Positions 1-43,461 of a DNA stretch of 43,461 nucleotides are shown one piece after another. Under the pieces are notes generated by a model that was given only the letters and a program-made list of their open reading frames with translations, did not search any database and had not been told where the DNA came from. Source of the DNA: Candidatus Sulfotelmatobacter sp. (GTDB lineage Bacteria > Eisenbacteria > RBG-16-71-46). The stretch spans positions 1-43,461 of the forward strand of contig DATKAB010000051.1 in assembly GCA_035498555.1 (NCBI GenBank), written 5' to 3'. The translations under genes and the position numbers were made by a program. Positions within the stretch are counted from its first letter, which is position 1. Each line of letters begins with the position of its first letter.

Positions 1-174
1 ATCCAGATACTCGCGGCCTTCGCGATCGCGCACGCGCGCGCCGCGGCCTTCCACCACTTCGAGTCGCGGCAGTGGATAGAGCGGTGCGAACAGCCCGAGC
101 TCGGCTTCGGCCATGGCGCCGGCAGCGTTCTGCCCCGGCGCTGGGGAATTCGTGGCGGTCATCGTGTCAGCCAT
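1..174 (-). CDS. argD: Acetylornithine aminotransferase, N-terminal fragment
   Basis: Only the first 58 codons lie in the window; the gene runs off the left edge. The frame reads MADTMTATNS..., then LFAPLYPLPRLEVVEGRGAR and VRDREGREYLD. This resembles the N-terminus of class III PLP-dependent acetylornithine aminotransferases, where a Tyr-Pro-x-Pro segment precedes a G-x-G-x-x-[VL]-x-D-x-x-G-[KR]-x-Y-[LI]-D strand. The family makes N-acetylornithine from N-acetylglutamate semialdehyde in arginine synthesis, and can act on succinyl-diaminopimelate in lysine synthesis. The ATG overlaps the last 8 bases of argB, so the two are translationally coupled. Internal Met codons at residues 5 and 21 are alternative starts. 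The catalytic lysine lies outside the window, so the assignment rests on the N-terminal pattern and on operon position. Confidence 0.8.
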   Translation of the reverse strand, partial: MADTMTATNSPAPGQNAAGAMAEAELGLFAPLYPLPRLEVVEGRGARVRDREGREYLD

Positions 175-985
175 GCGTCGCCTCCTGAGTGACGTTGGAT
201 TCGTAGGTGAGAGTGGTCGCGGCGCCTTCGCCCGACAGCAATCGCGCGAGCGAGCCGGGCCCGCCCCACGCGCCGATCACCACGCGCGGCACGCCTGCGT
301 CGAGCGCGCGGCGCGCGGCCAGCAGCTTGGGGAGCATGCCGCCCTGGACGTCCGGGTGGCGGATTGCCGCCGCGAGCCCGTCGCGATCGAGCGACGGCAC
401 ATGCTCGCCGGCGAGCACGAGGCCCGGCGTGTCGCTCAGCAGCACCAGCGCGCGCGCGCGCAGCGCTGGCGCCAGAGCGGCCGCCGCGTCGTCGGCGTTG
501 ACGTTGAGCAGCGCTCCGGCCTGCGCCGAAACGCTGGCCAGCACCGGCACGGCGCCCTGCGCGAGCAGCGTGTCGAGCAGCGCGGTCGAGACCGCGGTGA
601 CCGCGCCCACCGCGCCGAGCGTCGCGGCGTCCGGGTGGGGCTCGACTTCGAGCGTTCCGCCATCCACGCCCGAGAGCCCGATCGCGTCGACGTTGGCGTT
701 GCGAAGCCCGGCGACCAGGCGCTTGTTGGCGAGCCCGGCAAGCACCGCCACCACCACTTCGAGCGTCGCCGCGTCGGTGACACGCAGTCCGCGCTCGAAG
801 CGGGGCTCGATCGCGAAGCGCTCGCACCACGCGGTGACTTCCGAGCCGCCGCCGTGAACGATCACGCTGCTGCCCTGGATCGCCGCGATCTCGCGCGCGA
901 GATCCTCCGCGGCGCCCGGGGCCTCGAGCGCGCGCCCGCCGATCTTGAGCACCAGCGGCCGCGTTGCGGCGAAGGCGGGTGTCAC
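167..985 (-). CDS. argB: Acetylglutamate kinase
   Basis: This 272-aa amino-acid kinase phosphorylates N-acetylglutamate, the second step of arginine biosynthesis in the cytoplasm. The N-terminal strand PLVLKIGGRALE carries the nucleotide-binding Lys and Gly-Gly. IVHGGGSEVT is the second glycine loop. LNVNADDAA and the late segment DVQGGMLPKL are typical of ArgB, the latter carrying the conserved lysine near the ATP phosphates. The GTG start overlaps the argC stop in a GTGA arrangement; translation further upstream would run through the 3' end of argC and lacks family similarity. The length fits the usual 260-300 aa. The 3' end overlaps the argD start by 8 bases. Confidence 0.93.
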   Translation of the reverse strand: MTPAFAATRPLVLKIGGRALEAPGAAEDLAREIAAIQGSSVIVHGGGSEVTAWCERFAIEPRFERGLRVTDAATLEVVVAVLAGLANKRLVAGLRNANVDAIGLSGVDGGTLEVEPHPDAATLGAVGAVTAVSTALLDTLLAQGAVPVLASVSAQAGALLNVNADDAAAALAPALRARALVLLSDTPGLVLAGEHVPSLDRDGLAAAIRHPDVQGGMLPKLLAARRALDAGVPRVVIGAWGGPGSLARLLSGEGAATTLTYESNVTQEATHG

Positions 986-2088
986 CACGGGATGGAATGC
1001 CGCGGGAGCGCGGTCTCTTCGGGCCAGCCGAGCATGAGGTTCAGGTTCTGGATTGCCTGACCGGCCGCGCCCTTCACCAGATTGTCGAGCGCGCTCATCG
1101 CCAGCAGAGTTTTCCCGCCATGGAGCGTGGTCACCGCCACGTCGCAGCGGTTGGACGAGCGCGTGGCGCGGGTCTCGGGCCACTGGCCAGGGGGCAGCAC
1201 GCGCACGAACGGCTCGTTCTCGAAGCGCCGCGCGTAGTGCGCGTGCGCGGCTTCCGGCGCCACCGGGCTCGCGAGCGGCGCCCAGGCGGTGAGCAGGATG
1301 CCGCGCGCCATCGGCGCCAGTTGCGGCGCGAAGCCCACCGGAATCACGCCGCCGGCGAATTGCCTGAGCACGCGTTCCATCTCGCCGACGTGCGAGTGCT
1401 CGGTCCCGACCTTGTAGAGCGAGGCGTTGCCATCGAGCTCGACGAACGAGGTGCGCAGCGACGCCGCGCGTCCGGCGCCGGAGACACCCGAGAGCGCGCT
1501 CACCATCGCGGGACCGGCGAGCCAGCGCGCTTCCGCGGCCGGCAAGAGCGCGAGCAGCGCCGCGGTCGGATAGCAGCCGGGGTTGGCAATGCGGGAGGCG
1601 CCGCGCAGCGAATCGCGAAACGCCTCGGGCAGGCCGTAGCGATAGGGCGCCGAGCCGGGCGGGCTGGCCGAGCCGTCGCGATGGTCCGACGAGACGTCGA
1701 GCACGCGCCGGGGCTCGCTCGCCAGCCGGGGATGGAGGCGCGCCAGCTCGCGCCAGGCGCCGTGCGGCAGACAGGCGACGAGGGTGTCGAAGACGCCGTC
1801 CTCGAGCAGACTGGCGAGCGCCGCGGGCTCGACCACCTCGGGCAGCTCGGCGGCGCGCGCGTCCACCCCGGCGAGGAACTCGCCCGCCGGCCGCCCGGCG
1901 TGCTCGCGCGAGGCGAGCGCGGTCAACCGAAGGCCGGGGTGCGCGAGCGAGAGGCGCACGAACTCCTGCCCGGAATAGCCGCTCGCGCCGAGCACCGCGA
2001 CGCGCGCGACCGGTGCGCCGGCATCGCGCTTCGCCGACAGGTGGACGCCGGGCTCCGCGCCCAGCTCGAGCGGGCTTCCCGGGTTCAC
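982..2088 (-). CDS. argC: N-acetyl-gamma-glutamyl-phosphate reductase
   Basis: This 368-aa enzyme reduces N-acetylglutamyl-phosphate with NADPH, the third step of arginine biosynthesis. After a loosely conserved N-terminal tail of about 27 residues comes the Rossmann motif [11 protein letters not shown]. The catalytic cysteine lies in [11 protein letters not shown], the signature of this family, and the C-terminal part has [11 protein letters not shown] and [16 protein letters not shown], both typical. The GTG start overlaps the argR stop (GTGA), and its own stop overlaps the argB GTG. The chain is slightly longer than typical (about 340 aa) because of the N-terminal tail. Confidence 0.93.
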
Positions 2089-2564
2089 TTGCCCAGTCCG
2101 TTGGCGCGGCCCGACGCCACCGCGTCGAGATGTTTCTTGAGCCTTCGCGCCTGCGGCGCGTCCTCGACGATCACCAGGATGGTGTCGTCGCCGGCCACCG
2201 TGCCGATCACGCCGGGATAGTCGGCGAGGTCGATCGCGCGGCCCACGCCGTGGGCGTGGCCGGGCGGTGTCCTCACCACCATCAGGTTCTGGGCGACCCG
2301 GACTTCGTTCACGAACGACTTGAGATCGATCAGCTGCCGCTCGCGATCCAGGGTTTCTGCGGCCGGCGCGGGCAGCTCGTAGACCGAGCGGCCGTCTGCG
2401 CCCGGCCTTTTTCCCACGCCCAGGCTCCTCAGATCGCGTGACAGCGTGCCCTGGGTGACCTCGAAGCCGTCGCGGGCCAGCGCGTCGGCCAGCTCCTCCT
2501 GGCTACCGAACCGGTGGCCGCTCAGCAGGCGGGCCAGCGTGGCGAGACGGCGAGTGCGGGACAT
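2085..2564 (-). CDS. argR: Arginine repressor ArgR
   Basis: This 159-aa protein has the two-domain ArgR architecture. Residues 1-70 are the winged helix-turn-helix, including [18 protein letters not shown] and [11 protein letters not shown], the latter matching the [TS]-[LV]-S-R-D-[LI] recognition-helix motif. Residues 80-155 are the oligomerization and arginine-binding domain, with the hallmark [12 protein letters not shown], where the Asp pair contacts arginine. ArgR binds ARG boxes as an arginine-responsive hexamer. Here the repressor is the first gene of the arg operon behind a candidate ARG box, so autoregulation together with argCBD is the simplest reading. GGAGG lies about 4 bases upstream of the ATG. 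Confidence 0.93.
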
Positions 2565-2602
2565 CGAGCCTCCGGGACGCGTCGAATAACTATTGGTGAC
2601 CG

Positions 2603-2616
2603 TGCATAAAAACGCA
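2603..2616 (-). promoter_or_regulatory. Candidate ARG box upstream of argR
   Basis: The sequence tgcataaaaacgca is a near-perfect inverted repeat (TGCAT / ACGCA around AAAA). It matches the general ARG-box pattern TGNAT-AT-rich-ATNCA. It lies about 40 bases upstream of the argR start in a short AT-rich patch of otherwise GC-rich DNA. ArgR binding and arginine-dependent autorepression are inferred from site type and position. Only one box was found; many operators carry two about 3 bp apart. Confidence 0.6.
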
Positions 2617-2635
2617 TCCGGCCGCCGCGGTCAAG

Positions 2636-2673
2636 CGAAAAACGACGAAGCCCGGCGGGCGCGCCGGGCTTCG
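2636..2673 (-). terminator. Rho-independent terminator after the 880-aa secreted protein gene
   Basis: An 11-bp perfect stem (cgaagcccggc with its complement, 2646-2656 and 2663-2673) closes a 6-base loop. Reading leftwards it is followed by a T-rich run (TCGTTTTTCG). It sits 25 bases beyond the stop of the gene ending at 2699 and isolates that gene from the arg operon promoter. Confidence 0.85.
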
Positions 2674-2698
2674 GCTGGAGCCGGGATGGAGCGCTGGC

Positions 2699-5341
2699 TC
2701 AGCGCACGAAGGTGACCCGCCGGGTGCGCACCGCGGCGCCCTGGCGCAGCTCGAGCAGGTAGACGCCGGACGGAATCGCGCCGCCCTCGGTCAGGTCCAG
2801 CTCGTGCGGGCCGGCGCCCAGGCTTCCGACCTCGCGCCTGCGAAGTATGCGGCCCGAGACGTCCACCAGCGACAGCGTGGCGGGCTCGGAGGAAGGCAGC
2901 GAGAACGCCACCACCAGCTCGCGCTCGGCCGGATTGGGGCGTGAGCCGCGCAGCGCCAGCGCCGGCCCGAGCGGCACGTTGATGACCGCCTCGCTGGAGT
3001 AATCGGTCGAGCCCACGAATGACAGGCGGTAGGTGTAGATCACACCCGGCTGCACGGTGTCGTCCACGAAGCTCACCTGGCCGCTCGCGTCCACCGCGCG
3101 GCTGGCGATGTCGATCCAGTCGGACGCGCCCGAGCGGCGCTCGAGCGTGGCGAGAGTGCCGGCGTGATCGGCGGCGTACCACACCATCTCGACCCGGCCC
3201 GACTCGACGCGCGAGCTGGCCAGCGCGGCCAGCGTCGGAGTGATGACCGGGATGCCCACCGTGTACACGTTGGGGTTGCCGTCGCGCCCGTCGCCCCACG
3301 CCGGGAAGACGCCGGTGTTGTTGGCATAGATCGAGACGTAATCGCCCTGATTGGGAGCGATGTTGCTGCTGGTGGCGCTCCAGCTCGAGGTCGCGTCGGA
3401 CACGCGGCCCAGGTCGTTCCAGGTCGCGCTGCCGTCGTCGGAGCGGAACAGATAGACGTTGGACTCGCCGTAGCAAGTGCTGGGGTTGGCGTCGCGCCAG
3501 TCGAACCAGGTGCAGAACAGCCGGCTGTTGCCGGTGATGGCGATCTCGGGCAGCCAGTCGTCGAGCCACGGCGAATCGTCGTTGACGCGCACCGGCTGCG
3601 CGTTCCAGGTGAGGCCGTCGCTCGAATAGCCGACGAAGATGTCGCGGTCGTCGCGCGCGCGATCGTCGCCGCTCGGCGTGTTGTGAACGAAGCTCGCGAT
3701 CGAGTAGTAGCCGGTGCCGCCGCTCACTCCCTGGAAGGCCTGCGAACGCAGGTAGTAGGTCCCGGTCGCCGGAGCCGTCCAGGTGATGAGCGTGCTGTAG
3801 CCCGCCGCCGGGGCCGTCGAGAGCGCCAATCGCGTGGCCTGATCCGAGCAGTAGAGGCGTGAGTCGAGGTCGAGACTGACGCCGACGGTGTCGCAGTAGA
3901 ACGTATAAGTCTTGCCCTGGACCGCGTTGAACTTGAAGTAATCGAGGTCGCTCGCGCTCCCCACCCAGCCCCGCACGCGGTTGCCGATCGTGAACGAGAT
4001 CGCGTTGGCCGGGGTGTCGTTGACCCCCGATCCGCTGGTGGCCTCGGGCTCGGTGACGCTGCCGGAGGTGATTCCGTTGAGCACCTCGGGGTACCAGTTG
4101 ACGGCCTCGTTCCAGGCCAGGTAGACGCGCCCGTGATAGGGGCCGCTGGTGCGATCCACCGCGATCGCCGGATAGGTGATGCCGCGGCCGCGGTTGAAGC
4201 CGGGAGCGCCGGTGCCGAAATTGGAGAAGTAGCGCGCCGCCTTCACTTCGCTACTCCAGCTGGTGCCATTGTTGGTGGACTTGCGAAGCTTGAAGTAATC
4301 GGCGGCCGAATCGCCGAGCGCCTGCCAGACCACGTAGACCTCGCCGCTCGGGCCCACCGCGACGCGTGATCCCTGCACCGCGAAATTGGCGTTGTCGGTG
4401 GGAGAAGAAAGCACCGTCGGCGGAGTCCAGGACGCGCCGCCGTCGAGGGATCGGACGAATTCGATCTGATCGGAGCCCGAGCCGGTGAAGACGAAATCGG
4501 TGTACACGAGGTAGAGATAGCCGCTCGCGGGATCGACCGTGAGCCACTCTTTGTCGTAGCCGTTCTGGGTGTTCAATCCCTGCACGGCGATCACCGGGTT
4601 GCCCCAGGTGAAGGTGCTGCCGGTGAACGAGCCCTTCACCACCCCGACTCCGTTGTGCGAACCCGAGAGCCCGTCGGGAGAGATGAGCCCCGCATACCAG
4701 AAATCGCCGGTGCCCTCGCGCACCGTAACCACCGGGTCGCTGGCCCAGACCCAGTTGGGTGAGCCGGTCTGTGGAGGAATGATGCCGCCGTCGGTCCAGC
4801 TCGCGCCGGTGTTGGTCGAGTAGCCGAACCCCTGGAGCTGCCAGTTGGGCGGCGTCCCGACGTCGAACCCGTTGCCGTCGTTCCACGCCAGGAGGACGTT
4901 TCCGCCGGCCGCGGCGATGCTGGTCTCCGACTGGCCGGCATCCGAGAACAGGTCGCCGCTCGGATCGTTGGCGCGCACGTTGGGCGGGAACGACGTGGCC
5001 ACCGGTGTCTCGGCGGCCTCGCGGGCGCGCTGAGCGAGCGCGGCGGGAACGCGCTCCGCATCCACGCGGCCCTCGGTCTCGTGTTCGAGCTTGAATCCCT
5101 TCGGCCACTTGCCGTGCTTCTTTCTGTAGGCGCGCGCCTTCGCGATCTCGAATCGCTCGCGCGCCTCCTGGCGGTTGAGCGCGACTTTCAATGCGAAGAG
5201 CTTGTTGAGTCGCAGCTGCTGTTCGGCCTCGGGGCCGGCCGGGGCCTTTTCGGACGCGTGAATCACGCGCGGCGCGCATGGAACGAGGGCGAGCGCGAGC
5301 ATCGCCGCGAATGCGGCGGGGCGGAACGGTCGAACCGTCAT
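2699..5341 (-). CDS. Secreted BNR/Asp-box beta-propeller protein with type IX-style C-terminal sorting domain
   Basis: This 880-aa exported protein begins with a signal peptide (basic start, then a hydrophobic run, cleavage near IHA-SEK). The body has several Asp-box-like turns of sialidase/BNR propellers: STNTGASWTDGG, RSLDGGASWTPP, KSTNNGTSWSSE and RSDDGSATWNDLG. A segment around residues 440-560 (YFKFNAVQGKTYTFYC ... TGTYYLRSQ) resembles bacterial pre-peptidase C-terminal domains. The last ~90 residues (RPNPAERELVVAFSLPSSEP ... SGVYLLELRQGA ... RRVTFVR) match the FlgD-Ig-like / type IX sorting fold of FCB bacteria. Catalytic residues of true sialidases were not recognised, so the substrate is unknown. 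An AGGA ribosome site lies about 9 bases upstream. The gene follows the CPBP gene by 39 bases and ends at a strong terminator. Confidence 0.82.
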   Translation of the reverse strand: MTVRPFRPAAFAAMLALALVPCAPRVIHASEKAPAGPEAEQQLRLNKLFALKVALNRQEARERFEIAKARAYRKKHGKWPKGFKLEHETEGRVDAERVPAALAQRAREAAETPVATSFPPNVRANDPSGDLFSDAGQSETSIAAAGGNVLLAWNDGNGFDVGTPPNWQLQGFGYSTNTGASWTDGGIIPPQTGSPNWVWASDPVVTVREGTGDFWYAGLISPDGLSGSHNGVGVVKGSFTGSTFTWGNPVIAVQGLNTQNGYDKEWLTVDPASGYLYLVYTDFVFTGSGSDQIEFVRSLDGGASWTPPTVLSSPTDNANFAVQGSRVAVGPSGEVYVVWQALGDSAADYFKLRKSTNNGTSWSSEVKAARYFSNFGTGAPGFNRGRGITYPAIAVDRTSGPYHGRVYLAWNEAVNWYPEVLNGITSGSVTEPEATSGSGVNDTPANAISFTIGNRVRGWVGSASDLDYFKFNAVQGKTYTFYCDTVGVSLDLDSRLYCSDQATRLALSTAPAAGYSTLITWTAPATGTYYLRSQAFQGVSGGTGYYSIASFVHNTPSGDDRARDDRDIFVGYSSDGLTWNAQPVRVNDDSPWLDDWLPEIAITGNSRLFCTWFDWRDANPSTCYGESNVYLFRSDDGSATWNDLGRVSDATSSWSATSSNIAPNQGDYVSIYANNTGVFPAWGDGRDGNPNVYTVGIPVITPTLAALASSRVESGRVEMVWYAADHAGTLATLERRSGASDWIDIASRAVDASGQVSFVDDTVQPGVIYTYRLSFVGSTDYSSEAVINVPLGPALALRGSRPNPAERELVVAFSLPSSEPATLSLVDVSGRILRRREVGSLGAGPHELDLTEGGAIPSGVYLLELRQGAAVRTRRVTFVR

Positions 5342-5380
5342 GAAAGATTCCTCAATCGCGGCGAGATGAGCGCGAACGGA

Positions 5381-6190
5381 CTACGGATGCTGCCGGGCGG
5401 GCCCGGCCACCAGGGTCCCGAACTCGAGCAGGGCATGGGAAACCAGCCCGGGCCACAGGGAGCCGCCCGCCAAGTCTCGCATCAGACCCCACCAGAGTCC
5501 AAGGGGCAAGACGGTCCCGAATACCCAGGCCAGCCAGGTCTGGGGGGACAGTTCCAGCCCCGGCAGGAAGCGCAGGGAGCGCACCGCGGTGAAGATCAGG
5601 GCCGGCGCCGCCACCCGCCACCAGCGGGCGAAGCGACCCTCGAGCGAGGTCATGAGCAGCCCGCGGAACAGCAGCTCGTCGGGGATCGCCGAGCCCAGCA
5701 CCGCGAAGGCCAGCGCGAAGATGACGAGATCGCCATTGAGCGAGGCCCCGCGCATCCACAGGGTCCGCCAGGCCCCGAACGAGGCCACCAGCACGCTGCC
5801 GAGTCCCATGACGGTGGCAAGCAGGAGTCGGGCCGGCGGCGCCCCGTGGAGCCCGTAGTCCCGAAGCGGATGACGCTCGGCGAGCGCCAGCACCCAGATG
5901 AAGAGCCCGAGCGTCACGCACAGGACGTCGCCGAGCGCCATCAGCCACGGGCTCTCGATGCGCCCCAGCAGCGCCGGCGCCAGCACGCGCATGAAGCACA
6001 GCGTGGTGAGCGCGTAGACCAGGATGTAGAGCAGCACCCGTACCGTGCCGCTCGTCGAGCGCAGCGGGCGGTGTCCGCGCCGGCGCGTGAGCAGGGCGAG
6101 CCCGGCTGCGAGCACCGCGAATCCGGCGATCAGCTGCCCCAGCGGCGGCGGCCCGGCCGGAAGAGCCGCGGCCGTCACGGAAGCGCTCAA
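5381..6190 (-). CDS. CPBP/Abi-family membrane protein with altered catalytic motifs
   Basis: This 269-aa protein has about seven or eight hydrophobic segments. The pattern GSAIPDELLFRGLLMTSLE corresponds to motif 1 (EExxxR) of CPBP glutamic-type intramembrane proteases (Rce1-like). The first acidic residue is Asp rather than Glu. Motif 2 reads ALIFTAVRSLRF, with Arg where the family usually has His; motif 3 is probably GLVSHALLEFG. Family membership is fairly clear, but protease activity is doubtful. The start is a TTG preceded by CTGGAGA about 8 bases upstream; no better ATG or GTG fits. It lies between the GT51 gene and the propeller gene on the same strand. Confidence 0.75.
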   Translation of the reverse strand: MSASVTAAALPAGPPPLGQLIAGFAVLAAGLALLTRRRGHRPLRSTSGTVRVLLYILVYALTTLCFMRVLAPALLGRIESPWLMALGDVLCVTLGLFIWVLALAERHPLRDYGLHGAPPARLLLATVMGLGSVLVASFGAWRTLWMRGASLNGDLVIFALAFAVLGSAIPDELLFRGLLMTSLEGRFARWWRVAAPALIFTAVRSLRFLPGLELSPQTWLAWVFGTVLPLGLWWGLMRDLAGGSLWPGLVSHALLEFGTLVAGPARQHP

Positions 6191-6346
6191 CAGAATTCTC
6201 CAGAAGAATGTTTCGGTTCCGACTGGCGCCGACGATGGACTGGCGGCGCACGAGCGAAAGGCGTGCGGGCGCTCGGCGGCACGTCAGGCGGGGAGTGCGA
6301 GCGCGGCTGAGGATTCTGACACCCGGGGGGGAGCGGGTCCAGAGTC

Positions 6347-8170
6347 TTATGACGCCGGCCGGCCCGCCTGCCCGGCTCCGACGCTGTCCGCGGCCGGCGG
6401 GAAGATCACCTCGCGCGCCGGCCCCCGCAGCTCCACCCTCAGCGCCTCGACCGGCGGGAGCGCCTCGGGCGCCAGCCAGCCGCGGGCGATCATGGCGCGG
6501 CCGATGAAGTGCATCTGCTCGCGCTCGAACTGGCGCAGGCTGCCGTCCTTCTCGAAGCGCCAGCGCCATTTGAGTGGGGACGGAATGACCGTGGTGAGGA
6601 ACAGCGCCTCGTCCACGCTCATCCGGCCGGCGTCGTGGCCGAGGAAGTAGCGAGCGGCCTCGTCGGCGCCGTGGACGTCCGGTCCCCACTCGATCACGTT
6701 GAGGTAGATCTCGAGCAGGCGCTGCTTCGAGACGCCGGTCAGGTGCTCGAGCACCCAGGCCAGGATCACCTCCTGCGCCTTCCGCGCCAGCGTGCGGTCG
6801 TGGCCCAGCCAGAGATTTCGCGCCACCTGCATGGTGATGGTGCCGGCGCCGCGCCGGTAGGCGGCGGCGCGGATGTTCTCGGCGATCGAGTTGCGGATCG
6901 CCTCGGGATTGAAGCCGCGGTGGCGGAAGAAGCCGCCATCCTCGTTGGTGACCACCGCGTGGGCGAGCGTCGAATCGATCCGATCGAGGGCGCGGAAGTG
7001 CGGATTGGCGGGCGACAGATCGCGCGTGACGAGGCGCCGGTGCGGCAGGTGGATGGTGGCGACGAATGGCTGGTCGAGGGTGAGAAGGTTGAGGCGAGTA
7101 CGGTCGGGGTCGAGCGACAGGCCGTGCGGAATCACGCCGGCCGCGAACTCCACCGAATCGGGCCGCGCCAGATCGAGTTGGAAGCGCAGCCGGTAGTCCC
7201 AGCCGCCGCGAGCGCCCACCTCTTCCAGCGGTCCGAGCACGGGCGGCGGCAGGCTGGCCTTGAGACGCGACTCGGTCAGGCTGTCGGCGGCGAGCCGGAG
7301 GTCGAGCGCGGGTCCGCGGCGGTCGAGCGTGGCCGCGAGCCGCATCGCGATCCGCCCCACGCGCAGCGTGGTGGGCTCGCGGATCTCGATCCGTCCGGCT
7401 CGCCGATCCTGGGTCACGCGGCCGTCCACGCCGAACTCGAGCGGCCAGGCGCGGGATCCGCCCGGGTCGGGCAGCTCGAAGCGGAAGGCGCCGGTGAGCC
7501 GATCGTCGCGGCCGTAGTGGAGCCGGCCCGCGAACGGCACCGCCCCTGCCGCGCCCAGCCGGCCTTTCGCCGCGAGCGCGGCGCCGGCGGATTTCGCGCT
7601 CAGCGCGAGCCGCTCGATATCGACCTCGAGGGTGTCGTCGGCGCTCGCGCGCCGCACGTGCACGTCGCGCAGCTCGAGGCTCGGCAGCGTGCGCGCGGGA
7701 AGCAGCAGCGCCCGCACCAACTGATCGGCCAGCGCCCGCAGCCGGCCCGATCGATCGGGGCGCGCGTTTCGCTTCGAGCCGGTCTCTTCTTCGCCAAGCG
7801 AGTCCTGGCCCGACTCGCGCGGCGCCGGAAGCTCGATGCGGGCGTGAGTCAGCCGCACCCCGGCGGGAGCGAGCTGCAGGACGAGGAGGCGCAGCGGCGA
7901 CAGGCGCAACTCGAGCGAATCGGCGGCGAGCAGCGTGTCGCCGGAGGAAACACGGATGAGGCGCAAGTCCCGGATGCGCGCCCCGAACGCGACGGTGAGT
8001 TGCGGCCGGTCGAAGCGAGCGATCAGCCCGCGCTTGCCCGCCGCGTGACGGATCGCGGCGCCGAGCGCGAACGGCCCGAGCGCGACCGCCGCCGCCAGGA
8101 GCACGACGGCGGGAAGAAGGATGAGGACCGAGCGAGCGGGTCTAGACGTCAGAGAAGGGCTCGAGGACAA
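6347..8170 (-). CDS. GT51 peptidoglycan glycosyltransferase with AsmA-like N-terminal region
   Basis: This 607-aa protein has one N-terminal membrane anchor (residues ~14-36) and a ~350-residue region of beta-rich segments with AsmA/DUF748-like character (AADSLELRLSPLRLL, VDIERLALSAKS). The GT51 domain spans ~395-570. Its landmarks are NEDGGFFRHRG (catalytic Glu 410), GAGTITMQVARNLWL, RKAQEVILAWVLE (second Glu 467) and KQRLLEIYLNVIEWG. GT51 enzymes polymerise lipid II glycan chains at the outer face of the cytoplasmic membrane. There is no transpeptidase domain, so it is a monofunctional type, but it is much longer than the ~240 aa of MtgA. Motif 2 reads GAGTIT where most members have GxSTIT. 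The start is a TTG with no clear ribosome site, so the start is uncertain. Confidence 0.87.
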   Translation of the reverse strand: MSSSPSLTSRPARSVLILLPAVVLLAAAVALGPFALGAAIRHAAGKRGLIARFDRPQLTVAFGARIRDLRLIRVSSGDTLLAADSLELRLSPLRLLVLQLAPAGVRLTHARIELPAPRESGQDSLGEEETGSKRNARPDRSGRLRALADQLVRALLLPARTLPSLELRDVHVRRASADDTLEVDIERLALSAKSAGAALAAKGRLGAAGAVPFAGRLHYGRDDRLTGAFRFELPDPGGSRAWPLEFGVDGRVTQDRRAGRIEIREPTTLRVGRIAMRLAATLDRRGPALDLRLAADSLTESRLKASLPPPVLGPLEEVGARGGWDYRLRFQLDLARPDSVEFAAGVIPHGLSLDPDRTRLNLLTLDQPFVATIHLPHRRLVTRDLSPANPHFRALDRIDSTLAHAVVTNEDGGFFRHRGFNPEAIRNSIAENIRAAAYRRGAGTITMQVARNLWLGHDRTLARKAQEVILAWVLEHLTGVSKQRLLEIYLNVIEWGPDVHGADEAARYFLGHDAGRMSVDEALFLTTVIPSPLKWRWRFEKDGSLRQFEREQMHFIGRAMIARGWLAPEALPPVEALRVELRGPAREVIFPPAADSVGAGQAGRPAS

Positions 8171-8265
8171 GGCGGATCGGGACTGACAGCCGAGGTCGAT
8201 CCGCTAGGATACTCCGCAGGCCGTCAGGACCGATCCAAGGCAGTGATCGAGCCGTGATCTGACGT

Positions 8266-9180
8266 CTACGCGACAGGCGCTTTTTGGCCCGCCTGCCACT
8301 CGCGGAACAGATCATCCGCCTCGCGCACGAAATTCTGGTGCCGCGGTACCCAGCCCAGCTCGCGGCGCGCCTTGCCGGCGGTGCTCTTCTGGCTCGCGAG
8401 CAGCGCTTCGCCGTAGAGCCCGAGCTGCTTCAGCACGCCCTCGGCTTCCCACAGGCGCAGTTCGGCGCCGGTGGCGCGGGCGATCGCTTCCAAGATCTGC
8501 TTCGCGGTGAGCTGCGACTCGTCGCACAGGATGTAGCGCTCGCCGCCCTTGCCGTGCTCGAGCGCCAACGCGTAGGCCTCGGCCACGTCGTCACGATGCA
8601 CCATGCCCCAGAATTGCGCGCCGTTGCCCGGACAGGTCACGGTGCGCTGGTCGCGCGCCTCGGCGAAATAGCCGCCGATAATGCCGCGACTTTCGCCGTA
8701 GACGATCGTCGGCCGCAACACGATCGCCTGCACCTCGAACTCGGCCAGGTCGAAGACGATTTCCTCGTGCGCGGCGCGCCAGTGGACGATCGGCAGCGGA
8801 TTGACGGCAGTGGTCTCGTCCACCACCTGGCCGTGCGTGTCGCCGTGCACCCACATGCCGCTGGTGTAGAGCACGCGACGAACGCGGCCGTCGTTCACCG
8901 CCTCGCGGATCGTGGTGAGTGCGTGTTGATCGAACGTCGCGGCGTCCTTCGAATCCGAGGCGACGTGAATGGCGACGTCGGTGTTCTTCAGCTGGCCGCG
9001 CCAGACTTCGGGTTTGTCGAGGTCTCCGATCACCGGAATGACGCCGTGCGCGGCCAGCGTCCGGCCTCGTTCGGGGCTGCGAGTCAGCCCCATCACTTCG
9101 TACTCGCCACGCGCGAGCCGCGTGGCGATCGCGCTGCCGAGATAACCGCTCGCGCCGGTTACGAACACTCTGCGCTTCAT
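8266..9180 (-). CDS. NAD(P)-dependent epimerase/dehydratase-like SDR protein
   Basis: This 304-aa extended/atypical short-chain dehydrogenase has FVTGASGYLGSAIATRLA as the dinucleotide-binding G-x-x-G-x-x-G loop. IGDLDKPE is the adenine-binding Asp loop, RVLYTSGMWVHG the active-site Ser strand, and LRPTIVYGESRG the typical substrate-domain segment. The usual Tyr-x3-Lys catalytic pair is replaced: the aligned stretch reads VHWRAAHEE, with Trp and His in those places. Catalysis by the usual mechanism is therefore doubtful and it may be an NmrA-like sensor or binding protein. The 257-base gap upstream (9181-9437) holds no convincing gene. No pathway partner is evident. Confidence 0.75.
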   Translation of the reverse strand: MKRRVFVTGASGYLGSAIATRLARGEYEVMGLTRSPERGRTLAAHGVIPVIGDLDKPEVWRGQLKNTDVAIHVASDSKDAATFDQHALTTIREAVNDGRVRRVLYTSGMWVHGDTHGQVVDETTAVNPLPIVHWRAAHEEIVFDLAEFEVQAIVLRPTIVYGESRGIIGGYFAEARDQRTVTCPGNGAQFWGMVHRDDVAEAYALALEHGKGGERYILCDESQLTAKQILEAIARATGAELRLWEAEGVLKQLGLYGEALLASQKSTAGKARRELGWVPRHQNFVREADDLFREWQAGQKAPVA

Positions 9181-9437
9181 GATTCAAGGCTCCAGGTCCG
9201 GGCGATCGGCGCGCGGCCACGCTGGCGTCCCCAGCGGAGCTTGCGCTCGCAGGCCCGTCCCACTTCGTCCCTAGTCATCGTCCAATGGAATGGCGCGCCA
9301 CAGGAGAAGTCGCGCCTGCTGGGAGTCGGCCGGTTGGATTGTCCGGGCGCCCTCCCGATGCGCACCAAGTTGAAGCGGTCGCCGCTCACAGGTCAAGCGA
9401 CCGGGCTCCACGGGTTTGCGAGTGCGTAACGATTCGG

Positions 9438-9806
9438 TCAAGCCCCGCCCCGGTAGGTGCAGCGGGCGGCGCAGGTCTCGTGGACGGTGATGGCGGAAAG
9501 GAGCGGCAGCGCGGGGGCCAGCCGCCGCCATAGCCACCCGCACAGCACCTCGGAGGTCGGATTCTCGAGCCCCGGGACGTCGTTCAGCGTGCGGTGATCC
9601 AGCTCGCGCTTGAGCATCGGTTCGACGATCGCGCTGATCTCGCCGAAATCCTGGAGCCAGCCGAGCGCCTCGTCCACTTCGCCGGCGATCGTGATCTCGA
9701 CCCGGAACGAGTGGCCATGCATGCGGAAGCACTTGTGGTCGGCCGGCACCCGGGGCAGCCGGTGCGCGGCCTCGAAGCGATATTCCTTGGTCAATTCGAC
9801 TCGCAT
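9438..9806 (-). CDS. queD: 6-carboxytetrahydropterin synthase QueD
   Basis: This 122-aa enzyme of the 6-pyruvoyl-tetrahydropterin synthase fold converts dihydroneopterin triphosphate to 6-carboxy-tetrahydropterin, the first committed step to queuosine and other 7-deazaguanines. FRFEAAH-type residues appear as YRFEAAHRL (zinc His). DHKCFRMHGHSF carries the catalytic Cys and the HxH zinc pair, DFGEISAIV is typical, and ELDHRTLND and PTSEVL complete the signature. The ATG chosen gives MRVELTKEYRFEAAH, the normal family start; the open frame continues upstream into queC without similarity. It is the last gene of the GNAT-to-queD operon. Confidence 0.92.
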   Translation of the reverse strand: MRVELTKEYRFEAAHRLPRVPADHKCFRMHGHSFRVEITIAGEVDEALGWLQDFGEISAIVEPMLKRELDHRTLNDVPGLENPTSEVLCGWLWRRLAPALPLLSAITVHETCAARCTYRGGA

Positions 9807-9828
9807 GAGCGCGTTCCCGGCCGATGGA

Positions 9829-10512
9829 TCATTCGGCGTAACGGGTCGGATCGGCGGCGCCGGCCTCGCGGAAACCCTTCCGCCGCAGCTGGCAGGCGTC
9901 GCACCGGCCGCACGCCGCGCCATCGGGCGCGGGATCGTAGCAGGAATGCGTGAGCGCGTAATCCACGCCCAGCGACAGCCCGAGGCGGATGATGCCGGCC
10001 TTGTCGAGCGCCATCAACGGCGTGTGCACGTGGAACTCGGCGCCCTCGACGCCGGCCCGCGTGCCGAGCTTCGCCACCTGCTCGAACGCGCGCACGAATT
10101 CGGGGCGGCAATCGGGATAGCCCGAGTAATCGAGCGCGTTCATTCCGGCGACCAGATCGTGGGAGGCGAGGGTCTCGGCGAGCCCCAGCGCCAGTGCCAG
10201 CAGCACGGTGTTGCGCGCCGGCACGTAGGTCACTGGAATGTCGGCGCCCATCGCGCGCTCGTCGCGGTCGCGCGGCACCGCGATCGCGCCGGTGAGCGCC
10301 GAGCCGCCGATCGCGCGCAGGTCCACGGCGACGACGCGGTAGGACGCCGCTCCCATCGCCGCCGCCACGCGCTTCGCCGCATCGAGCTCGACGCGATGGC
10401 GCTGGCCGTAGTCCACCGCCAGGGCGTGGCATTCGAAACCTTCGCGCCTCGCCCAGGCGAGACAGGTGCTCGAATCGAGGCCGCCCGAGAGCAGCACGAC
10501 CCCGCGCTTCAT
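9829..10512 (-). CDS. queC: 7-cyano-7-deazaguanine synthase QueC
   Basis: This 227-aa protein makes preQ0 from 7-carboxy-7-deazaguanine, ammonia and ATP. VVLLSGGLDSSTCL is the ATP-pyrophosphatase PP-loop. VDYGQRHRVEL follows, as in QueC. The C-terminal cysteine cluster (SCYD ... GAACGRCDACQLRRKGF) is the zinc site of the family. The ATG overlaps the queE stop by one base (TGATG), and queD follows after 22 bases. queE, queC and queD together give the route from the pterin to preQ0. queF, tgt and queA are not in the window, so the final product cannot be deduced here. Confidence 0.94.
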   Translation of the reverse strand: MKRGVVLLSGGLDSSTCLAWARREGFECHALAVDYGQRHRVELDAAKRVAAAMGAASYRVVAVDLRAIGGSALTGAIAVPRDRDERAMGADIPVTYVPARNTVLLALALGLAETLASHDLVAGMNALDYSGYPDCRPEFVRAFEQVAKLGTRAGVEGAEFHVHTPLMALDKAGIIRLGLSLGVDYALTHSCYDPAPDGAACGRCDACQLRRKGFREAGAADPTRYAE

Positions 10513-11174
10513 CACACGCCCCGCTTCGCGCCCCACATCCAGATGTGGAGGCGCGGGCTCAGGCGCAGGCCTTCGTGCTTGCAGACTTCCGCGAGCGCGA
10601 CCGCCCGCTCGCGCAGGCTCGCGTCGGTGAGGCCCTCGGGCATCAGCATCACGCGCTGGCGCGGAAGATCGTGCTCGCGGATGAGGCGCAGCGCTTCATC
10701 GACGTCGGGCGGATCCCCGACCACCAGCTTGAAGGTGGCGCGCGGCTCGTCGCGCCAGGTGTCGACGTGAGCCCAGGTGAGCGCGGCGCGCGGCGTGGCG
10801 CTCGTGAGCTTGGGCGAGACGTTGTAGAAGAGGTTGGCGAGCGATCTCGGCGGGGGCAGCACCCCGCTGGTTTCGACCTCGACGCGGGCCCAGCGCGCGC
10901 ACGCCTGATCGAGCAACTCGGCCAGGTTCGGGTGCTCGAGCGGCTCGCCGCCGGTGATCACCAGCAGCTCCGACCGGCCGAGCGCATCCATCTCCGCCCA
11001 GATTTGATCGAGAGTGCGCTCGCGGCCTCCGGCGGCGTCCCAGGTGTACTTGCTGTCGCACCACTGGCAGCCGACGTCGCAGCCCTGAAGTCTCAGGAAG
11101 TGGGCGGGACTGCCGGCCGAGGGTCCCTCTCCCTGGAGCGACAGAAACAGCTCGCTGATCCGGTAGCTCGTCAC
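10512..11174 (-). CDS. queE: 7-carboxy-7-deazaguanine synthase QueE
   Basis: This radical SAM enzyme of ~220 aa rearranges 6-carboxytetrahydropterin to 7-carboxy-7-deazaguanine. ISELFLSLQGEGPSAG is the QueE-specific N-terminus. GCDVGCQWCDSKYTW contains CX3CX2C, which binds the 4Fe-4S cluster. VITGGEPLEHP is the GGE motif for SAM binding, and YNVSPKLTSA is typical of the family. The start is a GTG giving V-T-S-Y-R-I-S-E-L-F. The open frame extends 51 codons further, but that part is Arg/Pro-rich and unlike QueE. No clear ribosome site was seen, so the start is moderately certain. Confidence 0.93.
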   Translation of the reverse strand: MTSYRISELFLSLQGEGPSAGSPAHFLRLQGCDVGCQWCDSKYTWDAAGGRERTLDQIWAEMDALGRSELLVITGGEPLEHPNLAELLDQACARWARVEVETSGVLPPPRSLANLFYNVSPKLTSATPRAALTWAHVDTWRDEPRATFKLVVGDPPDVDEALRLIREHDLPRQRVMLMPEGLTDASLRERAVALAEVCKHEGLRLSPRLHIWMWGAKRGV

Positions 11175-11218
11175 GGTCGATGGGCGACGGACGGGCGCGA
11201 CGGCCGCGCCGCGTCCGC

Positions 11219-11389
11219 TCAGTGCGCCGGCTTGCGGGAGAGGTCGAACTGCTTCCCGCAGTTGAAGCACTTCCAGTGATAGGTCGGCTGGCCCGCGGGC
11301 CAGCTCACGATGTCGTGGCGCCCGCATCCGGGGCAGGAGATGCGAACCCGCTCGGCGCCGGTCGAGGAAGTGGAGGTTTCAGGATTCAT
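11219..11389 (-). CDS. Small zinc-ribbon protein
   Basis: A 56-aa protein: MNPETSTSSTGAER followed by ISCPGCGRHD and HWKCFNCGKQFDLS. The two CPxC/CxxC knuckles about 20 residues apart form a classic zinc ribbon, as in small transcription- or translation-associated ribbons. The ATG lies inside the 3' end of the receiver-like gene (11-base overlap), and queE begins 44 bases downstream, so it is cotranscribed with both. The function is unknown. It could be a nucleic-acid or protein-binding accessory of the operon. Confidence 0.75.
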   Translation of the reverse strand: MNPETSTSSTGAERVRISCPGCGRHDIVSWPAGQPTYHWKCFNCGKQFDLSRKPAH

Positions 11390-11801
11390 TCGATTCGTTC
11401 CCGGGAACAGGAGTCGAGGTTCCGAGCGCCGGATTATAGCCGGGTGCGCCCTCGCCCGTGAGCAGGGCCGGCAGGCGCTGGACGAACGCCGAGCGTGGCA
11501 GCACCGGATCCACACCGGCGGCGAGCGCGGCCAGACGCGTGCCGCCCTCGACGTGGGAGTAGAAGCCGGCGATCGGGAGCCCGGCGGTCGCGGCATCCGC
11601 GCGGAGCGCGCGCGCCAGATCGAGCGGCGCTTCTCCGGCCGACAGGTCGAGGATCAGCAGCGCCGGCGGCGCGGCGCGACAGCGCTCGAGCGCTTCCCTG
11701 GCGCTCAGCACTTCGAGCGTCACGGCGGCGGCCTCGGCGGTCGCCGCGATCTTGGTCGCGAAGAAGAGATCGGGGACCACCGCGATCACGCGCCGGGTCA
11801 C
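11379..11801 (-). CDS. Degenerate response-regulator receiver-like protein
   Basis: This 140-aa protein resembles a CheY-like fold: MTRRVIAVVPDLFFATKIAA, then ALLILDLSAGE in the place of the phospho-acceptor strand, GLPIAGFYSHVEG, and LAAGVDPVLPRSAFVQRLP in the place of the last strand and helix. The strand-1 acidic pair is reduced to a single Asp (PDLFF), and the switch Lys is Arg (VLPRSAF). The Asp in ILDLS could still be phosphorylated, but canonical signalling is uncertain. The GTG start overlaps the stop of the GNAT gene (GTGA), and the 3' end contains the start of the zinc-ribbon gene. No output domain is present. Confidence 0.62.
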   Translation of the reverse strand: MTRRVIAVVPDLFFATKIAATAEAAAVTLEVLSAREALERCRAAPPALLILDLSAGEAPLDLARALRADAATAGLPIAGFYSHVEGGTRLAALAAGVDPVLPRSAFVQRLPALLTGEGAPGYNPALGTSTPVPGNESNES

Positions 11802-12373
11802 GATGCTGCCCCTCGACGCGCCGGGATTCGAGCGGCGGCCGCGAGCTCGGCCGGTCGCGGCCACACGTAGCGCACCGTGTCCACCGGCCCGCCATCCAGC
11901 GCGGTACCGAGCTTGCCGCCGGCGAGCTGCCCGCCGAGGCGCTCGTAGAATCGCCGCGCCGGCGTGTTCCGCGAATAGACCCACAGGTGGAGCCCCGAGC
12001 CGGGACGCTCGCCCATCACCCAGTCGGCGGCCGCGGCGATCAAGGCGCGGCCGAGCCCGCGCCCGTGGAGATCCGGCGCAACGTGGAGATTGTCGAGCAC
12101 CGCGCCCCAGCGGGGATCGGCGTCGAGGAACAGACATGCGAAGGCCTCGAGCGCGCCGTCGGTCTCGATCCTGCCGATCCAGCGCCCGGCACTCGCCGCC
12201 GGCTGCCGGAGCCGCTCGCGCCAGAGCTCGAGCAACGCCTGGGAGGCTGCGTGGTCGAGGAAGTCATCGCGCAGGATGCCGCGATAGGTCGCGCGCCAGC
12301 TCGCGGCATGGAGGGCGGCGATCGCTTCGGCGTGCCGGAACTCTGCGGTTTCGATGAGTGGCATCCGGATCAT
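11798..12373 (-). CDS. GNAT family N-acetyltransferase
   Basis: About 190 aa with the GNAT fold. An N-terminal segment IAALHAASWRATYRGIL is typical of RimI-like acetyltransferases. LDNLHVAPDLHGRGLGRALI is motif A, with the Q/R-x-x-G-x-G/A acetyl-CoA pyrophosphate loop. LWVYSRNTPARRFYERLGG is motif B with the conserved N-x-x-A-x-x-F-Y. The acceptor substrate cannot be told. An ATG at 12373 was chosen; an ATG at 12364 and a TTG at 12391 are also in frame. The TTG would start inside the T-run of the preceding terminator. It is the first gene of a run that ends with queD. Confidence 0.82.
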   Translation of the reverse strand: MIRMPLIETAEFRHAEAIAALHAASWRATYRGILRDDFLDHAASQALLELWRERLRQPAASAGRWIGRIETDGALEAFACLFLDADPRWGAVLDNLHVAPDLHGRGLGRALIAAAADWVMGERPGSGLHLWVYSRNTPARRFYERLGGQLAGGKLGTALDGGPVDTVRYVWPRPAELAAAARIPARRGAAS

Positions 12374-12390
12374 CTCGACGGTGCGTTCCA

Positions 12391-12426
12391 AACAAAACCG
12401 CCCGGGCCGTTGCCGACCCGGGCGGT
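12391..12426 (-). terminator. Rho-independent terminator after the 241-aa secreted protein gene
   Basis: A 10-bp perfect stem (accgcccggg / cccgggcggt, 12397-12406 and 12417-12426) with a 10-base loop is followed leftwards by TTTTGTTTGG. It lies 16 bases after the stop of the gene ending at 12443 and directly before the GNAT gene, separating the two operons. Confidence 0.85.
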
Positions 12427-12442
12427 GAGAAATCTAGCTCGA

Positions 12443-13168
12443 TCAGCGATACAGCATCTTCATCCGGCCCCAGCTCGAGGGCAGCGCCGGGGTGGTCCCC
12501 GGGGTGTCCCACTTGCCGTTCGGATGAGCGCTGTAAGTGGCCGGCGTGCAGCCGGTGGGCTGCATGGTCGGACACCAGTTGCCAGCGAAGCTCGCCGAGC
12601 CGCTGCCGACGCGGCCGGCCAGCGTTCCGCCCGTGGTCACGTAGGTCGAGTTGAACGAGCCGTTGATGTTGGCGCCGGTCGTGGTCACCTCGACGTGGAA
12701 TCCCGACAGCGTGCCCGAAAGGATCACCGGACCGTCGGTGAAGTTCGCCGGCACCAGCGCCGAAGGCAGCGCAGGCATTCCGCCAGCGTTCGGGGCGTTG
12801 CGCGGCGAGCCAGCGTGGATTTCCCACGTGCCGCCCGAGTAATCGGTCTCGTAGAACGTCGTGGGCCCAACCGGAATCACGGTCGTGCCCGCCGAGGTCA
12901 GGTTGGTGATGTAGAACGTGTACTCGGTGGTCGGGTCGCTCGGGTCGAGATCGAGGAACGGCGCGCAGAACAGGTCCACGATTCCGACCATGCTCAACAC
13001 GCTGCCGGGATTCGAGTGATAGGTGGCGTTGACGTAGCTGGTCTCGTACGCGAAAGCGTCGGCGTCGAACTTGATCATGACTCCGGTGCCGCACTGAGCG
13101 AACGCCGAAGCTGCCGCGCCGGTCGCGAGAAGGGCTGCCGCTGCCGCCACCCCGATGATCTTCTTCAT
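12443..13168 (-). CDS. Small secreted protein with C-terminal SWGRMKMLYR tag
   Basis: A 241-aa exported protein. MKKIIGVAAAAALLATGAAA followed by SAFAQCG is a clear signal peptide. The mature part is rich in Thr, Ser, Gly and Asn with predicted beta segments (DPTTEYTFYITNLTSAGTTV, GPVILSGTLSGFHVEVTTTG). It contains paired cysteines (CGTG, FCAPF, NWCPTMQPTGC). I do not recognise the family. The last residues, PSSWGRMKMLYR, match the ends of five other secreted proteins in this window ([ST]-W-G-x-[VIM]-K-x-[LF]-Y-R-COOH). AAGGAGGA lies about 7 bases before the ATG. The gene follows its neighbour at 13224-13922 by 55 bases on the same strand and is closed by a terminator, so the two probably form an operon. 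Confidence 0.78.
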   Translation of the reverse strand: MKKIIGVAAAAALLATGAAASAFAQCGTGVMIKFDADAFAYETSYVNATYHSNPGSVLSMVGIVDLFCAPFLDLDPSDPTTEYTFYITNLTSAGTTVIPVGPTTFYETDYSGGTWEIHAGSPRNAPNAGGMPALPSALVPANFTDGPVILSGTLSGFHVEVTTTGANINGSFNSTYVTTGGTLAGRVGSGSASFAGNWCPTMQPTGCTPATYSAHPNGKWDTPGTTPALPSSWGRMKMLYR

Positions 13169-13223
13169 GTCGCATCCTCCTTGGGGGGCGCGGCCCGCGA
13201 GAGCCGCGCGTCGGAGACCGAGG

Positions 13224-13922
13224 TTAGCGGTAGAGCGCCTTCACGGCGCCCCAGGTCGCGTGAGTGGCAGACGTCACGTCGGGATGGCGGCACTCACCCG
13301 ACACCTGATGATCGTAACCCGTCGGAACCGTCGCGTTGGGCGGACCTGAGAGGCCATTGCCCGACAGGCCGCCGAGCACCCAGCCGCTCCGGACCTCGGC
13401 CGGAACGTAGTCGGCATCCGGGCCGCCGTCCACCGTCATGTTGCCCGAGAAGCTGCCCTGATTGGTGCTGAAGTTGTAGGTCAGGACGAAGTTGTCCACC
13501 GAGCCCGTGATCCGCATCGAGCCGTCGATGAAGGTCGAAGGCGCGGTCGCGTTGGGCGGATTGATGCCGTAGGTGGCGTTGGTGCCGCCCAGGAGCGGAT
13601 CCGCAAAGTAGCTCGCGCGCCCGCCGTTGGCGAAGTTCACGGCGAGCAACGACCCGAGCGAAGTACGGCTGGTCACGGTGAGATTGTGGATCTGGATCGT
13701 GTACTGGTTGACCGTGTCATCGAAGTACGGATCGAGCAGCAGGCCGACTCCGGTGACGAAGCCGATCACGTTGTAGCCCTCACCCACATCGAGGTAGGTG
13801 CCGTCGAGGTTGGGATCCTGATAGTCGAATCCGGTAAAACCGAACAGCAATTGATCTGCGCCCGCGCGAGTCGCGAACGCCAGACATGCGGTGAAAATGA
13901 GTAGCAAGGCCTTACGCTTCAT
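13224..13922 (-). CDS. Small secreted protein with C-terminal TWGAVKALYR tag
   Basis: A 232-aa exported protein with signal peptide MKRKALLLIFTACLAFATRA-GADQ. The mature part has beta-type segments (NQYTIQIHNLTVTSRTSLGS, DNFVLTYNFSTNQGSFSGNM). A phrase pattern of outcome-type statements (PPNATAPSTFIDGSMRITGS) recalls the neighbour's PANFTDGPVILSGTLSG, so the two are probably distant homologs. No known domain was recognised. It ends SATHATWGAVKALYR. TGGAGGTGG precedes the ATG by about 6 bases. It is probably the first gene of a two-gene operon with a ~210-base leader. Confidence 0.78.
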   Translation of the reverse strand: MKRKALLLIFTACLAFATRAGADQLLFGFTGFDYQDPNLDGTYLDVGEGYNVIGFVTGVGLLLDPYFDDTVNQYTIQIHNLTVTSRTSLGSLLAVNFANGGRASYFADPLLGGTNATYGINPPNATAPSTFIDGSMRITGSVDNFVLTYNFSTNQGSFSGNMTVDGGPDADYVPAEVRSGWVLGGLSGNGLSGPPNATVPTGYDHQVSGECRHPDVTSATHATWGAVKALYR

Positions 13923-14135
13923 CGGCCACCTCCAGGGGATCTGATGCAGAGCGAGAGGGAGAATCGACCGACGGCTGAGCCGTCGCAAGCGTTCAAGCCA
14001 CCTTTCTGGGGTCACGGGCACGAGCGACAAGAAGACCCCATGAATGTCGAGCGATGTGAAGAGCGCGAGGCTGCCGCTCTTCAACAGAAGAGCCAGGGCT
14101 CGGGGGAAACCCCGGCAAGCCGTCTGACGAGGGAC

Positions 14136-14166
14136 AGTATAGGCGGGCCGCGGGGGCCCGGAGCAA
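14136..14166 (-). promoter_or_regulatory. Candidate sigma-70-type promoter for the two secreted-protein genes
   Basis: On the minus strand TTGCTC (14161-14166) and TATACT (14136-14141) are separated by 19 bases. The -10 hexamer is good, the -35 weaker and the spacing slightly long. It would start transcription near 14129 and give a ~207-base untranslated leader before the ATG at 13922. The leader contains several inverted repeats, for example cgacggctcagccgtcg. Confidence 0.4.
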
Positions 14167-14203
14167 GGGGGAAATTCGCAAGAACCTGATCTTTCGCTTG
14201 GGT

Positions 14204-15834
14204 TTAGTGGGCCCAACCGGGAGATTCGAGCCGCCGCATTCCGGCAAGCAGCGGCAGGGTGGCCAGACCCGCGCCGATCAGGGGAAGCCCGGCCCATGCC
14301 AGGGCCTCGCCGCGGCCCGAGAGCCTCCCAATACCGAACACAATTCCCAGCCAGAACAGGATCTGGAGGATCAGGAGCCCCGAGGTCGCGAGCCGGCCGG
14401 GGAGCCGCAACATGGCCCGGGGGTTGATCCATTCCGGGTCGCCGAATGTAAGGCCCGCCCACAGGCCGCTCGAGATCGAGAGCGGCAGGGCGCCCGCCAC
14501 CAGGGCGAGCGCCCTCGCCGCCCCCCCGGCCGACAAGGGATGGACCCCTTCCAGCACCGCCCCGGCGAGGAGGATCACCGGCAGGGCCAGCAGGCCCGAT
14601 CCCAGCAGCTTGGCCATCAGCCAGCGTACCGGCGGCTGAGGGGCGACGCGCGACCAATATTCGAGGTGGCGCTCGAAGGGAATCGAGCGCGCCGCGATCT
14701 CATATCCGAGTCCGACCGAAATCGTCAGCAGCATCATCCGAGACAGCAGCTCCCAGCCGATCTCGAAGCGCGAGATCCCGACCAGCGGTAGCAACACCCA
14801 CAGCGTCGACGCCACCAGCAGGTCGCCGAGCAGCGTCCAGCTGCGACGCAGCAGCCGGGCGTCGCGGCGCACGAGCGCGGCGATCGCGCCATCGCGCGGC
14901 CAGGCCGCCGAGTCAGTCGAGCCGGCCGCCGCGTTCGAGGACGCGCGGCGGATTCGCGGCTTCGAAGCGACTCCGCTCGCCACGCGCTCGAGTGCCGGGA
15001 CGAGGCTCGATTGCGCGACCAGCGCCGCGGCCAGGATCGCGAGCAGCGCCGCGAGCGCGAGCCCGGCGAGCTCGCGCAGCGCCTCGCCGGTCGCGCCCGC
15101 GGCGATCGCGGCGAACGCGCGCGCGGCCATCGCGCCGGGCGTCGGCGCGACGAGTGCGCGATCGAGCAGGCCGTGGAGCGAGGCGAGCGACCCCGGGCTG
15201 GCGGCGAATCCGTGCGGGAGCCACACGGCGCCCACGATCCAGATCGCGACCAGCGTCGCAGTGGACATCAACGCCAGCGTCTCGCGGGCGCGCGCCGCGG
15301 GCGCCACGCGCAGCACCAGCAGCGCGAGCGCCGCGCCGGCCGCCAGCGGCAGCGTCCACAGCGCGAGCAGCGCGGCGATGCCGAACGGCAGCGCCGCGGC
15401 CGAGAGCCGCAGCGCGCCGGCGAAGGCGAGCAGCGCGGGTGCCGCCAGCGCCAGCACCGGCACGAGCGTGCGCGGCACCGCGTCCAGCGCCTTCAGCCCG
15501 AGCAGCGCGAGCGGCGGAATCGGCGCGCGGCGCAGCAGCTCGAGATCCTGATCCTGCATCAGCGTTCGCACCGCATCGTCCACGTCGAACACCAGCAATG
15601 CCACCAGGGCCGCGCCCAGCGCCAGCGCCAGGACTCCGGCCAACTCCCGCGGCGGGGCGCCGGCGGCGCTGAGCGCGCGGAGCACGGTGCGCAGGCCGCC
15701 GTACACGAACGCGCCCATCCAGGCTGCAATGCCGACCGCGACCAGCGGATGGCGCAGCCAGCTCGAGTCGGCGCGAGGTCGGGAAAAGAGCGCGCGCCGC
15801 GCGAGCCGGGCGCGGCTCAGGAGCAGGGCCCCGA

Positions 15835-15838
<4 letters not shown>
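14204..15838 (-). CDS. ABC transporter permease (ABC-2-like)
   Basis: This 544-aa integral membrane protein has about 12 hydrophobic segments in two halves. They are joined by a hydrophilic stretch near residues 285-325 (SSNAAAGSTDSAAWPRDGAI). The DAVRTLMQDQDLELLRRAPI pattern after the second or third segment resembles the cytosolic loop of large ABC-2 permeases. It is the membrane partner of the ATPase encoded immediately upstream: the GTG start overlaps the ATPase stop (GTGA). The substrate is unknown. Proteins of this form often occur in poorly characterised exporters with a single fused permease. Confidence 0.75.
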
Positions 15839-16542
<704 letters not shown>

Positions 16543-16621
16543 GGTGAGATCGAGCGCGTGGACGGCGACCAGCGCGCCGTAGCGCCGGGTGAGGCCCTCG
16601 ATCTCGAGCGGCGCGGACGTC

Positions 16622-17629
16622 TCAGGCCTCGAGCGCCCGAGCGAGGCGCGGCAGCGACACGTCGTAGCGGTATTGGACGTTCATGTGGCCGTCGTCGAAT
16701 TCCTCGTGCTGGTGCGCGATGCCGAGTGAACCGAGCTTCTTCGCCATCAACCGCGCGCCGAGGTGCAGGAACCATTCGTCCTTGATGCCGCAGTCGAGCA
16801 TCACCAGCTTCATCGAGCGCAGTGCGTCGGCGTGCGGCTTTTCATCGAGCATCCGATAGGGATCGAGCCTCAGCCACCGCGCCCACACGTCGTCACGGAA
16901 CGCGCCGGTGTCGAGATCGCAGGGCAGGTCGATGCCGAGCGCCGCCGCCGGATTGGGCGAGTAGGCCGCCGCCATCGCCAGAATATTGAGCACCGTGAGG
17001 TCGTCGTGCTTCTTCTGGATCTTGCGTTCGAACTCGGCGAACCACTTCTCGACTCCGCCCCCGACCTGCACCGCAGTGCAGAACTTGGGAACGTCGCCGC
17101 GGTAGCAGTAGTCGAAGTAGCAGTCGCCGCTGTGCGAGACCATGGCGCCGAACGTTTCCGGATGCTTCATCGCCAGCAGCCACGCGCCGTAGCCGCCCGA
17201 GGACTTGCCGACCACGCCGCGATGCGCGCGATCGGGCTGGGTCCGATAGGTGCGATCCACGAACGGCACCAGCTCCTCGATGATGTGGCTCATGTAGCGG
17301 CCGGTGGCCGAGGAGTCGAGGTACTGCGAGCCGCCATAGCGCGTGAAGCAGTCGGGCATCACCGCGATCACCTCGCCGCACTTTCCCTCGCCGATCAGGC
17401 GATCGAGCCGATCGTCGAGCGACGGGGTCCAGGGATGGTCGTTGAGCAGCATCCGCCCGCGGCCGGTGAACCCGGTGAGCACGTACACCACCGGATAGCG
17501 CCGCTTGGAATCGCTCGCGTAGGACGGCGGCAGATAGACCGGCACCGCACGAACGTGCGGGTCGCCGGCGGCGTTCCCTGTGAGCAGCGCGCTCTCGAAG
17601 CGATGCGTGACCACCGTGCCGGTCGTCAT
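16622..17629 (-). CDS. Putative esterase (enterochelin esterase/esterase D-like alpha/beta hydrolase)
   Basis: This 335-aa alpha/beta hydrolase of the putative-esterase (PF00756-like) type has RAVPVYLPPSYASDSKRRYP and VVYVLTGFTGRG, typical of the early strands. RGVVGKSSGGYGAWLLAMKH carries the nucleophile Ser in G-x-S-x-G. LVMLDCGIKDEWF supplies an acidic residue, and EEFDDGHMNVQYR the catalytic His. No signal peptide is seen, so it is probably cytosolic. The ATG overlaps the stop of the upstream membrane protein gene (ATGA). The substrate is not evident; the family includes S-formylglutathione hydrolases and siderophore or acyl-ester hydrolases. Confidence 0.82.
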   Translation of the reverse strand: MTTGTVVTHRFESALLTGNAAGDPHVRAVPVYLPPSYASDSKRRYPVVYVLTGFTGRGRMLLNDHPWTPSLDDRLDRLIGEGKCGEVIAVMPDCFTRYGGSQYLDSSATGRYMSHIIEELVPFVDRTYRTQPDRAHRGVVGKSSGGYGAWLLAMKHPETFGAMVSHSGDCYFDYCYRGDVPKFCTAVQVGGGVEKWFAEFERKIQKKHDDLTVLNILAMAAAYSPNPAAALGIDLPCDLDTGAFRDDVWARWLRLDPYRMLDEKPHADALRSMKLVMLDCGIKDEWFLHLGARLMAKKLGSLGIAHQHEEFDDGHMNVQYRYDVSLPRLARALEA

Positions 17630-19698
17630 GGGCCCGAATCCTCCTGTTCGAACGAAGCCACGTCGCCGCCGCGCGGCGCGCGAGCTTCGAGCAGCTTCAC
17701 CAGATTCACCGTGAGCGAGTCGTTTCGCCAGTCGGGATAGGTCTCCTGCAGCCGCGTCAGCTCGAGACGCGCCTGCTCGTCCAGCCGCACCTGATAGAGG
17801 CCGAAGATCAGCTCGCGCGCGGCGAGGATGTCCCGCGCGTTGAGCCAGGTCGCGACCTTGAGCTCGAGCAGGCCGTAGCGCGCGTCCTCGCCGCCTCGTG
17901 CCCACAGCAGCTCGCCGAGAATGGCGTGCGGGCCGGGCTGGCCGATGCCGGTGCGGATCGAGTTCATGAGCAGACGCCGGGCCTCGACGGTGTCGGCGCG
18001 CTGGTAGAGCGCGCCACGCACGGCGCGAAAACAGGTGTTGAAGGTGAGGGTGTCGTCGTGCGCGCCGAACTCCGCCCAGGCACGCTCGGCCTGGTCGCGT
18101 CGGCCGCTCCACAGCTGTGCCCAGCCCAGCCAGTAGAAGTTGTCCTCGCGCCGGCCGCCGGTCTCGAGCGCGCGGGTGAACGCGTGCACGGCGCCCTGCG
18201 GGCGATCCATCAGCAGCAGATCGCAGCCCACCTGGAAGTAGGGATCGCGCGCTCCGCCGTAGAGCGGCAGGAGCCGCGCGCCGTCCCAGTAGTAGAAGCG
18301 GCAAGGGTGCGCATCGGCGGTCGAGTCGCTGAACTGCGAGTAGTAGTACGACTCGAGGCTGGGATCGCGGTACATCACGCGGATCAGCGGGCCATTGCCC
18401 ATCTGGAACCCTGCCCACGGGGGGAGCGTCGCGAAGAAGAACCGCGTGCCGGGTGCGGGGCGCGGCTCGCGAACGCGCAACTGGCTCGACAGCGTGTCGG
18501 CCAGCGCCGCGCCGCGCGAGAAGAAGTAGGGCGTCAGATGGGACGTCCACCCGCCCGCGGGCGGGTAGACGATCGAGAACACGGGCGGCCTGGTTCCGGC
18601 CTGATGCCACGGCAGCAGAACGAGGAGCAGCAGCGCCGCGGCGATTCGATCGAGACGTCGCGCGGCGAGCGCGACGAGCCACGCCGCACCCACCGCCGAC
18701 AGCGTGTAGTAGTAGCCGCTCCAGCTGTACACCACCGGCCAGGTCACGATGCCGAGCGCGAGCAGCCACAGGATTCCGAATCCGGCCGACGATCGCGGCG
18801 CCGGCGCGAGCGCTTCGGTTGGGCCGGCCGCGCGGCCGTCGTCCGCCGATCCCCGGCGCGCGGGAGCGGCGGCCCACCAGGCTCCGGCGGCGAGCAGGAC
18901 CAGGGGCACGATCGGCGGCGGACTCCGCAGCAGCGAGCGCACGAAGCCTGCCGGATGCTCGAGGCCGAGCAGGCTCTGCGCCATGCGCAGGTACGTGGCG
19001 AACAGGCCGACCGGCGAGAATCGCAGCGGTGAGGGGAGCCCCGCCCGCGATCGGATCGCCAGCGTCGCGCCGATCCAAACCGCACCCACCGCCGCGAACG
19101 CCGCGACGTGCCGCAGAGCCTCACGCAGCGGCCGCCGGCGGATGGCGAGGTCCCACGCGAGCAGCGCGAGCGGCAACGGCAGCGCCGCCTCCTTGCTGGC
19201 GATGGCGCCGAGCCAGCAGAGCAGCGCCCAGCCGCGACGGTCGCGCCGCCAGAATGCGAGCGTCCCCAGAGCGCCGGCCAGGGCCATCAGATCCTGGCTG
19301 CACGAGACCCAGATGAGGTTGACGCCGTGGAGCGGGAGCAGCGCGAAATAGAGCACGCCCGCCACCATCGCGGCCCCGGAAGCGAACGTGCTCAGCAGGT
19401 CGGCCAGCAGCCCCAGCGCCAGGAGGAAGAGCAGAAAGTTGGCGAGGTGGAACACCAGCGGGTTCCCACCGGCGATCGGGCTCAGCGCTTCGAAATAGAT
19501 CTGCCGCGAAAGCGGCCGCCAGTAGTTGCCAAGGGCGTCGAGTCGGAAGAGCCAGTGCAGGAGCGGCTGGCTGCGCGCCTGCTCGAGGAACACGTAGTCG
19601 TCGCTGAGAAAGCCGGTGCGCAGCGACCCCATGAAGAGCGTGAGGAGGCCGGGCGCCAGCAGCATGGGGACGGCGAGTGCCCTGGGGAGGCGAGACAT
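17626..19698 (-). CDS. GT-C-type membrane glycosyltransferase-like protein with C-terminal TPR-like region
   Basis: A 690-aa protein. About 11 hydrophobic segments cover residues ~1-370. The first loop has FLSDDYVFLEQARSQPLLHW, where the acidic pair after the first membrane helix is the hallmark of GT-C glycosyltransferases that use polyprenyl-phosphate sugars. The C-terminal half is soluble and presumably periplasmic. It contains helical repeats (GAVHAFTRALETGGRREDNF, YWLGWAQLWSGRRDQAERAW) that look like TPRs. The acceptor is unknown, so this could be a protein O-glycosyltransferase or a related membrane protein. Its stop overlaps the esterase start, and it diverges from the histidine kinase gene 142 bases away. 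Confidence 0.7.
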   Translation of the reverse strand: MSRLPRALAVPMLLAPGLLTLFMGSLRTGFLSDDYVFLEQARSQPLLHWLFRLDALGNYWRPLSRQIYFEALSPIAGGNPLVFHLANFLLFLLALGLLADLLSTFASGAAMVAGVLYFALLPLHGVNLIWVSCSQDLMALAGALGTLAFWRRDRRGWALLCWLGAIASKEAALPLPLALLAWDLAIRRRPLREALRHVAAFAAVGAVWIGATLAIRSRAGLPSPLRFSPVGLFATYLRMAQSLLGLEHPAGFVRSLLRSPPPIVPLVLLAAGAWWAAAPARRGSADDGRAAGPTEALAPAPRSSAGFGILWLLALGIVTWPVVYSWSGYYYTLSAVGAAWLVALAARRLDRIAAALLLLVLLPWHQAGTRPPVFSIVYPPAGGWTSHLTPYFFSRGAALADTLSSQLRVREPRPAPGTRFFFATLPPWAGFQMGNGPLIRVMYRDPSLESYYYSQFSDSTADAHPCRFYYWDGARLLPLYGGARDPYFQVGCDLLLMDRPQGAVHAFTRALETGGRREDNFYWLGWAQLWSGRRDQAERAWAEFGAHDDTLTFNTCFRAVRGALYQRADTVEARRLLMNSIRTGIGQPGPHAILGELLWARGGEDARYGLLELKVATWLNARDILAARELIFGLYQVRLDEQARLELTRLQETYPDWRNDSLTVNLVKLLEARAPRGGDVASFEQEDSGP

Positions 19699-19766
19699 GG
19701 TCGCCCACCCTAAGCAGAGCGGGGCCAGGCGGGCAACGAGCCCGGAGCCCCAAGTCGGACCTAAGC

Positions 19767-19796
19767 TTGGGCCGTCGGGTGCCGATAACCGATACG
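19767..19796 (+). promoter_or_regulatory. Weak candidate promoter for the histidine kinase gene
   Basis: TTGGGC (19767-19772) and GATACG (19791-19796) are 18 bases apart, 45 bases upstream of the ATG at 19841. Both hexamers deviate from consensus. It is the best match found in the 142-base divergent gap. Confidence 0.3.
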
Positions 19797-19840
19797 CCTA
19801 CACGGAGGCTGACGCCCTGACCGGCAAGGAGCGACCCCGC

Positions 19841-21466
19841 ATGACGCTGGGACCCAGCGAGCTCGACACCGACAAGCCGCGTCCCCCGCTCCAGCGGAAG
19901 TCCATCATCAGGCGCACCTGGATGCTGTGGGCCGCCACGTTCGCGGTGGTGATCGCGCTGGCGGCTTCGGTGCCGCTCCTTTATCTGCCGATGGTGCGCG
20001 CCATGGACGAGGCCGGCGGCGGCGGCTCCCACCCGGTCGAGAGCTACTACGCGATCGTGGGGCTCGCCGGGCTGGTGGTGATCTTCTGCCTCTACGTCAC
20101 GCTCAAGCAGCGCGAGTTGAACCGCGTGCGCGAGGCGCTCGAGCGCGAGGAGGAAGAGAAGGAAGCGGTGCGCCTGCGGCTCTCGGAGCTGTCGGCGCTC
20201 TTCCAGGTCTCGACGACCCTCAACCTGCAACTCCGGCTCAACGTGATCCTCGAGATCATCGTGCGCCGCGTGGTTTCGACGCTGCGCGCGCAGCAGGCGT
20301 CGATCATGATCTACAGCCCGGAGGATGGCGTGCTCGAGACGCGCGCCTCGTACGGTCTCGAATCGGAATTCGCGCGCAACGCGCGCGCCAAGCTCGGCGA
20401 AGGGATCGCCGGATGGGTGGCCGAACGCAAGGAAGCCATCTTGCTCGCGGCCAAGGCGGCCACCCCTGAATTGGGGCAGCACTACAAGCCCAACCGCAAC
20501 ATCACCTCGGCGCTGTCGCTGCCGCTCAAGGTCGGCGACCGCTGCGTGGGCGTGCTCAACGTGAACCGGATCAACCATCCGGATCCGTTCAAGGAGCACC
20601 ACCGCGAGATGCTGCGGATGTTCGCCGAGCACGTCGGCGCGGTGATCGACCGCGCCGAGGCGATGGAGCGCCTGAACCAGCGCACGCGCGCGCTCGAAGA
20701 GGCCAACACCAAGCTCAGCGAGCTGAACCAGATGAAGGACGTGTTCCTCTCGACCGCCAGCCACGAGCTGAAGACGCCACTCTCGTCGGTGATCGCCTAC
20801 GCCGAGCTGCTCGAGGAGAACGCCGACAAACTCGAGCGCGACCAGCGCGAGGAGTTTCTGCGCCGCCTGCGGAGCGAAGCCATGCGGCTGATGGGCCTGA
20901 TCGAGGACATCCTCGACCTGTCGCGGATCGAAAGCGGCAAGCTGGTACTGCGGCGCCGCCCGGTCGAGCTGAACGAAGTGATGCGCGATTCGGTGGAGAC
21001 CTCGCGCACCACCGCCGAGAAGCACCGGGTGACGCTGATCGAGGACTACACCGAGGACATGCCGCGCCTGATCCTGGACGAGGTGAAGATGCGGCAGGTC
21101 GGGGTCAACCTGATCACCAACGCGATCCGCTTCAGTCCCGAAGGCCGGCAGGTCACGGTCCGCACCTGGCGCGAGCCCGACAGCTTCGTCTTCGACGTCA
21201 CCGACCACGGCCCGGGGATCGCGCCCGACGAGACCACCCACATCTTCGAGCTGTTCGCGCAGGGCACTCGCGGCCAGGAGCCGGGCGACGGCGGGCTGGG
21301 CATCGGACTCCATCTCGTGAAGCGCATCTCGGAGCTCCACGGCGCCCACGTCGGCGTCAACAGCACGCCCGGCAACGGCAGCACGTTCTGGGTGCGGCTG
21401 CCGCTCTCGCTGGCCGAGAGCGTGCGGCCCGAGGCTCCGGTCGAGATCCGGCGCGAGGCGGCGTAG
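19841..21466 (+). CDS. Membrane-bound sensor histidine kinase with GAF domain
   Basis: A 541-aa sensor kinase. Two membrane segments (residues ~27-50 and ~70-88) flank a very short external loop. A coiled coil (~90-118) leads to a GAF domain (~120-270; LGEGIAGWVAERKEAILL). HisKA follows with phospho-acceptor His 308 in STASHELKTPLSSV. The ATPase domain has NLITNAIRFSPEG (N box), DHGPGIAPD (G1) and GLGIGLHLVK (G2). AAGGAG lies about 10 bases upstream of the ATG, which was preferred to longer in-frame starts that would overlap the divergent gene. No response regulator is adjacent, so it is an orphan within this window. The signal is unknown. Confidence 0.92.
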   Translation: MTLGPSELDTDKPRPPLQRKSIIRRTWMLWAATFAVVIALAASVPLLYLPMVRAMDEAGGGGSHPVESYYAIVGLAGLVVIFCLYVTLKQRELNRVREALEREEEEKEAVRLRLSELSALFQVSTTLNLQLRLNVILEIIVRRVVSTLRAQQASIMIYSPEDGVLETRASYGLESEFARNARAKLGEGIAGWVAERKEAILLAAKAATPELGQHYKPNRNITSALSLPLKVGDRCVGVLNVNRINHPDPFKEHHREMLRMFAEHVGAVIDRAEAMERLNQRTRALEEANTKLSELNQMKDVFLSTASHELKTPLSSVIAYAELLEENADKLERDQREEFLRRLRSEAMRLMGLIEDILDLSRIESGKLVLRRRPVELNEVMRDSVETSRTTAEKHRVTLIEDYTEDMPRLILDEVKMRQVGVNLITNAIRFSPEGRQVTVRTWREPDSFVFDVTDHGPGIAPDETTHIFELFAQGTRGQEPGDGGLGIGLHLVKRISELHGAHVGVNSTPGNGSTFWVRLPLSLAESVRPEAPVEIRREAA

Positions 21467-21516
21467 CGGCTTGCCTCCGGGCGGCCGCTTCCGCCTGTGA
21501 CATACTCCCGTTCCTC

Positions 21517-22167
21517 GTGACCTCGACCGAAGACCGGGCACACTCCGCCCCGCCACTCGTAAGTGAGATGTCAGGCTCCGCGGCCGCACGCCGTGCGGGC
21601 TCGGACCCGCTGCCCCGGGAGGTGCTCGAGCGCGTGCGGGCGCGCGAACCGGAGGCGCTGGGGGCATTCTTCGAGCGCTACGTCGACCAGGTCTTTTCGC
21701 TGGTCTACCGGCTGCTGGGCGATCGGACTCTGGCCGAGGATGTGACGCAGGAGGTGTTTCTCAAGGTGCATCGCGCCGCTCCGCAACTCGACGCGAGTCG
21801 CGATCCCGGACCGTGGCTCACGACCATCGCGACCAACGCCTGCCGCGACCTGTGGCGATCCGGCGCGCATCGACTGCGCAAGAAGAGTGACTCGCTCGAG
21901 GACGATTCCGGGCTCGCCGAGCGATTGACGCGCCATCAGGACGAGCCGGAAGGCGAAGCCATCGCCCGCGAGCGCGAGCGAATCGTTCAGCAGGCGATTG
22001 GCGAGCTTCCCGAGCCGCTGAGGCTCGCGGTGGTGCTGCACGACTACCAGGGGCTCGACCATCTCGAGATCGCCAGGCTTACCGGCCTCGGCCACGCCGC
22101 GGCGCGCAAGCGCTATTCGCGCGCGCTCGAGAAGCTGGGCGTGTTGCTCAAGGAACGGCTGAGATGA
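21517..22167 (+). CDS. ECF-type RNA polymerase sigma factor
   Basis: Up to 216 aa. Region 2 reads YVDQVFSLVYRLLGDRTLAE followed by DVTQEVFLKVHR, the conserved D-x-x-Q-[ED]-x-F pattern that binds core polymerase and the -10 element. Region 4 (IGELPEPLRLAVVLHDYQGL then DHLEIARLTGLGHAAARKRYS) is the helix-turn-helix for the -35 element. The first ~30 residues are not conserved. The GTG at 21517 and an ATG at 21568 are both possible starts, and neither has a convincing ribosome site. The stop overlaps the start of the FecR-like gene (ATGA), which suggests a sigma/anti-sigma pair. Confidence 0.9.
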   Translation: MTSTEDRAHSAPPLVSEMSGSAAARRAGSDPLPREVLERVRAREPEALGAFFERYVDQVFSLVYRLLGDRTLAEDVTQEVFLKVHRAAPQLDASRDPGPWLTTIATNACRDLWRSGAHRLRKKSDSLEDDSGLAERLTRHQDEPEGEAIARERERIVQQAIGELPEPLRLAVVLHDYQGLDHLEIARLTGLGHAAARKRYSRALEKLGVLLKERLR

Positions 22168-23006
22168 GCGATCGAGCGCGCGATCCGTTGCCGCCGGACG
22201 AGCCGCTGACCGCCGATATGGAGCGGGCGCGGGAGACCCTGCGGGCGCTGCCGGCAGCCGCGCCCCGAGCGGCATTCCGCTCGAGGCTGCGCCAGGAATT
22301 CGTGACCGGGGCGATCGAGTCGGCGCCGCCCCCGCGCACGCTCTCGATCCCCTGGTATCGCACCTCGATGGCGCGCTGGGGAGCCACCGCGGTCGCCGCG
22401 GCGGCGGCACTGGTCGTCGTCAGCGTCATGAATCAGGCGCCGGCCTGGAAACTCTCCGACGTGCGCGGCGAGGGCATCGTGGTGGTGGACGGCGTACCGA
22501 TTCCCACCCAGCACGTCGAGGAGTTGGAGCAGCACCTCAAGCCCGGCGTGTTCGTTCAGGTTCCGGACGGAGTCGAGCTCGAGATCGCGAGCGCCGGCGA
22601 GCTGGCGATCGAGTACACCGCCGGCACCGAGGCGAGCCTGCCGCAGGCGCCGGGCCGCTGGTTCCAGCGTCACGCGCTGGCCGAGGTGCGCGTCGGCGAG
22701 TTGCGCTTCACCACCGGAAGCGCGTTCCACGGCGCGAGGCTCGCGATCGAGACCCACGAGGCGCGCGTCGAGGCCACCGGCACCACGTTTGCCGTGATCT
22801 GCGAGCCGACCGGCACCTGCGTGTGCGTCTACGAGGGCCGCGTGCGCGTGGGCACGCGCGGCGGCGTCGGCATGGCGATGGTGGAAGCGGGGCGCCGGCG
22901 CTACCTGTTCACCGACGGCCGGCCCGACGAGAACGCCGAGATGCGCGACACCGAGCACGCCGAGCTGCCGCGGTTCAAGGCGCGGATGAGCGGGATGATG
23001 AAGTAG
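22164..23006 (+). CDS. FecR-like membrane protein, probable anti-sigma factor
   Basis: A 280-aa protein. Residues 1-70 are cytosolic with a helical segment (MERARETLRALPAAAPRAAF then RSRLRQEF) that would hold the sigma factor. A single membrane segment follows at ~73-92 (ATAVAAAAALVVVSVM). The periplasmic part has FecR-type beta segments: VGELRFTTGSAFHGARLAIE, then EARVEATGTTFAV and CVCVYEGRVRVGTRGG. FecR/anti-sigma proteins control ECF factors by sequestration until an external signal arrives. Start and sigma stop overlap (ATGA), so translation is coupled. No outer-membrane receptor gene is adjacent. Confidence 0.83.
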   Translation: MSDRARDPLPPDEPLTADMERARETLRALPAAAPRAAFRSRLRQEFVTGAIESAPPPRTLSIPWYRTSMARWGATAVAAAAALVVVSVMNQAPAWKLSDVRGEGIVVVDGVPIPTQHVEELEQHLKPGVFVQVPDGVELEIASAGELAIEYTAGTEASLPQAPGRWFQRHALAEVRVGELRFTTGSAFHGARLAIETHEARVEATGTTFAVICEPTGTCVCVYEGRVRVGTRGGVGMAMVEAGRRRYLFTDGRPDENAEMRDTEHAELPRFKARMSGMMK

Positions 23007-23015
23007 GTGCGGCCC

Positions 23016-24227
23016 TCACCCGCGCACCCAGTCCCCCACCGGCTTCGCCAAGAACTCCTCAATGGCGATTCCACCGCTCCCAACGAGCAAAGTCCGATGT
23101 GGCTTGAACGCGGCCCTGAATGCGGCCATCCCCGGGAGCGAGCGCGGTGCACGTCCACTCTTGACCTCGATGCCGACGACGCGCTTCCCGGCCCGAACCA
23201 CGAAGTCCACCTCGGCGCCCCGATCGCGCCAGTAGTACAACTCGCTTTCTCCCGACGCAGCCGCGTTGGCCAGATGTGCGCCAACCGCTGACTCGACGAG
23301 CCGCCCCCAGATCTCGGTGTCATGACGGACATCAGCGAGCGCGAGACCGCTAGTCGCCGACAGGAGTGCCGTGTTGAACACCTGAAGCTTGGGACTTGAA
23401 CCTCGGCTGCGCGCGGGCTGTGCAGAATACTTGGCGAGCCCGGTCACCATTCCAGCGCCGGCGAGCAGGTCCAGATAGTGGGCGAGCGTCGTGGTGTTGC
23501 CGGCGTCGTGGAGCTGACCCAGCATCTTGTTGTAGGAAAGCACCTGGCCGGAATACCGACAGGCCAGCTCGAATAGACGGCGGAGCAGTGCCGGTTTGTC
23601 CACGCGAGAGAGCAGGAGCACATCTCGCGAGATCGAGGTCTCGACCAGCGAATCGAGTACGTAGCGCGCCCACCGGCCGGGCTCCTTCACCAGCGGCGCA
23701 CCCCCCGGGTATCCGCCGTAGACGATGAACTGCTCGACCGACCAGCCGAAGGCCGCGCGCATTTCGGCGTACGACCAGTGCGGAAGATGGATCAGCTCGA
23801 ATCGCCCCGCGAGGCTCTCGGACAGGCCTCGCGCAACGAGCAGCGGGGCGGACCCGAGAAGGACCACCTTGAGGGGAACGCGGCTTCGAGTGTCTTCGTC
23901 CCAGAGCCGTTTCACCGCATCGGACCAACCCGGGATCTTCTGAATCTCATCGAGCGCCAGCACCGCGCCTCGGCGGCCGGCATCGCGAGCCGTCAGCCGG
24001 GCCGCTTCCCACTGCTGACCGATCCACTCGGCGTGGCGAAGAGTGGGTTCGTCTGCGCTGGCAACTCGGCTGGAGAGCGCTGCTCCCTCCAGGACCTGGC
24101 CGACCAGAGTGCTCTTGCCCACCTGCCGCGGGCCCGCCACGACCTGCATGAATCGGCGTGGCTCGGCCAGCCGTCGTTTCAGCTCAGCCGCCTGCGGGCG
24201 GTGATAGGCAAGGTCCCGTTTACTCAT
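23016..24227 (-). CDS. AAA ATPase with DUF4143 C-terminal domain
   Basis: A 403-aa protein. VVAGPRQVGKSTLVGQVLEG is Walker A and GAVLALDEIQKIPGWSDAVK is Walker B with the family-typical DEIQ. VVLLGSAPLLVARGLSESLA supplies the sensor. IHLPHWSYAEM, then FIVYGGYPGGAP and LLSRVDKPALLRRLFELA belong to the DUF4143 group. Near the C-terminus EVDFVVRAGKRVVGIEVKSG has the D-x(n)-E-x-K spacing of PD-(D/E)XK-like folds, which suggests a nuclease-like domain, unproven. Such genes are common, patchily distributed and often transferred. This one has its own AT-rich palindromic promoter and is convergent with the FecR gene, 9 bases from its stop. The cellular role is unknown. Confidence 0.88.
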   Translation of the reverse strand: MSKRDLAYHRPQAAELKRRLAEPRRFMQVVAGPRQVGKSTLVGQVLEGAALSSRVASADEPTLRHAEWIGQQWEAARLTARDAGRRGAVLALDEIQKIPGWSDAVKRLWDEDTRSRVPLKVVLLGSAPLLVARGLSESLAGRFELIHLPHWSYAEMRAAFGWSVEQFIVYGGYPGGAPLVKEPGRWARYVLDSLVETSISRDVLLLSRVDKPALLRRLFELACRYSGQVLSYNKMLGQLHDAGNTTTLAHYLDLLAGAGMVTGLAKYSAQPARSRGSSPKLQVFNTALLSATSGLALADVRHDTEIWGRLVESAVGAHLANAAASGESELYYWRDRGAEVDFVVRAGKRVVGIEVKSGRAPRSLPGMAAFRAAFKPHRTLLVGSGGIAIEEFLAKPVGDWVRG

Positions 24228-24267
24228 TACGTTGAGTATTTTTACTCAATACATTGAGCAAATTCAA
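24221..24267 (-). promoter_or_regulatory. Promoter with four alternating TACTCA/TGAGTA half-sites (probable operator)
   Basis: On the minus strand TTGAAT (24262-24267) and TAAAAA (24239-24244) are spaced 17 bases, a good promoter for the AAA gene. Inverted half-sites overlap it: ctcaat-ac-attgag (24245-24258), ttgagta-tttt-tactcaa (24232-24249) and tactca-ttacgt-tgagta (24221-24238). The last reaches across the ATG at 24227. The repeated geometry suggests cooperative binding of a repressor over promoter and start codon. The binding protein is unknown and autoregulation is only inference. Confidence 0.6.
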
Positions 24268-24276
24268 GGGCATTCG

Positions 24277-24296
24277 GACTGGTTCCGGAACCAGTC
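24277..24296. repeat. 20-bp perfect palindrome
   Basis: gactggttccggaaccagtc is a perfect 10+10 inverted repeat. It sits between the AAA gene promoter and the stop of the HD-GYP-like gene. There is no T-run on either side, so it is not a standard terminator. It may be a protein-binding site or a factor-dependent pause or termination hairpin. Confidence 0.5.
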
Positions 24297-24321
24297 GTGA
24301 GGGGGCCCTGCCTCCCCGCCC

Positions 24322-25872
24322 CTACGCCGCCTTGGGCGCCGGCGGCTTCATGTATTCGGGATACTCGTCGGCCTTCAAGGCCCGCACGATCTTCAGCTCT
24401 TCGGGGAGCGGCTGGTACTCGTAGACCGTGCTCGCGGTGAGCAGATTCTTCTGGGCGTCGGTCAGCACGCGCACGCGCGGCCGGTAGAGATCCTCGGAGT
24501 TGGGCGCGAGCACGATCGCCAGCGCGCCGTCGGAGAGCTCGACGAGCTGCCCGGGCGGATAGATCCCGACCGACTGCACCAGCGCCCACAGCATCGCGGC
24601 GTCGAATCGCGACGCCATCGGTCCGAGCATGCGCCCGAGCGCGTCGTAGGGCGTGATCGCCTGGCCGCCGCGGCTGCGATGCGTGAGCAGGCTCACGTAG
24701 CAGTCGGCGACCGACACGATCCGCGACAGCACGTTGGGCGTCCAGTCGCCGCGGTTCTTGGGATCCCCGGTCGGATCCTGCGGCAGGTGGTGCTCCATCG
24801 CCACGCGCATGCAGCGCAGCGTGGTCGAGTTGAGGGCGGTGGTGCGGGCGAGCAGCTTGGCGCCTTCGATCGCGTGCTTCTCGGCGGCGAGCTTCTCCTG
24901 GTCGGTGAACTCGTCGATGCCGTGGCGGATGCGCGCCATCACCACGCTCTTGCCGACGTCGTGGAGCAGCGCCGCGACGCCCAGATCGGCCAGTGCCTTG
25001 CGGTCGAGCTCCAGGAAGTAGCCCATGCTCACCGAGACGATGCAGACATTGACCGCGTGAGCGTAGGTGTATTCGTCGTGCTGGCGCAGAACCGCGAGGC
25101 CCACCACCACCGGCTGGTGCTTGAACGCGTCGTCCACCAGCGGCTGCACCACGCGCTTCGCGTGCTTGAGGTGGAAGCCCTCATGCAGCGACGTGGTCGC
25201 CAGCAGCGAGCGCATGCCGTCCACCGCCATCGAGTAGTTCTTGCGGACCGCGCCGCCGGGGAGGATGTGCGGATCCTCCTGCTCCTCCTCGGGCTTCTGC
25301 TCCTCGGTGGACCAGGCGTCCTCGAAGGCCTCCCGGGGCTCCTCCTCGGGCATGCCGATGTCCGGTCCCGGCGCTTCGGTCGAGGCGTGGATCGCCGGCA
25401 GGATGTGATCGACGTGATTCGCGAGGCAGGCCTCGAGCAGCGCGGTCCCGTGGTAGACGTCGGGCTGCATGAAGTAGCTGAAGAACCGCTCCAGCTCGTC
25501 GAGATCGAGACCGGGCTCGACCTTGATGCCGGCGATCTTGCGGCGCTGGAACTCGTCGTGGATCACCTGGTGGAAACGGATGTTGGCGGTTCGCACCGGA
25601 ATGCGCAGGCCGTTCAAGTAGAGGTCGGTCTCGAGCGCGACCAGCACCACTTCCCTGGTGTCGTCGAGGATTGGGCGCAGCGAGTCGAGAAAGCTCGACA
25701 TCTGCTCGCGGAACAGGTGATTGCCCACCTGATAGGCGCGTCCCACTCGGATCACGCCCGCGAGCCGCATCACCAGGCGCAACCCGGCCTCGCGCACCTT
25801 GAAGTCGAAGGTGTGCTTGTCGCCGGTGACGCCCGAGCCAGCCGCCAGTTTCTTCTGCGCGTCTTCGCTCAT
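24322..25872 (-). CDS. HD-GYP-like metal-dependent phosphohydrolase domain protein
   Basis: A 516-aa protein. Residues 20-165 are a helical region without recognised family, and ~165-205 is a Glu/Pro-rich acidic linker. The HD domain covers ~265-430: YAHAVNVCIVS (His 272), ALLHDVGKSVV (His 304-Asp 305), AEKHAIEGAKLL (His 333), AMEHHLPQD (His 361-362) and IVSVADCYVSLL (Asp 390). These match HD-GYP order, but the HHE-x-x-DG-x-GYP motif itself is degraded to HHLPQDPTGDPKNRGDW. Metal binding seems intact, while cyclic-di-GMP hydrolysis is uncertain. The ATG overlaps the stop of the HEAT gene (ATGA), which suggests they act together. Confidence 0.83.
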   Translation of the reverse strand: MSEDAQKKLAAGSGVTGDKHTFDFKVREAGLRLVMRLAGVIRVGRAYQVGNHLFREQMSSFLDSLRPILDDTREVVLVALETDLYLNGLRIPVRTANIRFHQVIHDEFQRRKIAGIKVEPGLDLDELERFFSYFMQPDVYHGTALLEACLANHVDHILPAIHASTEAPGPDIGMPEEEPREAFEDAWSTEEQKPEEEQEDPHILPGGAVRKNYSMAVDGMRSLLATTSLHEGFHLKHAKRVVQPLVDDAFKHQPVVVGLAVLRQHDEYTYAHAVNVCIVSVSMGYFLELDRKALADLGVAALLHDVGKSVVMARIRHGIDEFTDQEKLAAEKHAIEGAKLLARTTALNSTTLRCMRVAMEHHLPQDPTGDPKNRGDWTPNVLSRIVSVADCYVSLLTHRSRGGQAITPYDALGRMLGPMASRFDAAMLWALVQSVGIYPPGQLVELSDGALAIVLAPNSEDLYRPRVRVLTDAQKNLLTASTVYEYQPLPEELKIVRALKADEYPEYMKPPAPKAA

Positions 25873-27644
25873 GCCGCCCGCCTTCCCGCCATGCCCTGCA
25901 TCGCCGCCTCGCGGATCGCCGGGCTGCGCGAGCGCAACGCATGTTCGAGCGCCGCGCTCGACGCGTCGGTGCCGATCTTCTGCAGCAGGCGCGCGGAGCC
26001 GGTGCGCACCAGCGAGGGCGCCGCCATCCAGCCGCCGCGCTCGAGCAGGCCGGCGAGCATCGGCACGCAGGTGTTGTCCACCCAGTCCGACAGCGTGTGC
26101 AGATAGCCGCGCAGCACCCACTCGGGCGCGTGTTCGAAGTTGGGCGCCGCGAAGCGCTCGAGCAGCGACTTGAGCGCGCGCGGCCGGCGGTCGCGCGAGA
26201 GCATGGCAAGCGTCGCCGACAGCAGCTGCTGGTCGCGCGTGTCGAGCTGGCTCAGCAGGATCGGGAGCCGCTGCTCCGCCGGCACGCCGCCCAGCGCCTG
26301 CACCACCTGGCGGCGCACGCGCGGCTCGGGATGGCGTGCGGCGACGCGCAGCAGGTCCATCACCTCGACGCCGCCGATCTGGCCGAGGATGAACACCGCG
26401 TTCCGCACTACGTACCAGCGCGGATCGTTGACCGCGCCGGCCAGCAGCATCGGATTTTCGGTGCAGGTGTAACAGAGCGCGGTGCAGGCGGCGGCGCGCG
26501 GACGGCTGCGCGAGCACAGCGTCATCACCGCGAGCGCCAGGTCCACGCCGTAGGGGCCGAGCCCCACCGACACCGCGGCGAACCGCGCCTGATCCTGGTC
26601 GTCCGACTCCTCGAGCTGCTCGGAGATGTCGTTCAACGGCAGCTCCTTGACCTTGGCGGTCAGCTCGTCGCGCACGAATCGCAGGTCGGAATCGAACTCC
26701 TTGAGCAGCGCCAGCGCTTCGGTGGCCTCCTTCCAGTCGGTGCGGTGGATCGCGCTCAGCACCCAGGTCATCGCGGAACGGGCCACGATCGAGCGCGTGT
26801 CGTCGCTCGGATCGACCTTCAGCATGTGGCGGAGCGTGTCGGTGGCCTCGGTGGTCCACACCCGGTCGCGATCCTCGGCCCAGGTCGCCATCAGGAATGA
26901 ACGGGCCAATTCGACGTCGGGCAGCAGATCCTCGTAGGCCTGCTTCGCGTCTCCGGTCTGATAGGGCAATTCCCAGTCGTCGAAGGTGTCGCGGTGCAGA
27001 CCTTGAGCGCCCTGCACCTGTCCCAGCTCGGCGTGGATCTCGGTCCCGGTCGGCGCCCAGCTGAACGCGAGGGCGTTGAACTCCATCTCGTCCTTGTCCT
27101 TTTCGCCCGGCTTCCTGGACGAGAGGTAGATGGTCTGCTCGAGCGGCACCGCCTCGACGCGGATGTAAGTGAGGTTGGCCTGCCACATGAGCGTCAGCAG
27201 ATCGTCGTGATGGGTGGCTTCCTGCCCGACCATGCGCACGGCGTCGAAGAACGAGTCGAAGTCCTCGCGCGGCATGCCCTCGGCGATCTGCAACGTTCGA
27301 ATGCCGTCGCGATAGAACAGGAACGGCAGCGTGTCCTCCGGGTTGGGAGGCGGCGCATCGTGCCCGGGCGGCGCGATGTACGGGCGAACCACCGGCTCGT
27401 TCTCGAGCCGGATCTCGCGCGCCGTGAAGCGCAGCGTGATGGTGCCGTGGTTCTTGAGGATCTCGCTGAGCCCGTTCGCGACGAGGTCGCGCGTTTGCTT
27501 GACCACCGGGTTGTCGCTGCGATAGAGGCGGGCGACCCGCAGGGCGCGCGCGAACTGCCGCAGCCAGGCGTGCAGAGCCTGGCCGGCGGGCGACAGGTCC
27601 TTGTGCGAATGCGCTCGTTGCTGCGGCGAATAGTCGGGCGCCAT
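25869..27644 (-). CDS. HEAT-repeat protein paired with the HD-GYP-like protein
   Basis: A 591-aa cytosolic protein with no signal peptide. The C-terminal ~250 residues form HEAT-type helical repeats, for example DPRWYVVRNAVFILGQIGG, then HPEPRVRRQVVQALGGVPA and RSPAIREAAMQGMAG. The N-terminal ~230 residues (LHAWLRQFARALRVARLYRS then NGLSEILKNHGTITLRF) look like a distinct alpha/beta region, similar in tone to the helical region of the next protein (LRFTAREIRLENEPV beside LVALETDLYLNGLRI). The two may share a domain. GGAGAGG lies about 5 bases before the ATG. Function is unknown; a scaffold role with the HD protein is an inference. Confidence 0.75.
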   Translation of the reverse strand: MAPDYSPQQRAHSHKDLSPAGQALHAWLRQFARALRVARLYRSDNPVVKQTRDLVANGLSEILKNHGTITLRFTAREIRLENEPVVRPYIAPPGHDAPPPNPEDTLPFLFYRDGIRTLQIAEGMPREDFDSFFDAVRMVGQEATHHDDLLTLMWQANLTYIRVEAVPLEQTIYLSSRKPGEKDKDEMEFNALAFSWAPTGTEIHAELGQVQGAQGLHRDTFDDWELPYQTGDAKQAYEDLLPDVELARSFLMATWAEDRDRVWTTEATDTLRHMLKVDPSDDTRSIVARSAMTWVLSAIHRTDWKEATEALALLKEFDSDLRFVRDELTAKVKELPLNDISEQLEESDDQDQARFAAVSVGLGPYGVDLALAVMTLCSRSRPRAAACTALCYTCTENPMLLAGAVNDPRWYVVRNAVFILGQIGGVEVMDLLRVAARHPEPRVRRQVVQALGGVPAEQRLPILLSQLDTRDQQLLSATLAMLSRDRRPRALKSLLERFAAPNFEHAPEWVLRGYLHTLSDWVDNTCVPMLAGLLERGGWMAAPSLVRTGSARLLQKIGTDASSAALEHALRSRSPAIREAAMQGMAGRRAA

Positions 27645-27755
27645 GGAGCCTCTCCAGCCGGTGAGGTGGTCGAGTTATCGGCCGGCCGCCCATTGGCTTG
27701 AAGCCCGGAAATGGGCGGGCCGCCCCGGCTGGGGGCGTTCGAAACGGCCCCGGCC

Positions 27756-27784
27756 TTGCGCTCGGCCCGCGGCTGCCTTAGGCT
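27756..27784 (+). promoter_or_regulatory. Candidate promoter for the rpmH operon
   Basis: TTGCGC (27756-27761) and TAGGCT (27779-27784) are 17 bases apart, with the ATG of rpmH 52 bases downstream of the -10. Spacing is ideal and the hexamers are moderate. No DnaA boxes were seen in the surrounding 190 bases. Confidence 0.4.
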
Positions 27785-27836
27785 GCCCCGTCCTTTCCCG
27801 ACCCGCCCAACCCGCCGCACTCACGAGGCTTAGCCG

Positions 27837-27986
27837 ATGAAGCGCACCTATCGCCCCCGCAATCGCCACCGCAAGAAGACGCACGGGTTTCGGGCCCGCA
27901 TGTCGTCCAAGGGCGGCCGCAAGGTGCTGGCGGCCCGTCGCAAGCGCGGCCGCAAGCGCCTGACCCCCACGGCTCCCAAGAAGTAG
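27837..27986 (+). CDS. rpmH: Large ribosomal subunit protein bL34
   Basis: A 49-aa basic protein, [18 protein letters not shown], then [20 protein letters not shown] and [11 protein letters not shown]. The family consensus is MKRT[YF]QP...RK..HGFR.RM.T..GR.VL..RR.KGR..L, which it follows closely, with R for Q at position 6. GAGG precedes the ATG by about 9 bases. As in most bacteria it starts the rpmH-rnpA-yidD-yidC cluster. Confidence 0.97.
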
Positions 27987-28118
27987 CCGCCAGATCATGC
28001 GGTCAACGGGCGGGTCCGGCGCGCGAGCGCCGCTCACCCATCACCCTGCCGCCCACGCCGGATGCGGGCCACTCTCTTGATCGGCGGGGCGCCGGCCCTT
28101 CCGCCGGCATGGAGCGCG

Positions 28119-28505
28119 ATGAGCGATCGTCACCCCGAGCGGCTCGCCGCCAGCAATCGCCTGCGCTCGTCCCGCGAGCATGCCGCGGTGCGCGCGGGCG
28201 CCACCGCACATCGCGGGCGTTTCTGCCTGCTGCTTTCGCTCGCCGCGCCCGGCGAGCAAACCAAGCTCGGCTTCCTCGCCAGTCGCCGCGGGGTCGGGAA
28301 CGCCGTGCAGCGCAATCGCGCCCGCCGGCGGCTGCGCGAGATCGTGCGGCGGCGCTGGCCGCGCATTCCGGCCACCGGCCTGTGGCTCGAGTTCGTGGCG
28401 TCGGCGGGCGTGCTCGCTGCGACGCATCAGGAGCTGGCAAGCGAGGTCGAGCGCCTGCTCACCGCGGCCGGCGCGCTCGCGCCGCTCGAATCACCGGGCC
28501 GCTGA
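28119..28505 (+). CDS. rnpA: Ribonuclease P protein component
   Basis: A 128-aa basic protein that binds the RNase P RNA and assists 5' maturation of tRNAs. RLRSSREHAAVRAGATAHRG is the N-terminal segment, LGFLASRRGVGNAVQRNR then ARRRLREIVRRR holds the RNR signature (R-N-x-x-[RK]-R-x-x-R-E). The ATG at 28119 has GGAG close upstream and fits the usual length. An ATG 57 bases earlier would add an unconserved tail. It follows rpmH, and yidD begins 4 bases after its stop. Confidence 0.92.
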   Translation: MSDRHPERLAASNRLRSSREHAAVRAGATAHRGRFCLLLSLAAPGEQTKLGFLASRRGVGNAVQRNRARRRLREIVRRRWPRIPATGLWLEFVASAGVLAATHQELASEVERLLTAAGALAPLESPGR

Positions 28506-28509
28506 TCCC

Positions 28510-28716
28510 GTGCGCGCGCTCGCAGTACTTCTGATTCGCGGCTACCAGCTGGTGCTGGGGCCCCATTTCGCCGGCGCCTGCCGTCACGTGCCGAGCTGCT
28601 CGGAGTACGCGCGCGAGGCGATCGAGCGCCACGGCATGCGCGGCGTGTGGCTCGCGCTGCGGCGTCTGTCGCGCTGCCGGCCGTTCGGATCCCACGGCTA
28701 CGACCCGGTGCCCTGA
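28510..28716 (+). CDS. yidD: Membrane protein insertion efficiency factor YidD
   Basis: A 68-aa protein, VRALAVLLIRGYQLVLGPHF, then CRHVPSCSEYAREAIERHG and RLSRCRPFGSHGYDPVP. It has the family pattern C-R-[YFH]-x-P-[ST]-C-S-x-Y and the C-rich RC-x-P-F/W-x-x-x-G-x-DPVP tail. It assists YidC-dependent membrane protein insertion. The GTG start lies 4 bases after rnpA, and yidC begins 2 bases after the stop. Confidence 0.95.
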   Translation: MRALAVLLIRGYQLVLGPHFAGACRHVPSCSEYAREAIERHGMRGVWLALRRLSRCRPFGSHGYDPVP

Positions 28717-28718
28717 CC

Positions 28719-30539
28719 ATGGACAAGCGCGGCATCGCGGCGGTGGTTCTGTGCGTGGCGTTCCTCATTCTCTACCCGCAGATCCTGAAGCTGATCGGGC
28801 TCGACAAGTATCTGTATCCGCCGAAGTCGTCGCCGACGCGCGCCACTTCGACCGCGGTCGACTCGAGCCGGGTCGCGGCGGCCGCTCGGCCGCTTCCGCC
28901 CGCCGCCACGCCCGGCGCTGCTGCGACCGGCGCGAGCAATCCGGGCGCCGCGACCCCGCCCTCGCTCGGCGCGACGCCACTGGTCGCCCGCTCGGGCAGC
29001 CTCGAGCGGAGCTACGCGATCGAGACGCCGCTCTATCGCGCCACGTTCTCGGATCGCGGCGCGCGACTGGTGGCGGTCGAGCTCAAGAACTACGTGACCG
29101 CTCACGGCGTGGGCGTCAGCAAGGCGGCGCGCGAGGAGGCGCCGCACGTGGCGCTGGGCGGGGGGCCGTCCTTCGGGCTCGACCTCGGCTCGGGCGCGTC
29201 GCTTCGCTCGCTCGCCGAGCTCGACTACGCGGTCAGCGAGAGCCTCGACGCTGCCGGCGACGTGCGCACGATGAGCTTCACCGCGCGCGACAGCTCGGGA
29301 GTCGAGGTGCGCCAGACCTGGCGTGTGCGCCCGGAAGACTACGCCCTCGATCTCCAGGTGACGATCCGCGGCGTGCCCGACGCGATGCGGATTTCCGACT
29401 ACACGCTCACCACCCGCTCGTGGCCGCTGCTCACCGAAGCGAATCAGCTGGCCGACGAGCGCGCGCTGCGCGCCTCGAGCCTGGTGGGCACCAACATCCA
29501 TCGCGACCATCCCGGCCAGCTCAACAAGGGCCCGAAGGACTACGACGGCAACGTGGTGTGGTCGGCGGTGCAGACCCGCTACTTCGTCGGCGCGGTCGCG
29601 CTGGTGAGTGGGCCCGCACGGGGCTCGAACGCCAGCACCAGCAAGCGCCCGCTCAGCAGCGAGGAGGTGGCGGCCCTCGGTCCCGACGCCAAACCCGAGC
29701 AGGACGTGGTTCAGAGTGGGCTGGTGATGGCTCTGCCTTCGAGCGAGAGCCCGGTCCATCGCTTCGTTGTCTACTTCGGTCCGCTCGAGTACCAGCGGCT
29801 TGCGAAGCTGCATCTCCAGCTCGAGCGCGTGGTGGACATGGGCTGGACGTGGCTGCTGCCCTTCAGCACCACGCTGCTCAGCCTGATGAAGTGGATCTAC
29901 GGAGTGCTGCGCAACTACGGCCTCGCCATCGTGGCGCTGGCGACGCTGGTACGCGTGGTGCTGCATCCGCTCAACGTCACCAGCATTAAGAGCATGCGCG
30001 CCATGCAGCGGCTGCAGCCGGAGCTCGCGCGGATCAAGGAGAAATACAAGCACGATCCGCAGGCGTTCAACGCCGCCACCATGGCGCTCTACAAGGAGAA
30101 CAAGGTGAATCCGGCCAGTGGCTGCCTGCCGATGTTCGTGCAGATGCCGCTGTTCTTCGCGTTGTATCAGGTGTTGTACAACTCCATCGAACTGCGCCGT
30201 GCGCCGTTCGTGGCGTGGATGCAGGATCTGTCGGCCCCCGACCTGGCGTTCACCATCGGCCCGCTCCCGGTCCGCCTGCTGCCGCTGCTGATGGCGGGCT
30301 CGGGACTGCTTCAGCAGTCGGTGACGCCGACCGATCCGACCCAGCGCCCCACCATGTACATGATGAACGTGGTGATGCTGGTGTTCTTCTACAACCTCCC
30401 TTCGGGACTGGTGCTCTACTGGACCGTCATGAACCTGCTCACCGCCCTCCAGCAATGGATGGTGCTGAGGCAGGACGGCGGGGCCGTGGTGCCGGCCGTG
30501 CAGGCCGCGCCGGTCACGGCTCGCGGGCGGCGCAAGTGA
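28719..30539 (+). CDS. yidC: Membrane protein insertase YidC
   Basis: A 606-aa insertase of the Gram-negative type. MDKRGIAAVVLCVAFLILYP is the N-terminal membrane segment. An Ala/Pro/Thr-rich linker (~40-105) precedes the periplasmic P1 domain (~105-365). The five-helix insertase core covers ~385-590: NYGLAIVALATLVRVVLHPL, then SIKSMRAMQRLQPELARIKE with the following KYKHDPQ as the cytosolic hairpin, GCLPMFVQMPLFFALYQVLY, and FYNLPSGLVLYWTVMNLLT. The P1 domain supports a diderm envelope. The insertase core carries a conserved Arg (LVRVVLHP). It is coupled to yidD upstream; jag follows after 180 bases. Confidence 0.95.
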   Translation: MDKRGIAAVVLCVAFLILYPQILKLIGLDKYLYPPKSSPTRATSTAVDSSRVAAAARPLPPAATPGAAATGASNPGAATPPSLGATPLVARSGSLERSYAIETPLYRATFSDRGARLVAVELKNYVTAHGVGVSKAAREEAPHVALGGGPSFGLDLGSGASLRSLAELDYAVSESLDAAGDVRTMSFTARDSSGVEVRQTWRVRPEDYALDLQVTIRGVPDAMRISDYTLTTRSWPLLTEANQLADERALRASSLVGTNIHRDHPGQLNKGPKDYDGNVVWSAVQTRYFVGAVALVSGPARGSNASTSKRPLSSEEVAALGPDAKPEQDVVQSGLVMALPSSESPVHRFVVYFGPLEYQRLAKLHLQLERVVDMGWTWLLPFSTTLLSLMKWIYGVLRNYGLAIVALATLVRVVLHPLNVTSIKSMRAMQRLQPELARIKEKYKHDPQAFNAATMALYKENKVNPASGCLPMFVQMPLFFALYQVLYNSIELRRAPFVAWMQDLSAPDLAFTIGPLPVRLLPLLMAGSGLLQQSVTPTDPTQRPTMYMMNVVMLVFFYNLPSGLVLYWTVMNLLTALQQWMVLRQDGGAVVPAVQAAPVTARGRRK

Positions 30540-30719
30540 CTCGAAGGGGCCGTTTCTCACCGTAGCGACGGAGGGTGCGGAGCAGGTAGACTCGGCTCAG
30601 CCAACGCGGCTCGCGCTTCCTCTAGCGCCACGCGCCGCCCACGATCCGGTTCGCTGACATCGCCGCCCGCGGAACAACACTCCGTTCGCTTCCCGCGGCG
30701 GCCCGCCAAGAGGTTCGAC

Positions 30720-32075
30720 ATGGGGCCATCAGGCTCGGTTTTCGAAGGTAAGACGCTGGACGAAGCGGTTCGCAAAGGGCTCGAGTCCCTGGGACTCAGC
30801 CGCGCCGAGGCCATGATCTCGGTGATCGAAGAAGGTTCGGGTGGGTTTCTCGGGTTCGGCTCGCGCCCCTACAAGGTGCGCGTGATGCCGCGGCCGGGCG
30901 GCGCGATCCGCGAGCCCGAGTATCGCCAGGACGACGACCGGGGACGCTCGCGGGGACGCGGGCGGGAACGCGGAGGCCGCGACCGCGGTGGACGCGGCGG
31001 CCGGGGCGAGCGCGAGGGGCGCGGCCCGCGCGGTGGCCGCGAGGGCGGTGTCGGTCGCGGCGAACGTGTTGGTCGCGACGAACGCCGCCCGCCGATGGCG
31101 GCCTCGGGTGAACGGCGCGGGCGCGGCGACGAGCGGCGGCGTCCCGACGACCGGCCGCGCGGTGAAGAACGCGTGGGTGCCGAAGACCGTGGCCGCCGAG
31201 AAGAGCGTGGACGCGGCGAGGATCGCGGCCGCGGGCCCGACCGTTCACGCGAGGCGCGTGAAGATCGCCCGCGCGAGGACCGCATGCACGAGGCGCCGCG
31301 CCCGGTCAGCAACGGGCACGACGCGCACGCCGAGCCGCCGGCGATCGAGATGGAAGCGCGCGGCGGCGAGGAGATCGGCGAGCGCGGCGATCGCGAGGGC
31401 GGCGGCCGCCGCCGTCGTCGCCGTGGCCGTCGCGGAGATTCCGGCCGCGGCGAGCGTGGCGATCGCGGCATGCCGATGGAGCGGGGCGAAGGCCATGGCG
31501 AAGAGCGCGGGCCGGCCGTGATGGCGCCGCGCGCCACCGACGCCGGCGGCGCCGACGTGGTCGCGGCTCCCGGCACCCCGGCGCTTTCCAACGACGCGCT
31601 GGCCGCCGAGGGCAAACGCTGGACCGAGCAGCTCCTGACCGCGATGGGCTTCGAGGCCACCGTGCGCGCCAGCGCCGAGGGCGATCGCGTGAACGTGAGC
31701 GCGGCCGTCGCGAGCGACGAGAAACTATTGACCGGTGAAAAGGGCGAGGTGCGGCAGGCCCTGCAGCAGTTGCTCAACCGCATGATCAACCGCGGCGAGA
31801 CCTCGCGCTACCACCTGCAGCTCGAGATCAACGACTTCTGGGAGAAGCGCGAGAACGAGCTGCGCGGGCTCGCCCAGCGGCTGGCCGAGGAGGCTCTGTC
31901 GCGGAACGGCGAGGTGATCACCGACTATCTCAACGCCCAGGAGCGCCGCATCATTCATGTGACGCTGCGGGAAGATTCGCGCGTCAAGACCTACGCGCTC
32001 GGGACCGGGCACATCAAACGCCTGGCCGTGGCGCCCGCGGGCCACGAGGGCGGCGGAGAAGAGGTCGAGGACTAA
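30720..32075 (+). CDS. jag: RNA-binding protein Jag/KhpB with long Arg/Gly-rich linker
   Basis: A 451-aa protein. Residues 1-56 are the Jag-N domain (FEGKTLDEAVRKGLESLGLS, GSGGFLGFGSRPYKVRV). Residues ~296-358 resemble the KH domain and ~360-440 the R3H domain (LAQRLAEEALSRNGEVITDY then NAQERRIIHVTL). The KH G-x-x-G loop reads LTGEKGEV. Between them lies a ~230-residue low-complexity linker (58-290) made mainly of Arg, Gly, Glu and Asp, including an eight-Arg stretch. Usual Jag proteins are 200-300 aa, so the extra length is the linker. AGAGG precedes the ATG by about 7 bases. A strong terminator follows. Confidence 0.92.
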   Translation: MGPSGSVFEGKTLDEAVRKGLESLGLSRAEAMISVIEEGSGGFLGFGSRPYKVRVMPRPGGAIREPEYRQDDDRGRSRGRGRERGGRDRGGRGGRGEREGRGPRGGREGGVGRGERVGRDERRPPMAASGERRGRGDERRRPDDRPRGEERVGAEDRGRREERGRGEDRGRGPDRSREAREDRPREDRMHEAPRPVSNGHDAHAEPPAIEMEARGGEEIGERGDREGGGRRRRRRGRRGDSGRGERGDRGMPMERGEGHGEERGPAVMAPRATDAGGADVVAAPGTPALSNDALAAEGKRWTEQLLTAMGFEATVRASAEGDRVNVSAAVASDEKLLTGEKGEVRQALQQLLNRMINRGETSRYHLQLEINDFWEKRENELRGLAQRLAEEALSRNGEVITDYLNAQERRIIHVTLREDSRVKTYALGTGHIKRLAVAPAGHEGGGEEVED

Positions 32076-32093
32076 GCGCGCGTTGGACGTGAC

Positions 32094-32131
32094 AAGGCGC
32101 CGGTCTCGGTTCCGAGGCCGGCGCCTTTGAC
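32094..32131 (+). terminator. Terminator between jag and the convergent secreted-protein genes
   Basis: aaggcgccgg pairs with ccggcgcctt (32094-32103 and 32118-32127), and inner bases ctcgg/ccgag extend the hairpin. The T-run on the plus strand is short (TTTGACTT). It ends jag transcription and may also serve the convergent gene whose stop is at 32174. Confidence 0.75.
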
Positions 32132-32173
32132 TTGGGGTTCGAAGCGCGGGTTGTGATCAGGGCGCGCCGACAA

Positions 32174-32923
32174 TCATCGATAGAAGCTCTTGATCGCGCC
32201 CCAGGTCATGTTGCGGACCGGCGTCGCCGAGCACGGTGTGGTGCCCGCGGCCTGCCAGCGGAGGCAGGTGTTGGCGAGCGGGGTGGTGAGGTTCTGCTGA
32301 ATCGATCCGAATAGGTGAATAGTGTTGAGGACGATCGTGGCGGGGGTCGCGCAACCGCCGCACACGCCGGACCCGGCCGTTTTCTGTGTATCGATCGTCA
32401 CTCGGAATGCATAGTATTCCGTACCGTGATGAAGGTTTGCCGCTGTGGAGTTGAAGAAGCTCGCAAACAACTGCGCCCGGCTCGGCGACGAAAAAACTAG
32501 ATTGCCGTCGCACCATTGGAACGTCCGCCAGACGAAAGAGGCACGGGGCGTACTCCCCGGCCAAGCGTATGTGCAGCCGCCTGGCGCGGCATTGAAGTCT
32601 GCCGCGGCGTTGATCGATCCTGTTCTGCAGCCACCTGCGAAGCACATCTGCCACCAATCCGGAAGATTGGGCGCATCACTCTGCAGGTCCAGATACACAT
32701 CCATGTCGGAGAACCCGGGGAAGTCGGCGGTCAACGAAAAGGACGCCGTCATCGAGAAGCTGCCGGTGTTCGAGCCACAAGCAAAGGTCTGAACGGTCTG
32801 CGGATTGTCGGCCCAGCAGCCGTCGCCCCAGGTGAGATTCATGCCGTCGGCGTGAGAGTCCACGGCCAGGCATGTCGTTAGCGTCGACAGCACGGCGAAG
32901 AGAAGCCCAGGCCGATGGCGCAT
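32174..32923 (-). CDS. Secreted cysteine-rich protein A with C-terminal TWGAIKSFYR tag
   Basis: A 249-aa exported protein, signal peptide MRHRPGLLFAVLSTLTTCLA-VDSHA. The mature part shares a pattern with B, C and D: NLTWGDGCWADNPQTVQTFA, LPDWWQMCFAGGCRTG, GGCTYAWPGSTPR, HGTEYYAFRVTID, CGGC and finally CLRWQAAGTTPCSATPVRNM followed by TWGAIKSFYR. The cysteines recur at fixed places, consistent with disulfides outside the cytoplasm. The family was not recognised. It is the last gene of a minus-strand run C-B-A converging on jag. Its 5' end and spacer are near-copies of B's. Confidence 0.8.
   Translation of the reverse strand: MRHRPGLLFAVLSTLTTCLAVDSHADGMNLTWGDGCWADNPQTVQTFACGSNTGSFSMTASFSLTADFPGFSDMDVYLDLQSDAPNLPDWWQMCFAGGCRTGSINAAADFNAAPGGCTYAWPGSTPRASFVWRTFQWCDGNLVFSSPSRAQLFASFFNSTAANLHHGTEYYAFRVTIDTQKTAGSGVCGGCATPATIVLNTIHLFGSIQQNLTTPLANTCLRWQAAGTTPCSATPVRNMTWGAIKSFYR
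32178..32282 (-). repeat. Conserved 105-bp tag-encoding block, copy in gene A
   Basis: This stretch encodes the last ~35 residues of protein A. By direct comparison it differs from the gene C copy (33749-33853) at one base of 105, and from the gene D copy (35475-35579) at a handful. The B copy (32962-33066) is more diverged. The sequence similarity falls sharply upstream of the block. Confidence 0.8.
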
Positions 32924-32957
32924 GACATAAGCCTACATCAGTCGCGCTCGGCGCCGA

Positions 32958-33710
32958 TCATCGATAGAAGCTCTTGATCGCGCCCCAGGTCGTGTTGCGG
33001 ACCGGCGTTGCCGAGCAGGGCGTGGTGCTCGCCGCTTGCCAGCGCAGGCAGGAATTGGCGAGAGGCGTGGTGAGTTGGTCAGTGATCTCGCCGAAGAGCG
33101 AAATCTTGTTCAACACGAGGGTCGCCGGAACCAGGCACCCACCGCAGACGTTTGAGCCAGTGGTCTTTCGGGCATCGATAGTGAGGCGAAACGCGTAATA
33201 CTCTGTCCCCTGGTGGAGCGTCCCGCCTCCGCCGCTGCCAAAATCGCCGAGCCATTGCGCCCGGTTAGCCGGGGGCGCCGGAGCCGCGCCGCCACTGCAC
33301 CACTGACTTGTTCGCCAACTCATACTCACGTACGGCGTGCTGCCGGGCCACTCGTAGACACAGCCGCCGGGAGCGACATTGAAGTCCGCTGACCCACTCA
33401 ACGCTCCCGATCTACAGCCTCCTTGGTCGCAGAGTTGCCACCAATCCGGAAGGCTGGGAGAATCGCTTTGGAGGTCGACCTGTGCAAAAAAGGAAGTGAA
33501 CTGGGGCAGGTCTTGGCTGGGCATGAAGGAGGCAGTCATCGTGAAAGTGTTTGGGTTCGCGTCGCAGGCGAAGGTCTGGACGGTCTGGGGATTGTCCGCC
33601 CAGCAGCCGGAGCCCCAGGTGAGGTTCATTCCGCCGGCGTGAGAGTCCACTGCCAAGCATGCCGTTAGCGTCGACAGCACGGCGAAAAGAAGCCCAGGCC
33701 GATTGCGCAT
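32958..33710 (-). CDS. Secreted cysteine-rich protein B with C-terminal TWGAIKSFYR tag
   Basis: A 250-aa paralog of A. The signal peptide is nearly identical (MRNRPGLLFAVLSTLTACLA-VDSHA), and so are the first mature residues (GGMNLTWGSGCWADNPQTVQ). The middle differs: a Ser/Ala/Pro/Gly stretch WCSGGAAPAPPANRAQWLGD and a glycine run GSGGGG are specific to B. The family frame is kept (LPDWWQLCDQGGCRSG, GTEYYAFRLTID, VCGGC). It ends CLRWQAASTTPCSATPVRNT and TWGAIKSFYR. A 34-base spacer separates it from A, and an almost identical 34-base spacer separates C from B. No strong ribosome site is visible. It is probably cotranscribed with C and A. Confidence 0.8.
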   Translation of the reverse strand: MRNRPGLLFAVLSTLTACLAVDSHAGGMNLTWGSGCWADNPQTVQTFACDANPNTFTMTASFMPSQDLPQFTSFFAQVDLQSDSPSLPDWWQLCDQGGCRSGALSGSADFNVAPGGCVYEWPGSTPYVSMSWRTSQWCSGGAAPAPPANRAQWLGDFGSGGGGTLHQGTEYYAFRLTIDARKTTGSNVCGGCLVPATLVLNKISLFGEITDQLTTPLANSCLRWQAASTTPCSATPVRNTTWGAIKSFYR

Positions 33711-33744
33711 GACATAAGCCTACACCAGTCGCGCTCGGCGCCGA

Positions 33745-34524
33745 TCAACGATAGAAGCTCTTGATCGCGCCCCAGGTCATGTTGCGGACCGGCGTCGCCG
33801 AGCACGGCGTGGTGCCCGCGGCCTGCCAGCGGAGGCAGGTGTTGGCGAGCGGGCTGGTGATCTTGTCCTCGCCGACACCGCCGAGATCGATCTCATTCAG
33901 CACGATGGTCACAGGGACGCTGCAGCCGCCACATGCAGCGCCGCCGATGGTCTTCTGCGCGTCGATGTTCAGCCGAACAGCGTAGTACTCGGTGCCACGA
34001 TGAGCCGTCGTGTCTACGACGCCAGGAATCGAGACGGTACCGAATACTTGACCCCGGTTGGCCGCGATGACGCCCCCGCCACAGGCACCAGGAGTGCGCC
34101 AGTTCAAAGCCAAGGTCGGCGAACTGCCAGGCCAGGCAAAGGCGCAGGCGCCAACGGTCGAGTTGAAGGCGGCGGTCCCCGTCAATGCCCCATTTCGGCA
34201 ACCACCAACACTGCAGAACTGCCACCAGTCTGGCAGATTCGGTGAGTCGGCTTGCAAGTCAATCTCGAACTGAAAGATGTCGAACTGGCGGATGTCGATA
34301 CTTGGAACGAACGAAGCCGTCATCGCGAACGTGCCGACGTTCGTGTCGCAGGCGAAGGTCTGGACGGTCTGAGGATTGTCGGCCCAGCAGCCTTCGCCCC
34401 AGGTGAGGTTGATGCCGCCGCCAGCATGGGCGCCGCGAACCAGCGCGATGCCCAAGACGCAAGCCAGCAGCGCCAATGGCGGCACCCTTCCGCCCGCCAG
34501 AATCCCAGCTTTCGAGCGCCTCAT
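33745..34524 (-). CDS. Secreted cysteine-rich protein C with C-terminal TWGAIKSFYR tag
   Basis: A 259-aa paralog with its own, longer signal peptide (MRRSKAGILAGGRVPPLALL, then ACVLGIALVRGAHA). The body is closer to D than to A or B: FACDTNVGTFAMTASFVPSI, LPDWWQFCSVGGCRNGALTG, GACGGGVIAANRG and VLNEIDLGG are shared or nearly so. The last 35 residues are identical to A and D. It is the first gene of the C-B-A run and is divergent from the mnmE fragment, 86 bases away. No clear promoter hexamers were found in that gap, so the transcription start is open. Confidence 0.8.
   Translation of the reverse strand: MRRSKAGILAGGRVPPLALLACVLGIALVRGAHAGGGINLTWGEGCWADNPQTVQTFACDTNVGTFAMTASFVPSIDIRQFDIFQFEIDLQADSPNLPDWWQFCSVGGCRNGALTGTAAFNSTVGACAFAWPGSSPTLALNWRTPGACGGGVIAANRGQVFGTVSIPGVVDTTAHRGTEYYAVRLNIDAQKTIGGAACGGCSVPVTIVLNEIDLGGVGEDKITSPLANTCLRWQAAGTTPCSATPVRNMTWGAIKSFYR
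33749..33853 (-). repeat. Conserved 105-bp tag-encoding block, copy in gene C
   Basis: One mismatch to the copy in gene A (32178-32282). Identity includes codon third positions and stops abruptly upstream, where A and C encode quite different residues (SIQQNLTT against VGEDKITS). Confidence 0.8.
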
Positions 34525-34610
34525 TTACAGTTGATGATAACTCTGTAGGCTCACGGGCCACACGCCATTTCGGCCGCTTCAGATTTTCGACTCGAGCGAA
34601 ATCCCGAATC

Positions 34611-35474
34611 GTGACGGATCTGCACGACGCCATTGCCGCCATCGCCACCTCGCCCGGCGCCGCCGGGCTCGCGGTGGTGCGCCTTTCCGGGTCCTCGGCG
34701 CTTGGGATCGCGGCCAGCGTGTTTCGCGGCGGCACCGCTCTGGCCGAGGCCCCGAGCCACACGCTGCACCACGGCTGGATCGTGGACGCCGATGGGGGGC
34801 GCATCGACGAAGTCGTGGCCGCGATCTTCCGCGCGCCGCGCTCTTACACGCGCGAGGACGTGGTCGAGCTGTCGTGCCACGGCGGCCGGTTGAGCGCCGC
34901 TGGAGTGCTCGAGGCGTTGATCAGCGCCGGCGCGCGGCTCGCCCGCCCCGGCGAATTCACGCTGCGCGCGTTCCTGAACGGCCGGCTCGATCTGGCGCAG
35001 GCCGAGGCGGTGGCCGACGTGATCCAGGCCGAGACCGAAGCGGCGCGCGGCTTGGCGCTTGGGCAGCTCGTGGGCGATCTGTCGCGCCGGCTCGACGCGC
35101 TTTCGGAACGGATCGCCGACCTGCTCGCCGAAGTCGAGGCGCGCGTGGACTTCGCCGAGGACGTGGGCGGAGTCGAGATTCCGCCGCGCGCGCGCGACGA
35201 AATCGCGGTGGTGGACGCCGCGCTCGCCGCGCTGCTCGAGGGCGCCGCCTACGGCCGCGCGCTGCGCGAGGGGCTCCGGCTGCCAATCGTGGGGCGGCCC
35301 AACGTGGGCAAGTCGTCGCTGTTCAACGCGCTGATCGGCGAAGAGCGCGCGATCGTCACGCCCGAAGCCGGCACCACGCGCGATCGGGTGAGCGAGCCGC
35401 TCGAGATCCGCGGCGTGCGCGTGCTGATTTCTGACACGGCGGGGCTCCGCACCGAGGCCGGCGGCGGCGCTTAG
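34611..35474 (+). pseudogene. mnmE: Truncated 5' copy of mnmE
   Basis: 287 codons that match residues ~6-284 of the intact MnmE encoded at 39220-40620. It keeps the N-terminal folate-binding/dimerisation domain, part of the helical domain and the G1-G3 part of the G domain ([24 protein letters not shown]). It lacks G4 (NKxD), the rest of the G domain and the C-terminal C-x-G-K. It cannot be a working tRNA-modification GTPase. The frame ends three codons past the break at a TAG formed by the reverse complement of gene D's stop region, so the two opposite-strand genes overlap at their ends. The frame is otherwise intact with mostly synonymous changes. The GTG start is only inferred. Confidence 0.85.
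34635..35466 (+). repeat. 832-bp direct repeat, copy 1 (mnmE 5' part)
   Basis: This stretch aligns without gaps to 39241-40072 at a constant offset of 4606. I counted 31 mismatches in 832 positions by eye (about 96 percent identity). Similarity begins about six codons into the gene and ends at 35466, four bases before the stop codon of gene D. Confidence 0.88.
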
Positions 35475-36202
35475 CGGTAGAAGCTCTTGATCGCGCCCCA
35501 AGTCATGTTGCGCACCGGCGTCGCCGAGCACGGCGTGGTGCCTGCGGCCTGCCAGCGGAGGCAGGTGTTGGCGAGCGGAGTGGTAAGTCTGTCCACGCTG
35601 ATCCCACCGAGGTCGATCTCGTTGAGCACAAGTGTGACAGGCACGTTGCACCCACCACATGCGCTGCCACCGCTGGACTTCTGCGCGTCTATGTTCAGGC
35701 GGAACGCGTAGTACTCGGTCCCACGATGGATCGTCGGATATCCATCGCTCGCGACGGAACCGCGTAGTTTGGCCCGGTTCGCGGCGAGGTTGATGCCCCC
35801 GCCACAGGCGCCTGCGGTGAACCAGTCCATGGTCAGGCTTGGCGACCTCCCAGGCCATGCGTAGGCGCAGCCCCCGGGTGCCGAGGTGAAGTCGGCTGTA
35901 CCGGTCAATGAACCCATACGGCATCCGTCAGCGCTGCAGAATTGCCACCAATTCGGGAGGGTCGGAATATCTGCCTGCACGTCGATCTCAAAGTCGAGGG
36001 CAAAGAACATCGGAAGGTCGAAATCAGGAGCGAAAGACGCGGTCATGGGGAATGCGCCGACGTTCGTGTCGCAGGCGAAGGTCACCAGGCTCTGGGGGTT
36101 GTCGACCCAGCACCCGTTACCCCAGGCGAAATTGATGCCGCCGGCGGATGCCGAGCCGGCCCAGACGGCCAAGACCGCGGTGGGGAGAAGGGCGCAGCGC
36201 AT
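35471..36202 (-). CDS. Secreted cysteine-rich protein D with C-terminal TWGAIKSFYR tag
   Basis: A 243-aa paralog of A-C. The signal peptide is MRCALLPTAVLAVWAGSASA. The body keeps the family frame (WGNGCWVDNPQSLVTFACDT, LPNWWQFCSADGCRMGSLTG, GGCAYAWPGRSP, RGTEYYAFRLNID, CGGC) and is closest to C. The last 35 residues are identical to A and C. The ATG at 36202 has GGAGG six bases upstream; a GTG at 36214 is also in frame but would put the ribosome site inside the gene. A good promoter lies at 36251-36280. The stop lies directly against the broken end of the mnmE fragment. Confidence 0.82.
   Translation of the reverse strand: MRCALLPTAVLAVWAGSASAGGINFAWGNGCWVDNPQSLVTFACDTNVGAFPMTASFAPDFDLPMFFALDFEIDVQADIPTLPNWWQFCSADGCRMGSLTGTADFTSAPGGCAYAWPGRSPSLTMDWFTAGACGGGINLAANRAKLRGSVASDGYPTIHRGTEYYAFRLNIDAQKSSGGSACGGCNVPVTLVLNEIDLGGISVDRLTTPLANTCLRWQAAGTTPCSATPVRNMTWGAIKSFYR
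35475..35579 (-). repeat. Conserved 105-bp tag-encoding block, copy in gene D
   Basis: About five mismatches to the gene C copy in 105 bases. Its outer edge is within ten bases of the point where the mnmE fragment breaks off, which makes this block the likely recombination edge. Confidence 0.75.
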
Positions 36203-36250
36203 TGTGGCCTCCACGTGAACGAGCCGGTGACCAAGTTTCGTCCGGGGACA

Positions 36251-36280
36251 ATTCTATGGCCCGGTGACGGCGTAGTTCAA
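36251..36280 (-). promoter_or_regulatory. Promoter for gene D
   Basis: On the minus strand TTGAAC (36275-36280) and TAGAAT (36251-36256) are spaced 18 bases, about 48 bases upstream of the ATG at 36202. Both hexamers are close to the sigma-70 consensus. The rest of the 271-base gap up to 36473 holds no recognised gene, and must also carry the promoter of the divergent 903-aa protein. Confidence 0.55.
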
Positions 36281-36473
36281 TGCCTTCATGGAGCTGACCT
36301 CGGCACAATGCCTTTCGGGCAGCCATCCTTGGGTGCTCATGGCGCCCGGCTAGACTCGCCCTCGCTCGCCGGCTTGCTCAGAGGGGCGCGACCGGCCGAT
36401 TATCCGCGCTAGCGGTCCTGCCGGCCGCGTCGGCCCCAATGCGTGCTGCTATTTCGTAAAGGAGAGCTCGCCC

Positions 36474-39185
36474 ATGCGGTCTACCTGCGAAGAACTATTG
36501 CGGCTTCTATGCGTCCCACGCGTCCTTTTTCGCGCCTGGACCTTGCACGCCATTAGGCTTGCGACCGCGAGTTCGCTTCTGGCGGTGGGCCCCGCATGGG
36601 CCACGGACCACTGCTTCGACATCCCCGACACCTGCGACCGGGTGACGATTCATCCTTTATGCAGCAACCCGGCCCAAAAGTATTGCTGTCGACCATTTCC
36701 CCCTGCCGCGGCAGGCGACAATGTGCCCGGTCGGCGCCCGGGCTTCAAAGCGAAGGACTTCTCGCTTTTCAAATGGAATGGGCTCTATCACCTAGTCTAC
36801 ATCCTCCACAATTCGGACGATCTTGGCACCTCGTCCGAGACGCGTTTCGGTCACGACATCTCTAAGGACCTCTACCACTGGGACTCACTCCCGCCCATAC
36901 TTCCCGTCCGGGCAGACAAATGGGATAACACTAATATGTGGGCGCCCTTCGTCATTCAGCGCGATAGCACCTTCAACCTCTTCTATACCGGCGTGTCCAC
37001 AAGCGGCAAGCAATCGATTGGGCTTGCGACTTCCTCCGATCTCCTCGACTGGCAGCGGAGGGATACTCCAATCTTTTCATGCGCGAACGCTCCTTGGACG
37101 TGGTGTGACTCGTTGAACGGATATGGGCGCGACTTTAGGGACCCGTTCGTTATGCGTGATCCGGATAGTCTTGGGCGCTGGATTATGTACTATTCGACCC
37201 GAGTGCCTGCCGTTGGCGATTCCACGACAGTGCCCGGGGTCGCCCTCTCTTCCGGGGATTTCACTGCATGGCGTGATCATGGGTCGCTGTGGACGCGCAA
37301 CACAAATTGGTGGGATAACAACCGCCAGCTCGAATCGTCCCACCTGTTTGGGCACAACAACAAGTGGTTTATCGCCTATACGACAAATTCTGGCCAGCCA
37401 TTGGAATTCCAGACGGGCAACGACCCGAGCGACTCGACAGCATGGAGCTTTTGGGACCGCATCGGGAATCTGGATTGTCTTGATACTAATTCCGAGTTCG
37501 CCTCCGAGTATCTTAGCGACCCAAGTGTTGGGGGTTCGGGGCGGGAGTACTATTGCGCCGTCAGCTTCGGCTCGATCCTGATCTGGCAGATGCGATGGTG
37601 GGGCGGCAATTCCTGGGGTGGCGATTCCACGTACTTTTCACTCGAAACTCCAGCCAACGTCATCGCGCCTTCGGCCGTGACCGACCTGTCGGCCGAGATG
37701 GGCAAGACGACGGCAGTCCTGACTTGGACTGCCCCCGGCGCGGACACAACCACGGGGACGGCGGCGTTCTACGATCTACGCTACTCCACCGCGCCGATCA
37801 CAGGGGCGAATTTCAGCAGCGCCATGCGGATCACGACGGCGGACCCAGATCCGGCCGGGACACTGGAATGCATTGGACTCTCGTCGCTCTCGTCGTGCAC
37901 GAGTTACTACTTCGCCATCAAGACCTCGGACGCCGACAGCAATAGCTCGGCGATCAGCAATGTCGCGTCCGGTGAAACGCTGTGCAGCGGACACACCGAG
38001 TACCTTTGCGGCTTCGACGATCTGATGGCTCAGGGCGGGGGTGGCAGCGGCATGGCGGTCGAGAATGGGATCCTCGACCTGGCGACGACGAGCGCAGCAG
38101 CCACCGACATCTATGCTCTGAAGGCGAATGACGGCCCGCAGGTGGACTCGCTGGGAATCCGTCTCAGCCTCGGCGGCGGGAACTCGGTGGCGTTGGACGC
38201 CGCCCTGGTCGCGCTGGTGCCGCACGCTGACACTGTCCAAGCCTTTGTCGCGAGTCGGAGCCACGTGGTGGTCGGCAAACCGGTGGCGGTCGCCCAGATT
38301 ACGGACAGCACGGGCGCGAGCATCTCGCCGACTGTCTCGGCAGCGGGGAGTACGAGGGCGGTGTCTGCGGGAACACTTTGGGACATTACCCTGTCTTCAG
38401 GCGCGTCGGCGGGCAGCCGACAGGCGCTGCTTATCGAACTGGCCGGTGGCGGAGCAGACGACGCGGCAGGGGGCGGTGGCGTACAGGTCCTGCTGCCCAA
38501 TGGATCGGGGGGCTGGTCCAGCAGCGGCCTGATTCAACCGCGGCGGGGGCTTGACGCGTGCGTTCTCGACTCGGTCACCGCCAGCCACGTGCGCCTGCGT
38601 TTCAACCATGACTACCTGGTCGGCAACGTCGAACGAATCCCTGCCCCACAGCAAAGCTCACTAACATGGATCGCGCCGGGCAGCGCCATTTCCGCGTCGT
38701 CGGGATCGGTTGCGGGGGCGCTCTCGGCGATCGACGGCAGCGAGGCGACGCTGAGCGCCGGGGGCTCGATTACGCTGCGATATTCGACCCCGACCTCGGG
38801 CACGCAGCCTGCGCGCCAGGCGTTTCTCCTGCTGAGAGGCCGGCGGGTCGCTCCGCAGGGGTCGTCCATGATGTCCACTCGAGGGGACCAGCCTTCGCGG
38901 CCAGCGGCGCCGTTCGAGCTCCACCCAACCTATCCAAACCCATTCAGCTCCACGACCACGATCGGGCTTGCGCTGCCTACCGCGACCAGCGTGACGCTCG
39001 AGATCTATGACGCGAGCGGACGCCGGGTGCGGACGCTGCTCGCCGGAACGATGAGCGCTGGGTTCCACACGACGATCTGGGATCGCCGTGACGACCGGGG
39101 TGGTCTTGTCCCCGCCGGCGTCTATCTCTATCGGATCCGGGCGGGCGAGAATCAGTCCGAGGAAAAGGCCGTAGTTCTTCGTTGA
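36474..39185 (+). CDS. Secreted five-bladed propeller (GH43/GH32-like) protein with FN3 and type IX-style sorting domain
   Basis: A 903-aa exported protein. The signal segment ends near GPAWA (residue ~43). Residues ~85-390 resemble a GH43/GH32/GH130-type propeller: KAKDFSLFKWNGLYHLVYIL, NMWAPFVIQRDSTFNLFYTG, RDFRDPFVMRDPDSLGRWIM and LESSHLFGHNNKWFIAYTT. These carry candidate acidic residues (Asp of KDF, Asp of RDP, Glu of LESS). Residues ~395-490 look like a fibronectin type III domain. A Gly/Ser/Ala-rich region follows, and the end (HPTYPNPFSSTTTIGLALPT ... PAGVYLYRIRAGENQSEEKA) is a FlgD-Ig-like / type IX sorting domain. The first ~1.2 kb is visibly less GC-rich than neighbours, a sign of transfer. 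AAAGGAGAG precedes the ATG. The substrate is unknown. Confidence 0.78.
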   Translation: MRSTCEELLRLLCVPRVLFRAWTLHAIRLATASSLLAVGPAWATDHCFDIPDTCDRVTIHPLCSNPAQKYCCRPFPPAAAGDNVPGRRPGFKAKDFSLFKWNGLYHLVYILHNSDDLGTSSETRFGHDISKDLYHWDSLPPILPVRADKWDNTNMWAPFVIQRDSTFNLFYTGVSTSGKQSIGLATSSDLLDWQRRDTPIFSCANAPWTWCDSLNGYGRDFRDPFVMRDPDSLGRWIMYYSTRVPAVGDSTTVPGVALSSGDFTAWRDHGSLWTRNTNWWDNNRQLESSHLFGHNNKWFIAYTTNSGQPLEFQTGNDPSDSTAWSFWDRIGNLDCLDTNSEFASEYLSDPSVGGSGREYYCAVSFGSILIWQMRWWGGNSWGGDSTYFSLETPANVIAPSAVTDLSAEMGKTTAVLTWTAPGADTTTGTAAFYDLRYSTAPITGANFSSAMRITTADPDPAGTLECIGLSSLSSCTSYYFAIKTSDADSNSSAISNVASGETLCSGHTEYLCGFDDLMAQGGGGSGMAVENGILDLATTSAAATDIYALKANDGPQVDSLGIRLSLGGGNSVALDAALVALVPHADTVQAFVASRSHVVVGKPVAVAQITDSTGASISPTVSAAGSTRAVSAGTLWDITLSSGASAGSRQALLIELAGGGADDAAGGGGVQVLLPNGSGGWSSSGLIQPRRGLDACVLDSVTASHVRLRFNHDYLVGNVERIPAPQQSSLTWIAPGSAISASSGSVAGALSAIDGSEATLSAGGSITLRYSTPTSGTQPARQAFLLLRGRRVAPQGSSMMSTRGDQPSRPAAPFELHPTYPNPFSSTTTIGLALPTATSVTLEIYDASGRRVRTLLAGTMSAGFHTTIWDRRDDRGGLVPAGVYLYRIRAGENQSEEKAVVLR

Positions 39186-39219
39186 GCCGCGAGCCAACGA
39201 AACTTGGGGCTCGCCGCTC

Positions 39220-40620
39220 ATGACCCTCTCGGACACCATCGCCGCCATCGCCACCTCGCCCGGCGCCGCCGGGCTCGCGGTGGTGCGCCTTTCCGGGCCC
39301 TCGGCGCTTGGGATCGCGGCCAGCGTGTTTCGCGGCGGCACCGCTCTGGCCGAGGCCAGGAGCCACACGCTGCACCACGGCTGGATCGTGGGCGCCGATG
39401 GCGGGCGCATCGACGAAGTGGTGGCCGCGATCTTCCGCGCGCCGCGCTCCTACACGCGCGAGGACGTGGTCGAGCTGTCGTGCCACGGCGGGCGGTTGAG
39501 CGCCGCTGGAGTGCTCGAGGCGTTGATCGCCGCCGGCGCGCGGCTCGCCCGCCCCGGCGAGTTCACGCTGCGCGCGTTCCTGAACGGCCGGCTCGATCTG
39601 GCGCAGGCCGAGGCGGTGGCCGACGTGATCCACGCGGAGACCGAAGCGGCGCGCGGCTTGGCGCTCGGCCAGCTCGCGGGCGATCTGTCGCGCCGGCTCG
39701 AGGCGCTTTCGGAACGGATCGCCGATCTGCTCGCCGAAGTCGAGGCGCGCGTGGATTTCGCCGAGGACGTGGGCGGAGTCGAGATTCCGCCGCGCGCGCG
39801 CGACGACATCGCGGTGGTGGATGCCGCGCTCGCCGCGCTGCTCGAGGGGGCCGCCTACGGTCGCGCGCTGCGCGAGGGGCTGCGGCTGCCGATCGTGGGG
39901 CGGCCCAACGTCGGCAAGTCGTCGCTGTTCAACGCGCTGATCGGTGAAGAGCGCGCAATCGTGACGCCCGAAGCCGGCACCACGCGCGATCGCGTGAGCG
40001 AGCCGCTCGAGATCCGCGGCGTGCGCGTGCTGATTTCTGACACGGCGGGGCTCCGCGCCGAGGCCGGCGGCGTGGAGGCGATCGGCATCGCGCGTGCGCG
40101 CGAGACGCTCGCCGAGAGTCCGCTCGCGGTGTGGGTGGTCGACGCGTCCGAGCCGCTCGAGCGCGAGGATCGCGAGGTGGCGGCGCTGCTTTCCGCCGAA
40201 CCTGCGCGCGCGGCGCCGCCGCGCCGGCTGGTGGTAGCGCTCAACAAATCCGATCGCGGCTCGCGGCTCGTCGCTGCCGATGTCGCGCCGCTCTTGAATG
40301 GCGCCGAACATCGCGCGGTGTCGGTCTCCGCGCTGAGTGGCGCAGGAGTCGGGGAGCTGCGCGATGTGCTGGGCACGTATCTCAGCGACTCGCGGTCTTC
40401 TGCCCACCCGGCGGTCTCGAATCCGCGACATGCCGAGGCGCTTTCGCGCGCTCGTGCCGCGCTCACACGCGCGTCGAGCGCCGCCTTCGATGGTGCTCCG
40501 GGCGAGATCCTGGCGCTCGAGCTGCGCGAGAGTCTCGCCGCGATCGGCGAAGTCACCGGCCGCTCGATCGGCCACGATCTGCTCGACCGGATCTTCAGCC
40601 GATTCTGCGTGGGGAAATGA
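39220..40620 (+). CDS. mnmE: tRNA uridine-5-carboxymethylaminomethyl(34) GTPase MnmE
   Basis: A 466-aa GTPase. With MnmG it places the carboxymethylaminomethyl (or aminomethyl) group on U34 of certain tRNAs. The N-terminal folate-binding domain covers ~1-115 ([52 protein letters not shown]). The G domain has GRPNVGKSS (G1, ~227), TTRD (G2), DTAG (G3, ~274) and NKSD (G4). The C-terminus ends [10 protein letters not shown], the C-x-G-K that is essential in the family. The length is normal. It starts 34 bases after the 903-aa protein, and its stop overlaps the mnmG start (ATGA). Its first ~284 codons are duplicated at 34611-35474. Confidence 0.97.
39241..40072 (+). repeat. 832-bp direct repeat, copy 2 (inside intact mnmE)
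   Basis: Counterpart of 34635-35466, offset 4606, no gaps. Of the 31 differences about nine change an amino acid (for example Pro/Ser, Gly/Asp, His/Gln, Ala/Val), so the copies diverged mostly at synonymous sites or have been homogenised. Confidence 0.88.
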
Positions 40621-42626
40621 TCGAGCGCGCCGACTTCGTCTCGCCGATCGCCGCGTCCGGCGGGCTGGCGAACCGCGCCGCGTCGTTCGACGTGGTGGTG
40701 GTCGGCGCCGGACACGCCGGCTGCGAGGCCGCGGTCGCGTGCGCGCGGCTCGGCCTCGACACCGCGCTGCTCACCGTGAACCTCGCCGATTCGGCCAAGA
40801 TGTCGTGTAACCCGGCCATCGGCGGCATCGCCAAGGGCCACATGGTGCGCGAGATCGACGCGCTGGGCGGCGTGATGGGCGTGGTCACCGATCGCGCCGG
40901 GATCCAGTTCAAGATGCTGAACCGCGCGCGCGGCCCGGCGGTGTGGTCGCCGCGCGCCCAGTGCGACAAGGCGCTCTACTCGGCCGAGATGTCGCGGCTG
41001 CTGGATTCGGTCGCGGGGTTGACGCGCGTCGCCGGCGTCGCGAATCACGTGCGGCTCGAAGCGGGGCGCGTCGCCGGCATCGAGCTGGACGACGGAACGC
41101 CGCTTCGCTGCCGCGCGGCGGTGATCACGCCGGGCACGTTCCTGAACGGTCTCATTCACATCGGGCCGCGGCAGATTCCCGGCGGGCGAATCGGCGAGCA
41201 CGCGGCGCGCGCGCTGAGCGAATGCCTGGCCGAGCTCGGGCTCGAGCGCGGGCGCCTGAAGACCGGCACGCCGCCGCGGCTCCATAGGGACTCGATCGCT
41301 TGGGAGGCGGTTCTGCCCCAGCCCGGCGACGATCCGCCCGAGCCGTTCTCGCACTGGACCGATCGGCTGGAACTCGAGCAGGCGCTGTGCTGGCTCACGC
41401 GCACCAATGATCGGACGCACCGGGTGATCCGCGACCACCTGCACTTGTCGCCGCTCTACTCGGGCGCCATCAAGGGCCTGGGCCCCCGCTATTGCCCGTC
41501 GATCGAAGACAAGGTGGTCAAGTTCCCGGAGCGGACGAGCCACCACGTGTTCCTGGAACCCGAAGGGCGCGACGTACCCGAAATCTACGTCAACGGCATG
41601 TCGTCGAGCATGCCCGAGGAAGTGCAGCTCGAATTCATCCGCACGCTGGAAGGGCTCGAGCGCGCCGAAATGATTCGCCCCGGCTACGCGGTGGAGTACG
41701 ACTTCGTGATGCCGCACCAGCTCGACGAGACGTTGCAAGTGAAGCGCGTGCCGGGGCTGTTCCTGGCCGGCCAGATCTGCGGCACGTCGGGCTACGAAGA
41801 GGCGGCAGCGCAGGGATTCGTCGCGGGCATCAACGCCGCACGGCTCGTGCGCGGTCGCGAGCGGTTCGTGCTGCGGCGCGATCAGGCCTACATCGGCGTG
41901 CTGGTCGATGACCTGGTGACGCGCGAGCATCGCGAGCCCTACCGCATGTTCACTTCGGCCGCCGAGCATCGGCTGCTGCTGCGCGCCGACAACGCCGACG
42001 AGCGGCTGTGCGCGATCGGCCGCGAGCTGGGCCTGATCTCAGCCGAGCAGATGGAGCAGGTGCGCGCGAAATATGCCGCGATCGAAGCCGAGGAGCGGCG
42101 CCTGTCGCGCGTGAGCGTCACGCTGCCGCGGGCGGCGGCGGAGACCGGCGCGGCGATCGAGCGCCACGCCGAAGCTGGCGAAGCGGGCGCGGCGAGCGCT
42201 GAAGATGCGACGGCGCCAATCGGCTCCGAGTCGCCGGAGGCGCCGCGCCGCGTGCGCGCGATCGATGCGCTGGCGCAGGCCGGCGTCACGTATGCTTCGC
42301 TCCGGAATTTCGGCGCTTCGCCGGAGCTGCCCGAGGCGTGGGGCGCGGCGCTCGAAGTGCGCGTGCGCTATCGCGGCTACATCGCGCGCCAGCAGGCCGC
42401 TGCACGCCAGGCGGCGGCGCTGGAATCGGCGGCCATTCCGCCGGCGCTATGGGAGCGCGAGCTGAATGGTCTGTCTCGCGAGGCGCGCGAGAAGCTGCTG
42501 CGCTGGCGGCCGACGACGCTCGGCCAGGCCGCGCGCATCGCCGGCGTGTCGCCGTCCGACGCGGCGGTGCTGATGGTGCATTTGAAGCGGCTGGGCGCGA
42601 TCGAAGAAACCGCGACGCGAGGCTGA
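40617..42626 (+). CDS. mnmG: tRNA uridine-5-carboxymethylaminomethyl(34) synthesis enzyme MnmG
   Basis: A 669-aa FAD enzyme, the partner of Mnm[21 protein letters not shown] is the FAD-binding Rossmann loop. [20 protein letters not shown] then [11 protein letters not shown] is the highly conserved MnmG block, and [23 protein letters not shown] and [20 protein letters not shown] are typical of the FAD/NAD domain. The C-terminal helical domain ends with [21 protein letters not shown] short Ala/Glu-rich insertion near residues 505-540 is not usual. The ATG overlaps the mnmE stop (ATGA), and rsmG follows after 23 bases. Confidence 0.96.
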
Positions 42627-42649
42627 ACGTCGCGTGCTAGGGTGCGCGA

Positions 42650-43461
42650 ATGGGGCGCACACCCGGCAATCGCGGACGAAGTCCACGCGCACCGCGCCAG
42701 AGAGCGCCTGGCGTCGGTGGCCCGCGCGCGACCGGCGCGCCCGCGGGACGCCGGCGCTCGGATGGCCCTCGACCGAGTCGCTGGCCCGCTGCAGGCCCAC
42801 GTTCGGGCGCTCCGCCTTCGGGCGCTCCGCCTTCGGGCCGATCGCGCTCGGGCGGCCCACGCTCGGGCGACCCGCGCTCGGGCCGATCGCGCGGTCCTGG
42901 CTCGGGTGGCCCGCCCGCCGCTCGTTCGCGTGCCCCGGGCTCGCGTCCGCCCTCGCGCACCTCTCGCGCGGGCGGTCCTCGCCCCGGCGAAGCGCGATCG
43001 CGCGACTCTCGCCCGGCCCCGTCGCGCCCGGGGAAATCGCGATTCCCAGCCTCGACCGCGCGCTCGGCGCCCGCCCGCCGACCGACGCCGCGCGAAGGCC
43101 CGGCCTACGATGAGCAGGCCCAGCGCTGGCCTGACGTGGGCGGGATTCTCGCGCGCCAGCCGTGGGCAGCGATTGAGCGCTTCGTTCCCGCGGCAGCCGA
43201 CGGCCGCGTCGAGCGTCTGGTCCAGCTCCGGCGGTTCGTCGAGCTGCTGCTGCAATGGAATCGCCGTGTTTCCAATCTGATCTCGAAGAATGACGAGTCG
43301 CGCGTGGTCGAGGCGCATCTCGTGCCATCGCTCGAGCCGGCCGAGTGGATCGCTTCGCACCGGCTCTCGCGCTGGCTGGATTTCGGATCGGGCGGCGGCT
43401 TCCCCGCGATTCCGCTCGCGCTGTGCGGCGTGGGCGAGCACTGGGATCTCGTGGAATCGCG
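42650..43461 (+). CDS. rsmG: 16S rRNA (guanine(527)-N7)-methyltransferase RsmG, 3' end beyond the window, with long N-terminal extension
   Basis: 270 codons are visible without a stop. Residues ~160-270 are RsmG: RRFVELLLQWNRRVSNLISK, HLVPSLEP and LDFGSGGGFPAIPLAL. The last is the SAM-binding G-x-G-x-G-x-P loop, with Ala where the family usually has Gly. The family methylates N7 of G527 in 16S rRNA. Residues 1-~150 are a low-complexity tail rich in Arg, Ser, Gly and Pro (SGAPPSGAPPSGRSRSGG), absent from typical RsmG of ~210-240 aa. The ATG at 42650 has AGGGTG five bases upstream. In-frame GTG codons near 43135 could give a shorter protein, so translation of the tail is not certain. Position after mnmG is the classical one. 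Confidence 0.85.
   Translation, partial: MGRTPGNRGRSPRAPRQRAPGVGGPRATGAPAGRRRSDGPRPSRWPAAGPRSGAPPSGAPPSGRSRSGGPRSGDPRSGRSRGPGSGGPPAARSRAPGSRPPSRTSRAGGPRPGEARSRDSRPAPSRPGKSRFPASTARSAPARRPTPREGPAYDEQAQRWPDVGGILARQPWAAIERFVPAAADGRVERLVQLRRFVELLLQWNRRVSNLISKNDESRVVEAHLVPSLEPAEWIASHRLSRWLDFGSGGGFPAIPLALCGVGEHWDLVES

Follow-up and report, generated by a model that had tools for sequence, protein, structure and literature searches.

The jag/khpB locus

The DNA analyzed here, referred to below as the window, is a stretch of 43,461 nucleotides that corresponds to contig C51 of genome G000, an assembly of 3.8 Mb in 219 contigs. The features that matter for the following are:

28719..30539 (+), yidC, membrane insertase (PF02096 200 bits, PF14849; the ATG start at 28719 is assumed)
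30720..32075 (+), jag/khpB coding sequence, 451 aa (domain profiles, NCBIfam Jag_EloR, Foldseek)
30741..30884 (+), Jag_N domain, residues 8-55 (PF14804, 64.2 bits, cut-off 25)
30891..31589 (+), R/G/E/D linker, predicted disordered, residues 58-290 (composition, shuffles, AlphaFold, family conservation)
30921..31274 (+), first linker half, RG/DRG/RE-rich, residues 68-185, 83% R+G+E+D (composition)
31407..31433 (+), basic box RRRRRRGRR, residues 230-238 (same form in 16/16 complete family Jags and in RNase III)
31632..31820 (+), divergent KH domain with a GEKG loop, residues 305-367 (PF13083, 18.9 bits; secondary structure; match to the KhpB fold)
31857..32030 (+), R3H domain, residues 380-437 (PF01424)
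42650..43461 (+), 5' part of rsmG, cut by the window end, with a ~150-residue R/S/G/P-rich N-terminal extension (GidB match, RG maximum, relatives)

KhpB is a widespread RNA-binding regulator, the spacer of which gets little notice. The domains, the NCBIfam match, the neighboring yidC gene, the AlphaFold model and its Foldseek matches indicate that the window protein is the KhpB/Jag/EloR of a Candidatus Eisenbacteria bacterium, with a linker that is predicted to be disordered. The yidC gene is located directly upstream of jag (YidC domains at 28719-30536 in the profile search of the window), and the gene for the partner protein KhpA is found in the same genome (G000:C49:7930-8145; 68.6 bits, and 66.9 bits as protein). 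The R3H domain scores 27.5 bits against a cut-off of 26.8 (31.1 bits in the genome search); the KH region remains under the Pfam cut-off of 32.1, with GEKG present at the GxxG loop. The NCBIfam model Jag_EloR (NF041568) covers the protein end to end with 129.6 bits, which is under the curated cut-off of 145; since this match runs across a long insert, the protein was assigned to the KhpB family by its domains and synteny and not by the cut-off. In the AlphaFold model (14 sequences in the alignment, mean pLDDT 57.6), Jag_N, most of the KH elements and R3H are drawn, and the last KH strand is absent. The top four Foldseek matches of this model, the only PDB matches with E <= 0.001, are 9lrg and 9lri, which are Thermus KhpB/EloR, and two chains of 3gku, a Clostridium Jag structure, with loose superpositions (rmsd 9.5-12.1).

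Downstream of jag, between this gene and mnmE, four paralogous ORFs are found on the minus strand in the region 32174-36214 (32177-32923, 32961-33710, 33748-34524 and 35474-36214). Their products of ~250 aa are 54-68% identical, have signal-peptide-like N-termini, give no Pfam match, and have in common the C-terminal sequence CSATPVRNxTWGAIKSFYR. Amid these genes lies a truncated second copy of mnmE (34476-35474, +), which over 841 bp is 96% identical to the complete gene (39220-40620, +) and stops within the GTPase domain, as if the insertion had duplicated part of mnmE. The same insertion includes a gene for a 903 aa protein (36474-39185, +) that combines GH32/GH43-like domains with a C-terminal domain of the FlgD/Por type.

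Composition and predicted disorder of the linker

The boundaries that the initial annotation gave to the linker agree with residues 58-290. Over this whole stretch R (26.6%), G (22.3%), E (13.7%) and D (8.2%) account together for 71% of the residues, with Lys being absent, so that the description of the linker as made almost only of these four amino acids is accurate for the first half but overstated for the whole. The net charge is +11, and the encoding DNA is 79.5% GC. There are 27 RG dipeptides, a number that was reached in none of 5000 shuffles (mean 13.9), and 5 DRG triplets as compared to 1.1 in the shuffles (P 0.004), whereas the 5 RGG triplets are not enriched over the shuffled linkers (3.0, P 0.16). 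Thus, the clustering of RG exceeds what the composition gives, but this does not extend to RGG; the supposed run of eight arginines turned out to consist of six, the longest run present, followed by Gly and two more Arg. In the AlphaFold model, coil extends over all of 58-290, with block mean pLDDT of 36-52 from residue 61 to 290.

For comparison within the genome, we used a sample of 803 gene calls, made with our own codon model on 1,014,294 bases (1.01 Mb, 26.6% of the genome) in 81 stretches including the window. The highest 40-aa RG window in this sample, 0.80, is that of the window Jag linker; apart from it, 0.5 is reached only by a Rho paralog (0.75), a secreted-looking protein (0.53) and one frame (0.50) the start of which was probably called early. 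Genome-wide composition as the cause of the linker was rejected, since only 4 of these 803 proteins, all encoded by the same 67% GC genome, reach this value. Used as a protein query against its own genome, the arm matched itself only.

The distribution of charge bears on the possibility that a mixed-charge RG arm of this kind drives RNA-dependent phase separation of KhpB, making it a condensate scaffold by analogy with the Rho factor of Bacteroides. There, coacervation with RNA is reported to be governed by short conserved motifs, some basic and some acidic, of a disordered region rich in K/E (PMC13269538), and the Rho paralog of the present genome is also R/G-armed. However, charge-block patterning was not found in the window linker, where the charge measure is 0.68 of the shuffled value, most shuffles being less evenly mixed; of 16 family copies, 11 give a measure lower than the shuffled mean, and none goes beyond the shuffles. 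Because the charges are mixed rather than blocky, a simple charge-block condensate is not favored, and we consider a scaffold of this type improbable.

Persistence of the arm among relatives

Jag_N was found in 40 of the 59 genomes searched, and only one of the 19 same-family relatives is not among them; with the window added to the other 18, this gives 19 same-family copies, 16 of which are complete through KH. Across these 16, the linker is 166-363 aa long, and the shares of R, G and E are 17-27%, 10-22% and 10-17%, respectively; the net charge falls to +3 in some relatives. The contigs of G003, G006 and G009 end inside the linker, so this region is hard to assemble; for G003 and G006, the missing distal half, box included, lies on another contig. 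The initial annotation had named, as the finding that would speak against its reading, a linker missing or poor in RG in near relatives, with signs of local slippage in this assembly. Slippage was rejected, given that every one of the 16 complete copies in the family has the arm and that the repeats in the window linker are only short and imperfect.

In the family alignment, the linker is mostly unalignable, the exceptions being one basic box and, behind Jag_N, a stretch that resembles RGGRGGR. A RRRRRRGRRGGRGRRR-like box, with RRRRRRGRRGGRGRRRG as the fullest form, is present in all 16 complete Jags, with columns R232-R235, R237 and R243 invariant, while the same kind of box arises in 0.6-3.4% of the shuffled linkers of each. 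In the closest pair (G017/G015), dN/dS is 0.06 for Jag_N, 0.27 for the linker and 0.21 for KH-R3H, which indicates that the linker is under purifying selection in this pair; four more distant pairs gave linker values of 0.28-0.71 on unreliable alignments.

Outside the family, the arm varies in length and position. Seven Jags of family f5 have linkers of 64-71 aa, two f8 Jags (218-219 aa) have no arm at all, those of f6 and f10 carry an R/G arm after R3H, and those of f9 carry such an arm besides the linker. The Jag of G020 (L013), which belongs to a sister family of the same order, has an R/G arm after KH and no R3H-type motif in a pattern scan of the forward frames. Five Jags of Hydrogenedentota/Hydrogenedentes, another phylum, have an R/G arm after R3H, one of them with PRRRRRSRRGGRGRG, so this device is not confined to Eisenbacteria. 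For Jags of other phyla, a crude RG-window measure was applied to 30 of 63 loci (L049-L111); 10 of 11 Lachnospiraceae-titled frames remain below RG 0.35, and in the exception, L059, an arm that follows R3H has a value of 0.53. The idea that the arm offsets the charge of KH-R3H was discarded: this region carries -2 to -8 in the family and is net negative in the families with short linkers as well, so there is no clean relation between the two.

These comparisons also bear on the simplest view of the linker, namely, that it is a passive hydrophilic tether between the partner site on Jag_N and KH-R3H, with a composition that follows from high G+C codons and slippage and with only its length being of importance. 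The length of the KhpB spacer is reported to be highly variable in Firmicutes (PMC12542702), as it is here; the DNA of the linker is GC-rich and carries short imperfect repeats of 6-18 bp, and its charges are well mixed, all as would be expected of a spacer. Against this stand the rarity of such RG values in proteins of the same genome, the purifying selection on the linker in the closest pair, the retention in 16/16 copies of a box the form of which recurs in RNase III, and the R/G arms that other families of the class carry after R3H instead of, or besides, the linker. The latter imply that the composition is kept where the spacer role is not, and we find it unlikely that the linker is a mere tether.

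A basic box common to KhpB and RNase III

A DNA pattern for RRRRGRRGGR was found at 21 places, distributed over 17 of 58 genomes; its reversed version matched nowhere in the same 58. Within the family there are 18 places in 14 of the 20 genomes, 13 of them in jag (11 assigned by coordinates, 2 by translation) and 5 in RNase III genes; hence, the exact codon pattern of the box turned up in no family gene other than these two, and six of the 20 genomes have no exact match. The places outside the family (G030, G031, G040), which fall in frames without assignment, were set aside. The RNase III of the window's genome (TIGR02191, 247 bits) is among those with the pattern. A box HMM, when run against this genome, gave three weak matches, with E 0.41 (RNase III), 2.9 (a 29-aa frame) and 5.65 (a frame without assignment), the own, shorter box of Jag not being among the matches at E <= 10; the case for a shared box is built on the DNA pattern and on the reading of the sequences.

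All 18 copies of RNase III found in the family were read, and each is extended by an Arg/Gly-rich stretch at the N-terminus and by an arm at the C-terminus. Fifteen of the tails are complete (204-355 aa), and the other three stop at a contig end; 17 of the 18 show a basic run rich in Arg and Gly, the remaining tail being a cut one. The box is degenerate in the RNase III of several genomes, e.g., G010, G012, G017 and G018. Family f5 has its own form of the box, RRRRRRGGRGRR, in 6 of 8 RNase III, with the other two (G030, G037) not parsed. RNase III was recognized in 38 genomes (41 loci), the tails of 10 genomes were not parsed, and G026, G029 and G032 gave no motif; the tail counts leave out G028 (a frame of 382 aa), G029 (544) and the f5 genomes G030 and G037. 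The RNase III of G020 has no tail, and eight other frames of 255-302 aa leave little room for one.

Two further features of these tails were noted. In f5 (e.g., L169, L170, L171, L176), 4 of 6 end in PWAASxL after the RRRRRRGGRGRR box, and 8 of the 15 complete tails of the window's family, f1 (e.g., L178, L180, L189), contain a second conserved stretch, ~EEVGRPEGP, often followed by DPF or DPY.

Judged by title and the start of the abstract, none of the literature matches listed deals with R/G arms of either Jag/KhpB or RNase III. The box form common to the Jag spacer and RNase III ties a little-understood RNA-binding protein to the cleavage of double-stranded RNA.

A terminal motif on RNase III, KhpA and KhpB

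All 15 complete RNase III tails of the family end in [FYW]GR[RK] followed by basic residues. A similar [WFY]GR-basic motif is found near the N-terminus of the family KhpA, which has an N-terminal extension (one example starts with MSDENRPPVVGQWGRPLRKRSRGP), in every one of the 17 readable copies, an 18th being masked by N; it is missing from the three KhpA read outside the family (G020, G031, G040). In Jag, the C-terminus is a short acidic tail in the window's family, but [WF]GRR..RR in the sister families f9 and f10 (5/5 complete copies). Among the 803 sampled proteins, only KhpA and the ribosomal protein uS9 have [WFY]GR-basic near a terminus. The tail of uS9 contacts rRNA.

In pneumococcus, KhpA is reported to bind the KH domain of KhpB (PMC6403258), and, by analogy, KhpA and KhpB probably make one complex here as well. 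The Jag ends in f9/f10 and the KhpA N-termini in the window's family would then mean that, within the class, one motif is placed on one or the other subunit of one complex.

Two motifs that recur in this way could also serve to dock proteins. The box and [WFY]GR-basic would bind one common protein, be it a hub, a ribosomal protein or an enzyme, and thereby hold KhpA/KhpB and RNase III together, in the manner of degradosome linear motifs. The occurrence of the same box form in two unrelated proteins is consistent with docking, as are the regularity of the terminal motif (15/15 RNase III, 17/17 KhpA, 5/5 f9/f10 Jags) and its placement on either subunit of a complex known from pneumococcus (PMC6403258). 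However, both motifs are mostly basic, which is the usual mark of nucleic-acid contact, and the uS9 tail shows the same [WFY]GR-basic pattern; docking to a protein therefore appears rather doubtful to us.

Arms on other RNA factors

The Rho paralog of the window's genome (G000:C8:13829-15004, -; L203/L289; 392 aa) is matched by the Rho models in the motor domain only, has no match to Pfam Rho_RNA_bind (CSD, cold-shock), and scores below the cut-off of the NCBIfam model for the short-form Rho paralog (NF041509). Its first ~100 residues are G/R-rich and disordered-looking, with RRRRRR. Orthologs are found in 19 of the 20 family genomes, none at a match to the CSD model. The canonical Rho of the same genome is encoded by a separate gene and is unarmed.

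In the rsmG frame of the window, the GidB match begins at residue 192 and the RG maximum is 0.50. In the 13 same-family copies of RsmG that were read, the N-terminal extension is net basic, with +3 to +16 in <=65 residues, whereas 12 of the 14 copies from outside the family lie between -1 and +2, the exceptions being G034 (+5) and G040 (+8); a fixed offset served to place the start of the fold, and these values may include residues that precede the true start. The values derive from 30 loci of 40 genomes with a match, of which 27 were parsed and three (G015, G017 and G042, two of them same-family) were dropped.

A scan of the window's own genome for other armed RNA factors, as the initial annotation had proposed, did find some: two of six S1-domain proteins, PNPase and an S1-like protein, are armed, and one DEAD helicase among eight helicase-domain proteins has an RG-rich tail. 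RG windows of at least 0.45 occur in 3 of these 14 proteins as compared to 7 of the 803 sampled ones (Fisher p 4.5e-4). DNA helicases are counted among the 14, there is a slight overlap between the two sets, and a 0.50 window that precedes the NusA start was left uncounted. The PNPase tail (G000:C161:41255 region, L362) contains RGRDRDRDRG and ends in RGRDRDRDRGRDRDRDRGRRR; that of the S1-like protein (G000:C126:9237 region, L363) is ERG/RGG-rich. In the same genome, no arm was found on ribosomal S1, RNase R, RNase E/G, NusA or canonical Rho. Thus, the earlier suggestion that this lineage adds arms to its RNA-binding proteins holds for the sequences of Jag (16/16), RNase III (18/18), RsmG (13 read) and the Rho paralog (19/20), but not as a universal rule, the five proteins just named being bare.

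Possible role of the arms

Taken together, these data suggest that the arms are best understood as auxiliary RNA-binding arms that would help to assemble RNP particles. For the window protein, we favor, with a probability of roughly 55%, the reading that the linker is a conserved disordered RNA-contact arm with a linear motif, which would let KhpB co-assemble with armed partners. This reading is preferred because the arm and the box persist while the remaining linker diverges (16/16 against 0.6-3.4% of shuffles) and because the armed proteins, namely, Jag, RNase III, the Rho paralog, RsmG, PNPase, the S1-like protein and the DEAD helicase, are RNA factors. The predicted disorder, the composition, the conservation, the purifying selection in the closest pair and the sharing of the box and the terminal motif are direct observations; RNA binding, co-assembly and the function of the arm are what we infer.

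In such an arrangement, Jag_N would pick the protein partner and KH-R3H would pick the RNA, with the RG/DRG repeats of the linker making many weak contacts with RNA and the Arg-rich box providing one stronger contact as a short RNA-binding linear motif of the arginine-rich-motif type. The arm could thereby increase the affinity of KhpB and gather KhpB, KhpA, RNase III and other armed factors on the same structured (GC-rich) RNA, and the motifs common to KhpA-KhpB and RNase III would draw both onto the same RNAs. With acidic residues well mixed in, the linker carries a net charge of no more than +11, and some relatives only +3, so its affinity for RNA could be low. Also counting against an RNA arm are the unenriched RGG triplets, the several core RNA proteins without arms, and the six of 20 genomes without the exact pattern.

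A more far-reaching scheme, which is speculative and which we deem unlikely, can be envisaged as well. RNA processing in this Eisenbacteria family would be organized by a code of disordered basic motifs and not by a folded scaffold: the RG box (KhpB, RNase III) and the [WFY]GR-basic motif (KhpA, RNase III, sister-family KhpB) would unite KhpA-KhpB, RNase III, the CSD-less Rho paralog and further armed proteins on shared RNAs in one RNP body, and R/G arms might even have replaced folded domains, namely, the CSD of Rho and, apparently, R3H in one Jag. The placement of arms on a specific subset of RNA factors, together with the switching of a motif between KhpA and KhpB, offers a concrete way into the question of whether disordered basic motifs organize RNA metabolism in GC-rich bacteria.

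Comparison with known systems

Eukaryotic RG/RGG domains and arginine-enriched mixed-charge domains are characterized by enrichment in RG dipeptides and by a mixed Arg/Asp/Glu composition. Both traits are common to the window linker, which differs in being bacterial and in having unenriched RGG triplets. The closest counterparts by domain order are the KhpB/EloR/Jag proteins of Firmicutes and Thermus (9lrg, 9lri, 3gku), with the same succession of Jag_N, KH and R3H and a variable spacer between Jag_N and KH (PMC12542702); in the window's family, this spacer is an R/G/E-rich arm of 166-363 aa with a conserved box, and KH falls below the Pfam cut-off. The Jags of Hydrogenedentota/Hydrogenedentes (L049-L053) have R/G arms too, one with an R-rich RG box, but their richest R/G stretch follows R3H and their linker is P/R/Q/E-rich.

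Among other RNA factors, the Rho of Bacteroides thetaiotaomicron likewise has short conserved basic motifs in a charged disordered region (PMC13269538); there, however, the region is Lys/Glu-rich, is part of Rho, and is reported to control condensation in experiments (PMC13269538). The Rho of Mycobacterium and Micrococcus is similar in having a large hydrophilic insertion, located N-terminally, in a bacterial RNA factor, and in M. tuberculosis this insertion is reported to stimulate RNA binding (PMC4499133). Hence, viewed against these systems, it is ordinary that KhpB spacers vary; what is unusual here is the conserved R/G arm, the presence of its box also in RNase III, and the occurrence of arms on a subset of RNA factors.
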